Assembly: GCA_963971405.1 (NCBI GenBank)
Contig: OZ020486.1
Span: 31,643,419-31,707,418 of the forward strand
Length of the DNA: 64,000 nt
Direction: 5' to 3'
Source of the DNA: Psococerastis gibbosa
Taxonomy: Eukaryota; Arthropoda; Insecta; Psocodea; Psocidae
Below, in pieces: positions 1-64,000 of the stretch. The notes under the pieces were generated by a model that was not told the DNA's origin, searched no databases, and saw only the letters and a list, made by a program, of their open reading frames with translations. Within the stretch, counting starts at the first letter, position 1. Each line of letters starts with the position of its first letter. The position numbers and the translations under genes are program-made.

Positions 1-641
1 CTCAGTCAATCACACCAATATTCATTTCTTTTACTCAATATACTGTAGACTTGTATTGAGTAGTGCAATGCAAATATTTATGTTTTGGACGTGTTTATCG
101 TTAATCTCGAGAGAGTAATCCGAGTGCCCAAAAGAGATTGCATTTTTCGCTTGGCTGCGTTGTCTGCAAACATTTTGAAGGTGCTGTACACGCACCTATT
201 ATGGATCGTAGCCCACATCAGACCACGATTATTCGTTCTTTTGCCGGACGAGCTGTTAACATCTGGGCACTGGGTGATATTTTTCTTTCTGCTCCACTTG
301 CCATATTTGGGCCAGGGACCTACTAATTTGAATATTTGGAGAAGTGATTTTTTTCAAAGTAAACCGTGGAACAAATAGGAAAGTAATCTTCACTTCCACG
401 AAAAAAATGTTTCATCATAAACAAAACAATTCTTATAAAACGATGTGCTATATAAAATAGTCACCTACAATTTTGGTACAATTAAATTATTTATGTGTCC
501 GGTTTTGGAGCTATCTGCACGAACAAAGCTAGGGTGGCTCTCACCAAATGTAGGTTCTTCCATGATAAATGGTATTGAAGGATACCCCGTCGGCTCGAAA
601 CAGTGTTATTTGTTTTCCAAAGCCTGCTATAAGCGTTTCTG

Positions 642-672
<31 letters not shown>

Positions 673-1017
673 CCTGTCAGGGGGAGCGAGCCTGTTTCTT
701 AACTTGAGGCACCCTAAGGGCATACGACTTCACCACAGAGAGAAGGGGAGTTGACTGACAGGGTGGATCTCCTGATTATAGTGGATTCCGAACCATTTGG
801 GGAACATAGTAAAGTCACACGATTAATTTGGAGGTGACAGGACTCGACACGCACTTAGACTGACGTTTCGGCGTGTTTATGTCCCAACATGTTCCCCTGT
901 CAACGTGAGAAACGATATCCGTATTAATGTTTTATCCTTTTCCTATGCATTGCGAATGACTGCAGTAATTCCGTTGTTATTACCTTAGGAAAACCTATAT
1001 TGGTGGGCAACCCTTAA

Positions 1018-1116
1018 CATCGCTTGAAAAGCCACGGTAGACGGTAAGGAATAATATATGGCACCGCTATGCGTCGGAAGATGAAGGTATTCGTGTCCAA
1101 GACTTTTCAAGCGATG
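1018..1116. repeat. Short inverted-repeat element
   Basis: CATCGCTTGAAAAG at 1018-1031 is matched by its exact reverse complement at 1103-1116, with about 70 bp between. Size and structure fit a very short MITE or hairpin. I found no second copy and no clear target duplication. Confidence 0.4.
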
Positions 1117-1605
1117 GTGGGTCTACAAGAAAAAAATCTGAATGAATTGACAGGAGAGATGAAACTGCAATGCAGATTATAAAACGCGGCACGTCAGCAG
1201 TGAGTGAGGGAAACCTGTGCTCCCGGACTCACGCGGCATGCTAATAGGACCTTTTAATCAGCTCTCGGCTCATGACCAGATTGCTGAGAACCTTTGACAC
1301 TGCTTACCAAAGCTCGCTGACTTACGCAGACACATTTAATGAATAAAGCTCATAAAGGGTTCTGTGCAAAGGGCGGTTTCAGCTTTTCTCACCCTGCTAC
1401 TGCTGTTTGACATCCGGCTTATATGGTCTTATTGACAAGAAGCTGTGCTTTGTTCAATGACGCTGTTATGTTTTCAAACTGAGTGTTTGCAGTTGCAGCT
1501 GCAACAGCCGTAGCACGAACACAAAAAGAAATAACGCAATCAATGTTAATTATCCTAAATAAACCCTCAGTGGGTCAAACATGCCATTTTGTAATAACTC
1601 CACCG

Positions 1606-1690
1606 TCAATTAAAAATATAAACAGACTAGTTTTGAATGGAAAGTTATGTTCGAACTTCGAAATTGTTTTGTTTACATTTTTAACTCCTA
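1606..1690. repeat. Short MITE-like repeat, copy 1 (diverged)
   Basis: An about 85-bp AT-rich inverted repeat with ends of the type TTAAAAATNTAAAC ... GTTTACATTTTTAA. It matches the units at 2155-2232, 14649-14731 and the core of the palindrome at 20847-21019. This copy is the most diverged. Confidence 0.45.
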
Positions 1691-2154
1691 GAATAAGTTA
1701 TTCTTTATTCGGCATGGTTGGTCCACAGGTCCCAATTAGGGTAAATTATTGTGGAAAAAGAATTAAATTACATCCTATTCATTGTTGCATATGCTATGTG
1801 AAACATTTTTTAGCCCTTTTGGGCGCAATATGCCAAAGCAATTGAATTTATTCAGATTTCTTTTTTACAAAATTGCGGATTAGCTTCAATACCGTGTTTA
1901 AATGGTTTAAATAATCCCCCTATAAGTTATTCTTTAACGTTGGGGCTAGGCCTGCAGACACGTTTGCATAGCCGTGGTTTTAATCTTTCTGTCGTCATAA
2001 TGCACAATATAAGCGGTGAGTAGATAAACTCATAAACACAACGAGTTTACCTACAAAAAAATAGAACAGATAGCTAGCCAAATTAAAAAACCTATGTGTG
2101 AATAGAGGAGTCCAGAAGTTGTTGGCTCGTCAGCGAATAGCATTACCTTAATCT

Positions 2155-2232
2155 CGGGGTTAAAAATGTAAACAAATAAAATTTTGGATTAACTTTCCAT
2201 TGTAAAATTATTTATACATTTTTAATTCCAGG
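2155..2232. repeat. Short MITE-like repeat, copy 2
   Basis: Begins GGGGTTAAAAATGTAAACAA and ends with a near reverse complement (TACATTTTTAATTCCAGG). The interior includes TTTTGGATT and ACTTTCCATT blocks shared with the copy in 20847-21019. It is a non-coding family of about 80 bp; its superfamily cannot be assigned. Confidence 0.55.
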
Positions 2233-2269
2233 TTAATTTTTTTAAATAAATTATATCTTTGTTAATATT

Positions 2270-2345
2270 ACATAAAAAAACTAAAAAAAAAAAACGACCG
2301 ATTTCGACCTTATATCATCGTCAAGTGAAAATTTAAATTGAAACA
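2270..2345 (-). mobile_element. Penelope-like element 3' tail fragment
   Basis: The motif CGACCGATTTCGAC followed by ATCATCGTCAAGTG, next to an A-rich run, parallels ACCGGTTTCGGCTC...CATCGTCAAGTG at 33500-33535 in the second Penelope-like element. It is read as an isolated, 5'-truncated 3' terminus. No coding sequence remains. Confidence 0.4.
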
Positions 2346-3104
2346 AGTAATTTATAAGTTAAAGCTGTTCATAATTCCACGTATTTCGAGCTATAATTAG
2401 TTTATCTTAGCCAAATTTGATGTTTAGCCTTTTTGAATGACTTTAGTCTTGAGTGTACATTAAAGTATAAGTAATTATTTTAAACTTACTCCACACGTTT
2501 TGCTTATTATTTTATTAGTTATCACATTATATGCATTCGGTAGTGCAGATATCTCGCGCGACACCAATGTTTTCAAAATTGGTTTAATATACTAATTACC
2601 ATTGGGGCGTAGAAAATAACAACACTTTTGAATTACGCTGGCCGTGAACTATATTGCATATTGGCTTCCGTTCGTAGATTTAACGAGCCTCATCGCCAGT
2701 AAGAAACATAATTTGATATGAGTGATTAATTTGTTGTCGTACCTATTTTATCAGGATCATTTCCGGGCAACCATGTCACGCAATAAATGGCGTGTTAAGA
2801 GCCTACATTTCATTAGCTAAATTAAGTACTAACTTAACCTTTATACATCTTTGGGTAGAACAGCTGCGACGCCTAAGTGAAGTTTATTCTTAGTTAACAT
2901 AAGGGTTAATATTTGAAATAGTCCCCTTGGTAAATTTCGAACTCATTGTAAATCAAAATAACATAGTAATAATATATTATACTATCATAAAGTAATATTT
3001 ACTAAGTTATTTTAATTTATAACTTAAAGGTTGTTTTGTACCTAAAAGGATGAGTTCGGGTCTTCAATAAGTCCATCTTTAGCTTTGATTGCAAATTTCT
3101 TCAT

Positions 3105-3720
3105 TACTGCTTTCCTACTTGTACGTAGAATAAGGAAAGCTTGTGATTTTCGAAATGTTCGATTTCGAGATTTCAGTGGATTTACACGTTTTGGGGTCAC
3201 AGGAACGCAAAAAAGTGTTTTTTACAAAATGTCTGTCTGTCTATCAGTTCGTCGATTTGTGGGCTAACTAACGTGCTCGGTGGGTTTTGATGAAATTTGG
3301 TATGCAGGTTTACAACAATCAGGAAGATTTTTTCATATTTTGGGCTAACTCAAATTTTGGGGGTTTACCCTCCAAAAACTCATAAAAAGCGACAAAAACG
3401 TTTTTCTCAAAAATGGCTCCAACGATTTTCTTCAAATCTCAATAGGGTGCTTGCCCCTTGATAGTTTGGTTCTGACTCAATTTGAATGAAAAATAATTTT
3501 TCTACGGATCCTCTCTATTGATGCTTTCTAACTTCAGGTATGTTTCAGGTGTTGAAAGAGCTACAAAACCAAACAGGTTGCTTTCCCATTTTTGAATAAA
3601 AAGTTTTTTTCGAAAAAATTATGGATAATTCATGTCTTAATACTTTGCACGCCCTGCCATTAATAATGTGCTGTAATTAGTATATATTGGTCTGCCGTTT
3701 CTAGACTATGCAATCGTCCC
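3105..3720 (+). repeat. Interspersed repeat E, copy 1 (CTTTCC termini, TGTC run)
   Basis: A non-coding repeat recognised by its ordered blocks: a CTTTCC start, a TTTACACGTTTT block, a short TGTCTG run, GATTTTGATGAAATTTGG, TTGCCCCTTGATAGTTTG and a GAACAGG/AAACAGG block. The same blocks in the same order occur at 54828-55690 (+) and, inverted, at 35780-36640. This copy is diverged at its far end. No protein-coding capacity is seen, so it looks like a non-autonomous element of about 0.85 kb. Confidence 0.6.
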
Positions 3721-4860
3721 TTCAATCAATGAGGTTCATTTGTGACGTCATTTTGTAGATGGCAGCACCAGTTGCACTGATATCAAAGCGTTGATTTTTC
3801 CATAAGCCTCAATACTACTTTAAAATTATTTTATTTATGTATTATTTTAAAATGATATTTTTCTATAAATCATGGAGAATATATATATTAAATTATATGC
3901 AGCGAAATAAGGTCCAGGCATAGTAAAATATTTAAAAAAATATTAAAAGAATTAATTAGATGCTAACAGCTTAGCTTTCACATGCAACGGCGGCCATTTT
4001 GAATAATATGGATATCGGTTTGTCGTCAGCGAACCTAGTGACCAAAACTGTCCCTGCAGAACCTCATTCAGTGCTTTGGGATAGGGAAAGTCGAAGCAAC
4101 TGAAATGTAACCCTACGTCAATATTATTAACCATGTAACTACTCATATTAGGCCTATCTGTCTCCATACTTATACTAATTGATAAATAGGAAAGCTTCTA
4201 TGTGGCAGTTATTTTCTTCGTTCACAAATCACAAGTCAACATTAGTAACTTGTTTGTGTTCTGACTTAACTGTATTATAGACTGCATATATGACTCTTGT
4301 TCATTAATATTTCCCTTCTGTGTCAATTTTCATTTGTTGTAAAACGAATCCGAACGGTTGCAGAGTCTCTCCGTTTGGGCTTTCCCTTTGCTAGAACCTG
4401 ATTTCCATATAATCCAGTCATTTAATAGAAATAATAGTGTACTAGATACAAGATACGCACAGTGTAGGTTGATTGTACATTGGTCTATCTATCAAAAATA
4501 AGTTGTAATGGGACTCCTTTTTCAAGCAATTCGGCATGTCATATCCCTAGTAATAAAAAATGACCAACAAAGAAACAATTGAAGAAAGAGAAAATGCAAA
4601 CAAAATAGTCATCGAAAGGCGTTGAAATAGAAACCGCGTTTAGGGGGGTTGAGCAGATCAATTTGTCTTTCCATCAGCTGCGAAGGGGTGACTCTCAATT
4701 CACAACTACAGCTTCTCACCAATTCACCATTGTCCGAAACAATACCAAGTTCACTTGTTCCCTCAGAGGGGTTACTTTGCTACGTCAGTACTCAGAAGGG
4801 GAGTATAATTTTACACTTGTTTTTGCTCCGTGTGATCTAGAGAAGTTAATTCTTTATATT
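3721..4860. other. AT-rich non-coding stretch
   Basis: No recognisable gene or repeat with another copy in this window. Short open frames on both strands overlap each other and show no domain or splice context. Confidence 0.4.
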
Positions 4861-5893
4861 TCTTCTTATATATATATGCATATAATAATTCAATAATAAT
4901 ATAATAATTCAATACAATAATGCCATGTTACAGCGTTTTCTTAAGTCCATATCGCAAGGCAAGGGCCCGTGTGCGACTTATACTATCTGGCTATGGAGGG
5001 GGGGGGGGGGTGGAGTGTTTACGGGGTGGTATACTTTTATGTTGATGGTAGTTCGGTCTTTATCCATTGTGTCACTGCTCTTTTGAAACAATTGAAGTTT
5101 TTTAATGACTTTATTTGGATTGGTAGTTTATTGTAATAGGATATGCCTATATATTCAGATTGGTGTTGAGATCTTGTTGTTCGAACAGTTTGTTGTGTGA
5201 AAGGATGTGCGTGGAGCCATCTTGTGTTGTGTGAGTGTTGTACAGATTTTAAGTTTTGTTTTTGATTGCGTACTAATATTATTGAGTTTTTTATATATAA
5301 TTGTTTAATGTCTAGGACATCCGCTAAAATGTATAGGTCTTTTGTTGGATATAATGTCCCCTTTTTATGTATAATTTTTAGGATTGTTCTTTGTACGGTA
5401 TTGACTTTGTCCGTTACATTTTGGTAGGCACCTCCCCAGGCTGATATTGCATATGTTAGATGGGATTCCGCTATAGCGTGATAAAAGGATTTAATTAGAG
5501 GTTCTTGTGCAACGTTACGAAGTTGGACAAATTTATATATAGTTTTTCTTAGTTTGTTGGCAACCAATTGAGTATGGAATTCCCATTTCAATTGTTCATC
5601 TATTATGATGCCTAAGTATTTCGTGTTTTCAGTTTGGATTATGTTTTCTATGGACAAGTTGTTGGTACAAGCGTCTCTTTTTGACGAAAAATCAACAAAT
5701 ACCGTCTTTTCCAGGTTTAACGATAATCTATTTTTTTCTAACCATTGTTTGATTAAGTTAAATTCTGAGTTGGCTAGTGTGTATAGATCATGATATGTAT
5801 CCGCTATGCAGGTGATACAGGTGTCATCGGCAAAAGCAATTATTGATTCGAATCTATTTGTTTCTAATAAATCGTTTAGATATAATAATATAA
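4860..5893 (-). mobile_element. 5'-truncated non-LTR retrotransposon (LINE-A)
   Basis: A minus-strand LINE fragment. It enters the reverse-transcriptase domain at about 5893 and carries the C-terminal coding part to the stop at 5037. An untranslated tail follows to about 4860, ending in ATT/ATTGAATT-type short repeats. The 5' truncation falls beside an AAT microsatellite at about 5880-5905, which may be the tail of another LINE. Truncation at the 5' end is expected for target-primed reverse transcription. Confidence 0.75.
5037..5893 (-). pseudogene. LINE reverse transcriptase, C-terminal fragment
   Basis: Read on the minus strand, an open frame runs from about 5893 to the stop at 5037. It contains a YLNDLL block, then AFADDTC, the catalytic YADD-type box of reverse transcriptases. 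About 60 residues later comes a KYLGI-type block (TKYLGIIIDEQLKW), followed by the usual C-terminal region of Jockey/CR1-like RTs. The N-terminal half of the RT and any endonuclease are missing, so the copy is dead on arrival. The frame is open over about 285 codons, which suggests a fairly young insertion. The clade (Jockey, CR1 or relative) is inference. The region 5037-5657 also reads from an internal Met, but that is not a real start. Confidence 0.8.
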
Positions 5894-5999
5894 TAATAAT
5901 AATTCGTGGATTTCACAATATTATTGACATAATAACATTTATTGTAGGCCCCCTTAACCTAATGGTGTGCGGGGTACCTACCATATAGACTCCATATAG

Positions 6000-6245
6000 A
6001 CTCGTATCTGTACTTGTCATGCTTTCATGCTTTCACCTGTTTCATTGCGTGAATGGTAAGCGTGTCTCAGCTTGTCCATTGTCGCTTGTATTGGGCTTAG
6101 GTTGACATCTAGAACGAACCAATTTACCAGTGGCCAAAAATGCATACGGAAACAATACAAATAATATCCAAAATCCATGGGGTCGTTGGCATTGGACAAG
6201 GGAGCTATGGGCCACTATAAGTAGCCCTGGGTCCATAAACAGTCT
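6000..6245 (-). repeat. Interspersed repeat B, copy 1
   Basis: Read on the minus strand it contains CCCATGGATTTTGGATATTA, a GTTTCCGTATGCATTTTTGG block, a GTCAACCTAAG block and CAAGCTGAGACACGC. The same order of blocks recurs inverted at 6470-6690 and again at 26965-27150 and 58495-58640. It may be the body of a SINE, since one copy adjoins a tRNA-like segment near 58.4 kb. Confidence 0.55.
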
Positions 6246-6396
6246 CTCTTTGTGGCTCTGTGAATTAATGTTGTGTTTAATATCAACGAGGGTCTATATT
6301 AATTCCAACCAATTCATTCACAATTGACCTTATTTAGCCAGTTTTAGGAATTCAAAAAAAAACAGAACGGCGTGGCACGACAACCAAATGAGGACT

Positions 6397-6423
6397 AGTT
6401 AGTTAGTTAGTTAGTTAGTTAGT
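6397..6423. repeat. (TTAG)n microsatellite
   Basis: About seven tandem TTAG units lie between the two inverted copies of repeat B. Confidence 0.8.
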
Positions 6424-6469
6424 AATTATTTTTAAGGACTTTTTAAGGACTTTTTACGGATCCAGGCCT

Positions 6470-6690
6470 ATTTACAGCGGTCCATAGGTCCCTTGTCCAA
6501 TGCCAACAACCCCATGGATATCGGACATTATTTGTATTGTTTCCGTATGAATTTTGTGCCATTGGCAAACTGGTATAGCCTACATTCTCGATGTCAACCT
6601 ACACCAGCCACAAGCTGAGACAAGCTTACTATTGACGCAATGAAACAGGCGAAATTATGACTTAACCAAGTACAGATATATACGAGTCAC
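6470..6690 (+). repeat. Interspersed repeat B, copy 2
   Basis: Plus-strand copy of the repeat at 6000-6245: CCCATGGATATCGGACATTA, GTTTCCGTATGAATTTTG, GATGTCAACCTACACCAGC, AAGCTGAGACAAGCTTAC. The two copies form a large imperfect inverted repeat around the TTAG run. Confidence 0.55.
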
Positions 6691-6879
6691 ATTTGGACTA
6701 TAAAATATACCATATTATAATAAAATTGTATAGAAAAGTACTGTACTATATATTGTAGTATTATATGGTATGTATAACACTGACATTGAATTAACTTTGG
6801 TTAAAGAGGTAACCTCTAGCAACACGAATCATGTCAATTAGAGCATAAGTACAGGATTTGGCATTTACTGGACTTGTCG

Positions 6880-7000
6880 GGGCTTGTGGTCCAGCAGTTA
6901 AGACGACGCCCCGGTTAGGCGTATATCGTGGGTTCGAATCCCGCCAAGCCCAGTTTTTTCCATATCCTCTAATTTCGGTTAAAGTACTGTACTGTTCGTT
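6880..7000 (+). repeat. tRNA-like SINE (SINE-C), copy 1, with cloverleaf head
   Basis: Positions 6880-6952 fold as a tRNA: acceptor GGGCTTG pairs perfectly with CAAGCCC, a D-arm GTC..GAC, an anticodon stem ACGCC/GGCGT and a T-arm GTGGG-TTCGAAT-CCCGC. The loop CCGGTTA gives anticodon GGT (Thr-like), but position 33 is C where working tRNAs have T. The tail (TTTTTTCC, then TCTCTAATTTCGGTTAA-like sequence) recurs after the tRNA-like heads at 49.1, 58.0 and 58.2 kb. I therefore call it a SINE head rather than a cellular tRNA gene; a tRNA-Thr pseudogene is the alternative. Confidence 0.6.
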
Positions 7001-8271
7001 TTCTAAATTGCATGCGACAGCGACACTTCACAGAAATATAGTAGATTTATGTGTAGCCTAAATTACGGTAATATCGAAAATAGTCCCTCAACATTCACGA
7101 CATATAAATGAGAAGTTGATATGGTTTGAGTTAAAATGAATAAATTTAATGATAAACACAAAACCAAAGCGATAACATAGATTTTGAAGCAAAAGAGGTA
7201 TGCGGCAGACAGCAGGATGTGCAATACATTTGTAGAGGTTTCCCCGGGAAATGGCCCGGAAACGATGAAGCTTTTCCTCATAAATAACGTCCGGAAAATC
7301 TTTGGACCTCGCTTCAATGGTTCTCAAAGGGAAATTGCTAATTCGCTGGAGGTCCCGATCGCAATCATTGAATCAAGGACTCTATTTGATCAGGGAGGAT
7401 TCCCTGGCACGCTATGCGGTGATCACAGGATATTTCGTTAGCTGATTTGGATTTGCTTTTTTTCCTGTCATGCCTTCAACGGAATGGTTGATAAGTTTAT
7501 GATAGCTGACGTTGGAAAAGCTTTGGTTTCCAATTTTTCACTGAAAATTACAATATTTTCTGTTAATATTGCGACAAATGTGTGCATTTCTTTTTTCTAT
7601 GTAAAATTTCATGCTGGCGTTAGTGTTGTGAACATACCTAGTTCGACAGTTCTTTTTGCTTGTTTTTTTTCTTCAAACGCTTTGGTAAAAGCATCTAAAA
7701 AAAATGGGACAGTTTTGAATGTCGAATTTCGATCGATTCAGAAAAGAGCAAACAATTGGCATACTTGTAATAAAGTAATGTTGACAACTTATTGACATCT
7801 TGGACTTGAAGCGAATGCTCATTGAACATCAGCATTTAACAGGATTAATTTGCTACATAGGGTGTTAATGACTTTCTTATCAGGATTCCTTATATATACG
7901 TAGTACCATATGACTAACCATTTCCCTTAAATTTGGCTAGTGCTATTTTTTCAATAAAAATCTACAAATGCAGATTGATTTTAATTGATTTTGCTTGTGT
8001 GATTCCCCAATTCACTACATAATTCCGAAATTCAATCTAAATAATTTTGAAGTTATTGTATTCACCGCGATCATAAGTCTGTTAATTTTGCTACCGCCAA
8101 TTAATTTTGAAAGAAAAAAACCAGTCTTGTCTCCCATGTAATTACACGTTCCTTGCAGTATTAGCTTGCAGTATTAGGCCTATGTCCATGTGTATGATGT
8201 ACACGAGTGCATACATACAGGTAGCTTCTATATTTAACTCTAATTAATTAGTACTTTCTTTTTGTTCGCAG
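7000..8271. other. Non-coding sequence upstream of the zinc-finger exon
   Basis: Open frames near 7184-7441 and 7484-7795 have no recognisable domain, and I do not call them genes. The 3' part ends in a polypyrimidine tract and TTCGCAG, the splice acceptor used by the exon at 8272, so at least its right end is intron. No SNAG-type start exon was found. Confidence 0.5.
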
Positions 8272-9055
8272 ATGGCATCACCTTCGGTATCGACCGACTC
8301 GTCGACTCTAAATGTGACTCAGAAGATGACGAGGATTGCCACAACAACAACATTCCACGAAAATCACCCTTACGCAGTTGGTCCCGGTCACGGTCACGGT
8401 CGCGATCCCGATCGAGGTCTCGCTCAACTTCCCCCGAACTCGAAGTTGACAGTCCAGGCCCGTCCCCGGACGTTGACGTAGACAATAGCCGATTAAGTGC
8501 GTCGCCACCAACGAGATGGTCACCGACGCCAACGCCGAAAACGAACGGAAAACCCGACACGTTCTCCGTAAGCGCACTCCTCAAGCCCGACGCGCCGAAA
8601 CCACCCCGAGCATTTGCCGAAACTATATCCATCACCCGGTCATTCCTCTACCCCAGCCTTCCATTTGCGGATCTTCTGATGCGAGGCGACGGTAACCACA
8701 ACTTTCCTCCGCGCTTCCCCCATTGCGACAACCTCGATGCCAACAGGAATCTACTGACTCATCCCTTTTACCTCAGCTTGGGTGCTATGCAGGCGGCAGC
8801 AGCACTAGCTCATCAGCAATCGCACGGGTTTCCACCTGGACATTGCAATCAGGGGTTTCACGACCACCACCACCTGTATCGACCGGGGCTCGCGCCGTTG
8901 GGTGACGTGTTTTCATGTGTCAAGTGCGAGAAGATGTTCTCGACGCCGCATGGTCTCGAGGTCCACGCCAGGCGGTCACACAACGGAAAGAGACCGTTTG
9001 CCTGCGAGCTGTGCAATAAGACTTTTGGTCACGAGATTAGTCTAAGTCAACACAG
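8272..9055 (+). CDS. sens: GFI1/Senseless-like zinc-finger factor, internal exon (fingers 1-2)
   Basis: First visible coding exon of a nuclear C2H2 transcription factor of the GFI1/Senseless family; in animals these act as sequence-specific regulators in sensory-neuron and blood-cell fate. The acceptor is TTCGCAG before 8272 and the donor is CACAG|GTAAG after 9055. The frame enters in phase 1, so at least one upstream exon is missing. Residues, numbered from the split codon: acidic patch (about 16-22), a striking Arg-Ser dipeptide run (about 35-54), a Pro/Ser-rich linker, and a His-rich stretch (HDHHHLY) just before finger 1 (about 214-237, [19 protein letters not shown]). Finger 2 ([19 protein letters not shown]...) is completed by the next exon. 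STPHGLEVH and the RPFAC linker match vertebrate GFI1 closely. The ATG at 8272 is in the wrong frame and is not the start. Confidence 0.9.
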
Positions 9056-9193
9056 GTAAGCCACCCTCAACGTTAATATGGAATCAGGCAACAAAGGCAA
9101 GCAAAAAATATATCAGCTTTATTTTAATCCATTTTTTTATTGCCCTCAGCACTAGCACCATATTAAAAATCATAAGTGTATCCCTTGTTTCAG

Positions 9194-9375
9194 AGCTGTT
9201 CACAACGTAGAAAAAGTATTTGAATGTAAACAATGTGGAAAAACGTTTAAAAGATCGTCCACACTGTCCACACACCTCCTAATTCACTCCGATACCAGAC
9301 CATACCCATGCCATTACTGTGGTAAACGGTTTCATCAGAAGTCCGATATGAAGAAGCACACCTATATCCATACCG
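9194..9375 (+). CDS. sens: GFI1/Senseless-like factor, exon with fingers 3-4
   Basis: A 182-nt exon between TTGTTTCAG and G|GTAAGTTG, separated from the previous exon by a 138-nt intron. It finishes the finger-2 helix (HRAVH) and encodes finger 3 ([19 protein letters not shown]) and finger 4 ([19 protein letters not shown]) with the linker [12 protein letters not shown]. These are nearly residue-for-residue the DNA-contacting core of GFI1 and Senseless, all Cys and His ligands are present, and conservation this strong identifies the family securely. It ends after the first base of the Gly codon in HTG, and the phase matches the exon at 32335. Confidence 0.93.
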
Positions 9376-10440
9376 GTAAGTTGTTTTCCAAAACTATACC
9401 CATAATATGAAGTTACTAATATTGCTACCGAAAAATATAAGGCAAAAATAGTTCTCATATCCTCACAGTGGAATAACTAATACAATAACTTCCGCCTTGG
9501 GAAGAGAAGCAAATGGAGAAATCGCACTAGTGGGTCTACAAATAGGCCATGCATGGTTGACTCATGACTGGAATCATCATTCTGTGGTTATGGGCATGAC
9601 AGATATTATTTAATTATCCGCAGTACATAGATTCAGGTCTCCTGCCTGGAAGTCTCCTTTAGTAACCCTAACTACAATAATTAGATTTCCAAAATATGTC
9701 ATTATCGAAATTATTCCAGGTTGAAAACGTATACAAATACTAAAATATTAGGTAATATTTTAGTATGAAACTTGCGACATTAATTGACGCAAATATTCCT
9801 CAATATTTTACCTGTAACTAGGCGTACTAAGTATGCGACAATATTTTTGTAGAAAAAATGTACAAAGCTAGTTAAATTTTGTCTTTCTATAAGATATGCC
9901 TCACTGGAAAATAGTATCCAATCAGAGTCAATTGTTCATAAAATATGAAAGCTTTAATGACAAAATCCACTCAGCTCCTTTCACGGAAACCTTCACGAAA
10001 ACGAGCAGTCTGCCATATTAATAGCGCCACTAAATTATTTACAAATTACACCTAAAACTTTAAGCATAAGAAACCCGTGGAACCCTATAAGGTTTGAATG
10101 GGAAGCTCGGTTTCTACAAGACAAGAACGGAATCTGATATAGCGGAATGTACTTCTAGCATGGAGAAGGGTTGGGGTCCAATACTGGTGAAGTTTAAGTA
10201 ACTTAGCTTCTCAAGGATTTAATTTATTTCGCGATTAAAATTCAGCTGCCTCGCGTCGCTCCCCATCAGCCCCCCTTCCCCCTCCCAACTCCATTTTCTT
10301 GCGCTCTCGACGAATAGAATTCCAATCTTGACGACAGCTTTCACCGGGTAGTTCTACATTCTGTTCAATATACTTGTAGGAATCGTTCCATCATTAACTT
10401 CTTAGGTGATGAAATAATCAAAGCTGGTTTTAAAAGACAA
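9376..10440. other. Start of the large intron, no recognised element
   Basis: AT-rich non-coding DNA directly after the donor site. I recognise no gene, RNA or repeat with another copy in the window. Confidence 0.4.
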
Positions 10441-10469
10441 TCAAATTGTGAAAAACCTTACGAGTGTAC

Positions 10470-10815
10470 TTCCCCCCATTATCCATTGCTTTCACAGACT
10501 TTTTATTTTTTATTTAATTAACAAAGCAAAATATTAATGATTTGACTCATTTAAGTTGTAGAAGACTTTATACATTATATAATTTTTAATTTTTGGTACC
10601 GCAGCCTTTTCATAAAAATGATTGTGGGCTTAAATTTCAGGTAAAATAGGTGCCATGAAATAACTACATAACCAAAAATTGATTATTATATGATGCATAA
10701 AGTAGTCTTCAATAACATAAATGATTAAATGAATCAATATTTTAATAACCTGCTAAGTTAATTAAACAAAAATAAGAAATATTACATTTTGGGCTGCCAA
10801 TTTTCTGCGGGACGT
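10470..10815. repeat. Foldback element G, copy 1
   Basis: Homologous along its length to 56640-57022: blocks TTCATTTAAGTTATAGAAG, CATAAAAATGA, CCAAAAATTGATTAT, AATAACCTGCTAAGTTAATT and a GGGCTG.CAATTTTC end. The left and right halves are imperfect reverse complements (ATTTAAGTTGTAGAAGAC against GTCTTCAATAACATAAAT). No coding capacity is seen. Confidence 0.6.
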
Positions 10816-12719
10816 AGGCACACTCTTACATGTGTGAAAAATCAAATATCACTTGAAATTTCTATCCAAAAACTGTGAAAAATATCACATCCCTTAGAGG
10901 AAATGTTTTTTAGCATTTTAATACATAATAAAAATGTGGCTGTTTCTAACATCGATTTTAGAATTATTGCACTTGGTTTGTAAAAAATACCGGACAGTGA
11001 AGGAGGTAGAAGGGAGTTCAAAACCTGTGGCCAATTAGTGCGATGTTAGTGATGGCCACATAGCATACCTAGGTATATCATCAAAATTCGAAGTGTAGAG
11101 AAGTATTTATTCTATGGGATGAGAAATTTCACGTGGCTCTACAACCGATATTTTCCGTGAGATTTGATTTTGTTAAAAAAACAGATGTTGGGGGTGGGGT
11201 TGCCATTTTTTTTCTCGAAACAAAGTACATCTGACTTTTGAGAAGGAAAATAAAGAGTACAATATTTAAAAAAAAGAGTAATTAGTATATTTACTGTTAA
11301 ATGAGTCAAAATCACGTCGAAAATACACTTTAACATTGTATTGTAAATCAGGGGGGGTCCAAATGACGAGCTATTTACTATTTAAAACAATATTTTTTTG
11401 AGGTTTTCGCAGAATTTAACAGGTTCACATTTTAAAGCTACTAAAAGCCTCTTCACCGTGTAAAATCTAAATTTATGTAAATAAATAGCTCATTTCTAAT
11501 TAAATTTATTGATGGCTTGTTCCTTTCATCCCGCCACTTCCCATCCATTATCGAAAATATTTTGTTTCTTAAATGTTTTATAGAAATAGTATTTTTGCTT
11601 GCTCTAAATGACTTTCAGTTTGTATAGTAGGTATAGTACACATACATGAAAAAGAGTACAATACTCTGAAATAGAGTGTACGGTTGGCACCCCCAACTTG
11701 GGGGTGTCCAATTTGCTCTTAATGGTTCAGTTGATAAAGAGTTGCTTTATGTGTTTGTAATTCGGTATGGTACCGACGTCTAACAGACACAATTTTGGCA
11801 AATAAAAACACGCAAACAGTGAAAGCGTAAATTGGACATGAAAAGAGAATTCTGGCTGATCCTGTGGACAAACAAGTCGTGTGCAGTAACTGTCGGACAG
11901 CCTATTATCCACAGGGTGGCCTGACAGAGGGACATAAACTCAATGTAAACAAATAAACACAGCACAGGGGTTGGAAGGACGACGCATGTTAAAAATTCAT
12001 CCGGTTGACGCGACCGCAGGGCCACGCCTTTCTCATTTCTGGAAAGGGGCTGCTGATTTAGCGAACCCTGTTTTTCAACAAAAAGTTATTACTAGACTAC
12101 TCTAGTACAAGGTTCTTTTATAAATATTAAAAAAAAAAAATCATCCAAATATAACCTGAACGAAAAACATTGCAGTTTTGTTAGGTCTCTGCCCTACGCA
12201 AAGAATCGGAAAAGGCAATGATTATACTATATCTGGCCGTTACTTTTTATATCAGACACAAAGGAAATGTCAGCAAATATCAATGCAGGTACAGTAAGGG
12301 AACCAATCTAAAATTCAAGGCGCTTTAAAAATAGTCACCGATGTCTAGTACTAATAGTAGCTGATGTGTATAGCTATGTATAGCATTTACTGAAACTTGC
12401 CAGGAGATTAGGTACAACCGCCAGTCTTGAATGGAGCAGATAGGTTAGGTAAATAACGGTAGACTTTGGACCCGAACTTGGTTATGTCACGCTAGTGCGC
12501 CTGTTACATATTGTGTAAATGTCTCAGCTTGTGTATTGTCTCTATTGACAGATGTTTTAGACGCCAACGACAAGGCCATCCAGGCCGCAACGTTTGGAAC
12601 GTTCTATAACCGGACACGTTAAAAAGGGTGGATTTTAGGGGAGGGGAGGTCAGGGGGTCTGGACCCCCCCCCCCCAAAAAAAAGGAACTTACACTAGATA
12701 ACTCAAAGGTAGAAGGAAG
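10816..12719. other. Intronic stretch without recognised gene
   Basis: AT-rich, with short open frames that I regard as chance. A G/C-rich patch at about 12620-12676 includes twelve C in a row and may be one end of a TIR element. A partial repeat-B-like block (CTCAGCTTGTGTATTGTCTC) lies near 12520. Confidence 0.4.
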
Positions 12720-12992
12720 CTGCATCAAGGTACTTTAATATATAAAATCCTCAATGGCTTTGCTCCTTCATACTTTCGGTCCTTTTTTCAGCCTCTGTCA
12801 AACCGTCACTACAACACTCGAAGGGACGATCTTCTCGTTATACCTACTCATTTAACCCAAACCTTTCATGCCTCCTTCCTCGTCTCGTCAGTTCTCCTAT
12901 GGAACTCCCTCCCCACCCACATAAAAGAATCTCCCTCTCTTCCAATTTTCAAAGTTCGCTATCGGGAGCATCTAATTAGACTAATACACTAG
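12720..12992 (+). pseudogene. LINE-B ORF2 C-terminal fragment
   Basis: The frame from about 12720 to TAG at 12990-12992 reads IYKILNGFAPSYF near its start and SSVLLWNSLPTHIKES and LPIFKVRYREHL near its end. The combination IYKIL..APSY, YNTR, LWNSLP..IK and FK is the classic C-terminal tail after the reverse transcriptase in CR1/L2/Jockey-like LINEs. All catalytic domains are lost to 5' truncation. The remaining frame has no stop, so the insertion is not very old. Confidence 0.8.
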
Positions 12993-13187
12993 ATTCGCCA
13001 AGATCTGATGTGGTTTCGCTCTCCATGTGTGAATGAGTGTGTGAATGAGTGTTATCATTTTTTGTGTATTGCAACTATTTTTGTATTTACAGCTCTGTAA
13101 CAATAATTAACTAGCCCTCTAGTTGAGTGTAAGAAAGGGCCCGAAGGCCCTAACTCCGCTAGGGGAGCCTAGTGCAATAAAGAAACA

Positions 13188-13220
<33 letters not shown>

Positions 13221-13222
13221 AA
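12720..13222 (+). mobile_element. 5'-truncated LINE (LINE-B) with ATT-repeat tail
   Basis: The coding C-terminus (12720-12992) is followed by a 3' UTR and an ATT microsatellite tail (13190-13222). The 3' UTR contains CTAGTTGAGTGTAAGAAAGG, CCCGAAGGCCCTAACTC and GCTAGG. This UTR motif recurs as a solitary tail at 53711-53801 and as the 3' part of the SINEs at 29821, 58646 and 59314. That identifies LINE-B as a likely supplier of the machinery that moved those SINEs. Confidence 0.8.
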
Positions 13223-13359
13223 AATGGGTTTACAGTGGGAATTAAAAATACTAATGTTTTTTAATGTTATAATCCACTGAATCTGCCCGCTGACCCCCCA
13301 CCCTAAATTGGAGGCAAAATCCGCCCTTGCACGTTAGTATGTAAGTAAGTAAGTACTGT

Positions 13360-13470
13360 CGCTCGCAAGCAGTATGGATTGAAGGCGTATACCGTTTTGT
13401 CAGCGGCCAAAATTCAGTCAGAAACAGTACCAATAATGTTCGAAAAATCAATGAGGTCGTTGTTAGGGTA
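13360..13470 (-). repeat. Repeat-B-related fragment
   Basis: On the minus strand it contains blocks resembling repeat B (CCTCATTGATTTTTCGAACA, then GTTTCTGACTGAATTTTGG and CCGCTGACAAAACG). It is most like the copy at 58495-58640 and is strongly diverged. Confidence 0.35.
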
Positions 13471-13608
13471 CAGTTCAATAAGCCACAGAAGCAGGTCTAC
13501 GTAAAAAAAAACGCTGAAAATAATAATAGGAACAAAGGTATGATTTTGGGTTTCATCAGATTAAGGAAAATTGAAATTTGAATGTCGAGTCAGGGATTTT
13601 TCTGCTTC

Positions 13609-13754
13609 GACGCAAATTCCACCGACCTCGCTTTTGATAGTTACCGTGATACTAACGTGCTGGTAACAGACATTTTTAGACTGTCTTTAATGTCTGATAC
13701 CAGCACGTCAATATCACGGAAACTATCAAAAACTAGGTCGGTGGAATTTGCGCC
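13609..13754. mobile_element. MITE family F, copy 1 (146 bp, near-perfect palindrome)
   Basis: Left arm GACGCAAATTCCACCGACC and its complement at the right end (GGTCGGTGGAATTTGCGCC). The arms extend inward as a palindrome of about 60 bp per side. It is flanked by the 3-bp direct repeat TTC (13606-13608, 13755-13757). TTCCACCGACCTCG termini are shared with elements at 25.8, 40.2 and 51.9 kb. No coding capacity. Confidence 0.8.
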
Positions 13755-15110
13755 TTCAGCAGCTTAGCACTTAAATTAAAGACGGTAGATAGCAATAAAA
13801 ATAACTTTATTATTACCATCAAAAGTATTTACCGCAGCTTTACAGTCGCTAGGCTACCTAGATAGCAAGAGTTGCGTAATCTCGAAATAGAGGGAAATTC
13901 CTATGCTAATCATTACCATTGCAATAATTAAATAAATTTCTCATCTTGAATGCATTTATTTGATTGACCCCTCCCAGAAAAAATTAGAAATAACGCCACT
14001 GCGCGACACCACTATTCTGATTTAAAATTCTGAGCTTCTAAACAATAAGCATTGCATCCTACCCACCTATAAAAAGGAGCTTTCATAACGAAACCCCTAC
14101 TAAAAATAATCTAACTAAAACCACAAAAACAAGAGACAATCCCGCAAGTACCGGGACAAATAATGCAAAGTGAAAAATACACAAAAATACAGTCGTGACT
14201 AAAAAATTAAATCTCCAACAACGCTCCCGTAATTTCCGGGAGAACAGGTTTTTTCCCTCCGCGCGGAAAAATGGCGCGGCGTACTCGCAAGGAGACCAGA
14301 AAACCTGCTAATAAACAATGAGTGTAGAGCGACAAGGAGGACAGGGAAGCACAAGATGATATCATAAAGTTGAATTTATGTAGACTGTGGGGTAGCAGGC
14401 GAGCGCGTTAATTATTCAAAGACTGAAAAAAATCTTTCCAGCTGCAGAGAACTCTGGGTAATGGAGGTGCTACGTTTTAACACAATTTATGTTATGATCT
14501 CCTCCACAATCCAGAGATTGAACATTTATCCCCCACTCCCATCTTCCCTTAGCTTCTAGTGGTTGCCAGAGCGTAGGGACATTTTCCTGACTGCTGGTTC
14601 TATACTCTGCAGCGGGCTTACTATGCCGTTTGGTGTTAACTTATTCTTGGGGTTAAAAATGTAAACAAAACAATTTTGAGGAGTAGAATTATTCGTTCAT
14701 AAACTGTCTTGTTTACATTTTTAATCCCAGGTCAAGATCATCTTCACCTACAATGCCACTGCCAACGACTTGTAATTATAACGAAAAACACGTGATCAGC
14801 AATGTTGCACTTGTACTTCGAGATTATAAGGAACCATTCCTTTTTAAATACATAATTCAGGCCCAGAGGGAATAGTTTCATACTATATAGCGCACGACCC
14901 TACGAGAAGTATTAGAGGCGTCAAGTTTTAGAATGATGGAGGGGGCAAAACTAAGTAGACCTTATGACGTCATCAGGCAAGATTTAAGGAAAAATTGAAA
15001 ATATAAGATAAAAATAGTAGGGTTTTACGCATTTTAATAGTTGTAAAGTATAGCTGTAGATTTTACAAAGCTAAAAAAGGAATGTTTATATTCATATTGC
15101 TGCAAAGGGG
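13755..15110. other. Intronic stretch with one small MITE
   Basis: No gene recognised. It contains the short MITE copy at 14649-14731 and otherwise unremarkable AT-rich DNA. Confidence 0.4.
14649..14731. repeat. Short MITE-like repeat, copy 3
   Basis: GGGGTTAAAAATGTAAACAA at the left and GTTTACATTTTTAATCCCAG at the right, near reverse complements, in an 83-bp unit matching the copy at 2155-2232. Confidence 0.6.
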
Positions 15111-15149
15111 ACCATGAAGTATGAACCACGTCATACAATGCTCGAGGCT

Positions 15150-15206
15150 GGGGGGGGGGGGGGGGCAAAGCACCCCAAAAGGAGTTGGACCGTGCCCCCC
15201 CCCCCC
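15150..15206. repeat. Paired G16 and C12 homopolymers
   Basis: Sixteen G (15150-15165) and twelve C (15195-15206) about 30 bp apart could form a hairpin. The same G-run/C-run pairing appears near 60.42-60.46 kb. Homopolymer lengths in assemblies are error-prone. Confidence 0.6.
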
Positions 15207-15259
15207 AACTTTACGCCCCTGGGAAATATAATAAAAAGATATTTGGTCAATTTTTCCAT

Positions 15260-15445
15260 CATTTGTGATTTAAAAAAAGTTGAGATTTTTGTTTTAAGGA
15301 GACTATTATGTAGATACTTAACTTATTTATATATATATATCTGACTGATATGACTATATAACTTAATTTATAATAGATAAGTTAAGTATCTACATAATAG
15401 CCTCCTTAAAACAAAAATCTTCTCAACTTTTTTTTATCACAAATG
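15260..15445. repeat. Near-perfect palindrome of about 186 bp
   Basis: CATTTGTGATTTAAAAAAAG and the next 45 bp on the left are matched by their complement on the right, ending CTTTTTTTTATCACAAATG. Arms are about 65 bp, around an AT-rich loop containing a TATATATA run. The transcript would be a long hairpin. No other copy is seen in the window. Confidence 0.75.
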
Positions 15446-18400
15446 TGGAATACACGCCTTATTGAGTCAAATATATTAGTGTCTCTTTCCGATATCAGTA
15501 GATTATTTTTTCTCTGTAAAAATGTTTAAATTCTATAGTATATATAGACACGCTCCCACAGATGTCATAAAACAAGAATTTGGAGTGGAGATAAGAATGG
15601 AAATGGGAAAAGTAGAATCTTGTCCCGAAGAGGACCTGGTTTTTCTTGAGGTTATATATCTTGAGGGATTTGCGCTCTGCTTTATACACAACGGTTGGCT
15701 AGGGATACCAGCCATAAATCCCGAGAATCTGAGAATTTTCCAAGCAATGCCGCTTGAGTTTCCCAATCCACCGAGAACAGCGCCACCCGTTGGAAATGCT
15801 CCAAATCCATTATTCTCCATAGAGTAGGATTTATGATTTTCTTGGATACCGTCAGAGCTTGAAAGCATTAATAATTCTGTGCGATTTAAGAAATAATATT
15901 GCAGAGAATATTTTTTTTTTTTTATTTTAGACAAATTTTGAACGTTTCCCATAAAGCTGACCACTTGAGTATTCCTTTGCTTAAAAAAAAAAAAGTTAAT
16001 AGCCAGATTAGACAAACAAAACAAGTTACCCGCATCTACGCCACTGCCTATAATTTTACAATATAACAATGTGAAAATAATTCACTAAAGCTAAGCCAGT
16101 TGATAACCCTACGGTTATATTTTTAACAATAATTTCACATTTACGAATAAGGATTAAATAAAATAATAATAAAGCGAAGTATACCTACGTACATTGTATG
16201 TTTGCTTATTTATTTTCGCTTTTATTCAAATTTAACACTGTTGATTGAGTTTTCCATGTTACCATGTGATATCTGAGTAGGTACCTACACTACCCCTACT
16301 GCAGTAGTAACTCTTTTCGAACAAAACTACCTAAATACTAATCTCGAGTTACCTACAGTAACCCTTGTAACCATTCACAAACCTTTTCCTCCATCGAAAA
16401 CTCTTGAACCGCTACAGTAGATCAAATTATTTTTGTTCACCCAAGTATCTTAATCCTACAGAACCGTATTGATTAGAGAAATCCCCGAGAACAAAGAAGA
16501 AAAAGAACCGTTGCACAAGAGTGCTGGAGGCAAAATCAGAAACACGTACAACAACAGACAATTCTCCTGTCTTCACTTCTGTTTTTATGGTTTCGTCCGC
16601 GAACCAGAGCTCATTACCCGACAGATTTTCCATTTCCCGTAAGCTAAGCAGGCTTTTCCCTCCTTCCAGATGAGAAATCGTAAATACCCTCTAAATTTTT
16701 ATCATTTCCCCGCGCTTTAAATGCCTGCTCTCTTCCAGATTCTCTGCGAGTCTGTTCATTCTCACGTCTTGCCCAACGTTTTTTCTCAGCTGTCCTCCCC
16801 CTCCTTCTATTTCGATTTTCCAGGGCATATGGGTAGGTTGAGGAGATCCCAAGAGAGGTCAGGTTTGACTGGTCTGGAAGAGTTTTTCCAACCAAACTGA
16901 GCTGTCCAGAGTCAATTAATCCTAGCCTGGGCGGCTAGGCATTTTCTTTAGTTTCTGCAAATAATTAATATTTCACTATATCCCATAACAACGTGGTAAG
17001 AATATATTTTTGAAACATTTGCCTGTACATCATTTTAGTTTATGAAAAAAATGAATGGCTATGTGAAGGAGGCGGATCCTAGCCAAAAATAAATTGGCCG
17101 ATCCACAAAAATGAGGTAGTTCGCTGTAAATTACAAACCATGGCAACACTCGTGGGAAGGGGGATTGTGATTTGTGGGGAAATTTGGGAAATACAGAAAC
17201 AGATAAGTAGGTTTTTAATCATTTTACATGCACATTTTTAGACCCTGAGAGGTGAAAGCGGGTCGCCACTCTCTTCTAGATCCACCACTGATTGAGAAAT
17301 ATAAAAAAAATAACTTTTAAATATATTTTCTTCCTTCCTTCAACTACTAGTGAAATGAAATGAAATGAAGTGAAATGAAATGAAAAACTTCTTCATATTC
17401 GGCGAACCGCGAACTTTAGGCCCGAAGGGCTACTCTACTAGCCAACCTATTTTGGTTTACAAATTATTTTTCACATTAATTCACTAGTACAGTAGTTCTA
17501 ATTAATTATTGAAAATTTCCCCTTCCGTAGGCACACTTCAGACGTACTGTCAGACACCATTCAAACCCGCATTGAAAGACGTGAAAATGTAAAGGAAAAC
17601 CAACACACGCTAGTCATCCACAGACACAAAGCTATCATCTCCGATTATGACCTTAAAAGAGTTAACACAATATCACACCCCTGATACCCGACCTTCCCCT
17701 AGGAGACCAGAAAGGGACGAGCAGTCTAATGTCGCGAGCAATCTCAATCAATGCAATTAGTAGCTGGATAGGGAAATTCGGGGGGAAGCGGGCCTCGAAC
17801 CCAGGCGTCCCCAGTGGCCGGCCCCGTCGTTTAGCCGTGCGGGGCAATAGAAATTACGAGGGTGGCCCTTAATTGCGTGAAAGAGGCCAGGGGGTGAGTT
17901 AGGACAGCTGCTGACGCACTCTACGGCTATCCTGGCTGCAATTGATTTCTACAGCTTTCTTTCGGATCTCCCCTTGTACCATTTGTTATTTATGACCTAA
18001 ATCATCTATCCCATCCGTTTTGTTTTCCTTCAAAGTTTTTGATAAACTTTTATGGGGATGGCTAACTGTTCCGCGCCTTTAAAAGGCTTTATCTTTGTCC
18101 AGCTCCATACACTTTGGTAGGCTATATTTAGGGTGGCAGCAACTATAGGTTTTCATATGGTAAGTGGAATCCAACGATAAAAGTTGGAACGTAAAGAAAC
18201 GTAAAGAACGTAGAAAATTGCCCTCTAAGTCACCGTTTTAAGTTTTTTTTATCACTTCAGGGAGCCTACCCAACAGCAGTCTAAAAGACATGCAACTAGC
18301 GCTCTCATCGGCTAATAATAACTTGACGCACAATTTATGACGGCAGGTGTGCTTACCCTGGTACACACGTGTGTTACCTTTAGACCTAGCTGTCAAGACT

Positions 18401-20370
18401 CAAAATTGAATCATAATTATGCAATAAAAGGACAATCGTTAGCACAACACTGCACCAAACATACTCATGTCCTATTTAAGGGCTTCTGATTTAAATAATT
18501 AGATCAAATCATCCTTAAAATGCGATCATCATAATTGCACTACCGTAACTGTTTCACGACGGGCCCCCGGGACTTCACCAGACCCGCGCTAGAATACGCG
18601 GGAAGTATCCCCGCTATGCAAAGCCTTCTGCAAATATTCGCAAATGTATCATTTAAATCATAATCGTCATAATTTATTAAAAGACAAAATAGAAGATTCA
18701 ACAAAAACAAAAATGATACGAATGGGCTACTGTAGATCGAGTCAACAGACGACAGCCTGCCTTTTTTTGAGCCTAATCAAATTAACCGTTTAATGCAATA
18801 ACTCCCTCTATATTTTTGAGAGAGCGGCTACTGAAGTATATACACCCCAAAATGAGAAATGCACCATCCAACACCCGAACAGCTCAAGAGCTTCACTCAG
18901 TGGGAACAAGAAAAATATTTTGCCAGAGGGAAAGCACAATCTAAATTTGTTAAGTTGATCGCTACAAACCCTTCTAACTTGAGCTTTTGACCTTACTAAA
19001 ATGAGGATTAAGGGTGTCTTCTTGGAAATCTCCCATCGTTTATTGTAAATAAAACTAAATGCTATGGTGTATGGCTTGAGGGCGAGAGCTCTTTTAAAAT
19101 TTCCTGCTTGAATTCACGGCTGAAGTGTTTAGACGGGCGGATTGCTCGTGTTGATTTTGCACAGTGCGGTAACCGAAATGTCTCCGCCAGAAAATTAAAT
19201 CAAAAATGTTATTGTAATATCTTTTGTTTTCAGTTGCCCTCAACTATGTCTTGTTCATATCAACCAAACAAATATTAACTTGGATGTTAAAAGTTCTAAG
19301 CAAAGATTGAAAATTTCCTCTCATAAATTTTCATAATTTCACATACAATATAACTTACGCTCTTACTGCAGATTAAAGGTAACGGGCAACTCAAAATTTG
19401 CGAGTTTCGAGTAAATGCCAAAAACGGTTTTCGCGTTTTTTGCAGTAGGCTGCTGAATGCGCCACACCGAACGAATTCGAATGCCTTCCTGGTAAATTAC
19501 AGTATATGGGAACTAGCGACAATTTATTTCCTTAAATAAAATGTTAAGAAAATGGAAAAACGTGATATTCATGACCTGACCTGATCCTGCCGTTAATGCT
19601 GTTCCTACGAATAATATTTCTGGGACGTCAAGACATTTCTTATAGGATGTTTTCTCTGAAAAAGAAATGAAAGTCAAAGCCGCTGATGAAGCTCTGGAAG
19701 AAGCAGAGGTTTCAGTGATTGCTGACTGCGTCCCATGGGAACTGCATGTCAAAAGTCCCCCTCAGTTGTGATTGGGCGCGACGGCAGAGATGAGACCTTT
19801 CAAATTTAATAACGACCCCCCCTCCCCCTGCTGGCTACGGTATCCCTAAGCTTCATGTTGCAAGTAGCTCTTTCACCCCCCCCCTCCTCTTCGTACATGT
19901 TACAAATACATAGCAATTGCATCCCCTCTATTCGTATGCAGTTTTGCAGTTCCCCCTTTAACTGTTATGTGCAATGATCATGAATATTATTCCTATATTA
20001 TATGCTGTTGTATTGTAGCATTTATATATTTACGTTTGGCGCCAAGTGTAGATATTATAGATATTATATTATCAGTGGCGGGTTTACCAGTAGGCAACTG
20101 AAGCAAATGCCTTTATCCGCGCCCGCGGACACTCTTTAAATTTTTTTTGGGTGCATATTATGTAAAAAAAAAATTAAAATAATTTATTATGCATAACATT
20201 TTAGTTAAGGAAAGTAGGTTATTTTGATTATAAACATTTAAAAAAAATAGTGGTTTTATTAGTAACCCCCTCCCCCACTATACATACAATAATTATTAAT
20301 GTAGTGTCCGCGACAAGGGCAATGCCTATATCTGCACAAAAGCCAAAACCGCCCCTGTATATTATTAGTC
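15446..20370. other. Intronic stretch, no gene recognised
   Basis: Open frames at 15522-15827 (+) and 15533-16069 (-) overlap on opposite strands and have no recognisable domain; I do not call either. A GAAAT-type microsatellite lies at about 17350-17385. A tRNA-like segment at about 17775-17850 (minus, with GGGTTCGAGGCCC as B box) is too degenerate to call a gene and may be a SINE head. C-rich patches occur near 19820 and 19876. Confidence 0.4.
17775..17850 (-). repeat. Possible tRNA-derived SINE head
   Basis: On the minus strand GCACGGCTAAACGACGGGG resembles an A box and D-arm, and TGGGTTCGAGGCCCG is a good B box. The acceptor stem is not convincing and no second copy was found. Confidence 0.3.
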
Positions 20371-20374
20371 AAAA

Positions 20375-20535
20375 GAGTAATCAACAGGGAGATACAAGGA
20401 AAAAGACCACCAGGGAGGCCGAAAGTTGTACTGATAAGAAAGATCGAGAAGATATGAACCGAGGACGCACAGAACAGGACTGTGTGGAAGCACTGCTGTC
20501 GTGCCCCCGACCCGATAAGGCGCAGTAAAAGTAAA
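20375..20535 (+). pseudogene. LINE reverse-transcriptase tail fragment 1
   Basis: The frame reads GRPKVVLIRKIEKI, a stop, then TEDAQNRTVWKHCCRAPDP. The pair GRP...AQ(D/N)R..W....RA.DP is the usual C-terminal tail of several LINE clades. One in-frame stop shows decay. The extent is set only by where the similarity can be read. Confidence 0.5.
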
Positions 20536-20589
20536 GTAAAAGTAAGTATATAATATCGCAACGTCTATTAAGCTACATTATAACATTTC

Positions 20590-20840
20590 CGAACCATATG
20601 TTACGTGCACAACGTCTAAGATGGCTGGGACACGTTGTAAGAATACAGAAAAATGCACAAAACCAAGCGCGAGGAGAAGTCTCACGAAACCGCTGGAAGG
20701 GCGAATTAGAAACTTATTGAACTGAACTTACTAAAATTGGAAAATTAGAAAGTTGAGAGTTCGTAGTTGGTGGAGCGTCGTGCAAAACCGAAATGACTCA
20801 AGGAACGTTGTCGGGCAGGCCATCCAAAGCCTATACAGGG
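20590..20840 (+). pseudogene. LINE reverse-transcriptase tail fragment 2
   Basis: MLRAQRLRWLGHVVRIQ is the typical RLRWLGHV.RM block that follows the RT domain in RTE/I-like LINEs. Downstream stops interrupt the frame, with a weak GRPSKAYTG match near the end. It lies directly beside fragment 1 and may belong to a different element. Confidence 0.6.
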
Positions 20841-20846
20841 CTTTAG

Positions 20847-21019
20847 AGCAGCCTGATCATGGCGATTATAATACCGGTATTTATTTAATCCCCTGGTATT
20901 AAAAATGTAAACAAACAAATTTTGAATAGCACTTTCCATTATAAAATTATCTTGTTTACATTTTTAATACCAGGGGATTAAATAAATACCGGTATTATAA
21001 TCGCCATGATCAGGCTGCT
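20847..21019. repeat. Palindrome of about 173 bp around a short MITE
   Basis: AGCAGCCTGATCATGGCGAT at the left is repeated in complement at the right, and the match continues through ACCGGTATTTATTTAATCCC on both sides. The core is the short MITE repeat (TTAAAAATGTAAAC...GTTTACATTTTTAA). The palindrome is thus much longer than in the other copies, either because this family has extended arms or because flanking DNA was duplicated. Confidence 0.75.
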
Positions 21020-21689
21020 GGAAGACATTAGTGGGGTTTTCTGAATTCATTTGCATTATGATTAAACCCTAATTTGTGGTCAAGTCAAAGTCTTTCACCA
21101 TCCATAACGAAATAATGCAAAGGAAAAACAGCAATTCATTTCGAATCCTCTTCAAGGCCAAAGGCCCAGTATAAGAAAGACATTCATTCCAGATTTTTCT
21201 CATGATCCCTTGATGGCGAATGAAAGTTCACAACCGGGAATTTCTCCAAGTAGGGAGATGCTTACGTTTCCTTTCTAAACACGTCCCAACCAGGCATCAT
21301 TTTTCATTTTGTCTAAAAGATCTATATATCTGAGACGGGGATTTTGATTTCACTCCATAGTACGGCTCGCTTTCTCCACTTTTTTTCTAAAAAGTTGCGT
21401 CTCTCTCATATACAGACTGTCTTTAATGTCTGTCTGTCTGCTACCTGTCAATATCAGTATCACTATCACTATCGAGGTCGGCTGACTTTGCGCCTAAGTT
21501 CATCGATTTCAGAAGCGGCTCTTTGCTAAGAGAACTTCATAGTTTCGAGTCTCAAAAACGGGCTAGAAGAACGCTGATTTCACTAAACATATTTTTTGTA
21601 AAATAGTGCAATTTCCAAAAATCATGGACATAAACAATGTAGCCCAAAAGTGCCTTTCATTTATTCACCTTAAAACGTTATGACTTAAT

Positions 21690-22306
21690 TATTATGAAAA
21701 CTGCCATGATTGAGGCAAAGGAGTCTATAGTCATCGCTGATTTGGGATTTTGTGTAAAAACCATAGGAATTGGTCGGATTCTCGATTTTCTTAGTTCAAA
21801 TCAAATTCAAATCAAATTTATTATTAAATCAAATCAAAACAACATTTACAATATTAAAATAGAAGTTAGGTAGCCTATCTCCCTTGCAGCAGGCATATTA
21901 TCCCTGCTGATCAGAAATATTTATATTATAAAGTTTGGTATTTATGCGTCCCCTATTAAGCTTTTTCGTCACGTCACAATTGCAATTTTGGACTGTGAAT
22001 TCTGTAAATGTATGATACAAATCTTTTTGAGCAGCGATATCGGCAACTAGGAAAATTGAGACCAAATCTGAGCTTTCCTATAGTTTTTACACAAATCACA
22101 AGTCAGCCACGTTGCCCCAATCATGGCAGACTGATGGGAATAAATGTGTCGGCAAATTGTGTGCGAGTTTTACGGGTTTCGCCATTGCTCATACTTTCAT
22201 TTACGACCTACTGAGTCTTTATGACCTCTTTGGTATTCATGTGCCCCATAACTTTGTTCTTCGTCACGTCACAATAGCAATTTTGGACTGTGAATTCCGT
22301 AAGTTA
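21690..22306. repeat. Region of inverted and direct repeats
   Basis: CTGCCATGATTGAGGC...TTTTGTGTAAAAACCATAGG (about 21695-21770) is inverted at about 22078-22130 (CCTATAGTTTTTACACAAAT...CAATCATGGCAG). A TTCGTCACGTCACAAT-AGCAATTTTGG block of about 48 bp occurs in direct orientation near 21965 and 22259. This suggests a decayed TIR element. Confidence 0.45.
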
Positions 22307-22390
22307 TAGTACCATTTTTACGTCTTTTGTATCTTGTCGACCATGAATGAAGGATTTTTTTTCAGTTTTTCCGCGAGCAGCGCACAGTTA

Positions 22391-24240
22391 TAGTCCACGC
22401 AAAATGAGAAAAGTATGGACATGGAATGTTTTGATCCTGTCCAACACTGTAAAAATATTCCTTGCACCATTTTGTGTTACCTTGTTGCATTGGATGCAAA
22501 GCATAACAAAAATTGTGCAAAGAATATTTTTACCATAGAATAATATTTACTATAGAATGCTAGTCGGTATAGGGCCGTCTGTGATTCCAACTAGGTAAAT
22601 CACATGAGCCGAGTCACAAAATATTTGCGTCCCAGTTTTAACCAATCAAATTAATTTATTAAGAAACAATTGTGAGTGTATTCGAACGTTCTATAAAACT
22701 TGGCCTACTATTGGCTGCCTGTTTTGAAATCAACATTCATATTCAAAACAAAAACAATGCAGCAGTAATGAGTGGGTTTTTGATAAACAAAAATGATAAA
22801 AATTATTTATTATTTCTATCTTTACAGCAATACCTACTTTACTAATAAAATAAGTTCAATTGTTGGATTGAAAATTTCACACTGTACTACACATTATTTT
22901 AAGTACAGTAGGCCTACAATAATACTTCTAAAAGGTAAGTTAGTAATTTATATTCAACCCTTAAATTCTTCTTAAAATGTTGTATATGTGTTGCATTGTT
23001 GCCGTCTTGTAGCCAAATTAAGTTACTTAACACACCCCCCAAATACACCTGAGTACAACAAGTTACTGTACAGCCTACGAGAAACATTTTTAAGCCTTTG
23101 CATGCATGGGGCTTGCGACGTAATAATTTGTGACAGTGACTTCCCTCTATGGGCCCACTGCAGCATACATTAACTAAAACAAAATAGGTTGTCTTATTTT
23201 AAATCGTATGTATTGGTAGGCTAATATTATTGACATTTTTCAGATTTCGAGGAACAGGAGCAGAGGAGGCTTCTCGTGCCGCCAAAGAAAATGTTGAAGC
23301 AAGGAAATTCGAGTGGAAACTTTAAGGCAATGCAAGACAATTCCAGAAGGAAAAAGCCAAAAATATTAGTTGTCTTCCTTCCTCTTCACTGTAAATTACT
23401 GTATATTTGTTATTACATTAATGTTATTGCATTATGCTGTATTTTAAAAGCCTTTTTCATGGAACTCACCTTGAGTTTTCACTTGTCACCCATGGCTTAC
23501 AGAGTCAAAAGGAAGGGAACATGGTGGGTGTCACCGTATAGCGTAAGTGAGGAACTACCTGTCTAAATAAATAGGGGTTGTGAAAATGTCCAATACATGG
23601 TCTACTGTGACAGTATGCTTAATGAACACGACGCAAAGAGGTTTTTTGCCACTTTCCTCATACAGGGTTTTGGTTTAAAATGTTGAACCCGCAGTGACCT
23701 GGACGAAAAGGCCCTAATGAATGCTTGCCGTAACGTAAAGTACAGTACTCTTTCTAAACTCATGTTGGAACATATTTTGAAGTATTGTATGTGATACTTC
23801 CATATATTAATACATACTGCGTAGGATACCACGATGAGTATTTTTTTTTTTAAATATTCATTGACCATTGCACTGTAGATAGGCCTAGGTGTGCGAATGA
23901 TACAAAAAAACTAGTTGGTTTCATTAAATTTGGGTCATTATGGATTTATTAATATGAAACGACACATTAAATTGATATTTACTACATTTCAATTTTTAAA
24001 TTTGTGCGGGAAACACCCAAGCGCCACCAAGTGGCCAAAATCTGAAAGTGGGACGCAAATATTTTGTAACTTCGATCCTGTGATTTCATAAAAAAAATCA
24101 CAAAGCCCTGAAATACTGCATCCTATGTATAAGCATAGGGATGCCAGTCTGCTTATTTCGATTGGCAGGCTATGATTTTTACAGTGTTCCACAGGATCAA
24201 AACATTCCATGTCCATACTTTTCTCATTTTGCGTGGACTA
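22391..24240. mobile_element. TIR DNA element of about 1.85 kb with TA target site
   Basis: TAGTCCACGCAAAATGAGAA at 22391 is repeated in complement at the right end (24240). The inverted similarity runs about 65 bp per side, includes GACATGGAATGTTTTGATCC, and is flanked by TA on both sides. A second internal inverted pair (CACAAAATATTTGCGTCCCA against TGGGACGCAAATATTTTGT) extends the terminal structure. Open frames inside are 60-96 codons. None has a recognisable transposase motif, although 23244-23390 shows an acceptor-like TTTTTCAG before an open frame. It is either non-autonomous or carries an unrecognised spliced gene. Confidence 0.65.
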
Positions 24241-25154
24241 TACATACAATCACTTGGCTGTGACTGAAAAGGGCATTACAGATTTTTATGAGGAAGACAT
24301 AATCTCGGGGATTATCTTATTTTTTGATGTTTGAACCCAAGGTATATTTATAAGAAGACCATGCCATGGGTGACCACTATGCACTATAGCGAATTCATTT
24401 TACGAACCCAGGGCTGTGGACCGTAAGTTGTGTTTACTGTCGTCCATAATAGATATGTGGTCTTGTTATATTTCACCTTCGTTGCAAAGTAACTAAGCCA
24501 ACGATATTAGTAATAAGGAGCCTTCATCCGGTTTTGAGCAACGAATTGTCAATTGGAGAGTGTTGGGCCCAGAAGCAGAAGAAATTAATTAACGAAAAGA
24601 CAATTTGAGTTGAGTGTTTGCAATGAGCGCGTGATAGTCTAAAATTGGCCATTACCCCGCAGAGGTTGGGAAGCTGAAGAAAGAATGAGCAGTAGCCATG
24701 TGCTGGGTGTAATGAGATTAAAGCTGTGCACCCCCCCAATAACACCCCTAAATGCCATCAACCCTTACCGTCGTCCGCTCTTTCACCTGCTACTCTCATC
24801 CCATTGTATACAAATTCCATTAGGGTTACTAGAGTTCACGTTATTATTATAGTTTTGTTCGTTTGTTATGTACAAAGCCCAAATGGAGGCCACGATTGGG
24901 ACACGACTTAGTCCATGTAACGCCAGTGTGTGACTTCATTTTATGTTGGTCCCCCGGAAATTCTAACTTGCCGTGCCTAGAGTATTATATGATCTAAGCC
25001 CTAGGGATACGGTGTTGAGTATATGGAACGTAGATTAGTCTCACTGCATGACGCAAAAATCAGTCTGTTTCTATTTTTTAATTAATTCATTACGCAAGCT
25101 ATAAAGATTTAGCCAAAGGAAATATAATAATAATAAAAATATCGTCTTTATTAG

Positions 25155-25240
25155 CAGCGTAGTTAGGGCCAAGAACTGAAGAGGAAGATCGAGGACCGAG
25201 TAAACTGGAGGACGATATGCAGGGAGTTGCTGCCAACCAA
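25155..25240 (+). pseudogene. LINE tail fragment 3
   Basis: GQELKRKIEDRVNWRTICR followed by ELLPTNR and a stop matches the (A/E)DR..WR C-terminal tail of LINE ORF2 proteins. Only about 27 codons are readable. Confidence 0.45.
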
Positions 25241-25261
25241 TCGCTAAGATTGTAACCTTAA

Positions 25262-25300
25262 GAAGAAGTTAGGGCCAATGGCCCTTTCTTACACTAAACT
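25262..25300 (-). repeat. LINE-B/SINE-A type 3' tail fragment
   Basis: On the minus strand, TTTAGTGTAAGAAAGGGCCA then TTGGCCCTAACT matches the 3' tail motif of LINE-B and SINE-A. Confidence 0.5.
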
Positions 25301-25790
25301 GTATTATTATAGGATATTTTTATTTTTTTGTGCTACCATTTAGGCTATCCATGAACTTTACAATGCGTGAAATATTAGTCCTCCGTTAAGTTTATTAAAT
25401 AATTACAACACCAAAAATTGAAACTAACCTACTACACTATGTGATTAAGCATCCTAAATGTTTAAAATGTTAAATTCGGAAATGTAAGCATCGTACTAAC
25501 AGATATCTTAATAGATAGTCCTGCTAAAATTTAAAATTGAAAAATTATTTCTTATGAAATAAAACTAAATAAATAATAAATTAAATATAAGAAAAAATTG
25601 TAAATTTAAATTTCACACACTAAATATAATAATAATAATCATTTCATTCCCAAATACTAGTACAATACATAATATGCTAAGTAACGAAGATGTTTGGGAT
25701 CCCTCACTATGTAGTATTGTTTTGGACGTGGAAGTGAAGTGCAGCCAATAGTTACAAATTAGAATACAATAGTACAATAAATTCAGATTA

Positions 25791-26174
25791 GGTGCCCATT
25801 CCACCGACCGGCTAGGGCTATTTACAAAAACGGTGACGTGGTAGCAGACATTCAAGACTTAGGTGGTGATTTCACCGACCTCGCATTGCAGAATGCAAAT
25901 GACATTGACGGAAATTAGAATTTTTCTTTTTATAGAAATCTATTAAAATGTTTGTACTTAACATATCCCATGACGCCATTTTTTAATTTTAGTTTGTTTG
26001 TTTGTGATTTTACTGTATGATCATTGATCAATTTTAACTATGACATAGAGGAAAATAAACATTTCCGTCAATTCTGCAATGCGAGGTCGGTGGAAACCCC
26101 GCCTAAGTCTTGAATGTCTGCTACCACGTCACTGTTTTTGTAAATAGCCCTAGCCGGTCGGTGGAATGGGCGCC
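25791..26174. mobile_element. MITE family F, copy 2 (384 bp, nested palindromes)
   Basis: Outer arms GGTGCCCATTCCACCGACCG and the complementary GGTCGGTGGAATGGGCGCC run inward for about 70 bp through GACGTGGTAGCAGACATTC. Inside sits a second pair of arms (TTTCACCGACCTCGCATTGC against GCAATGCGAGGTCGGTGG) and an AT-rich core. It is flanked by the 3-bp direct repeat TTA (25788-25790, 26175-26177). The layout looks like one family member inserted in the centre of another. Confidence 0.85.
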
Positions 26175-26177
26175 TTA

Positions 26178-26960
26178 AATGTTTAGCTCAGTTACAAAAT
26201 CTAGTGCAGGTACACTTTGCAAACGATAGATCGATCCGCTGACAAATATAACATAAAAATATATAATAAATTGAAAATGGCCGCGGACGCTAGGCTGTTT
26301 ACACAAACTTACGTTTACATTTAAATTTGCGATGGATTTAGCGAACCCACAGGCTCGCTAAATTTCCGTGCCGTGCTAAATAATCTTCCATTGCCATAAT
26401 TAACGATCGGCAGTGGGATTTTCGATTTAACATATGATTTAACACGGTTTAGCTTATTACATGCAAAAAACATATATTATTATTGTTGTTAACCTATGAG
26501 CAACCTTATGTACCATATGTGTGTGTGTCATATTTCATCACAAAATCTCCCTACTGATGCATAACAACATCTTCTATGTCTAAAATTACGACAAGTTCCT
26601 TTTTCGGGCATAATACCCACGTTTTTAAATGCCATAAAGATATGAGATGCTATGAGTAAAATTGAGAGAGAAAAGTAGGGTACCGGATCAAAGTAAGAAA
26701 GCCAATTAGAGGATAGGGGGGGGGGGGGCGGCATATGAACCCCTACACCGGTAATCCATTTAGCCATTAAACATTCATAGGCGTAATGAATCATAAGTGT
26801 TGTGGCTGTCCCCGCACCCTCTCCCTGTTTGTGGTTCAGCTTACAAAGATAAGCTTGTCTTTTAGGGTGCGAATAATTGTTATGGAATTATATGAGTCTT
26901 GCTTATTTTGAGATGTAGTTGTTGTAGTACAGTATACTAGTAGTAATAGTAGTAGTGTTC
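26178..26960. other. Intronic stretch, no gene recognised
   Basis: No coding sequence recognised. It contains a run of 13 G at 26716-26728 and a short GT run near 26520. Confidence 0.4.
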
Positions 26961-26964
26961 GTCC

Positions 26965-27150
26965 CATGGATTTCGGATATTATTTATATTGTTTCCGTAT
27001 GCATTTTGGGCCATTAGCCAACTGGTACATACGTTGTCGATGTCAACCTACACCGGCTACAAGCGATAATGGACAAGCTGAGACAAGCTTACAATTAACG
27101 CAATGAGACAGCCGAAAGCATGACTTCTTATTAACCAAGTAGATGGTTAA
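26965..27150 (+). repeat. Interspersed repeat B, copy 3
   Basis: CCCATGGATTTCGGATATTA, GTTTCCGTATGCATTTTGGG, GATGTCAACCTACACCGGC and GACAAGCTGAGACAAGC follow in the same order as at 6470-6690. It ends in CATGACTT...TTAACCAAGTA, also shared. Confidence 0.65.
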
Positions 27151-27312
27151 TTGTTAGAGTGGGCCGAAGGGCCCGAAATTCGCCCATATGGAAAATAAAG
27201 ACAATTTTTTCTATAACAGCAAAGGCTTTCACGGCCGGAGTCGAATGAGGAACCAGTAGAATCCGGGCTTATGGGCCGTGGTCGAAGTGAAAGTGAACTT
27301 CCAAACGTTTCG

Positions 27313-27976
27313 TCAACATCTGCGGTCGACATCTTCAGTGGAACTGCGTAGACTTCTAAGATTGTATCTCGGAGGCTCAGCAGCGACTGTGAGGGCAGGA
27401 GGTTGTGCTCTGAAATTTATACTAATATGCGGGGTGGTGGGGGGTGGAGGCGGAGTCATCCTCGCTCCTGATTGGCTCCCTACTACCTCAACCTGATTTC
27501 CGGATGATGACACCAGTTTCTTTGCTGTAGTCTTCTTTAAGGCTGGATACCAAATTCTATTGACCTTTAATCCTTCTTCTTTCCTATTGAAGTTATGCGG
27601 GTGCTTGTGGATCTCTATAGCCTCTCTGTGTAACCGAGGGTGGTATGAAGAAGTTGTAGAAAGTACTGTAGCATCTTGAAATTGTATTATGTGACCGGTT
27701 TGTGTTAGAACATGCTCAGCGATTGCAGACTTCTCCGACTGTAGAAGACGGCAGTTTCGCTTATGTTCATCAATCCTGGTTTTTAAGCTTCGTTTCGTAG
27801 TACCTATATAGACTTCTCCACACGAACACGGAATCCTGTAAACACCTGCTGACGTCATCGGGTCCCGGCTATCTTTGGCTGATCTGTACAAACTATTTAA
27901 TTTTCTCGTAGGCTTGTAAATAGTCTTCACATTGTGCCGTAAGAAGAGTTTACCTATACGGTCTGAGACTCCCTTG
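27313..27976 (-). pseudogene. Penelope-like GIY-YIG endonuclease, minus-strand copy
   Basis: Minus-strand frame ending at 27313. It starts, after the fusion point, with GVSDRIGKLFLRHNVKTIY and runs through the GIY-YIG domain: GVYRIPCSCGEVYIG, TTKRSLKTRIDEHKRNC, AEHVLTQTGH and the REAIEIHKH block with the catalytic-type Glu. CSCGEVYIG with these Cys and the following KRSLKTR are typical of Penelope-like endonucleases, which nick the target during integration. The reverse transcriptase is absent. The C-terminus is Pro-rich and ends STEDVDRRC. The open frame extends to 28005, but everything beyond 27976 is antisense of the other arm. Confidence 0.85.
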
Positions 27977-28451
27977 CCGACCCACACGGATAGATACTTG
28001 AACAAGAATTCTAACCATCATCCGAGCCAAAAACGAGCCATGATAAAGACACTCACCCACCGTGCCAACAGGATCTGCGAACCAACATTTCTTCAACGGG
28101 AACTCAAGCACTTAGACACGGCACTGCAATCGAATGGATACAGCGCACGAGAAATAGCCCGCGCCATCCGACCCCGCATGAATAGATCCGCTCGGCAAGA
28201 CGCACCCCCAAGTACTACTGGCCTACTCTGCCTTCCATTCATCAAGGGAGTCTCAGACCGTATAGGTAAACTCTTCTTACGGCACAATGTGAAGACTATT
28301 TACAAGCCTACGAGAAAATTAAATAGTTTGTACAGATCAGCCAAAGATAGCCGGGACCCGATGACGTCAGCAGGTGTTTACAGGATTCCGTGTTCGTGTG
28401 GAGAAGTCTATATAGGTACTACGAAACGAAGCTTAAAACCCAGGATTGATG
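27977..28451 (+). pseudogene. Penelope-like protein, plus-strand copy cut by the gap
   Basis: Begins at the fusion point with PTHTDRYLNKNSNHHPSQK, the block that ends the reverse-transcriptase core in Penelope-like proteins (usually preceded by VYRK). It continues through the linker (THRANRICEP, LQSNGYSAREIARAI) and into GIY-YIG (GVYRIPCSCGEVYIGTTKR) before stopping at the N run. All 474 bp after the first three bases are repeated identically from 28652. It differs from the minus copy at one noted base (PRID against TRID). Any Met upstream of 27977 is antisense of the other arm, not a start. Confidence 0.8.
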
Positions 28452-28651
28452 NNNNNNNNNNNNNNNNNNNNNNNNNNNNNNNNNNNNNNNNNNNNNNNNN
28501 NNNNNNNNNNNNNNNNNNNNNNNNNNNNNNNNNNNNNNNNNNNNNNNNNNNNNNNNNNNNNNNNNNNNNNNNNNNNNNNNNNNNNNNNNNNNNNNNNNNN
28601 NNNNNNNNNNNNNNNNNNNNNNNNNNNNNNNNNNNNNNNNNNNNNNNNNNN
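28452..28651. other. Assembly gap (200 N)
   Basis: Exactly 200 ambiguous bases, so probably a placeholder of unknown true length. The sequence before it (27978-28451) is the same as the sequence after it (28652-29125), so the two sides may be redundant contig ends. Confidence 0.95.
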
Positions 28652-29580
28652 CGACCCACACGGATAGATACTTGAACAAGAATTCTAACCATCATCCGAG
28701 CCAAAAACGAGCCATGATAAAGACACTCACCCACCGTGCCAACAGGATCTGCGAACCAACATTTCTTCAACGGGAACTCAAGCACTTAGACACGGCACTG
28801 CAATCGAATGGATACAGCGCACGAGAAATAGCCCGCGCCATCCGACCCCGCATGAATAGATCCGCTCGGCAAGACGCACCCCCAAGTACTACTGGCCTAC
28901 TCTGCCTTCCATTCATCAAGGGAGTCTCAGACCGTATAGGTAAACTCTTCTTACGGCACAATGTGAAGACTATTTACAAGCCTACGAGAAAATTAAATAG
29001 TTTGTACAGATCAGCCAAAGATAGCCGGGACCCGATGACGTCAGCAGGTGTTTACAGGATTCCGTGTTCGTGTGGAGAAGTCTATATAGGTACTACGAAA
29101 CGAAGCTTAAAACCCAGGATTGATGAACATAAGCGAAACTGCCGTCTTCTACAGTCGGAGAAGTCTGCAATCGCTGAGCATGTTCTAACACAAACCGGTC
29201 ACATAATACAATTTCAAGATGCTACAGTACTTTCTACAACTTCTTCATACCACCCTCGGTTACACAGAGAGGCTATAGAGATCCACAAGCACCCGCATAA
29301 CTTCAATAGGAAAGAAGAAGGATTAAAGGTCAATAGAATTTGGTATCCAGCCTTAAAGAAGACTACAGCAAAGAAACTGGTGTCATCATCCGGAAATCAG
29401 GTTGAGGTAGTAGGGAGCCAATCAGGAGCGAGGATGACTCCGCCTCCACCCCCCACCACCCCGCATATTAGTATAAATTTCAGAGCACAACCTCCTGCCC
29501 TCACAGTCGCTGCTGAGCCTCCGAGATACAATCTTAGAAGTCTACGCAGTTCCACTGAAGATGTCGACCGCAGATGTTGA
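28652..29580 (+). pseudogene. Penelope-like C-terminal region with full GIY-YIG domain, plus strand
   Basis: Open from the gap to the stop at 29578-29580. In order: THTDRYLNKNSNHHPSQKR (end of RT), a linker rich in Arg, GVSDRIGKLFLRHNVKTIY, the GIY-YIG nuclease (GVYRIPCSCGEVYIG; KPRIDEHKRNC; AEHVLTQTGHIIQFQD; HREAIEIHKHPHNFNRKEEG; NRIWYPAL), and a Pro-rich tail with PPPPPTTPH. The RT palm and fingers are missing, either lost by truncation or hidden in the gap. Whether the gap region holds more of the element cannot be decided. Sequence identity between arms shows the insertion is young. Confidence 0.85.
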
Positions 29581-29820
29581 CGAAACGTTTGGAAGTTCAC
29601 TTTCACTTCGACCACGGCCCATAAGCCCGGATTCTACTGGTTCCACAATTTTTTCTTTCTTTCTTTCTATCTTACAGATATACATAAGTCCTGCCACCCC
29701 GTAAGTCGGAGACTCTCGTTCCAATTCCGTTCCCGTTCAATATCTTTATTTCCCTTATCTCGAAAATTTAAAATGGATTAATAAGTTAAAAGCTCACCAT
29801 CATTTTAATCACAAGAAGTC

Positions 29821-30043
29821 AGGACATGTAGAGTAGTGGTATAGACTTTCACCCGAATGGTTGTTGGTTCGAGTCCCACACTTGCTACATTTTCAAACCA
29901 TGCTTCGGAGGCCATGTAAAGCAGGCGGTCCCAGGTCTTCCTAGTTGAGTGTAAGGAAGGGCTTTATAGCCCTTTTATAACTATAGCTTTATAACTCCGC
30001 TAGGCTGGCTTAGTAATAGAACAAAAAGTAAATATTTATTTAA
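29821..30043 (+). repeat. tRNA-derived SINE (SINE-A), copy 1
   Basis: The head has an A-box-like TAGAGTAGTGGTATAG and a B box GGTTCGAGTCCC. The body contains CATGCTTCGGAGG and CATGTAAAGCAGGCGGTCCC. The tail CTAGTTGAGTGTAAGGAAGG...AACTCCGCTAGG is shared with the LINE-B 3' UTR and ends in AATATTTATTTAA. Other copies are at 58646-58855 (-) and 59314-59487 (+). Confidence 0.8.
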
Positions 30044-30435
30044 GCCCAGTTATAAGCGAGCTAAGCACTATGTGAAAGCGCGCTGGTTTCAGCAATAAAG
30101 TTTTGCTTCCATGCAGAGATTCAATCTCGTAGCCGATGGCACCCAAGAGGAAATCAGGCCGTTACTGCAAATGTGGAAAAATACGTGCACCAGATGGTCT
30201 CAGCAATGGTCGTAGGTTCTTCTTATGCTGAAAGTAAAGTAGAAGAGGAAAAGTTGGCGGGATAAGTTAAATATATGAAGGCAGAGAGTCATAACTCTGC
30301 TGGAGCGATCGGACGCCGCTGGAATTCTAAAAGCAGTCTGCTGGTCAGCACTCTGAATTCCAACGTATTCATTTCAGCGATTGTAGCCATGTAACATTTA
30401 AATGCATTTTTGGGGATTGGAATTTTTTGCGTTCC
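30044..30435. other. Intronic stretch, no gene recognised
   Basis: No open frame of note. A short KRKSWRDKL-like reading near 30240 faintly resembles a LINE tail but is too weak to call. Confidence 0.35.
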
Positions 30436-30610
30436 TATTTATACATTAGTATAAGGTAGCATCGTGGTACCTAGTCGAAATGTTTGATTTTGAGATTTAA
30501 ACGAAATTACACATGTTGAGGTCACAAGCTAGACTACATAAAGTGGTTATTACAATATGTCTGTCCACCTGTCTTTCAGGCCACTGACTTTTTGTTGATA
30601 TTCGACACTT
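30436..30610 (+). repeat. Repeat E fragment
   Basis: TTTGATTTTGAGATTTAAAC, ACACATGTTGAGGTCACA and ATGTCTGTCCACCTGTC follow the order of the repeat E start seen at 54840-54970. The rest of the element is missing or unrecognisable. Confidence 0.4.
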
Positions 30611-31111
30611 AAAATCACAGACATTCTCCAGGGACATTTTTTTATTCTTTCAATTTCTTTGTTTTTCCCCAAGACCCCAACAAAAAAATTCCCAAAAAAG
30701 ACTATCACAGTTATTATTTAAATCCCATATAGTGTAGCCATGACTTATGTAAACAAACCCCTACTAGGTCACTTTCCCCATGATATTTTGATTATATGAA
30801 ATATCATTTTGGTTTTTTTGGTCCGAATTTTTTTAAACGTAATTAATTAATTAATTAATTAATTCTTCAAACCATACAGGTTTACATACAAAAAATTTAT
30901 TTGAGGGGGGGGTCCGGACCCCATGGACCACCCCCCTGGGCACGGTCATGCGTCTCTCCTTTCCCTGACAACAAGCTTCGCCCTAATAGTTCGATGACTG
31001 TGAGACCCCTGCCTCTAATGCCTACTACTATAATACAAGCAATATAAGTCCAACTAAACCTTTGTTTAATAACAAATAGCAAAGCATTTTTACTAAGGCA
31101 CTATATACCCG

Positions 31112-31368
31112 GGTATTGTCATCCGCCATGTTGTATCCCATATTTCCTATATGGTAAGTATTGTAAGAAAAGTAAAAGATTGAAAATATTGAAAAAAACG
31201 AATACTCGTTTTAGTAATTTTTTATTAAACACTTTCCTAATTGGTAGCACGTTTTTTAAATAATAATAAATAAACAACTATACATTTCTAAAAATAAATA
31301 GGTAAACACCCAATGCTTGACTTATGCACCAGACTTATAATGGATACAATATGGCGGATGACAATACC
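31112..31368. mobile_element. MITE with GGTATTGTCATCCGCCAT termini
   Basis: GGTATTGTCATCCGCCATGT at 31112 and its near complement ATGGCGGATGACAATACC ending at 31368, with similarity continuing inward (TTGTATCC against GGATACAA). The AT-rich core of about 200 bp has no coding capacity. The target duplication is unclear. Confidence 0.65.
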
Positions 31369-31885
31369 TGTCTAATATAGAGACCTAATTTTTACACTAC
31401 TTTCCCGGTTGTTTTGTTGGTACAACTTTTTAAAGTGCGAGGATAATACGCACAATTGAATTGAATTGAAAAAGAAACAAAAGGCGAACAATATGTCTTA
31501 GATGTTTCTTATCTGTGGTCTACTGAATTAAGATCAAACTGTACAGCTTTAGTCGCTTTATTTTATAAAGACTAAGTACGGTATAAACTTTTTTGTCACA
31601 TAATACTAAATAGTTGCCAACTTCGGGTTTTCACTCTTACAATAAAATACTGTCACGCAGCCCCGCTTACGGACACCCCCCATGGCTCCATTAGATTCAA
31701 TGTAAAATTTTGAAAATAAATCACAGCAGTGGGGTCTTGTTTATATGAGGGACGGGTTGATTTGGGCGGGGCATTTGAGCAGCACCAATCCGTGCAATTC
31801 ACTCAGCTCTGATAATGTCGGCTCCCCATTCTCTCCAAGTTTTCCGCTCCAACCAATTGCCATCCACCATGCAGATTTTACATAG

Positions 31886-31990
31886 CAATAATAATAATAA
31901 TTCGTGTATTTTCTTAATTTTTTTATATTAGTGAACAAAAGCTGAAGTGCCCCCTCATGCCAGTGACGTGCAATGGTAGCACTCAATAGC
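31886..31990 (-). mobile_element. LINE 3' tail with ATT repeat
   Basis: On the minus strand: ATTGAGTGCTACCATTGCAC, GGCATGAGGGGGCAC, then ACACGAATTATTATTATT. The same 3' end (TGCCCCC...CACTCAAT and AATTCGTG in plus reading) recurs at 57088-57172. Confidence 0.55.
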
Positions 31991-32334
31991 TAACACTTAC
32001 ATAGTGTTTTTAAAAATAGAAAAATACCGCGAATTACGCACTTCTGGTGTCCACAAAAAATTTAATTTGTTTACATCTACACCTAACGCCAACTTATAAT
32101 AAAATTTGCTTTCCATGATTGCTACTGTTGCAATTCAGCAGACTTATAAATTGATAGGTTTCAATTGTCTATTACCATTTGGAATTTTATTTAGTGTTGG
32201 GGGTATAGGCTATGCAGCATTAGCCATAGATAAATTGATAGTGTGCTCGTAGACAAGTTTAATGCTTGGCAATTACCAGATCTGACGGTTTATAGAGTCT
32301 AATTATTTATTTTTTATACAATTTTCTGTTTCAG

Positions 32335-32525
32335 GTGAAAAACCGCACAAGTGCCAAGTGTGCGGCAAGGCGTTCAGCCAGTCGTCCAATCTCATCACCC
32401 ATAGCCGCAAACATACGGGCTTCAAGCCGTTCGCCTGCGACCTCTGCGGACGAGCGTTCCAGAGGAAGGTTGACCTCAGACGGCACAAGGAGACGCAGCA
32501 CGCCGAAATACGCCCGGTAGCGTAG
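32335..32525 (+). CDS. sens: GFI1/Senseless-like factor, last exon (fingers 5-6 and stop)
   Basis: The acceptor TTTCTGTTTCAG precedes 32335, and the split Gly codon joins the exon ending at 9375. It encodes [39 protein letters not shown] and [17 protein letters not shown]: finger 5 and finger 6 of the family, with complete CCHH ligands. The match to vertebrate GFI1 is nearly full until ETQH. The C-terminal tail AEIRPVA is short, and the stop is TAG at 32523-32525. The total visible protein is 385 residues with six fingers. The end of the exon is unit 1 of the 54-bp tandem array. A possible poly(A) signal AATAAA lies near 33188, about 660 nt downstream, but this is not secure. Confidence 0.93.
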
Positions 32526-32672
32526 AACGACAAGATGGATTATGAGACGCAGCACGCCGAAATACGCCCGGTAGCGTAGAACGACAAGATGGATTAAGAG
32601 ACGCAGCACGCCGAAATACGCCCGGTAGCGTAGAACGACAAGATGGATTAAGTGACGCGGCACACCGAAAGA
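32491..32672 (+). repeat. 54-bp tandem repeat spanning the stop codon
   Basis: Three full units (32491-32544, 32545-32598, 32599-32652) and a diverged partial fourth begin AGACGCAGCACGCCGAAATA. Unit 1 covers the last 11 or so codons and the stop; units 2 and 3 repeat them in the 3' UTR. 54 is a multiple of three, so each unit would encode the same C-terminal peptide and the same TAG. The units differ by only about one base, so the array is recent. Confidence 0.95.
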
Positions 32673-33440
32673 GTCACTTAGAACATCAAGTCGAACATCA
32701 CTCCTAGATACGAGATAAGGCGAAACACTCGGGGTCGGTTAGAAACTACATTATTATTGTAAATGCTGCGAGATGGTGCTATTATCCCATAAATTTTGAA
32801 TTTTGGAAATTGCATAACAAAGAAAGCACTTTGCCGAATATAAGGTAGGTCAAAACAGAAGCATTTATCTTTTAAAATGTAATATAAGGGTTAGTAATGA
32901 GGAGCAAACTTTCAAAACGGCACTAATTCATTTTCGTAAAATGTTCAGGAAACACGAAAAACATAATTATTTCGGCTTTATTATAACGGGAATATAAGAT
33001 TTTAACCCTTCAGAAGACTGGATTACAAATTTTTTGTTTTCGTGTTGATTAGCAATTCTGATTCAACTCATCTTCAAGATGGAAAATCGATGATAAAATC
33101 AAATTTTAATTTTCTTGGATTTGTGACGTTTTGAAAGTTTGCTCCTCAGTTTACATAGCAAGCGGTTCGGGAGCGGGTATGGTGTAAAATAAACATAGGA
33201 TATGCTTGTTGTTCTGTGTTTACATGTGGCAAAGTGTTTCCTTCTCATAAACCTTGTCTTAAAAATCTATATGCACAAAATAAACCAACTGCAAGCTTTT
33301 CTTATGGATATATTACGCGGGACCCGCTCCCTCAACCGCCTGCTATAAGCGGGGTTATGCCAGCATATCAATACACTGTACTAGCCATACTGTATAATAA
33401 ACAAAATAGTCTCCTTAGTAACTTTGTAAAACTTGCTGTC
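32673..33440. other. 3' UTR or downstream flank of the Senseless-like gene
   Basis: AT-rich sequence without another gene. An AATAAA near 33188 could be a polyadenylation signal. The frame at 33216-33452 has no recognisable domain. Confidence 0.4.
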
Positions 33441-33441
33441 A

Positions 33442-34038
33442 CTCATTGTTAAAAATAACTTTGTATAGTTTTACGTAATACAATAAAATTAAAAAATACA
33501 CAACCGGTTTCGGCTCACGCCATCGTCAAGTGTGATTGAAAACAGATTAAAACAAAACGGTATGCAAGCTAAAACAAAACAAAACGCATTGTCAGGATAA
33601 CACACAGCATCGCATAAAGTAAACAATTTAAATTGAACAATTAAACATTAACCAATGGAAGCGCCAACAAGGGGGAACTGCTTAAAAAGGTTCTGTCATT
33701 AAGTAACGTTTTGTTTTTAACCATGGTTTCCCTAATATCAATGGTTTCTAAATTATCAAGAAGTGTCCCCTTGTTGGCTACGTCATGTAAGATCTTAAAA
33801 TTATCGAAATCACTGGCATGGCTGTGTGGGTGTTTATATGTTGGGTTATGGCGGACTGAGTGTCGGGTTTTCCTACCCCCGTCTACGCTCCGCTATGCTT
33901 TCTTTAAAACCTCTCCCAGTTTGTCCAATATTTAAGCTACCACAATCATTACAGTCTAGTTGATAAACCCCTGATTTCCTCCCTTTTTAAATTTAATTTT
34001 ATTACGTAAAACTATACAAAGTTATTTTTAACAATGAG
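33442..34038 (-). mobile_element. Second Penelope-like family (PLE-2) with inverted ends
   Basis: A minus-strand element flanked by an inverted repeat of about 45 bp: CTCATTGTTAAAAATAACTT at 33442 and its complement ending at 34038. The match continues through TGTATAGTTTTACGTAATA. The 3' UTR on the minus strand has CACTTGACGATGGCGTGAGC and CGAAACCGGTTGTG, a typical Penelope-like terminus. The element begins inside the endonuclease and is therefore truncated. The 5' end carries an inverted copy of its own 3' end, as in PLE-1. I found no target duplication. Confidence 0.7.
33641..33990 (-). pseudogene. PLE-2 GIY-YIG endonuclease remnant (frameshifted)
   Basis: On the minus strand: KSGVYQLDCNDCGSLNIGQT followed by GRGFKESIAERRRG and a stop, the start of a GIY-YIG domain (GVY...CGSLNIGQTGR). 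After a frameshift the reading continues in another frame as RHNPTYKHPHSHASDF, NFKILHDVANKGTLLDNLE and TIDIRETMVKN, to a stop at 33641-33643. The Leu-Asn in SLNIG replaces the usual LYIG, which together with the frameshift shows decay. It is clearly a different family from PLE-1, because the Cys spacing and downstream blocks differ. Confidence 0.7.
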
Positions 34039-35779
34039 ATACTGAATAATAACTGAATAAGTGATGATGTACCATACACGAATTGGGGATGTGTTCTCAC
34101 TTTAAACTTGAAATTTCTTCCACCAATTAATTAAGATTTGAGTTTAACTGCTGTTTAGTATACCTGGATACCTGTGACATATGTACGTGTAAAATGTGGT
34201 CAATATTGCTGCGCTGAAAGTCCCTCATTTGGGGTCATTTCTGAAGTGTGAAATGGATTTTAAAATAGGTACCTGCAATTCCAATGTACATAGATCAATA
34301 ATATAAGGGGAGCTTTAAAATATGTGCAATAGCGGTAGGTATTACATTAATTAACATAGAATAGCGTGTAAAATATATTATTAAATTACTAATGGTACTA
34401 TATGCAATAGTACAGTAATGTACCTGGTAGAGTACAGCACTAATTCCATACGTGACATTCCAAAATATGTTAATGAAGTTAGTTGTAATTTTATAAGAAT
34501 TGTAAAATTGTGATGTACTGTAAATATTACATTTATTGAAAAGTCCTCTATAAAAAATTAAAATATAGGCTACTAGTTAAATACAGTCATTTTGCAACTT
34601 CAGCGCCTTGCAGGAATATTGCTTTGCCCGTTTTCCAGTTCTTCAACCAGTCTACTTAAATCTTGGCATTCTTTAATTCTTTAATGGATTTAAATTTATA
34701 GTCTTTACTCTCATTAAATTAAATGGGGTGACCAAAATTAGTTTTACAAATTCATAATATAAAGTAAGCCAACTTGTGAATTGTTAGTAAAAACTGTGAC
34801 AATGTTCATTTTAATAATTAAAAAATCCATTAGGCAATTATTGCCTAGATCTAGATTGCTTTACATTGCTTTGAAGCATCGCTTATAAAATTATTGTACC
34901 AGGTTCCCACTCTACAGCAACCGCAATGAAAATTACTGTTTACCCCATTAAAATTAACTTTAGGATTCACACGGGACGACAAACCAAGGCCATTTTATGT
35001 TCCGTGCCCGGCAACTTTTCTTTCTTGCAAAATACCGTATCTCAAATTAAAATAGGTAGGCACCATATACAGTACATTTATTAAAAAATACAAAATAGGC
35101 GCAAAATTGTTTTTGTTTTTTCCTACACATAGTAACTATGTATAACTGTTATACTTTTGTTTAGCCTACCTCAAATATGTTATTTACAAATGGGTACACC
35201 TGAAAATGTTTGTCTTTACCTTTCGCACATGCAAAATAATGTGAGTTTCAGATTGTACGAGTGTGGAAGTGCAGATGTTAATGCATATACTGTACGTTAT
35301 GGACTAGATTCTGAAATACAATACGCCTAGACTAATTTACAGAGAGATACAGTAATTGCTACATTTCCCTACGCCCTGTGTTATTTGTTCCGTTTTAATT
35401 ATACCAAGATATTAAATGTTGCTAGTGTTTTATTATTGCCGATTTGATTTGATTTGATGCATGGGAGCTTGCACGGGTACCAACTATAAGATAAGAGTGG
35501 AGGGGAGGTGTAAACAGTGTCGTAACCAGGGCGACACTAACATTAATATATACAAAATTGATTTCCCCCTGCCCCTGAGGGCCGCGACTATGCCGATTTT
35601 TTTAATTTTTTTATTTTAGTAAAAATGTACACAAAATAATTGTATATTGGAAAGTGCTATTCAAAATAAGTGCTAAACAAAAATAAGCGAATACTGAACT
35701 GCATAGTAGGCCCCTAGTGTTAATAGGTCGAGGCAGCTAGGTATTAGAGGCCCAAAAGCAAAATAGAGAACCGGTCCGA
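34039..35779. other. AT-rich non-coding stretch
   Basis: No gene or RNA recognised. Near 35600-35690 there is a partial match to the short GTAAACA-type MITE (AAAAATGTACACAAAATAAT). Confidence 0.4.
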
Positions 35780-36640
35780 GTTTACTCGAACATGCTTTCC
35801 AATTTATCAAAATTAGCAGACAGAGAAAACGAATAATTTCCCTTTGGTTAAGTTTCCATTATCTCGGGGGGGGGGGGGGGGGGTTGTCCGCCTGATGTCA
35901 CTGGAGGTGAATTAAATTCTAGATATGTCAGACCACCACATTACCACATAGCAATAATGGTAGGGCACGCAATGCATCAATGCACTTAAACGTGAATTTC
36001 TATTTTTTTTTTCAAAAAAACTTTTTTACACACAACCAAATAGTTTTTTGGGAAAGCAACCTGTCCGGTTTCGTTACTCAATTTAACACCTAAAACATGC
36101 CTGAAGGTAGAAATCATCGATAGAAAGGTTTCGCAGAAAAATTATTTTTTAATCATTTTTCATGAAAATTGAGTTATTTTTATTTTTTTACCCCCTGAAG
36201 CAAACTATCAAGGGGCAAGCGACCCCCCGCATTTTGTTAACATTAATAACGACTACAAGATATGTGAATTTAAAAGAAATCGTTGAACGTTTTTGAAAAA
36301 TAATTTCTTTAGGCTTTATTTTTTATTTTTTTGAGAATAAACCCCCCCCCCCCCAAATTGAGTTAGCCCAAAATAAAAAAAGAGTCTCGAGGCATGATTT
36401 TTGTGAACCTACATGTAAAATTTCTTCGAAATCGGCTGAGTAGTTTGCCCGGAAATCGATGAACAGACAGACAGACATACAGACATACAGACAGACAGAG
36501 CGACAGACAGACATTTCGTAAAAACCACTTTTTTGGGTTCCTAGTACCTCAAAACGTGTAAATCTGTTGAAATCTCGGAATCGAAAATTTCGACCATCAC
36601 AGAGCTTTCCTTATACTACGTATAAATTGGAAAGCAATAG
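35780..36640 (-). repeat. Interspersed repeat E, copy 2 (inverted)
   Basis: Reverse-complement copy of the repeat at 54828-55690. From right to left it has ATAAATTGGAAAGCA, TTTACACGTTTTGAGGTACT, a TGTC/GACA run, the GTTTGCCCGGAAATCGATG block, a C13 run and TTGCCCCTTGATAGTTTGC. It ends TGCTTTCCAATTTATC at about 35805. Similarity with the 55-kb copy continues outward through CGAGTTTACTCGAACA. A run of 18 G (35866-35883) interrupts it. Confidence 0.65.
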
Positions 36641-37165
36641 ATAAAATATTACTCTGAAAAAAACAGAACGCACTATTTTATTACCGTGTGCATAAGAAAG
36701 TTAAATAACTATAATAATTATGAACCAATCGGACACCCCCACTAATTCATAAAAAGTCGATTTTCTCATAAACCAACTATCGATCATTAAGACGCAAATG
36801 AGTAGCATAGAAGTAGAAGAAATGCTTCTCTACATTTAATACATTCATACTTTGTTGCCGGAGCACTGAGACAGCTTGACCACAATTTTTGAAGGCGTGA
36901 AATAAATCCCAAATTGTGGCCAAAAGGATATATACGGTACTATGCCTTATAATGGTGAGGAGCGTTTCTTCTACAGCTCATTATTGGCTTAAATGATCCA
37001 AATTTTATTAGGAATTTGACTTTTTACAAAAGAAGTCTAGTGGGGTATCCTATTATATTTAAATCATAATTTCAAATAAAAATGCAGATACAGCAATCTA
37101 TATTTTTGTATTGTAATTACACAAACAAAGGAATTAGGAGTCTTGTTAATACAGGCCTACTAATA
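36641..37165. other. AT-rich non-coding stretch
   Basis: Nothing recognised between repeat E and the TIR element at 37166. Confidence 0.4.
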
Positions 37166-38288
37166 GTAGGGGAGCCCATGATGCTAAATGGGGATTTACT
37201 CGAGCGTCATAGAGACCTGTTGGGTTTCAAAGCTTAGGTGTTAAAAAGAAGAAAATGTTATATAAAGTATACTTCTTCAGCGGTGGAGTTAGCGGCTATC
37301 GATTTTCAAAAATATAAAAAAAAACTGCTACGTGGACATACTCGAGCGCGTCAGATTAAGACATATATGGTTCGTCTTTGTGTCCTGGACGTGTTGTTTC
37401 ATAATCTGACGATTATCTGGAGGGATTTGCTTAATCTGACAATTTTTGTACAATAGAACAATAGATTTTTTAAAACCGCTGAACTTAATCAATTGAAAAA
37501 GACATTTAATATTAAATATAATATTATATCATAGTAATATTAATAATATTAAATAGTAAGTTTTTATAAACTTTAGTTCACATAACTTTAAATATTAAAA
37601 TAGCAAATAAGTCAAAACGTTGGAAAAACGTTGTAAATAATAACATGGTGTCATGGCAACAGTGCCAACAGTAAGGAGGTAAAGATGTTACAAAATAAAC
37701 TAACTGGATACAAAGCTTTATTTTAATCTAGTGTGCTAAGCATAGGAGGTTTTTATTTTTATATAATAATATCACGGCGTCATGGCAACAGAAATCATAG
37801 TGGGTAGACGAGTATATTATAGGCATGACACAGCTGCTAGCATTAAACTTTCTCGAAGAATCTTTGTTACTTCGGCTTGTGGAAATCGTCAGATTACAAA
37901 TTTTTCGTTATTTATATTGGTTATATTGGTTATCCCTGAATTATTTCCTTTCGAAAAAAAAATAATTTAGTCACGCTCGAGAATGTCGAGGTGACGTTTT
38001 TTTTACAACTTTGTAGACCCCTCCTTTCTTTATGTCACTACGAAATTGTCAGATTAGTGAAATATACACTTTTTAGCATGTAATTAGCTCACCATCCCTT
38101 AATCTGACGCGCTCGAGAATATCCGATGATCAATTTTTTTTTACTAATCTGATCCTTTATTCTTCACGGCCGGCCATACATACGGGGCTCATATTTGGTG
38201 GAGGCAATTAACAGGTTCAAGGTATTCTCCTGTATCTTAATCTGCCGCGCTCGAGTAAATCCACAAATCCCCGCTTGGGCTCCCCTAC
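37166..38288. mobile_element. TIR DNA element of 1123 bp, TA target duplication
   Basis: GTAGGGGAGCCCATGATGCT at the left and its relative GGGCTCCCCTAC at the right are flanked by TA (37164-37165, 38289-38290). Subterminal blocks with CTCGAG are also inverted: GGGGATTTACTCGAGCG against CGCTCGAGTAAATCC. Further CTCGAGCGCGTCAGATTAAG-type motifs repeat inside at about 37340 and 38100. Internal frames are 60-70 codons with no transposase motif, so it looks non-autonomous, of Tc1/mariner-like target preference. Confidence 0.75.
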
Positions 38289-38290
38289 TA

Positions 38291-39980
38291 TAATAGATTC
38301 TGACAGTTTTTAAGTACGGTGTTCCGTTACCTATGCTACGCTAAATGCTATACCGTTTATATGAAACTTTACCTATTATCTGAAACCTAAATTGGAAAAA
38401 GAAATAATAAGATTTCAGTAACAGCATTAGTTCAATTGATCTCCTCAAGATGCTGCGCTAAGACCCCAAAAACAGAACAAATGAGATATCGGTCTTGAGC
38501 GAAATGGAAGATTAAATTGATTTCTTGGCGCAGAGAATAGAGAAATCAAACAAAACGAGCACAGAAAATTTAGAAAACAATCCTCAGACAGCCAGGCTAT
38601 ATCCAATTCCCAAAAGGCAAGCATAGACGGAATTGGAAGCTCAATCTTAAAATCGGTTTTTTAGATTCCGAAAGCTCTCTAGAAACAAATAGCTTTCTGA
38701 GGGAATATGGAATTTGGGGGGAAGGGGGGGGGGCGAGGAGAAGATGAGGTTTCCTGGAGAAATGAAGAAAGGGGAGGAGGTCGCCCTTCCTTCGCTGTTA
38801 TGGAATTGAGCGGCACGTCAGCGGTAGTAACGTTATGGTTTTACGGGGGAAATATGCGGGTGCCTCGTTTTAAAGTCAGCTTGTGTGAATTTCATCTTTA
38901 CAAAGTCAAGGGTTGTCGAAATGAGATGAAAAGGTGGTTCAACATGGCGTTAATCTAAGGTTAATTTAATGGTTTTATATCAGTTATATAGAGTAGGTAA
39001 GTAGTTCATTTGAAGCGAGAGATTGAGAGTTCGATTCCTTATTAAAAGAAAAACTTTTGTATTACTCCTAATAAAAAGCATAGGTGTAAAAATTCATTAA
39101 GTTAATACCAATTGTCTCCTATCAAATTTCGATAGTCAATGAGCGATGAAATATATGCTGACGTCAAGAGGCATTTCTTTGATTTCTTTTGCCTTTTAGC
39201 TGATGGGTTATCGCATTTGCATTTGGTATATTTTAAATCATTCTCAGTCATTACAAGAATTCCAGAAAAATGTTTTATTGATCACCTCACCCTGGTTCCG
39301 GGATGGAACTTCTGCTGAGACAATGAGCGAAACTGCACCTTCAATCCTAGCTCTAGAACGGAATCAGTAAGTTATGTCAGCACGTCCACAGTCTCTGGAA
39401 AGCATCTGAAGCATCAAGCCATGAAAAGTATCCAGAGAACTCGACAAGAAGGAGTGAAAGCTTCCATACTATGAAGAATTGATTGAAGAAGACGGATTGA
39501 TTGTGACTTGAGTGATAAACTAATGAATTTATGGACAGAGCGTAAGGAATTAACGGAAACAAACGAAGCATTATTAATTAATTAAAGTACAAAAAATAGG
39601 TACCGGTACGCGTTAGGATTGAGATGTGCGTCGAATTTCGATAGGCTACCTGTCCATCTTTCGATTTGTTTTCTTAAATACGGCCAATAATTTTCCTAGT
39701 TAATTTTACACGGAATCACATAGAGGAAGCACGAACCAATATAGGATACCTGAAAAATTATCAAAGCAGCACACAATATATTTTAGTTCCCCTTGAAATA
39801 ATAAAATCGAAATCGGAACAGGGTGTTCGGTTTACTGTGTGTCACTGTCAGAAAACTATAATTTTATGTACAGTATATTTATTGAACATTTCACAGTACA
39901 ATAGACCAGCCCATTTCTATGAATTTATTTGTTTATGTCTAATTTTTATCCCTTTCCTATGTAAGGAAAAATATCTCAGC
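38291..39980. other. Non-coding stretch
   Basis: No gene recognised. A G-rich segment with ten consecutive G lies at 38724-38733. The frame at 38707-38958 starts in this segment and has no domain. Confidence 0.4.
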
Positions 39981-39984
39981 CTAG

Positions 39985-40124
39985 GGCGGGGTTTCCATTG
40001 ACCTCGTATTGCAGAATGCACATGACGTTGACGTGGTAGCAGACATCATTAATAAGTCTTTAATGTCTGCTACCACGTTAACGTTATGTGCATTCTGCAA
40101 TACGACGTCAATGGAAACGCCACC
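39985..40124. mobile_element. MITE family F, copy 3 (140 bp palindrome)
   Basis: GGCGGGGTTTCCATTGACCT on the left and GACGTCAATGGAAACGCCACC on the right end an almost full-length palindrome through GCAGAATGCACATGACGTT. It is flanked by the 3-bp repeat TAG (39982-39984, 40125-40127). The arms share ATTGCAGAATGCA with copies 2, 4 and 5. Confidence 0.75.
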
Positions 40125-40229
40125 TAGGTTTTAAAATCGGAGGGAACCTTGGCTCGCGCGCTGCAGCGCGTGTTGTTCCTTTGGGAGTTGACTTCGGAAT
40201 CGAAAAAAACCCCGTGGACCCCTCCCATA

Positions 40230-40542
40230 GGCGCCCATTCCACCGACCGGCTAGGCCTATTTACAAAAACGGTGACGTGGTAGCAGACATTCAAGACTTG
40301 GGTGGCGTTTCCATTGACCTCGCATTGCAGAATGCAAATGACATTGACGGAAATTAGAATTTTTCTTTTTATAGAAATCTATTAAAATGTTTGAACTTAA
40401 CATATCCCATGACGCCATTTTTTAATTTTAGTTTGTTTGTTTGTGATTTTACTGTATGATCATTGATCAATTTTAGCTATGGCATAGAGGAAAATAAACA
40501 TTTCCGTCAATTCTGCAATGCGAGGTCAGTGGAATGGGCGCC
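40230..40542. mobile_element. MITE family F, copy 4 (313 bp, asymmetric)
   Basis: The left side is the same nested outer-plus-inner arm as copy 2. On the right, the inner arm (GCAATGCGAGGTCAGTGG) runs directly into the outer terminus AATGGGCGCC, so the outer right arm is missing. It is flanked by the 3-bp repeat ATA (40227-40229, 40543-40545). It lies only about 105 bp from copy 3. Confidence 0.85.
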
Positions 40543-40545
40543 ATA

Positions 40546-42576
40546 TTCTTTTACAATTGCGGTCTGCTTGCAACGACGATAAATTCTGTAGACTGGGTAA
40601 ATCAGACAGGAATCAAATTCAGTTGGTCTGGTTGTCGGGGTCAATTGGGTAAATTTGAGCCACGCCCGCTGTGACAACATTGCTGCTGCTTCTTCGAGTC
40701 GTTAGCTGGCTAATGAACGTGCGAACATACAAAGCTGCTGTCCTGCACTCTACACCCATGCTTAGCTTGTGGTCGAGCATGGAATCCTAAAAATACTCAT
40801 CAGTGTGATTGCTTAGATTGGATGTCTTCAGGGCCGGATGAGGCATTCCAAAAAGTGGGAATAGCAAAGCTATTTTTAGCGTGGCCTTTGCTTATGAAGG
40901 CGTAATGTATCCGTGCTAATTTAGTTAACAACTGTACCTTACTGCATTGATTAGTACATACATTATACTTTAGTACCGTAGTACTTAATAACAATTGAGT
41001 TCTTCTAGGTTTAAGTGGTCTGGTTTAATTTGAACTCCTGCCTTTGAGCCCGAACTAATTGGGAGATTGTAGTCAGGGCCATGTAAAACTGTGAAAACCT
41101 TTAACCGTAATTTGGACTACAATCTTTACAATATTCAAATGAATCTGAAACTCATAAGTTAACTTTGATCACCCGGGGACATCTTTTTCTAACCACAAGT
41201 AGTCATAGCCCTCATAGGAACTCCTTCTCTGTCTTACAGTCACTAGGGACAGGATATTGGACTGGGCTCGGTACGTTATTTTTAATTTGGGTGATTATTT
41301 CAAAAGTACTTTTAAAATATAGCCTACTAATATTTATTTAAGTTTAGCTGTGTTTGATTTGTGTGTCGATGTAATTATAATTATTCTTTGTGTGCAAACA
41401 GAGGCAGATGTAAACATATTCGTGGAAAAATATAAAATCGTTATTATGAATTAAGAGGGGGTCAGTTTGATCACTGTTGGAGACAAAAGCCAGAAAATGT
41501 TCTCATATGGTAAGCTGAGTTACTACAGTATTACACATAGGTATGGTATAATGTACTATAGATAAAATTGTATCATGAATAGCTACTTGTATACTACTTG
41601 CTACTTATATCTAGGTACGTGTATAACAATATCGGCGGAGGCTAGTCGCCGTAATATTACTAAAGCCCTACAATAATCATAAATATATCGTACATCGTGC
41701 ATAAGAACCCATTTACGACTAGGTACAGGCACAAGCCATTTGTATGTGTATCACAGTAAAGGTGTACAGTATAGTGTACCGTATAGTTGGAATTAAAGGA
41801 AAGTACATATCAGTTATTACCTAGTTTTTTATTTGGTTGCCTTGTCATGTCTGCTAAATTCTGAGTTTTGGTTTTTGCATTCTTTTCTGTTTTACAACTA
41901 TTTGAATTTTGCCACCAGGATGCTATATCAGTTTGTCTATTTCACAAAAGGAAATTATTATTAATGGAGAACTTTCCAACAAAAAAAAAACCCTCGGATT
42001 AGCGCGACGATTAAATACGAGTATGTACTACAATATTTCAGTGAAACCTACAGTATGTATGTACTACCCAACCACTATAGGATGACATTTAGAATACTTT
42101 GTTTATTCGAGCACAAAATCGACGTTTTTCATCCTATCGTGATGGGGTAGTACCCACCATTATTTCCGGATGAAAAATACTTATAGCGCCAACCTGGGAA
42201 ACAATGAGCAAGAGTTCAGGTCCGTACGAAAGAGAGAGGGAAGCTGGGGGAAGGGGGGAGAGTGAGGAACCGGGAAATGGGAGAGCTCCGTAGCCGGGGA
42301 TTGGGGAAATCGTATTTTATTTTGCATAAATTGAAAGACTTTGGGAAGGAAATTGGAGTTTGAAAGTTGGCAACTTCGTTTGCAAGATAAACTTATTACT
42401 ATCTGTCGTCGCTTTGCGAGGCGAATACATGAGGAGGCTCAGTTTCATCCCCAGGGAGTCGACTGTCGTCTTGGATCCAGCAGAAGCCCGAATGGGGAGT
42501 GGGGGACTTTCGCACACAACACCTTTACCAAGTCCTTCGATTTTCTATTCACTTATACTTTCGATAGGCTCATAAA
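40546..42576. other. Non-coding stretch
   Basis: No gene, RNA or repeated sequence recognised. Open frames near 42317-42595 overlap on both strands and show no domain. Confidence 0.4.
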
Positions 42577-42578
42577 TA

Positions 42579-43138
42579 CAACCCTGGGACATTGAAGTTG
42601 GACCACCTTGCATCTTAACAGTGTTTTTTTTAAACGTTTTTTCATAAATTCTGATTTAATTAGAAAAAGCTAGTACATATGGGTAGATTGGTGAATAGGG
42701 AGATCATTCCTTTATAAAATTTCAGATATAAATACTGAATACCATTATCATATCACAGCAGAAAACGCTGCGAGGAAAATGAAGTTGGACAGAATTAATT
42801 TCAGCATTTAATATTAATATAGTAATATCGCCCTGGCTGGAAATAATAGATTGAGCCCGAAGTGGCACTCTGCCGATGAACCCCTAGATTTTTTGGAAAG
42901 ACATACATTTTAAAGCTCATTGCAAGCGGTCCTCGCAGTGTTCTCTTCGATCGCCATTTTAAAAATGATATAGGCAAGTAACTTAATATTTATTTATGTA
43001 ATTCTATAAAGGAATGATGCCTCTACCCGTATATTAGTTTTTTATAATGAAATCAGAATTTTATTTTAAAAAAAAAAGTCAATAAAATTGACACTGTTAA
43101 AATGCAGGGTGGTCCAACTTCAATGTCCTATAGGGTTG
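42579..43138. mobile_element. Tc1/mariner-like non-autonomous element (560 bp)
   Basis: Terminal inverted repeats of about 45 bp: CAACCCTGGGACATTGAAG at 42579 and the complement CTTCAATGTCCTATAGGGTTG at the right, continuing through GTTGGACCACC.TGCAT.TTAACAGTG. They are flanked by TA (42577-42578, 43139-43140). The 470-bp interior has no transposase. TA duplication and TIR type point to the Tc1/mariner superfamily. Confidence 0.8.
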
Positions 43139-43850
43139 TATATAACTTTTATTTATCCTGCATGTGCCACGATAAAGTGAGTGAGAGCCGAGAAGATATT
43201 TCGTTCTAAAAAATATTGTTTAAGGTTTGTTCGTACCATAAAGGTTCAAAATATTTTCTAAACAAACAAGTGAATGACCGAGTGAATTTGGCGAAATTAA
43301 TTAATTTCTCCTTGAACAGCCACAATGATTTGAAAATGGTCAGTTGAAAAATTTACCAAAGTTAGAGCTTTTGCAGTTCATTCACATTCACTCACGTGAA
43401 ATATTATTCCTGGTCTAGAGTGAAAAGTTGGTGACTTGGACTAACCCTTATTATTCCTAACCTGAACTAAATAATTCCCTCAATAATTTCCCCTTTCTGG
43501 ACGTTAATTGCATATTACTTCATATTTCCTGATATTACGACCGTAACAACGGCTCGGATATTTGTTGACTGTGCGCTCCCATTTTGTGATTTACAATCTT
43601 CTTTACACGCGTTTCTGTTTGTCCACTGCAGAGCTCGGCTGTGTCTCCACGTGCTTGCTTTATAGTGTTTGCTTCCGGTCGTCAGTTCGTCACACGCTAG
43701 TCCTTCTATTTTAATTTTTCCCTTTATGGTATTTATTCTATTCCCCTGCTGACTACCGTAAACCGAGCTTCGTTCTCTTATTAGTTAAAGGCAATCCGCT
43801 TAGGTTATTTGATTAGGAATGGGTTAAGTGGATCAAGCCACTACGAATGG
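43139..43850. other. Non-coding stretch
   Basis: No gene or repeat recognised. Confidence 0.35.
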
Positions 43851-43854
43851 ATGC

Positions 43855-44225
43855 TGACGTCAGGAAACTTCCTTACAGGTCAGCGCATTGATGACATTCA
43901 GCTTAACCAGAGGACACGTGTGGTGGCACTGCACCTCGGACGCGAGCAACTTTGTCCTCCAAGCATCCCAACAGCTTGATCGACAGCCCAATCCCAAGAA
44001 CACTACCAAGAGGTGTCGCGCCATCCAGGACAACCACTGGGCACAATCACCTCGCCACCGATCTGCACCGCATTGGGATCTTCCAACCAGCCAGAAGGGT
44101 GCCCCATATGCGAGGAACCACGGATGGATGCTGCTCACCCCTACCGACGGAGGACAACGGCTTCGTGGAGATATCTGGCTTATACTGGTCAGAGCGTCAC
44201 ATGCTAAGGGTGGGCGTTTACTAGT
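43855..44225 (+). pseudogene. LINE C-terminal remnant (zinc-knuckle tail)
   Basis: Readable blocks in shifting frames: LNQRTRVVALHLGREQL, then TTGHNHLATDLHRIGIFQPA, then CPICEEPRMDAAH and WRYLAYTGQS. The order TGHN.L...LHRIG....CP.C...MDA.H is the tail after RT/RNase H in LINEs of the Jockey/R1/I type. At least two frameshifts separate the blocks, so it is an old inactive copy. It lies just upstream of the copia element and is unrelated to it. Confidence 0.6.
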
Positions 44226-44372
44226 AGGTAATTAAGTAAGGAAACTTTCTTCATTTCTTGCCCAGTATTGGTTACCGTACTGTTGCCCTACTATAACTTG
44301 TGTCGCACTGACTGCATACGCAGCCGAAGCATAGGTAAATGATAATCCTTTTTTATTTGTAGCATTAAAGAA

Positions 44373-44377
44373 GAGGT
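44373..44377. repeat. Copia target-site duplication, left (GAGGT)
   Basis: GAGGT precedes the 5' LTR and is repeated directly after the 3' LTR at 49003-49007. A 5-bp duplication is the usual length for copia elements. Confidence 0.95.
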
Positions 44378-44630
44378 TGTTGAAATAATTTTTTAAATTA
44401 TAATTTTTGCTATTTCATAATAAAATAATAATAAAATTAAAAATAATAATAATGAAAATAAATATTAATTTAATAATATTTTGTTTGTCTATGACATTGT
44501 CTGTGACACTGTTTAGAGTTTACAATGTTTTTTACTTCCTTGCTACAAAGATGGCGAATACACAATATTAATTCAAAGTGTGATATTTTTTATCTATAAA
44601 TTTAAAACCGATCCAAGGCATAACCCAACA
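44378..44630 (+). repeat. Copia 5' LTR
   Basis: TGTTGAAATAATTTTTTAAA ... CATAACCCAACA, 253 bp, very AT-rich with ATAAT-type repeats in the first half. It contains the element's promoter by analogy. A TATA-like stretch (TTTTTATCTATAAATTT) lies near 44587-44603. Confidence 0.95.
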
Positions 44631-44644
44631 GGTTAAGGGCCCAG
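44631..44644 (+). other. Copia primer-binding site (half-tRNA-iMet type)
   Basis: GGTTAAGGGCCCAG directly follows the 5' LTR. As I recall, Drosophila copia uses GGTTATGGGCCCAG, complementary to the anticodon-side interior of initiator tRNA-Met rather than its 3' end. This site differs from it by one base. Confidence 0.8.
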
Positions 44645-44759
44645 ATAAATCGGGAAACCAAGATGTTCCGTAAAATCAATTAAAAAGAAAAATTAAAAAT
44701 AATAATTAAAATTGTCGCGTGTGCAAAGTGCTTGTGTAACCTAATCTTACCAGTACACC

Positions 44760-47700
44760 ATGCACGAAGACGTAAAAATTGAAAAATTAAATGGTCCAAA
44801 CTACCTCACGTGGAAATTTCAAATAGATGTCATCTTAAAATCGATATATGCGTACGACATTGCAACCGGAACGGAACCTTTACCAAGTATCCTTACCAAG
44901 GATAAAAAAGATGATACATCGTGGATAAAAACTGACATAAAAGCTCAACGACTAATTGTAACCTCAGTGGATAGCAGCCAAATTGTGCATTTACTAACAT
45001 GTACAACATCAGCCGAAATGTATAAAGCATTAAATGATCTCTACAATAAGGACACTCATCAACAAAAATGTTCTCTTCTAACGGATTTTTACAACTTTAA
45101 ATTGGAAGATGTCAACAAGGGAATTGCTGAAATAAAAATAATTATCCATAGACTAGCTTCATTGGGAGAAAAGTTAACAGACGAGATGGTTGTAACAAAG
45201 ATTGTATCTTCTCTTCCCGAAAAATTCAACGCCTTCAGAAGTGCTTGGGAGTCAGTCACTGCAAAAGATAAGACGCTTGCCAATCTTTTTTCTCGCCTTC
45301 AATTAGAGGACGAACGATGTGGAAACAACTCAGTAGCATTCAAAACACTAGCCCAAGGTAAAAGTACTCTATCTAATTCTAATTTTAAAAATAAAAATGA
45401 ACTTTTCTGTACGTATTGCAAATTAAGAAATCATAGGATTGAAAAATGTTTTAAAAAAGCTAGAGATGAAAGAAATACGCTTTATTGCGGAATTTGTAAA
45501 AAGAGGAATTCGCACCGATCCTCAGAGTGTTTTTTCCGTAACAGAAATAGAGAAAATGGTGACAGCAATAATAATAAAGTTTTTTTGGTATCTAAAAATT
45601 CCAATTACTTTAATAATAATAAAAGTATTAGCTTAGCTGTCGATAGTGCAGCAAGTAAACATTTAGTTAATAATTTAAATTGTCTTGAGAATAGTAATCC
45701 TGCAATATCAAAATTCAGTTTAGCAAAAAAGAATGAATCCTTATTTGGAACGGCCATAGGAACATTAAAGAGTGAGAGTGTGACATTAAACAATGTAGTT
45801 TACGTACCGGAGTTATCTCAAAATCTTCTTTCTGTTAAAAAAATCACCGATAAAGGTGGGTTTGTATTATTTTCAAAAGGAAACGTAGAAATTATTAATT
45901 CAAAATTCGAAACTGTCATGGAAGGTAAAGAAAATAACGGTTTGTTCGTTGTTAATTTAAAATATGGTAAAAACCAAAATTTAAAAAATAGAGAAAATAT
46001 TTTTTCTGTGAATGATTATGACGACATTTATGAATGGCATAGAAAATTAGGTCATATTAGTTTTAAAAATTTGCAAAGACTTGCAACAATGTCAGATGGA
46101 ATAAAAATAACTAAAAATTCTTTAGATATTAAAAATTGTGAAATTTGTATTAAAGCTCGACATGCTCGTGATCCCTTTAGTGGAAATTTAAAGCGTGCTA
46201 CTCGAATGCTCGAAATAATTCATAGTGACGTCGAAGGTCCCTTTGAAATTGAATCTATTGATCAATGCAAATATTATGTATCAATAATTGATGATTTTAC
46301 GTGTTATAGTGAAGTACATCCTATAAAAGCAAAATCAGACGCAGCAAATGTTATAAAAAATTTTATTTTGCGAGCCGAAAATGAAAAAGGTTTAAAAGTA
46401 TGCAGATTTAAATGTGACGGTGGAGGTGAATACCTGCCATTAAAACAATGGTTTTATAATAGAGGAATATTTTTTGATGTAACTGCTAGTTATAGTCCTC
46501 AAATGAACCCTCGTTCAGAAAGATTAAATCGGACAATTACTGAAAAAATAAGAAGTTTACTCTTTGATAGTAATGTTAATAAAAATTTATGGAGTGAAGC
46601 GGCTAAGACAAGTTGTTTTTTACTTAATCGCAGTCCAACAGTTAATAGCAAGGCAACGCCTATAGAAAATTGGACTGGAAAAAGACCAGATTTAAAAAAT
46701 TTAAAAATTTTTGGTTCTGAAGCTTATGCTAAAATTCTACCTCGTGTTAAGAAGCTTGATGAAAGATCAAGAAAATTGATATTCGTTGGTTATAATCATA
46801 ATGGTTATCGTTTGTTTGACCCAAACATTAAAAAGATTGTTATTTCTAGGGATGTTATTTTTCCTGAAAACTCACTTAAAATTAAAAATAAGCTAAAACC
46901 TGAAGAAATGGTAAAACTTGATTTTAATGTTTCAGAATTTTTCAAGGATTCAGAGTCTGAATCAGACAAGCACCAAGTGAGCCCACGAAGAGTCAATGAA
47001 TCTGTGGAGGAAATAATCAGTGAAAATGATGCTGACGGTGAGTCTGAATCAGAACCTGAAACTCCAAAGGAATACCCTTATAAATTAAGAAGTAGAATTA
47101 ATCTACGGAAACCTGCTACACTTGATGATTGTGAAACTAATTTAACTGATCTATTTGATGATAGCGTATATTTAACGTTTGAAGAAGCCGTAAAAGGCAA
47201 TGAATGTAAAGAATGGGTAGATGCTGTAGAGAAGGAGAAAGAATCGTTGATTTCTAATAAAACTTGGATTTATATTCCAAAAGCAGAAGCTGAAAATAAT
47301 AAGATTTTGACTTCTCGCTGGATTTTTCGCAAAAAAGATAATAATACTTTTAAAGCCAGACTCGTTGTAAGAGGTTTCGAACAAGAAAATGGCATAGATT
47401 TTACCGATATATTTAGTCCAGTGGTAGATTCAAATAGTTTACGATTGTTATTTGCTTTAGCAGCAAAGAAAAAAATGCTAATTGCTTCATTTGATATAAA
47501 ATCTGCATTTTTAAATAGCGATCTTAATGAGAAAATTTTTATGCATATTCCGGAAGGATTTAAAAACGCTAAAAACAAAGACAAAGTATGTCTATTAAAA
47601 AAGTCATTGTACGGACTTAAACAATCTCCAGCATTGTGGAATTCTAAGTTGAATGATTATTTATTATCGATTGGTTTACAGAGATTAAAATCAGATCCTT

Positions 47701-48656
47701 GTATTTATTGTAATACTGATAAAAGCTTGATAATTTCAATTCATGTTGATGATGGATTAATAATAAGTAAAAATGAATTGATGTTGAATGATTTTGTAAA
47801 AAAGCTAAGCAAACTTTGCGAAGTTACCTATAACAAAGACATAAAGAAATATGTAGGTATTGAAATTTTGAGAATTAAAGCTGGTATAAAAATTAGCCAG
47901 AAGAAATATGTTGAAAACATGCTTAAAACTTATAATATGTCGGAAGCAAATTCTGTTAAAACTCCAATATGTAATCAAAAGTCAGATAACAGTAAAAATA
48001 TATCCTTTCCATACCGCGAAGCAGTCGGTAGTCTCTTATATTGTTCTACTAAAACACGACCAGATATAACTTTCAGTGTGAATTATGAAAGTCGTTGTAT
48101 TGAACCTAAAACTTATAATGTTTCCGATGTAAAAAGAACTTTAAGATATTTAAAAGGTACAAAGAATTTAGGAATAACTTATAATGGTTCAAATTGTAAT
48201 AAACTAATTGCATATTCAGATGCAAGTTACGCAGATGATGAAATATCTCGGAAAAGTACCACAGGTTTCGTGATTTACTATTGTGGCGGACCTGTAGCTT
48301 GGTGTTCAAAGAAACAAAATATTGTAACACTTTCCACTACTGAAGCTGAATATATAGCAGCTGCAGAATGTCTAAAAATGTGTTTGTTTTTGAAATCTTT
48401 AATCCAGGAATTAACTGGTGAAAAATTGGAAATCTTACTATTTGTTGATAATACTAGTGCAATTGAAGTAATGAAAACTGGTTGTGGAAAACGAACAAAG
48501 CACATAGATGTAAGATATAAATTTATTACTGATCTAGTAAAGAACAAGGTAGTAGAAGTAAAACATGTTCCAAGTAGTGAACAAGCAGCAGATATTTTTA
48601 CAAAAGCTCTACCTAATTCTTCATTTGAAAAGTTTAGAAAAATGCTTGTTGATTAA
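44760..48656 (+). CDS. Copia gag-pol polyprotein, intact
   Basis: One 1298-residue frame without stops. Domain order is gag, protease, integrase, RT, RNase H, which defines Ty1/copia. Gag (1 to about 210) is followed by two CCHC knuckles (CTYCKLRNHRIEKC from about 217; CGICKKRNSHRSSEC just after). The aspartic protease motif is AVDSAASKHLV, Asp about 295, with DSA in place of the common DSG. The integrase has the HHCC part (WHRKLGH...CEIC) and DDE residues at about D490 (HSDVEGPF), D553 (KCDGGGEY) and E587 (SERLNR). The RT has ARLVVRGFEQ, SFDIKSAFLN, SLYGLKQSPALWN and HVDDGL (D997/D998). The RNase H has AYSDASYADD (about 1154), STTEAEY and FVDN. The first ATG after the primer site is used. 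It acts in virus-like particles in the cytoplasm and then integrates in the nucleus. All key residues are present. Confidence 0.97.
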   Translation: MHEDVKIEKLNGPNYLTWKFQIDVILKSIYAYDIATGTEPLPSILTKDKKDDTSWIKTDIKAQRLIVTSVDSSQIVHLLTCTTSAEMYKALNDLYNKDTHQQKCSLLTDFYNFKLEDVNKGIAEIKIIIHRLASLGEKLTDEMVVTKIVSSLPEKFNAFRSAWESVTAKDKTLANLFSRLQLEDERCGNNSVAFKTLAQGKSTLSNSNFKNKNELFCTYCKLRNHRIEKCFKKARDERNTLYCGICKKRNSHRSSECFFRNRNRENGDSNNNKVFLVSKNSNYFNNNKSISLAVDSAASKHLVNNLNCLENSNPAISKFSLAKKNESLFGTAIGTLKSESVTLNNVVYVPELSQNLLSVKKITDKGGFVLFSKGNVEIINSKFETVMEGKENNGLFVVNLKYGKNQNLKNRENIFSVNDYDDIYEWHRKLGHISFKNLQRLATMSDGIKITKNSLDIKNCEICIKARHARDPFSGNLKRATRMLEIIHSDVEGPFEIESIDQCKYYVSIIDDFTCYSEVHPIKAKSDAANVIKNFILRAENEKGLKVCRFKCDGGGEYLPLKQWFYNRGIFFDVTASYSPQMNPRSERLNRTITEKIRSLLFDSNVNKNLWSEAAKTSCFLLNRSPTVNSKATPIENWTGKRPDLKNLKIFGSEAYAKILPRVKKLDERSRKLIFVGYNHNGYRLFDPNIKKIVISRDVIFPENSLKIKNKLKPEEMVKLDFNVSEFFKDSESESDKHQVSPRRVNESVEEIISENDADGESESEPETPKEYPYKLRSRINLRKPATLDDCETNLTDLFDDSVYLTFEEAVKGNECKEWVDAVEKEKESLISNKTWIYIPKAEAENNKILTSRWIFRKKDNNTFKARLVVRGFEQENGIDFTDIFSPVVDSNSLRLLFALAAKKKMLIASFDIKSAFLNSDLNEKIFMHIPEGFKNAKNKDKVCLLKKSLYGLKQSPALWNSKLNDYLLSIGLQRLKSDPCIYCNTDKSLIISIHVDDGLIISKNELMLNDFVKKLSKLCEVTYNKDIKKYVGIEILRIKAGIKISQKKYVENMLKTYNMSEANSVKTPICNQKSDNSKNISFPYREAVGSLLYCSTKTRPDITFSVNYESRCIEPKTYNVSDVKRTLRYLKGTKNLGITYNGSNCNKLIAYSDASYADDEISRKSTTGFVIYYCGGPVAWCSKKQNIVTLSTTEAEYIAAAECLKMCLFLKSLIQELTGEKLEILLFVDNTSAIEVMKTGCGKRTKHIDVRYKFITDLVKNKVVEVKHVPSSEQAADIFTKALPNSSFEKFRKMLVD

Positions 48657-48737
48657 ACTTTTTATTGTATTTCTATATAATGAAGGAATTTTATTTTATT
48701 TTACTAAAAGTTTGGAATTTAAATATTCATGCAAAAA

Positions 48738-48749
48738 TTAAGGGGAGGA
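48738..48749 (+). other. Copia polypurine tract
   Basis: The purine-rich AAGGGGAGGA immediately precedes the 3' LTR, the expected place for plus-strand DNA priming. Confidence 0.85.
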
Positions 48750-49002
48750 TGTTGAAATAATTTTTTAAATTATAATTTTTGCTATTTCATAATAAAATAA
48801 TAATAAAATTAAAAATAATAATAATGAAAATAAATATTAATTTAATAATATTTTGTTTGTCTATGACATTGTCTGTGACACTGTTTAGAGTTTACAATGT
48901 TTTTTACTTCCTTGCTACAAAGATGGCGAATACACAATATTAATTCAAAGTGTGATATTTTTTATCTATAAATTTAAAACCGATCCAAAGCATAACCCAA
49001 CA
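48750..49002 (+). repeat. Copia 3' LTR
   Basis: 253 bp, the same as the 5' LTR except for one base seen near the right end. It is followed by GAGGT (49003-49007). Confidence 0.95.
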
Positions 49003-49060
49003 GAGGTCAATCGGATACATTCATTAATGGTATGCGATTAAACTTTAAAAAAAAAAATAA
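49003..49060. repeat. Repeat at the copia insertion site
   Basis: GAGGTCAATCGGATACATTC followed by ATTAA and an A-rich run is found again at 57361-57410 without a copia element. The copia insertion therefore split a copy of an older repeat. Confidence 0.7.
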
Positions 49061-49084
49061 AAAAAAAACTATAATAGGGTACAG

Positions 49085-49215
49085 TCATTACGTGTAAATT
49101 CACATAGGTTGAAGATTTAACCACCTCCTCGTTATTACCGGAATTAGAGAAACAAGATCAATCTGGACTTGGCGGGATTCGACCCGAAGATCCATGGGGG
49201 GGGGGGGGGCATCGT
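49085..49215 (-). repeat. tRNA-like SINE (SINE-C), copy 2
   Basis: On the minus strand, GGGTCGAATCCCGCC (B box) is followed by AAGTCCAGATTGATCTTG and TCTCTAATTCCGGTAA, the tail seen at 6950-7000 and 58250-58290. A run of 14 G (49196-49209) sits inside the head. A separate plus-strand B box (GGGTTCGAGTCCTGCC) lies at about 49237-49253. Confidence 0.55.
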
Positions 49216-49276
49216 GTTACCAGCACCATACACAGTGGGTTCGAGTCCTGCCACGAATAAACTATAATGCACTCTG

Positions 49277-49554
49277 AAGAACCAGTAGATGTGGGTGGTC
49301 GAAATGAAAGAAAAAAGAAAAACTTCCAAACGTTTCCTCAACATCTTCAGTGGCGCTGCGTAGACTTCAAAGGTTGTTCGGTACGGAGCCACCGAGGTAC
49401 AACCTCTACACCTCTACGCAGCGCCACTGAAGAGGTCGACCGCAGGTGTTGACGAAACGTTTGGAAGTTCACTTCCATTTCGACCACGGCCCATCAGCCC
49501 GGATTCTACTGGTTCTTCATTCGACTCCGGCCGTGAAAGCCTTTGCAGTTACAT
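49277..49554 (+). mobile_element. Short PLE-1 insertion, inverted 3' ends, 14-bp target duplication
   Basis: Flanked by TATAATGCACTCTG (49263-49276 and 49555-49568). The left arm is an inverted copy of the Penelope-like 3' end, beginning AAGAACCAGTAG. The right arm is the direct copy ending with the extra segment ATTCGACTCCGGCCGTGAAA. Both arms contain CTTCCAAACGTTT or its complement and the CAGTGGCGCTGCGTAGACTTC coding remnant. The architecture equals that of the 27-29 kb complex in the opposite orientation, but with almost no protein-coding sequence. Confidence 0.85.
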
Positions 49555-49568
49555 TATAATGCACTCTG

Positions 49569-50924
49569 TTAAAAAAAAGTAGCTTTTCACTATGTGAGTA
49601 TGTGTTGGTATGTATGGTAACTGTTTACCGTGATTCCTCTATCCAGACATACAGTGAAGGTGTGCATAATCATGCAATCTAAGTTGGCTCTAAAATTACA
49701 ATAAAAACTAAATTAATAGTAGCCTAAATTACGAAAAAAAATCAAAGAAATTGGGACCTGCTTACAGAAATAAAAGTCATTCAATCAGAAATAGGTTAAA
49801 AAATCGCCAAACGATTTCAAACTATTCCTGATTCCCCGAGGCTCTATTCAGTGCCTTGATCATCAACATGCCGCCCTCTGAGTAACGCGCAGTAATTTAA
49901 CTGAATAAGTCCGAGCCGCATTTCCCTTGAAATCAATAAGATAGCTGATGAAAGGTAGGGGCAATCGAGCCGGAGGTTTATGTGCCAATAAAACCTTTGT
50001 GGGGGGCACAGGTCCCTTGAGCGCTGTCATACGCACGCAAAGTCTGGCTCGTAACGACCAGCGATAATATCATTGCTCGGAGCCTCAAAGGAGTGAGATT
50101 CTACACTCAAAGCCTTTCACAACATCAAAAACTGATTAAGGTGCCTGAGAGACGAGCAACAATTCATGCTTAAGGTAATCAAATCGACCCACCGTATCAG
50201 TCCTAAACACAATTTATAATCTACAACCTATTCTATGTATATACAAGTAAAGGGTAGATGGTAGAGTAGCTTTTTTCTTTTTCATTGCATTTCATTTCTT
50301 TTACTTTCTTTTAATTTCTTCTACATTCTCTACTACTAATTTAATTTATGATCGCCGTTATAAAAGAAATTGGGCTTTGTACAAAAAACGTCCGGAAGAT
50401 GACGTCCAACTTACAGATCACTTATAAATTTTAGGTCACTACATCATTAGCAGTCATTAGGCATCCCTACAAAGAATCAGGGCAAAGGGAGGTGGTGGGG
50501 TAAGTAGGCGAGATAGGGAAGTGGGAGGGCCGGGGGGTGTAAGATGAAAGTGGTTTCTGCAACTCGACACCTTCATTATCCCATTACCGTCTCCATCCCC
50601 GGCACGTCGCCTTGCATTTCTAACTCCACGTCATCTTTACCCGCACCCTTATTCTATAACGACACGAAACACTTCGTACTCTTACTACGTATTGATTCAA
50701 AATTGATATGCATTCTATATCTGTACAAACTACACGCAAAATTAATAGCTGTGAACACTTTCATCAAAATCTGTAGAGTAGTTTCGGAGAATGAAGCTGC
50801 ACATCAGATAGACTATAGTCGGTTAATAAGTTCTGTCACAACTAAAACTAGAAAGAAAGTCAGTGAAATATTATGTTTAAGAAAAGTTTATTTAATCGTG
50901 AAAAACTGTATAAGTACACATTAA
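49569..50924. other. Non-coding stretch
   Basis: No gene recognised. The frame at 50544-50924 (126 codons) has no known domain and no splice context, and it runs into the antisense of the transposase remnant. Confidence 0.35.
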
Positions 50925-51152
50925 AAAAAAATATTCAAAATGTCCACCTTCTGCGCGAATGCAGCCCCGAAGACGACGGGGCCAATCGTCAATGGCTGCT
51001 CGCACTGCTTCACGCACTGCTTCCTCGACTACCTTCATATTCAGCGAGTCCAAACGCTTACGTGGCTTTGCACAGGACTTCTCCTAGATGATCTGCCTTA
51101 TGGAATAATCCAAACGATTCAAGTCAGGGTTGAAGAGGGCAATAGGGTATAT
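50925..51152 (-). pseudogene. Tc1/mariner-type transposase C-terminal remnant
   Basis: Minus-strand reading: YPIALFNPDLNRLDYSIRQ then a stop, EKSCAKPRKRLDSLNMK, and DDWPRRLRGCIRAEGGHFEY. The PDLN.LDYSI block is the usual region around the last catalytic acidic residue in IS630/Tc1/mariner transposases, and (C)I..EGGHFE is a typical C-terminus. An in-frame TAG and the missing N-terminal two-thirds show it is dead. No flanking inverted repeats were found. Confidence 0.7.
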
Positions 51153-51849
51153 TTTAAAAACGAACACTTTCGCCACTCGAATCTATAGGTAATATCTAAT
51201 TCCGTTCAAGTCCCGGTATCGTATACCATTTTTTGCCTTCTAACGTATAAAAAAGAAAGCAATAAATCAACTACTGTAGCCTCTATACTGTAGCTATTTT
51301 TTTTTTTAATATTGTTGAAAACAATGTCTTTCTTTAAATGGATCGATCACTTGTTTTGACAATAGCAACCAGTGATGCAAAGCTCAGGTGTTGAGAACAT
51401 TATTTTTTGGATTTGATGATTTGATGGTGGTTGTAAGATCATATGATGCGGATTCGTAGCCTAGGGAATAAAATTTTCACCCGTGCATGACTTAAATTGG
51501 ATTGTATGCTCATATCCATATGGGCTCATGAGGTTTGATCGATGACTCCCTATTGGGTTGCTGCTTACCCCTCAAACGTTTCGAAATTGGCCGAAATTTT
51601 TTTCACTATAGATGTTTCAAATTGACTGGATGAAGAAAACAGACGCTTTCAAAAATTCAAATTTTTTTTTACGACTTATTTATGACGAATATAGGCCCTA
51701 CCTACTTGTAATAATATAATACTTGCCAACGGCCTTACCATGTTGATTCCATTACAGCAGAGCATGTTTCAAACTGCGGCAACTTGGTAGTGTGCACAGC
51801 GTTGGCAGGGGAACCTGGTGGGACATGATAACTCGCTTAGGGAGTATAA

Positions 51850-51921
51850 GTCGCAGGTTTCCACCAACCTCTCATTGCAGAATGCACATACGTTGACTTG
51901 GTAGCAGATATCATTAATAAA
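51850..51921. repeat. Half copy of MITE family F
   Basis: GGTTTCCACCAACCTCTCAT, GCAGAATGCACATACGTTG and GGTAGCAGATATCATTAATAA match the left half of copy 3 (39985-40124) up to its centre. The right half is absent, and copy 5 follows immediately. Confidence 0.6.
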
Positions 51922-52170
51922 GGCGGAGTTTCCACCGACCTCACATTGCAGAATGCAAATGACATTGACGGAAATTTTTGTTTTACTCTATGCCATAGTT
52001 AAAATTGATCAATTATCATAGAGTAAAATCACAAACAAATTAAAATTAAAAAATGGCGTCATTGTATATGTTAAGTACAAACATTTTAATAGATTTCTAT
52101 AAAAAGAAAAATTCGAATTTCCGTCAATGTCATTTGCATTCTGCAATGAGAGGTCGGTGGAAACCCCGCC
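51922..52170. mobile_element. MITE family F, copy 5 (249 bp, core inverted)
   Basis: GGCGGAGTTTCCACCGACCT and AGGTCGGTGGAAACCCCGCC form the ends; GCAGAATGCAAATGACATTG arms follow. The AT-rich core is the same as in copies 2 and 4 but in opposite orientation relative to the window. No matching 3-bp duplication was found (AAA on the left, TTA on the right), perhaps because it lies against the half copy at 51850. Confidence 0.75.
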
Positions 52171-53710
52171 TTATCGTATGGTTGCAGCGAAAAGCTTCTC
52201 ACTGTCTGTGTAAATTATAGAACTCCAGAACTCAGATTGGTGAATGTATTCTTAGTGCCATATCGAGTACCTGATGAGGGCTAGATAAAAAGAAGTAGAG
52301 TTTCAGCCTAATCACCCACGAAAAAATCGAAAAAACATTGCATAGGTTAATAGCCAACAATGCTGGAGTATTTCAAAATTTTATGGTTGTTGGTGCAATA
52401 TACAATAAATTAATCAGCTTTACCGCTAGTCCTACAGCTCAAATTATAAAAATTAATTAATATATTACAATTTTATGGTATATAGATTAAAATAAAGAGG
52501 AAAACAACAAGTAACCATGCCCCTTTGTCGAATAAATTTGTGAACAAAGAGGTCAGCACTTCCTTCAGGATCATCAGGCTGACACAGTGCCACTTTAAGG
52601 AAATAAGAAATACGTTTAAGTACCTAGTTAAGTAAACAAAGGATTTCTGAAACAATATAATGTAGTCTCTCATAGGGTAAGTTATGCAAACCTACGCTGT
52701 ATAAGAGCAACATTTAACCTATAGTTCATTTTTTTAGTTACATTTTTCCTTGAGATTTTAAAGATTGCAACGTGTTAAAATGTAGATTGGCAGAATAACA
52801 CAGTTTTATGGGAATCTTTCTCCAAAAAAGGGAAAACAGCAAGCAAAGGGAATCAAGGCTCGGCACGTAATCGCAGGGAGCTAGAAACCTTTTGATCCAA
52901 TAAAAAGCGAATCGTGGAAATTAAAGGGAGCTGTCGGGATTCAGAACCTTTCTGCTGCCGGGGCCGAGGGTAGGTCTTTTGCTGACCCTTCATTACGCTC
53001 TATATTTATCATAAGGTTCTGCAGAGAGGTAGTCAAGAACTTAACCCTCCCCATTTCCCCTTTATATGCCCCTTCATGCAATCTCTTAGGGGATGAAGGA
53101 ATATATCGGCGTTGAAAGGGTGTTTCTTTTTAATATCTCCGTGTTTTTAACGTGTTTGCATTTTCCCTTCTCTTGAATTATGTACCTGTTCTTCATCAGA
53201 CCCACAGTCTGGGTCCAGGCAGGGGGATAGCCATTTCAGAAGCGTCGGTGAAAATAGGAACCAACCTATCAGTTTTAGATATTTTAAAGGGGGGATCAGC
53301 ATTTGTAATATTGTAAGTAAAAAAAAAAAAAAAAAATGATCCGGCTGACCTTTCAGGCCCCCAGGTGCTGATACGAACCATACGACCCACTGTATCATCA
53401 TTAGTGACAATCTTAAGAATTTGGAGTACCAGCCGAATTTTTTTCTACATCCTCGTAATGCAATATCAGTATTCTTATACTATCTTATTATCTTATACTA
53501 CAACTATCTTATATAATCTTATAATTTAATATTTTTGTCGAGCCACTGGAACCTCGACTTTCTGCTTCACACGTGTAAATAGTCTAGTTCTCTACCAACT
53601 AAACTATTCGTCACCTACTTTATTAGCCACATAAAAGTACGGAAATCTTCAATACAAAATTCATAATAGAAGCCACGACATTGTAATATCCACAAATCTA
53701 ACACTATTTA
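52171..53710. other. Non-coding stretch
   Basis: No gene recognised. It contains an A18-type run at about 53320-53337. Minus-strand frames at 52473-52673 and 53147-53410 have no recognisable domain. Confidence 0.4.
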
Positions 53711-53801
53711 GCTAGCCCTTTAGTTGAGTGTAAGAAAGGGCTCGAAGGCCCTAACTCTGCTAGGAAAGCTTAGTACAATAAAGTAACTATTAAAAAAAAA
53801 T
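53711..53801 (+). mobile_element. Solitary LINE-B 3' end
   Basis: GCTAGCCCTTTAGTTGAGTG, TAAGAAAGGGCTCG, AAGGCCCTAACTCTGCTAGG and an A-rich end reproduce the LINE-B 3' UTR at 13110-13190. It is an extreme 5' truncation. Confidence 0.75.
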
Positions 53802-54827
53802 TAGCGTGCGTGTATCGGTGTACACACGTAAGAAGTGAAACTTCCTTATGGCATCATTTTTCGAAGAATTATCTACTACAATATATTTACAACTTTACAG
53901 AAATTGGTAAAGTAAAGCCAAGGTAGATAAATTTTAAGCAAAAGGCTTTTATTATTATAAACATGTAGACATGCCTATACAAATAATTCAATTATTTTAT
54001 TTTACCTTAATGTTGCTAAGATTATAATAGCATTTCATTAATTATATTGGTTGTCTGTAAGTCGGTTGTAAAGTCGGTTTACAGACGATAGTTTAACGTG
54101 ACAACGCCTAAATTACTAAATTTCACTTAAATAATACATGGCTGGAAAGAGAAAGAAATGCGGATTAGTCCTTAAGTTGTTTGAATTTTTTAAATGGATA
54201 ATAACGTGGCCGAAAGAGGCCAATTTTGGTTGAAAATCGTGCGCACCCCCTGACGATTCACACCCCCAAAGCCAAACCCCTTGCTTGATCACCACAAATA
54301 TAGCATGGCCTGAAAGAGGAAGAATAGACAAAGACACAGGTATAATATAAATTAAGATAGACCTTCTATATCTGCCCAAAAAAATTGCTTTAAACCCGCC
54401 CATGCAATTCAAATGGGATTGCTGGCTGGAAATGAATTTTTCGCGTTATTTTTTTTTAGAAATTTTGGAAAGTTTGTGCTCACTCGTGTTTAAGGGGTGA
54501 AGGGGTGAATTTGAAAATATGTATTTATACTCGTTTCAAACCATAATTCATACTGCTTCTAATGAGACATTAAAAATTAATTTCCGTTGAAAATTGCAGG
54601 CTGTGGAATTCTTTTACTCTATGCATGGAATTTGGAAGAGTACCCTCAAATTGAAATTAACACCTTCATAAACGCGGCTGAAAAAGGCCTATTTTCGCTG
54701 AAAATCGGCAAATTTGGGCGCACCTCCTCACGTTTCCTCCCCCCAAAGTCGAACCCTTTGCCCAATCACAACAAATATAGCATGGCTTGAAAGAGGAAGA
54801 ATAGACCTAGACATGGGTATATATATA
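53802..54827. other. Non-coding stretch
   Basis: No gene recognised. Two internally similar blocks (about 54220-54310 and 54670-54800, sharing AAAGAGGAAGAATAGAC) suggest a local duplication. Confidence 0.4.
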
Positions 54828-54964
54828 ATTGCTTTCCAATTTATACGTAGTGGAAAGCTTTGTGATTTTTCGATTCCGAAATTTCAACGGATTTACACGT
54901 TTTGAGGTCCCAATAACCCAAAAAAGTGATTTTTACGAAATTTCTGTCTGTCGATCTGTCTGTA

Positions 54965-54995
<31 letters not shown>

Positions 54996-55690
54996 TCATT
55001 GATTTCCGGGCAAACTAATCGGCTGATTTTGATGAAATTTTGAATATAAGTTCAAAAAAATCAGACCATTTTATTTTTATTTTGGGTTAACTCAATTTGG
55101 GGGGTTTTATTCTAAAAAAACGCCAAAAAAACGTCTAATAAAATCATTTCTCAAAAACGGCTGCAACGATTTCTTTAAAAATTCACATATATTATAGTCG
55201 TTATTAATGTCAACAAAATGCGGGTGGTCGCTTGCCCCTTGATAGTTTGCTTCTGGGGGTAAAAAAATAAAAATAACTCAATTTTCATGAAAAATGACTA
55301 AAAGATAATTTTTCTGCGGAACCTTTTTATCGATGATTTCTACCTTCAGGTATGTTTTAGGTGTTTAATAGGGTAACAAAAACGAACAGGTTGCATTCCC
55401 AAAAAAACGTCTGCTTCTGTGCAAAAAATTATTTTTTGGGAAATTATGGAAAATTCACGCTCCAAAACAGTTTGTGCCATATGTCATTGTTACTACAGTT
55501 ACAATGTATTGGTCTGTTCGTTCCAGAATATGCAATTAAGTTTTAAGGGGTTTTAATTAATTGAGGTGGACCCCCCCCCCCTCAAGGGATCTGAAATTTA
55601 ACCATAGGGAAATTATTTCCTATGAAATTACACATGTCTATATCTACTAATTTATAAATTGGAAAGCATGTTCGAGTAAACTAGGACCGT
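54828..55690 (+). repeat. Interspersed repeat E, copy 3 (fullest)
   Basis: Begins TGCTTTCCAATTTATACG and ends ATAAATTGGAAAGCATG, so the termini are inverted repeats of about 15 bp. Internal order: TTTACACGTTTTGAGG, (TGTC)n at 54945-54996, GATTTTGATGAAATTTTG, TTGCCCCTTGATAGTTTGC, a C11 run at 55571-55581. It is non-coding, with about 0.84 kb between the termini. Confidence 0.7.
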
Positions 55691-56635
55691 TTCTTTAAAT
55701 TAAGATAGGTCTTCTAAATCTGCCCAAAATAGAAGTAAAAATTAGAGTAAGTAATAAATAAAATAAATCCGTAAATTCTTTAGACCGGTCTATAAATGCT
55801 GATTTAATGGGCATAGTCGACAACTTAGGTTACGGAAGGGTAGTGTACGAGTCGGGGGATGGAGGATGGAGCCCATTGAAGTGTCGGCAAACTTGTAAAA
55901 CGGAACACTTGCCTCGGTAGTGCCGAAGAATAATGCCCGTCTCACAAGCGGGTATCTCGGTTTCGATTCGATCCGATGACACAATTTTCTGGCTTCTCAG
56001 TAATTGTCTGTAATTCAAAATGAGCGTACAAAAATCAAGATGGCGCGTAACAAGATGGCGCGTTACCCACCACGTGGGCGAGTCCCAATATGGCGCGTAA
56101 CGAAGATTTTCTCTCTACGTTGATAAAGAAGTTTCACTTCAAAAACGATCTGATATCAGATAACATATTATATCCATAATATTGCATCCAATGAATTAGT
56201 CGGTTATTTTTTTGTCAGTAGTTCCTCAATTCCCTTTTCATTTACACCATTTTCAAGCTAAAAAACAGTACATGTCCGGCTCTGCTTGCCTGGTGGTTAA
56301 AATATGCAAAAATGTGGAAGGGTATAGCAATAAAGGAGACTTTTAGGAATAGAAATCAACGAAAAGGGTTTGGGGTTGCCGATTAAAAACCAAATGAAGT
56401 AAATGGGGTGAAGAGGGTACGATGTTAGTATGAATATAATATTTAGCAATTTAAGAAATGGGTAGGTAGCCGGGTGTATCCCAATCTGATTAATGAACTT
56501 TCAACAAATTCATTATTTTCAACTTAATTATTTCTATATAATTATTTCTATATGTACGTACGAAAGCTACTCAATATTCTATATATCGAATTAACGATGC
56601 CGACAGTGTAAAACGGCTGGAAGTGAAGAGTGTAC
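55691..56635. other. Non-coding stretch
   Basis: No gene recognised. The phrase AAGATGGCGCG(T)AAC recurs three times at 56038-56100 as a small local repeat. Confidence 0.4.
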
Positions 56636-56639
56636 GGTA

Positions 56640-57022
56640 CGTCCCGTAAGAAATAGGTACAACAAAATCCGTTGATTTTACTGACTTTTTTTTAAATTAA
56701 CAAAACAAGATACTACAGATTTGGTTCATTTAAGTTATAGAAGACTACTTCATACATCATATAATATGTTATTTTTAATTTGTGATAACATAGCTTTGTC
56801 ATAAAAATGAATGACGGCTAAAATTTCTCGTGAAATATTATATTGTAGATACCATGAGAAAACTACAAAACCAAAAATTAATAATACCCTATTATATGAA
56901 GCATAAAACATTCTTCTACAATTTAAATGAACCAATTTTAATAACTTGCTTAGTTAATTAAATAAAAAATAAGAAGTATACTTATTAAATTTCGGGCTGA
57001 CAATTTCCTACGGGACGTGCCC
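56640..57022. repeat. Foldback element G, copy 2
   Basis: The left end ACGTCCCGTAAGAAAT is matched at the right by ATTTCCTACGGGACGT. The two halves are imperfect complements through TTGGTTCATTTAAGTTATAG (left) and CTACAATTTAAATGAACCAA (right). It is homologous to 10470-10815. No coding capacity. Confidence 0.75.
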
Positions 57023-57041
57023 TCTTAAGTAATAATATAAT

Positions 57042-57235
57042 TACAAAGACTTTCGCGGCCGAAGTCGGATGGTGAAGTATAATAATTTAATAATAATAAT
57101 AATAATTCGTGTGACAAAAGAAAAAGTGCCCCCAAATGCCAGCGGTGTGCGAGGGTGACACTCAATGTCGACCGCAGATGTTGAAGTAACGTTTTGAAAT
57201 ACTCTTTCAGGTCAACTACGGCCTATCATTAATGA
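57042..57235. mobile_element. Decayed PLE-1 insertion with a LINE tail inside
   Basis: GACTTTCGCGGCCGAAGTCGG is the complement of the PLE-1 terminal segment. Further right, ATGTCGACCGCAGATGTTGA and ACGTTTTGAAATACTCTTTC are its direct-orientation 3' region, so the insertion again has inverted ends. Between them lies a minus-strand LINE tail with an AAT run and AATTCGTG (57088-57172), matching 31886-31990. Confidence 0.55.
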
Positions 57236-57357
57236 TAGGTACCTAGTCGCCATCGACTTCGATGGCAAGGTGGTAGCGTGCTTGTGCTAAGCTCTACACG
57301 CCCTGCGATCGGAGACGTGTCGTAACTCAACACGGGTACCAGCCTATAGAGGCGACT

Positions 57358-57405
57358 GAAGAGGTCAATCGGATACATTCATTAAATTGTTTACATGGGA
57401 GTAAC

Positions 57406-57437
<32 letters not shown>
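57358..57437. repeat. Paralogue of the copia target repeat, with A27 run
   Basis: GAAGAGGTCAATCGGATACATTC matches the flanks of the copia element joined together, then continues to a long A run (about 57409-57437). Confidence 0.65.
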
Positions 57438-57949
57438 TATGTACATCGTGTACGGTCTCATTATGCAAGACGCCTTCTGAGAAAATGACTCACACACATA
57501 AACATATGATTGTTAAGGGAGCTCATATGGCCTCTAGATATATTATTTTGATGTTTATGCAAACTTGCAGCACTTTGGCGACCGTTGGGGGCAAAATTTG
57601 GTCAGCAAGGCAATTTCGGTGAGAGGTAAGCGGCCGCCTGAGATTTGAACGCTGAACATAGCTGACAGCTGTCGGAAGTGAGCAGCATCTTCGGACAGCT
57701 CTCCAGGGACCGCGTTTACATATGTCTAACTCTCCCATCCATATGTTTTCATGAAGGGTGGCTGCTGTAACATTACGAAATCCAGATCATCATTCTTGCA
57801 GCTAGGTTTGTGTGTTGTGTTTTCCCAGAAAAGTTGGACTGAGAGACAGCTGAAAATGGGAGTGTTCATAAATCAACTGAATGTATTGTAGTACCTGAAA
57901 TAGATTGACGATTATATTGAAGTGGTTTTTATGGTTTACTTGTAAATTA

Positions 57950-58060
57950 TTAATAACGGCTTTAATTAGAAAATCAAGAAAAATCTGGCATTGGTGGGAT
58001 TCGAATCCACGATCTACGTCTTGCCGGGGCAAGGGGCAAAGCAAAGCCTAGTCCAGTCCA
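57950..58060 (-). repeat. tRNA-like SINE (SINE-C), copy 3
   Basis: On the minus strand, CGTGGATTCGAATCCCACC (B box) is followed by AATGCCAGATTTTTCTTG and TTTTCTAATTAAAGC, the SINE-C tail. Confidence 0.6.
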
Positions 58061-58180
58061 GCAATAAAATAGTTGGCATTTCTGTACGATAGTTGTGTAG
58101 CTGTGCCAACCTGTCTGTAACAATACCAATCTTGTCGAACAGCATGATATAGAGGATCAAGTGAGCTCTGTCGTGGTGCT

Positions 58181-58290
58181 GGGCTTGGGGTGTAAGTGTT
58201 AACCCGATGCCCCAGTAAGGCATAAGTTAGATCGTGGGTTCGAATCCCACAAAGTCAAGATTTTTCGTGATTCTCTAATTTCAGTTAACG
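58181..58290 (+). repeat. tRNA-like SINE (SINE-C), copy 4
   Basis: The GGGCTTGGGGTGTAAGTGTT head and CGTGGGTTCGAATCCCAC B box correspond to the cloverleaf at 6880-6952. The tail AGATTTTTCGTGATTCTC then TAATTTCAGTTAA is the same as in copies 1 and 3. Confidence 0.65.
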
Positions 58291-58399
58291 ATGAGGTTGC
58301 CTCTTCAACCTATCATTATTTAATAAATAGATAATTAAATAATGACTTTGTTCTATTACAAAGCCAGCTCTTTTACACAACTTGTCCACCGACGCATTG

Positions 58400-58640
58400 C
58401 CAGATATATTCAGTGTGGGACTCGAATGAAAAACCGTTCGGGTGAAAGAGAAAGGCCGTTCCACTTCTCCAACTGTCCCGGCATTAGCATAATGAACCAT
58501 GATTTCTCGGATATTATTGAAATTGTTTCCACATGAATTTTGGCCGCTGACAAAATCGATGTCAACACGCACACCGTTTACAAACACCAATGCTGAGACG
58601 TATTGTAGCAGAAATGAGCCTGACTTAACCAAGTTTATGA
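58400..58640 (+). repeat. tRNA-like segment plus repeat B, copy 4
   Basis: GTGGGACTCGAATGAAAAAC (an inverted B box) and TTCGGGTGAAAGAG resemble the SINE-A head in inverse orientation. Repeat B follows: ATTTCTCGGATATTATTGAA, GTTTCCACATGAATTTTGG, GATGTCAACACGCAC, GACTTAACCAAGT. The fusion hints that repeat B is a SINE body, or that two SINEs recombined. Confidence 0.5.
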
Positions 58641-58645
58641 AGAAG

Positions 58646-58855
58646 TAAATAAATAAATATTGACTGTTTGTTCTATAACTAAGCCTAGCGGATAAATTAG
58701 GGCTATAAAGCCATTTCTTACGCTAAACTAGAAAGCCCTGGGACCGCCTGCTTTACATACCCTCCGAAGCATGGCCAGGAAATGTAGCAAGTGTGGGACT
58801 CGAACCAACAACCTTTCAGGTGAAAGTTGGCGTCTGTACCACCACTCTACATGTC
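58646..58855 (-). repeat. tRNA-derived SINE (SINE-A), copy 2
   Basis: On the minus strand: GACATGTAGAGTGGTGGTAC head, GGTTCGAGTCCCACAC B box, CATGCTTCGGAGGG, GTAAAGCAGGCGGTCCC, TAGTTTAGCGTAAGAAATGG tail, and ATATTTATTTATTT end. Confidence 0.8.
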
Positions 58856-59313
58856 ATAACATGTCTAGATTGACGATAGTTTCATGCATACTGTACGGTG
58901 TATATTATAGGCAGACCATTAGCTCTAATTTATTAAATGGGGGGCCGCACTCGCACGGGAAACTTGGTGTGGTGAATGGGGCTTTAGGGTAGGTGAGGAG
59001 TCATAGCTCCATGAATCTTGACAATAGTTCCAGAATGCGGACTATGTTGAGTCGAGCTAAAAGCAATTTCGCATTCCTTTGCTGGAATCCCGGTCCCTCT
59101 GCCAGGCCTGGCGCTTCAGATTCATTCGTGATTCTGCTTCCAGCTTCTGCTGATGAGAGCACATTGCTTACCTCCACACTTACGGAAAAATAAAAAATTC
59201 CTTTTGATTTTTTCTTAAAATGCATATTGTTTTGGGACACATGTACATACGTTTTGGTCGTACCTGAATCAGTTCAGCCTGTTCAGCAAGCTAACGCATC
59301 GATCCCTCATGTC

Positions 59314-59487
59314 AGGACATGTAGAGTATTGCCACGGACTCCAACCGGCTTTCACCCTTGTAGTCCCACATTTGATACATTTTCTGGCCATGCTTCGGAG
59401 GGCATGTAAAGTAGACGGTCCCGGGCCTTCCTAGTTAAGCGAAAGAAAGGACTTAGTAAAAGAACAAAAAGCTATTATTTATTTATG
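59314..59487 (+). repeat. tRNA-derived SINE (SINE-A), copy 3
   Basis: AGGACATGTAGAGTATTGCC head, a shortened B box (TGTAGTCCCACA), CATGCTTCGGAGGGCATG, GTAGACGGTCCCGGGCCTTC, TAGTTAAGCGAAAGAAAGG and an ATTATTTATTTATG end. It is shorter than the others by an internal deletion in the tail. Confidence 0.8.
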
Positions 59488-60289
59488 CGGAAATATTCAG
59501 TTTACAGATTTGCCTATGCCAATTGTTTGAAACCCGATTTTAATACATTTGTTTGTTGTTTATAGTTGTTAGTTGTTTTTATTTTATACCCCTTAAAATT
59601 TTTTTTTCCTATAGTTAACGATATTTAGTAGGACAAAAAATACATTTCCGCAACAATTTAAGTTTGATGGTTAAAAAGGAATGTGGTATATGGAATGGCT
59701 GTGGAGTAGCCTCCATTGTCACGTCCCCGATTCCCAATCCAGAATGTGACGTTATTTTCTTGTTACCTATATCTCTTGTACGTAAACCACAGCTAAAACA
59801 CCAATATTTTTTTTATATTCACCAATTTTTCATGCAAAAACATATTGTATATTTGTTAACTTGTAAGCTACAATATCTAGCTATTATATAATTTATTGTT
59901 ACAACTGTCAAGGGGCCTATTGCTATTGTAGAATGTAGAGCCATAATCAAGAATATGTCTGGCACACTGGCGAAAATTATGTTAATAATACGAGTATAAG
60001 TGTATAACCCGAATGCTGCACAATAATGTACAGTAGCGTCACAAGCTACAAATATGCAGCCTGACCGGGGTACTCAATATTAAATTATGAGTAATATGAT
60101 TATGACATGATTGATATGACTCTAAAGAATAGACATTGTATTATAAAATAATGTTGACATCAAAGTAGGGTATCTTACTGGAACAAAGGCGTAACCAACC
60201 GGATCGATTAATAGTTATAGCATAAAGTAGTACGTAGATTTAAAATATTAAATTAGATCAGAAATTTTCAGAAAATGTCACATATAGAC
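59488..60289. other. Non-coding stretch
   Basis: No gene or repeat recognised. Confidence 0.35.
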
Positions 60290-60478
60290 CAGGGCGGATC
60301 TAGCAGAAAATTTAGGGGGGGGGGGTCACAAGTTTTTTGTAAGGTTAAATAGGTAATTTTTTTGTTGAAAAGTTGAATTTTATTCATTTTTTTTACTAGG
60401 TATCTTATGAATTTACTCATTTAGGGGGGGGGGGTTATGACCCCCCCCCCCCCCCCGTGGATCCGCCATTGCACATAG
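60290..60478. repeat. Small inverted element with G/C homopolymers
   Basis: GGGCGGATCTAGC at the left and GTGGATCCGCCATTG at the right are inverted. G11 runs (60315-60325, 60424-60434) and a C16 run (60441-60456) lie between. The GGCGGATC ends with a following G run resemble termini of non-autonomous DNA elements common in invertebrates; the family is not assigned. Confidence 0.5.
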
Positions 60479-62580
60479 CACCATTTCGACCAACTACTGG
60501 GCGGTTATAAATCGGTTGGACAAAATTTGCCTGCAACCTCATTACACCCTATCCCATAGCCATCTCATATTTTTACTTCTGTACAAATTCGGTAAACCTT
60601 GCGTTCCAAAGCGAGTTTCCTCTTTAAAAAAAACCAGGGATGAAAAAAATTAAAACGCATACCCCATAAACCCTTTAGAGTCACGTAACAATTTACAATA
60701 AAAGGTATGTGAACTAGGGGTGGCAGCAAGTGAAAAGGGGGGTGGAATGAAGGCAAGAGCACGAGTCTGTATTTATGAACACAAAACTATGTAATAATCT
60801 GAGTTTCGGGGCGTTCTGGATTTAATTTGGGACTGATTTCGTACAGTTAATCACCCTGGCATTGCATTCCAGCGTGCTGTATTTGCTGAGAGGTTCAGCG
60901 AGGGTCGCTTTCCAGCGTATAAGGGTCGTGATGGATGACCTAAACGGCTGCCCATTGGAAATCTCATAAGTGGAAAATTAATTGTGTGTCGCATGCTAGG
61001 GTGTCTTCAGCATTGTGTAGTGGCGGTGCAGGTCTCTCCTCATTAATTACGGGGACGATATTGGAGGGAAGGTTTGAACTCTTCGTAAAGAGGCGGTTTC
61101 ATTAGAAATAAAGAAATTATGCCGGTAGGAGTAACTATCTTGGGCCTATAATCAAACATAAGATTAATCTACATAGGTATGCAGAAAAAATCAAGTCGCA
61201 AAAGTTGTATAACAGGCCACCGACAGAGAGGTGCATTGTACATTTGTACACATAGGGTGTTGGATGCATTTCCAATTTTTGGTTCAATTCCCAAGGCTTT
61301 ATGGAGCTGAGCCAATTCGATGGTGTGTAATTTATTTTCGTTCATCGAGCTTAATATATAAGTGGAAAAGACAGAAGAAGTACTCGTATTTCGTTAGGCA
61401 GGTACTTCCTTGTCATCGTCCTAGCATTGTTATCTAAGCTCATCATTTTTTTAAAAGATTTCTTTTAAAATTTATCAACTGGGTCAGAAACAAAGAAATT
61501 TAAACCTGACAGACACAATGAATCGTCTCCTTAGTGAGCTATAAATTTTAAGAAGAGACAACTCTTGCAAAGTTGTTGAAAACGTCGAAACTTGCCACAG
61601 GGTTTGCGACCCCACCTCGCTTTCACAGTTTTTCAATCCCGTAAGCGCTCCGCAGAGCAAGGGATCAGGGTTTATCATGTGGAATTGTTCATTAGAGATC
61701 CAGCGTCTCTCAACCCTAAAAGACAAACAAAACTGCGATGTGGTTGACAAGCAGCCCTATCTTTATAGAAGTCCCTTTTTAAATGCTAAGCAGTTCTAAA
61801 TAGACTTGCAAATAAACTGTGAAGCTCAGGGAAAGTTCTTCATTTTATATTGTCCGAGGAAGATGACCAAAGGCGAGTTTTCTGGGCCCTGGAGGTAAAA
61901 AGAGCAAGGCTTTCTCTATATGCAAGAGGAGAAGGGGATTTTGGGGACCCATGAATCCTATTTATTTTATGTGAGCAATGTTATTTTAGTTCTTGCTTTA
62001 CTTCCCAAAGAGATCCGCGGAATTTGCATTTAAAAGAAACTGGTTTGAGAAAATAAACATTTTTATTGTAATTTAAATGTTGAAATCCTCGAACCTCTTT
62101 TCTCGGATGACCGTATACCTATGGGAATTGCCATGTGGCATATGGAGAAAAAGGGATGCTCTTCTAAATACATAGTACAGCATATGAGGTTAGTCAGGTC
62201 CAGTAGAGAGAGAGAGGCAGAGCACATGCCCCGTACTCGTAGAATCGTAGATAGCTTTCATAAAAAATGTCACAATCAATTTTTGACAGAATATGGCTTA
62301 AACTTGTCTTGAACACCAGGAGACTAAGTAATGCAGAAAGTTAATTCACATAACGAATCTTCAATTTATTTTCGATAATTAAAAAATTATATCACATTCC
62401 TGCTTTTTAATACTAATTTCTTGATTAATTTAAGCTACCGGTACCTGCATTACATACAGTATATATATATATATACATAATATAATATACAATATATACA
62501 GTATTATAATACATAGTACTTATAATTTAAAATTAATGCCAAACATATACTACTGTACTACCTATATACTATTCTAGTAC
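60479..62580. other. Non-coding stretch
   Basis: No gene recognised. A TA/ATAT microsatellite lies at about 62455-62512. Confidence 0.35.
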
Positions 62581-63115
62581 CTACTTAAAACTAAGCATAC
62601 TTTTTCGGTATTCATGCTGCGGAAGCATTATCGTTAATGTCCGGATGTTCATGGGGTGTTTGACATCCATAAAAAGCCATTCAAATAATACTACTATAAA
62701 TTTGCCCATTTGATGGAATTTCAAACAGCCCAATATGCGTAATGCTTGTTTTATTACATCCTCTTCTAATCTTCGAATTTTTTGACTTGAAACTACGCTG
62801 CGTATACTCTCGTCCAAAGTATGCAAAAGTTTCTCCTTTTTCAAATTTAAATGAAGTTTCCACACTCCGTGGATGTGTGTGCTTTAAAAAAATAACACAA
62901 CAAAATATTTTATGCTCACCTGACTAGTGGTTTCAAAAAAGAAGGCATGAATTTAGCATCAACTATCAAGGCAGAAGGTACATATTTCAAAATTTGTCCC
63001 TTCCCGATCATAGACGGGGCGCCTGCAGATGGCCCATCAAACTCTGAATTGAATATGTCTTCCCTCCGCCAAGACATATATTTCAAATAGATTTCCCAGA
63101 TAAAAGATTGGTGGG
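62581..63115 (-). other. Possible two-exon fragment, function unknown
   Basis: Read on the minus strand, an open stretch from about 63115 (VWSHQSFIWEIYLKYMSW; then DGPSAGAPSMIGKGQILKY) ends in GTCAG|GTGAGC near 62922. After a short AT-rich gap ending TTTTTTTAAAG (about 62884), a second open stretch runs to the stop at 62581 (WKLHLNLKKEKLLHTLDES; LRILGCLKFHQMGKFIVV). The plus strand is also open over part of this, and a second minus frame is open in the 3' half. No domain is recognised. It could be a chance pattern or a transposon gene piece. Confidence 0.2.
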
Positions 63116-63711
63116 ACCAAACTTTTATATTTCTCTACCAAATTTTATTCCGCCATGGCTCTTTGAATATGCAGGGACATTTATTTGAATGTATTGGGTA
63201 GGTGAGAGGATTCTGCGACACCGATAGACATCGGCTGCATATAAGACAAGCATAAGTGTCAACGGTTTTCTTTGCAAGTTTGGAACGGTTTTATAGCAGA
63301 CTTTGTGGACACGTTCGGGGTAACTGGAGCCTCAAGGGATCGCTTGGCAAACCTGGAGTGCTTGAGCGGCAGTAAAGAGACGTGCTCCGCTTTGCGATAC
63401 ACAAAGTCATATCTAAACGATACCCGGTCACCCTTTCCTTTTTACCCAAATGTAATGTGCTTTTTACATGCTTTTAGTTTTTGATCGAATGATCTATGGA
63501 TTCCGTGTCGACAGCCATATTTTGAACGTGTCGCATGGAATACGAATTTTTGGGTTGCATTTTCATCTTTGCCTTCGTTCGATAGCTGACGGTTCCACTT
63601 TTTAGCTGAGGAGCTCTAGCCAGTGTTCTGCTGTCATCATTCTGCCTCGCCTTGTGTTGGCCTGGTGAAATCAGTAATGAACTAAAAAATCATGTAACAT
63701 CTTCTTAATTT
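63116..63711. other. Non-coding stretch
   Basis: No gene recognised between the doubtful fragment and the LINE tail. Confidence 0.35.
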
Positions 63712-64000
63712 ATATGCCTCTTCTGGCGAAGATTGATGGCGATCATCATGGCAATTTGACGACAAGGGAAACACTTCCTCAGGTTTGTCAACCAGGATGT
63801 TCTTCTTTTGCCGGGAGCTCTCAATCTTTCAATTTTCCCTTGGAATATAACATGGTGAAAGCGATATTTTTCGTTTCTCATCACATGACCAAAGTATGTT
63901 CGTTTCCATTTCTTAACTGTTAGCAGCAACTCGGCTTCTGTATCCATCCACTTCAGGACCGCGGCATTAAAGGGACACGATTTCTCCAAGATAAGCGCTA
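63705..64000 (-). pseudogene. RTE-like LINE reverse-transcriptase tail, runs off the window
   Basis: The minus-strand frame ends at 63705 and is open to the right edge. It reads KKWKRTYFGHVMRNEKY, then HHVIFQGKIERLRAPGKRRT and SWLTNLRKCF. The series (K)..R..YFGH.MR.EKY, QGKI.G.R..G.R..SWL.NLR is the C-terminal signature of RTE-clade LINE proteins. The RT catalytic core would lie beyond position 64000, so intactness cannot be judged. Confidence 0.8.

Follow-up and report, generated by a model that had tools for sequence, protein, structure and literature searches.

An inverted pair of element copies within the 64,000-nt stretch of Psococerastis gibbosa DNA analysed here (contig OZ020486.1; hereafter the window) is best read as one Penelope-like insertion made by two-sided target priming, a reading that we put at roughly 75% probability. 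A target duplication surrounds both arms, one outer end is tailed and the other is short, the inner ends are unequal, and the arms are closely similar in sequence. A survey of family copies in the host genome for inverted arms, of the kind that the initial annotation had called for, indicates that this architecture is recurrent and not a one-off: the loci examined contain 36 head-to-head insertions, and two-armed entry in one event looks like the usual insertion mode of the family. The informative part is a strict one-tail rule, which constrains any structural model of the integration complex.

The window insertion comprises the following features.

27103..27200, no strand: left target flank, belonging to the 3′ part of an interspersed repeat; the TTTC tail of this repeat resumes in the right flank from 29657
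27201..27212, no strand: left copy of the target site duplication, 12 bp, ACAATTTTTTCT
27213..27245, minus strand: tail, the ~34-nt 3′ extension of the left arm
27246..27976, minus strand: left arm in reverse, unit positions 2629 down to 1902, 5′-truncated
27976..27977, no strand: head-to-head junction of the arms, with no insert and no overlap
27977..28451, plus strand: right arm on the left contig (unit 1636-2110), of which 474 nt recur unchanged where the next contig begins
28452..28651, no strand: assembly gap of exactly 200 N
28652..29644, plus strand: right arm on the right contig, unit 1637-2629, with a short, tailless 3′ end
29047..29091, plus strand: motif that we take to be GIY-YIG-like, GVYRIPCSCGEVYIG, for which Pfam and a fold search gave no match
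29472..29478, plus strand: TATAAAT, 29-34 nt upstream of the inner ends common to a group of short arms
29645..29656, no strand: right copy of the target site duplication, 12 bp

The 12-mer stands at both outer boundaries of the inverted structure, as expected if a head-to-head pair sits inside one 12-bp duplication, which is how the locus had been annotated. Three copies occur in the window where 0.06 would be expected, and the third (minus strand, 25590) lies in AT-rich DNA away from the element. Segments 27246-27976 and 28917-29647 form a 731-nt inverted repeat whose only mismatch, at 27780/29113, agrees with the single-base difference reported earlier. A 21-mer over this mismatch has the left-arm base in all 23 other loci in which it was found and the right-arm base in none, which makes the change unique to the right arm. 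The fusion of GVSDRIGK-coding to PTHTDRYL-coding sequence described in the initial annotation is also present, with the two blocks abutting at 27976/27977. Only the left arm extends into the tail, at about 27213-27245.

The element inserted into an interspersed repeat, within its TTTC tail. When the window flanks are joined with a single 12-mer, the resulting 34-mer occurs exactly at 8 other places, and 39 of the 40 scored matches to a 114-nt join of the flanks (40 scored of 816 candidates) cross the join. These empty sites are paralogous, being other copies of the target repeat rather than alleles of the window. With the duplication enclosing the pair, intact paralogous empty sites and arms that are 1/728 apart, the suggestion that both arms were laid down in one event is supported. 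Along C1:3058350-3709876, one variant of the 34-mer from the target repeat is repeated, with copies about 103, 104, 113 and 331 kb apart; it also occurs once on C13, at C13:2412620. These sites possibly mark large duplicated blocks.

The genome searched comprises 409 Mb in 68 contigs and holds 3423 family 3′ ends at ≤2 mismatches. Tailed ends number 1801, or 53 percent of the 3′ ends when matched 33-place patterns are compared, and 2233 under a looser tail pattern with 3 mismatches allowed. An earlier count of 2098 ends is not comparable with the 1801 tails, its pattern having cost the common C-type one mismatch.

The 36 head-to-head insertions were found in 20 ten-kb loci, chosen as the best matches to the window’s right arm, in 20 short stretches and in the window itself. 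The short stretches are close head-to-head pairs on C1 and in the first 10.9 Mb of C2, together with one triple and one C3 pair, and one of two near-duplicate C2 pairs was used; coordinate-based tail marks were visible while they were being chosen, and none was dropped on their account. At most 35 of the 36 dimers are independent, because L037 (C13:2.40 Mb) and L040 (C1:3.72 Mb) have common breakpoints and a common flank. The breakpoints of these two dimers are identical and their orientations opposite, apparently the result of a segmental duplication between contigs, with the L037 copy rearranged. Four of the 20 ten-kb loci (L021, L036, L038 and L039) yielded neither a clear dimer nor a clean duplication; L034, listed as a single copy, has a second arm of 14 nt and a 15-bp repeat.

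Pairing is also apparent from coordinates. Among the 100 exact 3′ ends listed, which come from C1 and part of C2, neighbours ≤8 kb apart form 32 head-to-head, 3 + 2 tandem and 1 tail-to-tail arrangements, and the sole tail-to-tail pair falls between two adjoining dimers. By chance, 60 randomly placed ends on C1 are expected to give 0.5 adjacent pairs. No exact partner lies within 8 kb of 29 of the 100 listed ends, a count made from coordinates, and at least 3 of these 29 (C1:1295591, C1:6649869 and C1:36607618) have a partner with a changed end. The family includes A and C subfamilies that differ by one base at the 3′ end (CATAAGCC versus CATCAGCC, for example at window positions 29611-29644). 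The two arms agree on this base in 25 of 25 head-to-head pairs from C1 and early C2, 3 of them A-type and 22 C-type.

Two forms of 3′ end are found in the element: a short one, ending near TACTGGTTCCTCA, and a tailed one that is ~34 nt longer. Every one of the 36 dimers has one outer end of each kind, the short end reaching 3-11 nt past GGTTCC and the tailed end 33-37 nt, and the three-copy inserts L024, L047 and L051 keep the one-tail rule at their outer ends. Head-to-head clusters defined by coordinates only, a set that overlaps the loci read and leaves out one four-end cluster, contain exactly one exact tail in 27 of 30 cases, none in 3 and two in 0. Of the three tailless clusters, L047 proved to be tailed on reading, and the other two are known from coordinates alone. 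No length rule was seen for the tailed arm, which is the shorter in 15 rows and the longer in 16, counting the unreliable rows of L022 and L029. Direct repeats of 11-15 bp flank 34 of the 36 dimers at their outer boundaries, the exceptions being L037 (rearranged, with none) and L053 (a 6-bp match only). Control pairings of left and right flanks from different loci gave repeats of ≥9 bp in 0 of 1258 cases.

Within dimers, the arms differ at 16 of 14,524 compared sites (23 dimers, L037 left out), a figure that counts four intervals twice and becomes, by hand, 15 of 13,926 without them. For overlaps >700 nt the arm difference is always under the between-locus mean. The window’s arms have 1 difference in 728 compared sites, whereas every other copy compared shows at least 2, and arms are similarly closer to each other than to the closest other copy compared in L022 (2 versus 15), L024 (0 versus 3), L027 (0 versus 2) and L035 (1 versus 4). 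The arms are no closer to each other than to the nearest other copy in L025 (one of two long intervals), L031 and L040, and they diverge beyond the between-locus mean in the short overlaps of L043, L049 and L050. On these alignments, both arms of a dimer probably derive from a single source locus or a single RNA; their similarity could alternatively stem from gene conversion between them.

Inner junctions were compared in 31 of 35 rows. Four (L022, L029, L030 and L038) were left out as unreliable, with wrap-around or multi-piece arms, and L033 and L035 were kept although one arm of each is in pieces. The two inner ends are >20 nt apart in 23 of the 31 junctions, tallied by hand, and within 20 nt in 8 (L041, L044, L050, L054, L055, L057, L058 and L060), with both ends at an identical position in L041 and in L050. 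Joins are free of inserted sequence in 19 of the 31, with a mean overlap of 2.4 nt versus 0.67 by chance, and 12 have filler of 5-41 nt. Inner ends fall at unit 2484-2492 in 11 of 70 cases, 29-34 nt below the TATAAAT box. This box is a putative promoter, with a putative RNA start near 29501 that would place the RNA 5′ end at unit 2484-2492. Inner ends at this position would then be expected from run-off at the RNA 5′ end, and arms stopping near it would have started inside the 5′ pLTR of the RNA, if the RNA is full length. In L042, L054 and L058, the filler by arms ending near unit 2487 appears by eye to consist of shuffled CACAGTCGCTGCTG pieces, and looks as if the polymerase had slipped at the RNA 5′ end.

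In two-sided target priming, an element nuclease would cut both target strands with a stagger of ~12 bp, leaving two 3′ ends, and element RNA would be reverse-transcribed from each of them, beginning inside the common 3′ region. One primer would start at the downstream site to give the tailed end, and the other ~34 nt upstream to give the short end. Both cDNAs would run inward, stopping early or at the RNA 5′ end, and their two ends would be joined through microhomology or with filler; fill-in of the stagger would create the target duplication. We infer the nuclease, this order of steps, and the use of one RNA or of two from the same source. Counting against this scheme are the four ten-kb loci that yielded no clear dimer, the 29 listed ends that have no exact partner nearby, the near-symmetric junctions, the dimers whose arms are no closer to each other than to other copies, and the absence of a Pfam or fold match for GIY-YIG.

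A template switch or self-priming, in which the inverted arm is copied from a folded-back template, either one cDNA or an antisense RNA, is the strongest competitor, though an unlikely one. The 8 of 31 near-symmetric junctions could arise in this way too, including L041 and L050 with their coincident ends, and self-priming on an antisense template has been proposed for Penelope of Adineta vaga (PMC3846280). However, a fold-back copies its own outer end, and equal tail status would be expected at the two outer ends, whereas these differ in 36 of 36 dimers; nor does it sit well with inner ends that lie >20 nt apart in 23 of 31 junctions. With different outer 3′ stops throughout and unequal inner ends at most junctions, a scheme of two primers and two cDNAs fits better. 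The same counts, with both arms read as beginning at cut target ends, tell against the proposal in the initial annotation that the dimer records a switch of the reverse transcriptase to an inverted template.

The assembly itself offers another possible source of inverted arms. On either side of the 200-N gap in the window, 27978-28451 and 28652-29125 are identical at 474 of 474 positions, and the forward arm was probably written twice as an unmerged overlap of two contig ends, an assembly artefact; a larger structure may be concealed in the gap. If the forward arm is counted once, about 1758 nt of element would remain (2432 less the 200 N and the 474 repeated nt). Gaps of 200 N occur in 5 of the 20 other ten-kb family loci (L022, L024, L025, L031 and L035), with forward-arm sequence doubled across the gap also in L022, L024 and L025, and the family's inverted copies appear to be a repeated cause of assembly breaks. 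The gaps, and the 474 nt repeated around the one in the window, could be taken to mean that the inverted arm is an assembly chimera. We regard this as very improbable, given that short dimers without gaps have the same design in L041-L060, 19 of 20 of them with 11-15 bp duplications. The artefact looks confined to the doubled forward arm.

Independent insertion of two copies, the later one next to or within the earlier, is hardly credible: some nesting must occur in a family with 3423 3′ ends, but a single duplication encloses both arms in 34 of 36 dimers, the window’s empty site is uninterrupted elsewhere, the A/C base is common to both arms in 25 of 25 pairs, and head-to-head adjacencies outnumber tail-to-tail ones by 32 to 1.

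Two-sided target priming has a relative in LINE-1 twin priming, in which the second target end primes a second cDNA and generates an inversion within one target duplication. In LINE-1, the second priming takes place at an internal RNA position and a single true 3′ end results, unlike the dimers described here, which have an element 3′ end at each outer boundary. Adineta vaga already provides published examples of head-to-head Penelope copies with a single tail and a target duplication, and head-to-head is the commonest inverted arrangement of its pLTRs (Pen2a_Av and others; PMC3846280). Those elements share with the present family inverted pLTRs, a tail (31 bp) on one of them, and partial tandems, and their target duplications of 8-10 bp likewise enclose whole inserts. 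In Adineta vaga the tail is described as optional and copies are few (PMC3846280), whereas here all 36 dimers have exactly one tail and 3′ ends number in the thousands. Self-priming on antisense RNA is the mechanism that the Adineta vaga study favours.

Poseidon (PAc) of Anolis carolinensis has a tail between two reverse transcription start sites near the start of the ORF, and its pLTRs likewise form tandems; the evidence there is in vitro, and inverted dimers are undiscussed in the sections of the paper available to us (PMC11167929). In that assay, the PAc protein cuts both strands and extends them from two neighbouring start sites, which together delimit the tail; no start-site difference between the strands was seen (PMC11167929), so the strict tail asymmetry described here is left unexplained by the assay. 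We tentatively suggest, at somewhat less than even odds, that every integration uses each start site exactly once, one per target strand, and that the complex is two-headed and asymmetric; possibly a single RNA is copied twice, the first primer starting at the upstream site and the second at the still-free tail, displacing the first copy. A simple idea is that the tail, unoccupied by the first primer, serves the second one on the same RNA.

The models of Penelope integration on offer, to the extent that the available parts of these papers represent them, are antisense self-priming (PMC3846280) and the both-strand extension observed in vitro (PMC11167929). Such models become separable from sequence alone in a family that has thousands of 3′ ends nearly identical to one another, clean duplications of ~12 bp and a single tail in each dimer, and the evidence here favours two-sided priming. 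No statement of the exact one-tail rule was found in the accessible parts of either paper (PMC3846280, PMC11167929); our search probably misses many Penelope papers, and we do not claim that the rule is unpublished.

The Penelope-like identity first assigned from the window is upheld by features of the family. As in Penelope-like elements, there is a single long ORF with a reverse transcriptase: in copy L024, residues 358-544 of an 882-aa frame match the Pfam family RVT_1 (E 9.2e-12). Same-strand 3′ ends lie 2629 nt apart in 4 places, L024 included, consistent with tandem units and pLTRs, and a tail in the 30-40 bp range (~34 nt) is borne by one inverted pLTR per dimer in 36 of 36. Pfam found no match in the window fragments and RVT_1 alone in the family frame, where no GIY-YIG match appeared up to E 1; NCBIfam matched the frame to group II, Drt2 and retron reverse transcriptases, all far below cut-offs. 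A C-terminal GIY-YIG endonuclease marks the endonuclease-containing Penelope-like elements; for the putative GIY-YIG domain here, a single-sequence AlphaFold model had a mean pLDDT of 53 (low confidence), and Foldseek returned no meaningful match. A search for relatives in viral contigs found none.

The letters CTGAAGA...GACGAAAC, which overlap the start codon, may resemble the hammerhead ribozyme motif of Penelope-like pLTRs. Rfam gave no match to E 1 over 27100-29760, hammerhead ribozyme included, and the pLTR RNA fold is not unusually stable (z 0.47). A hammerhead ribozyme is shown for PAc (PMC11167929), in contrast to the window element as searched with Rfam.

Relatives ~81-83% identical at the 3′ end occur at L023:5065-5188 and L029:8778-8891, the former also with a tail-like extension. 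Elsewhere in the window, a tRNA-Thr(GGT) is predicted at 6880-6952. The genome contains TTAGG repeats, which among the matches listed are massed near one end of C1.
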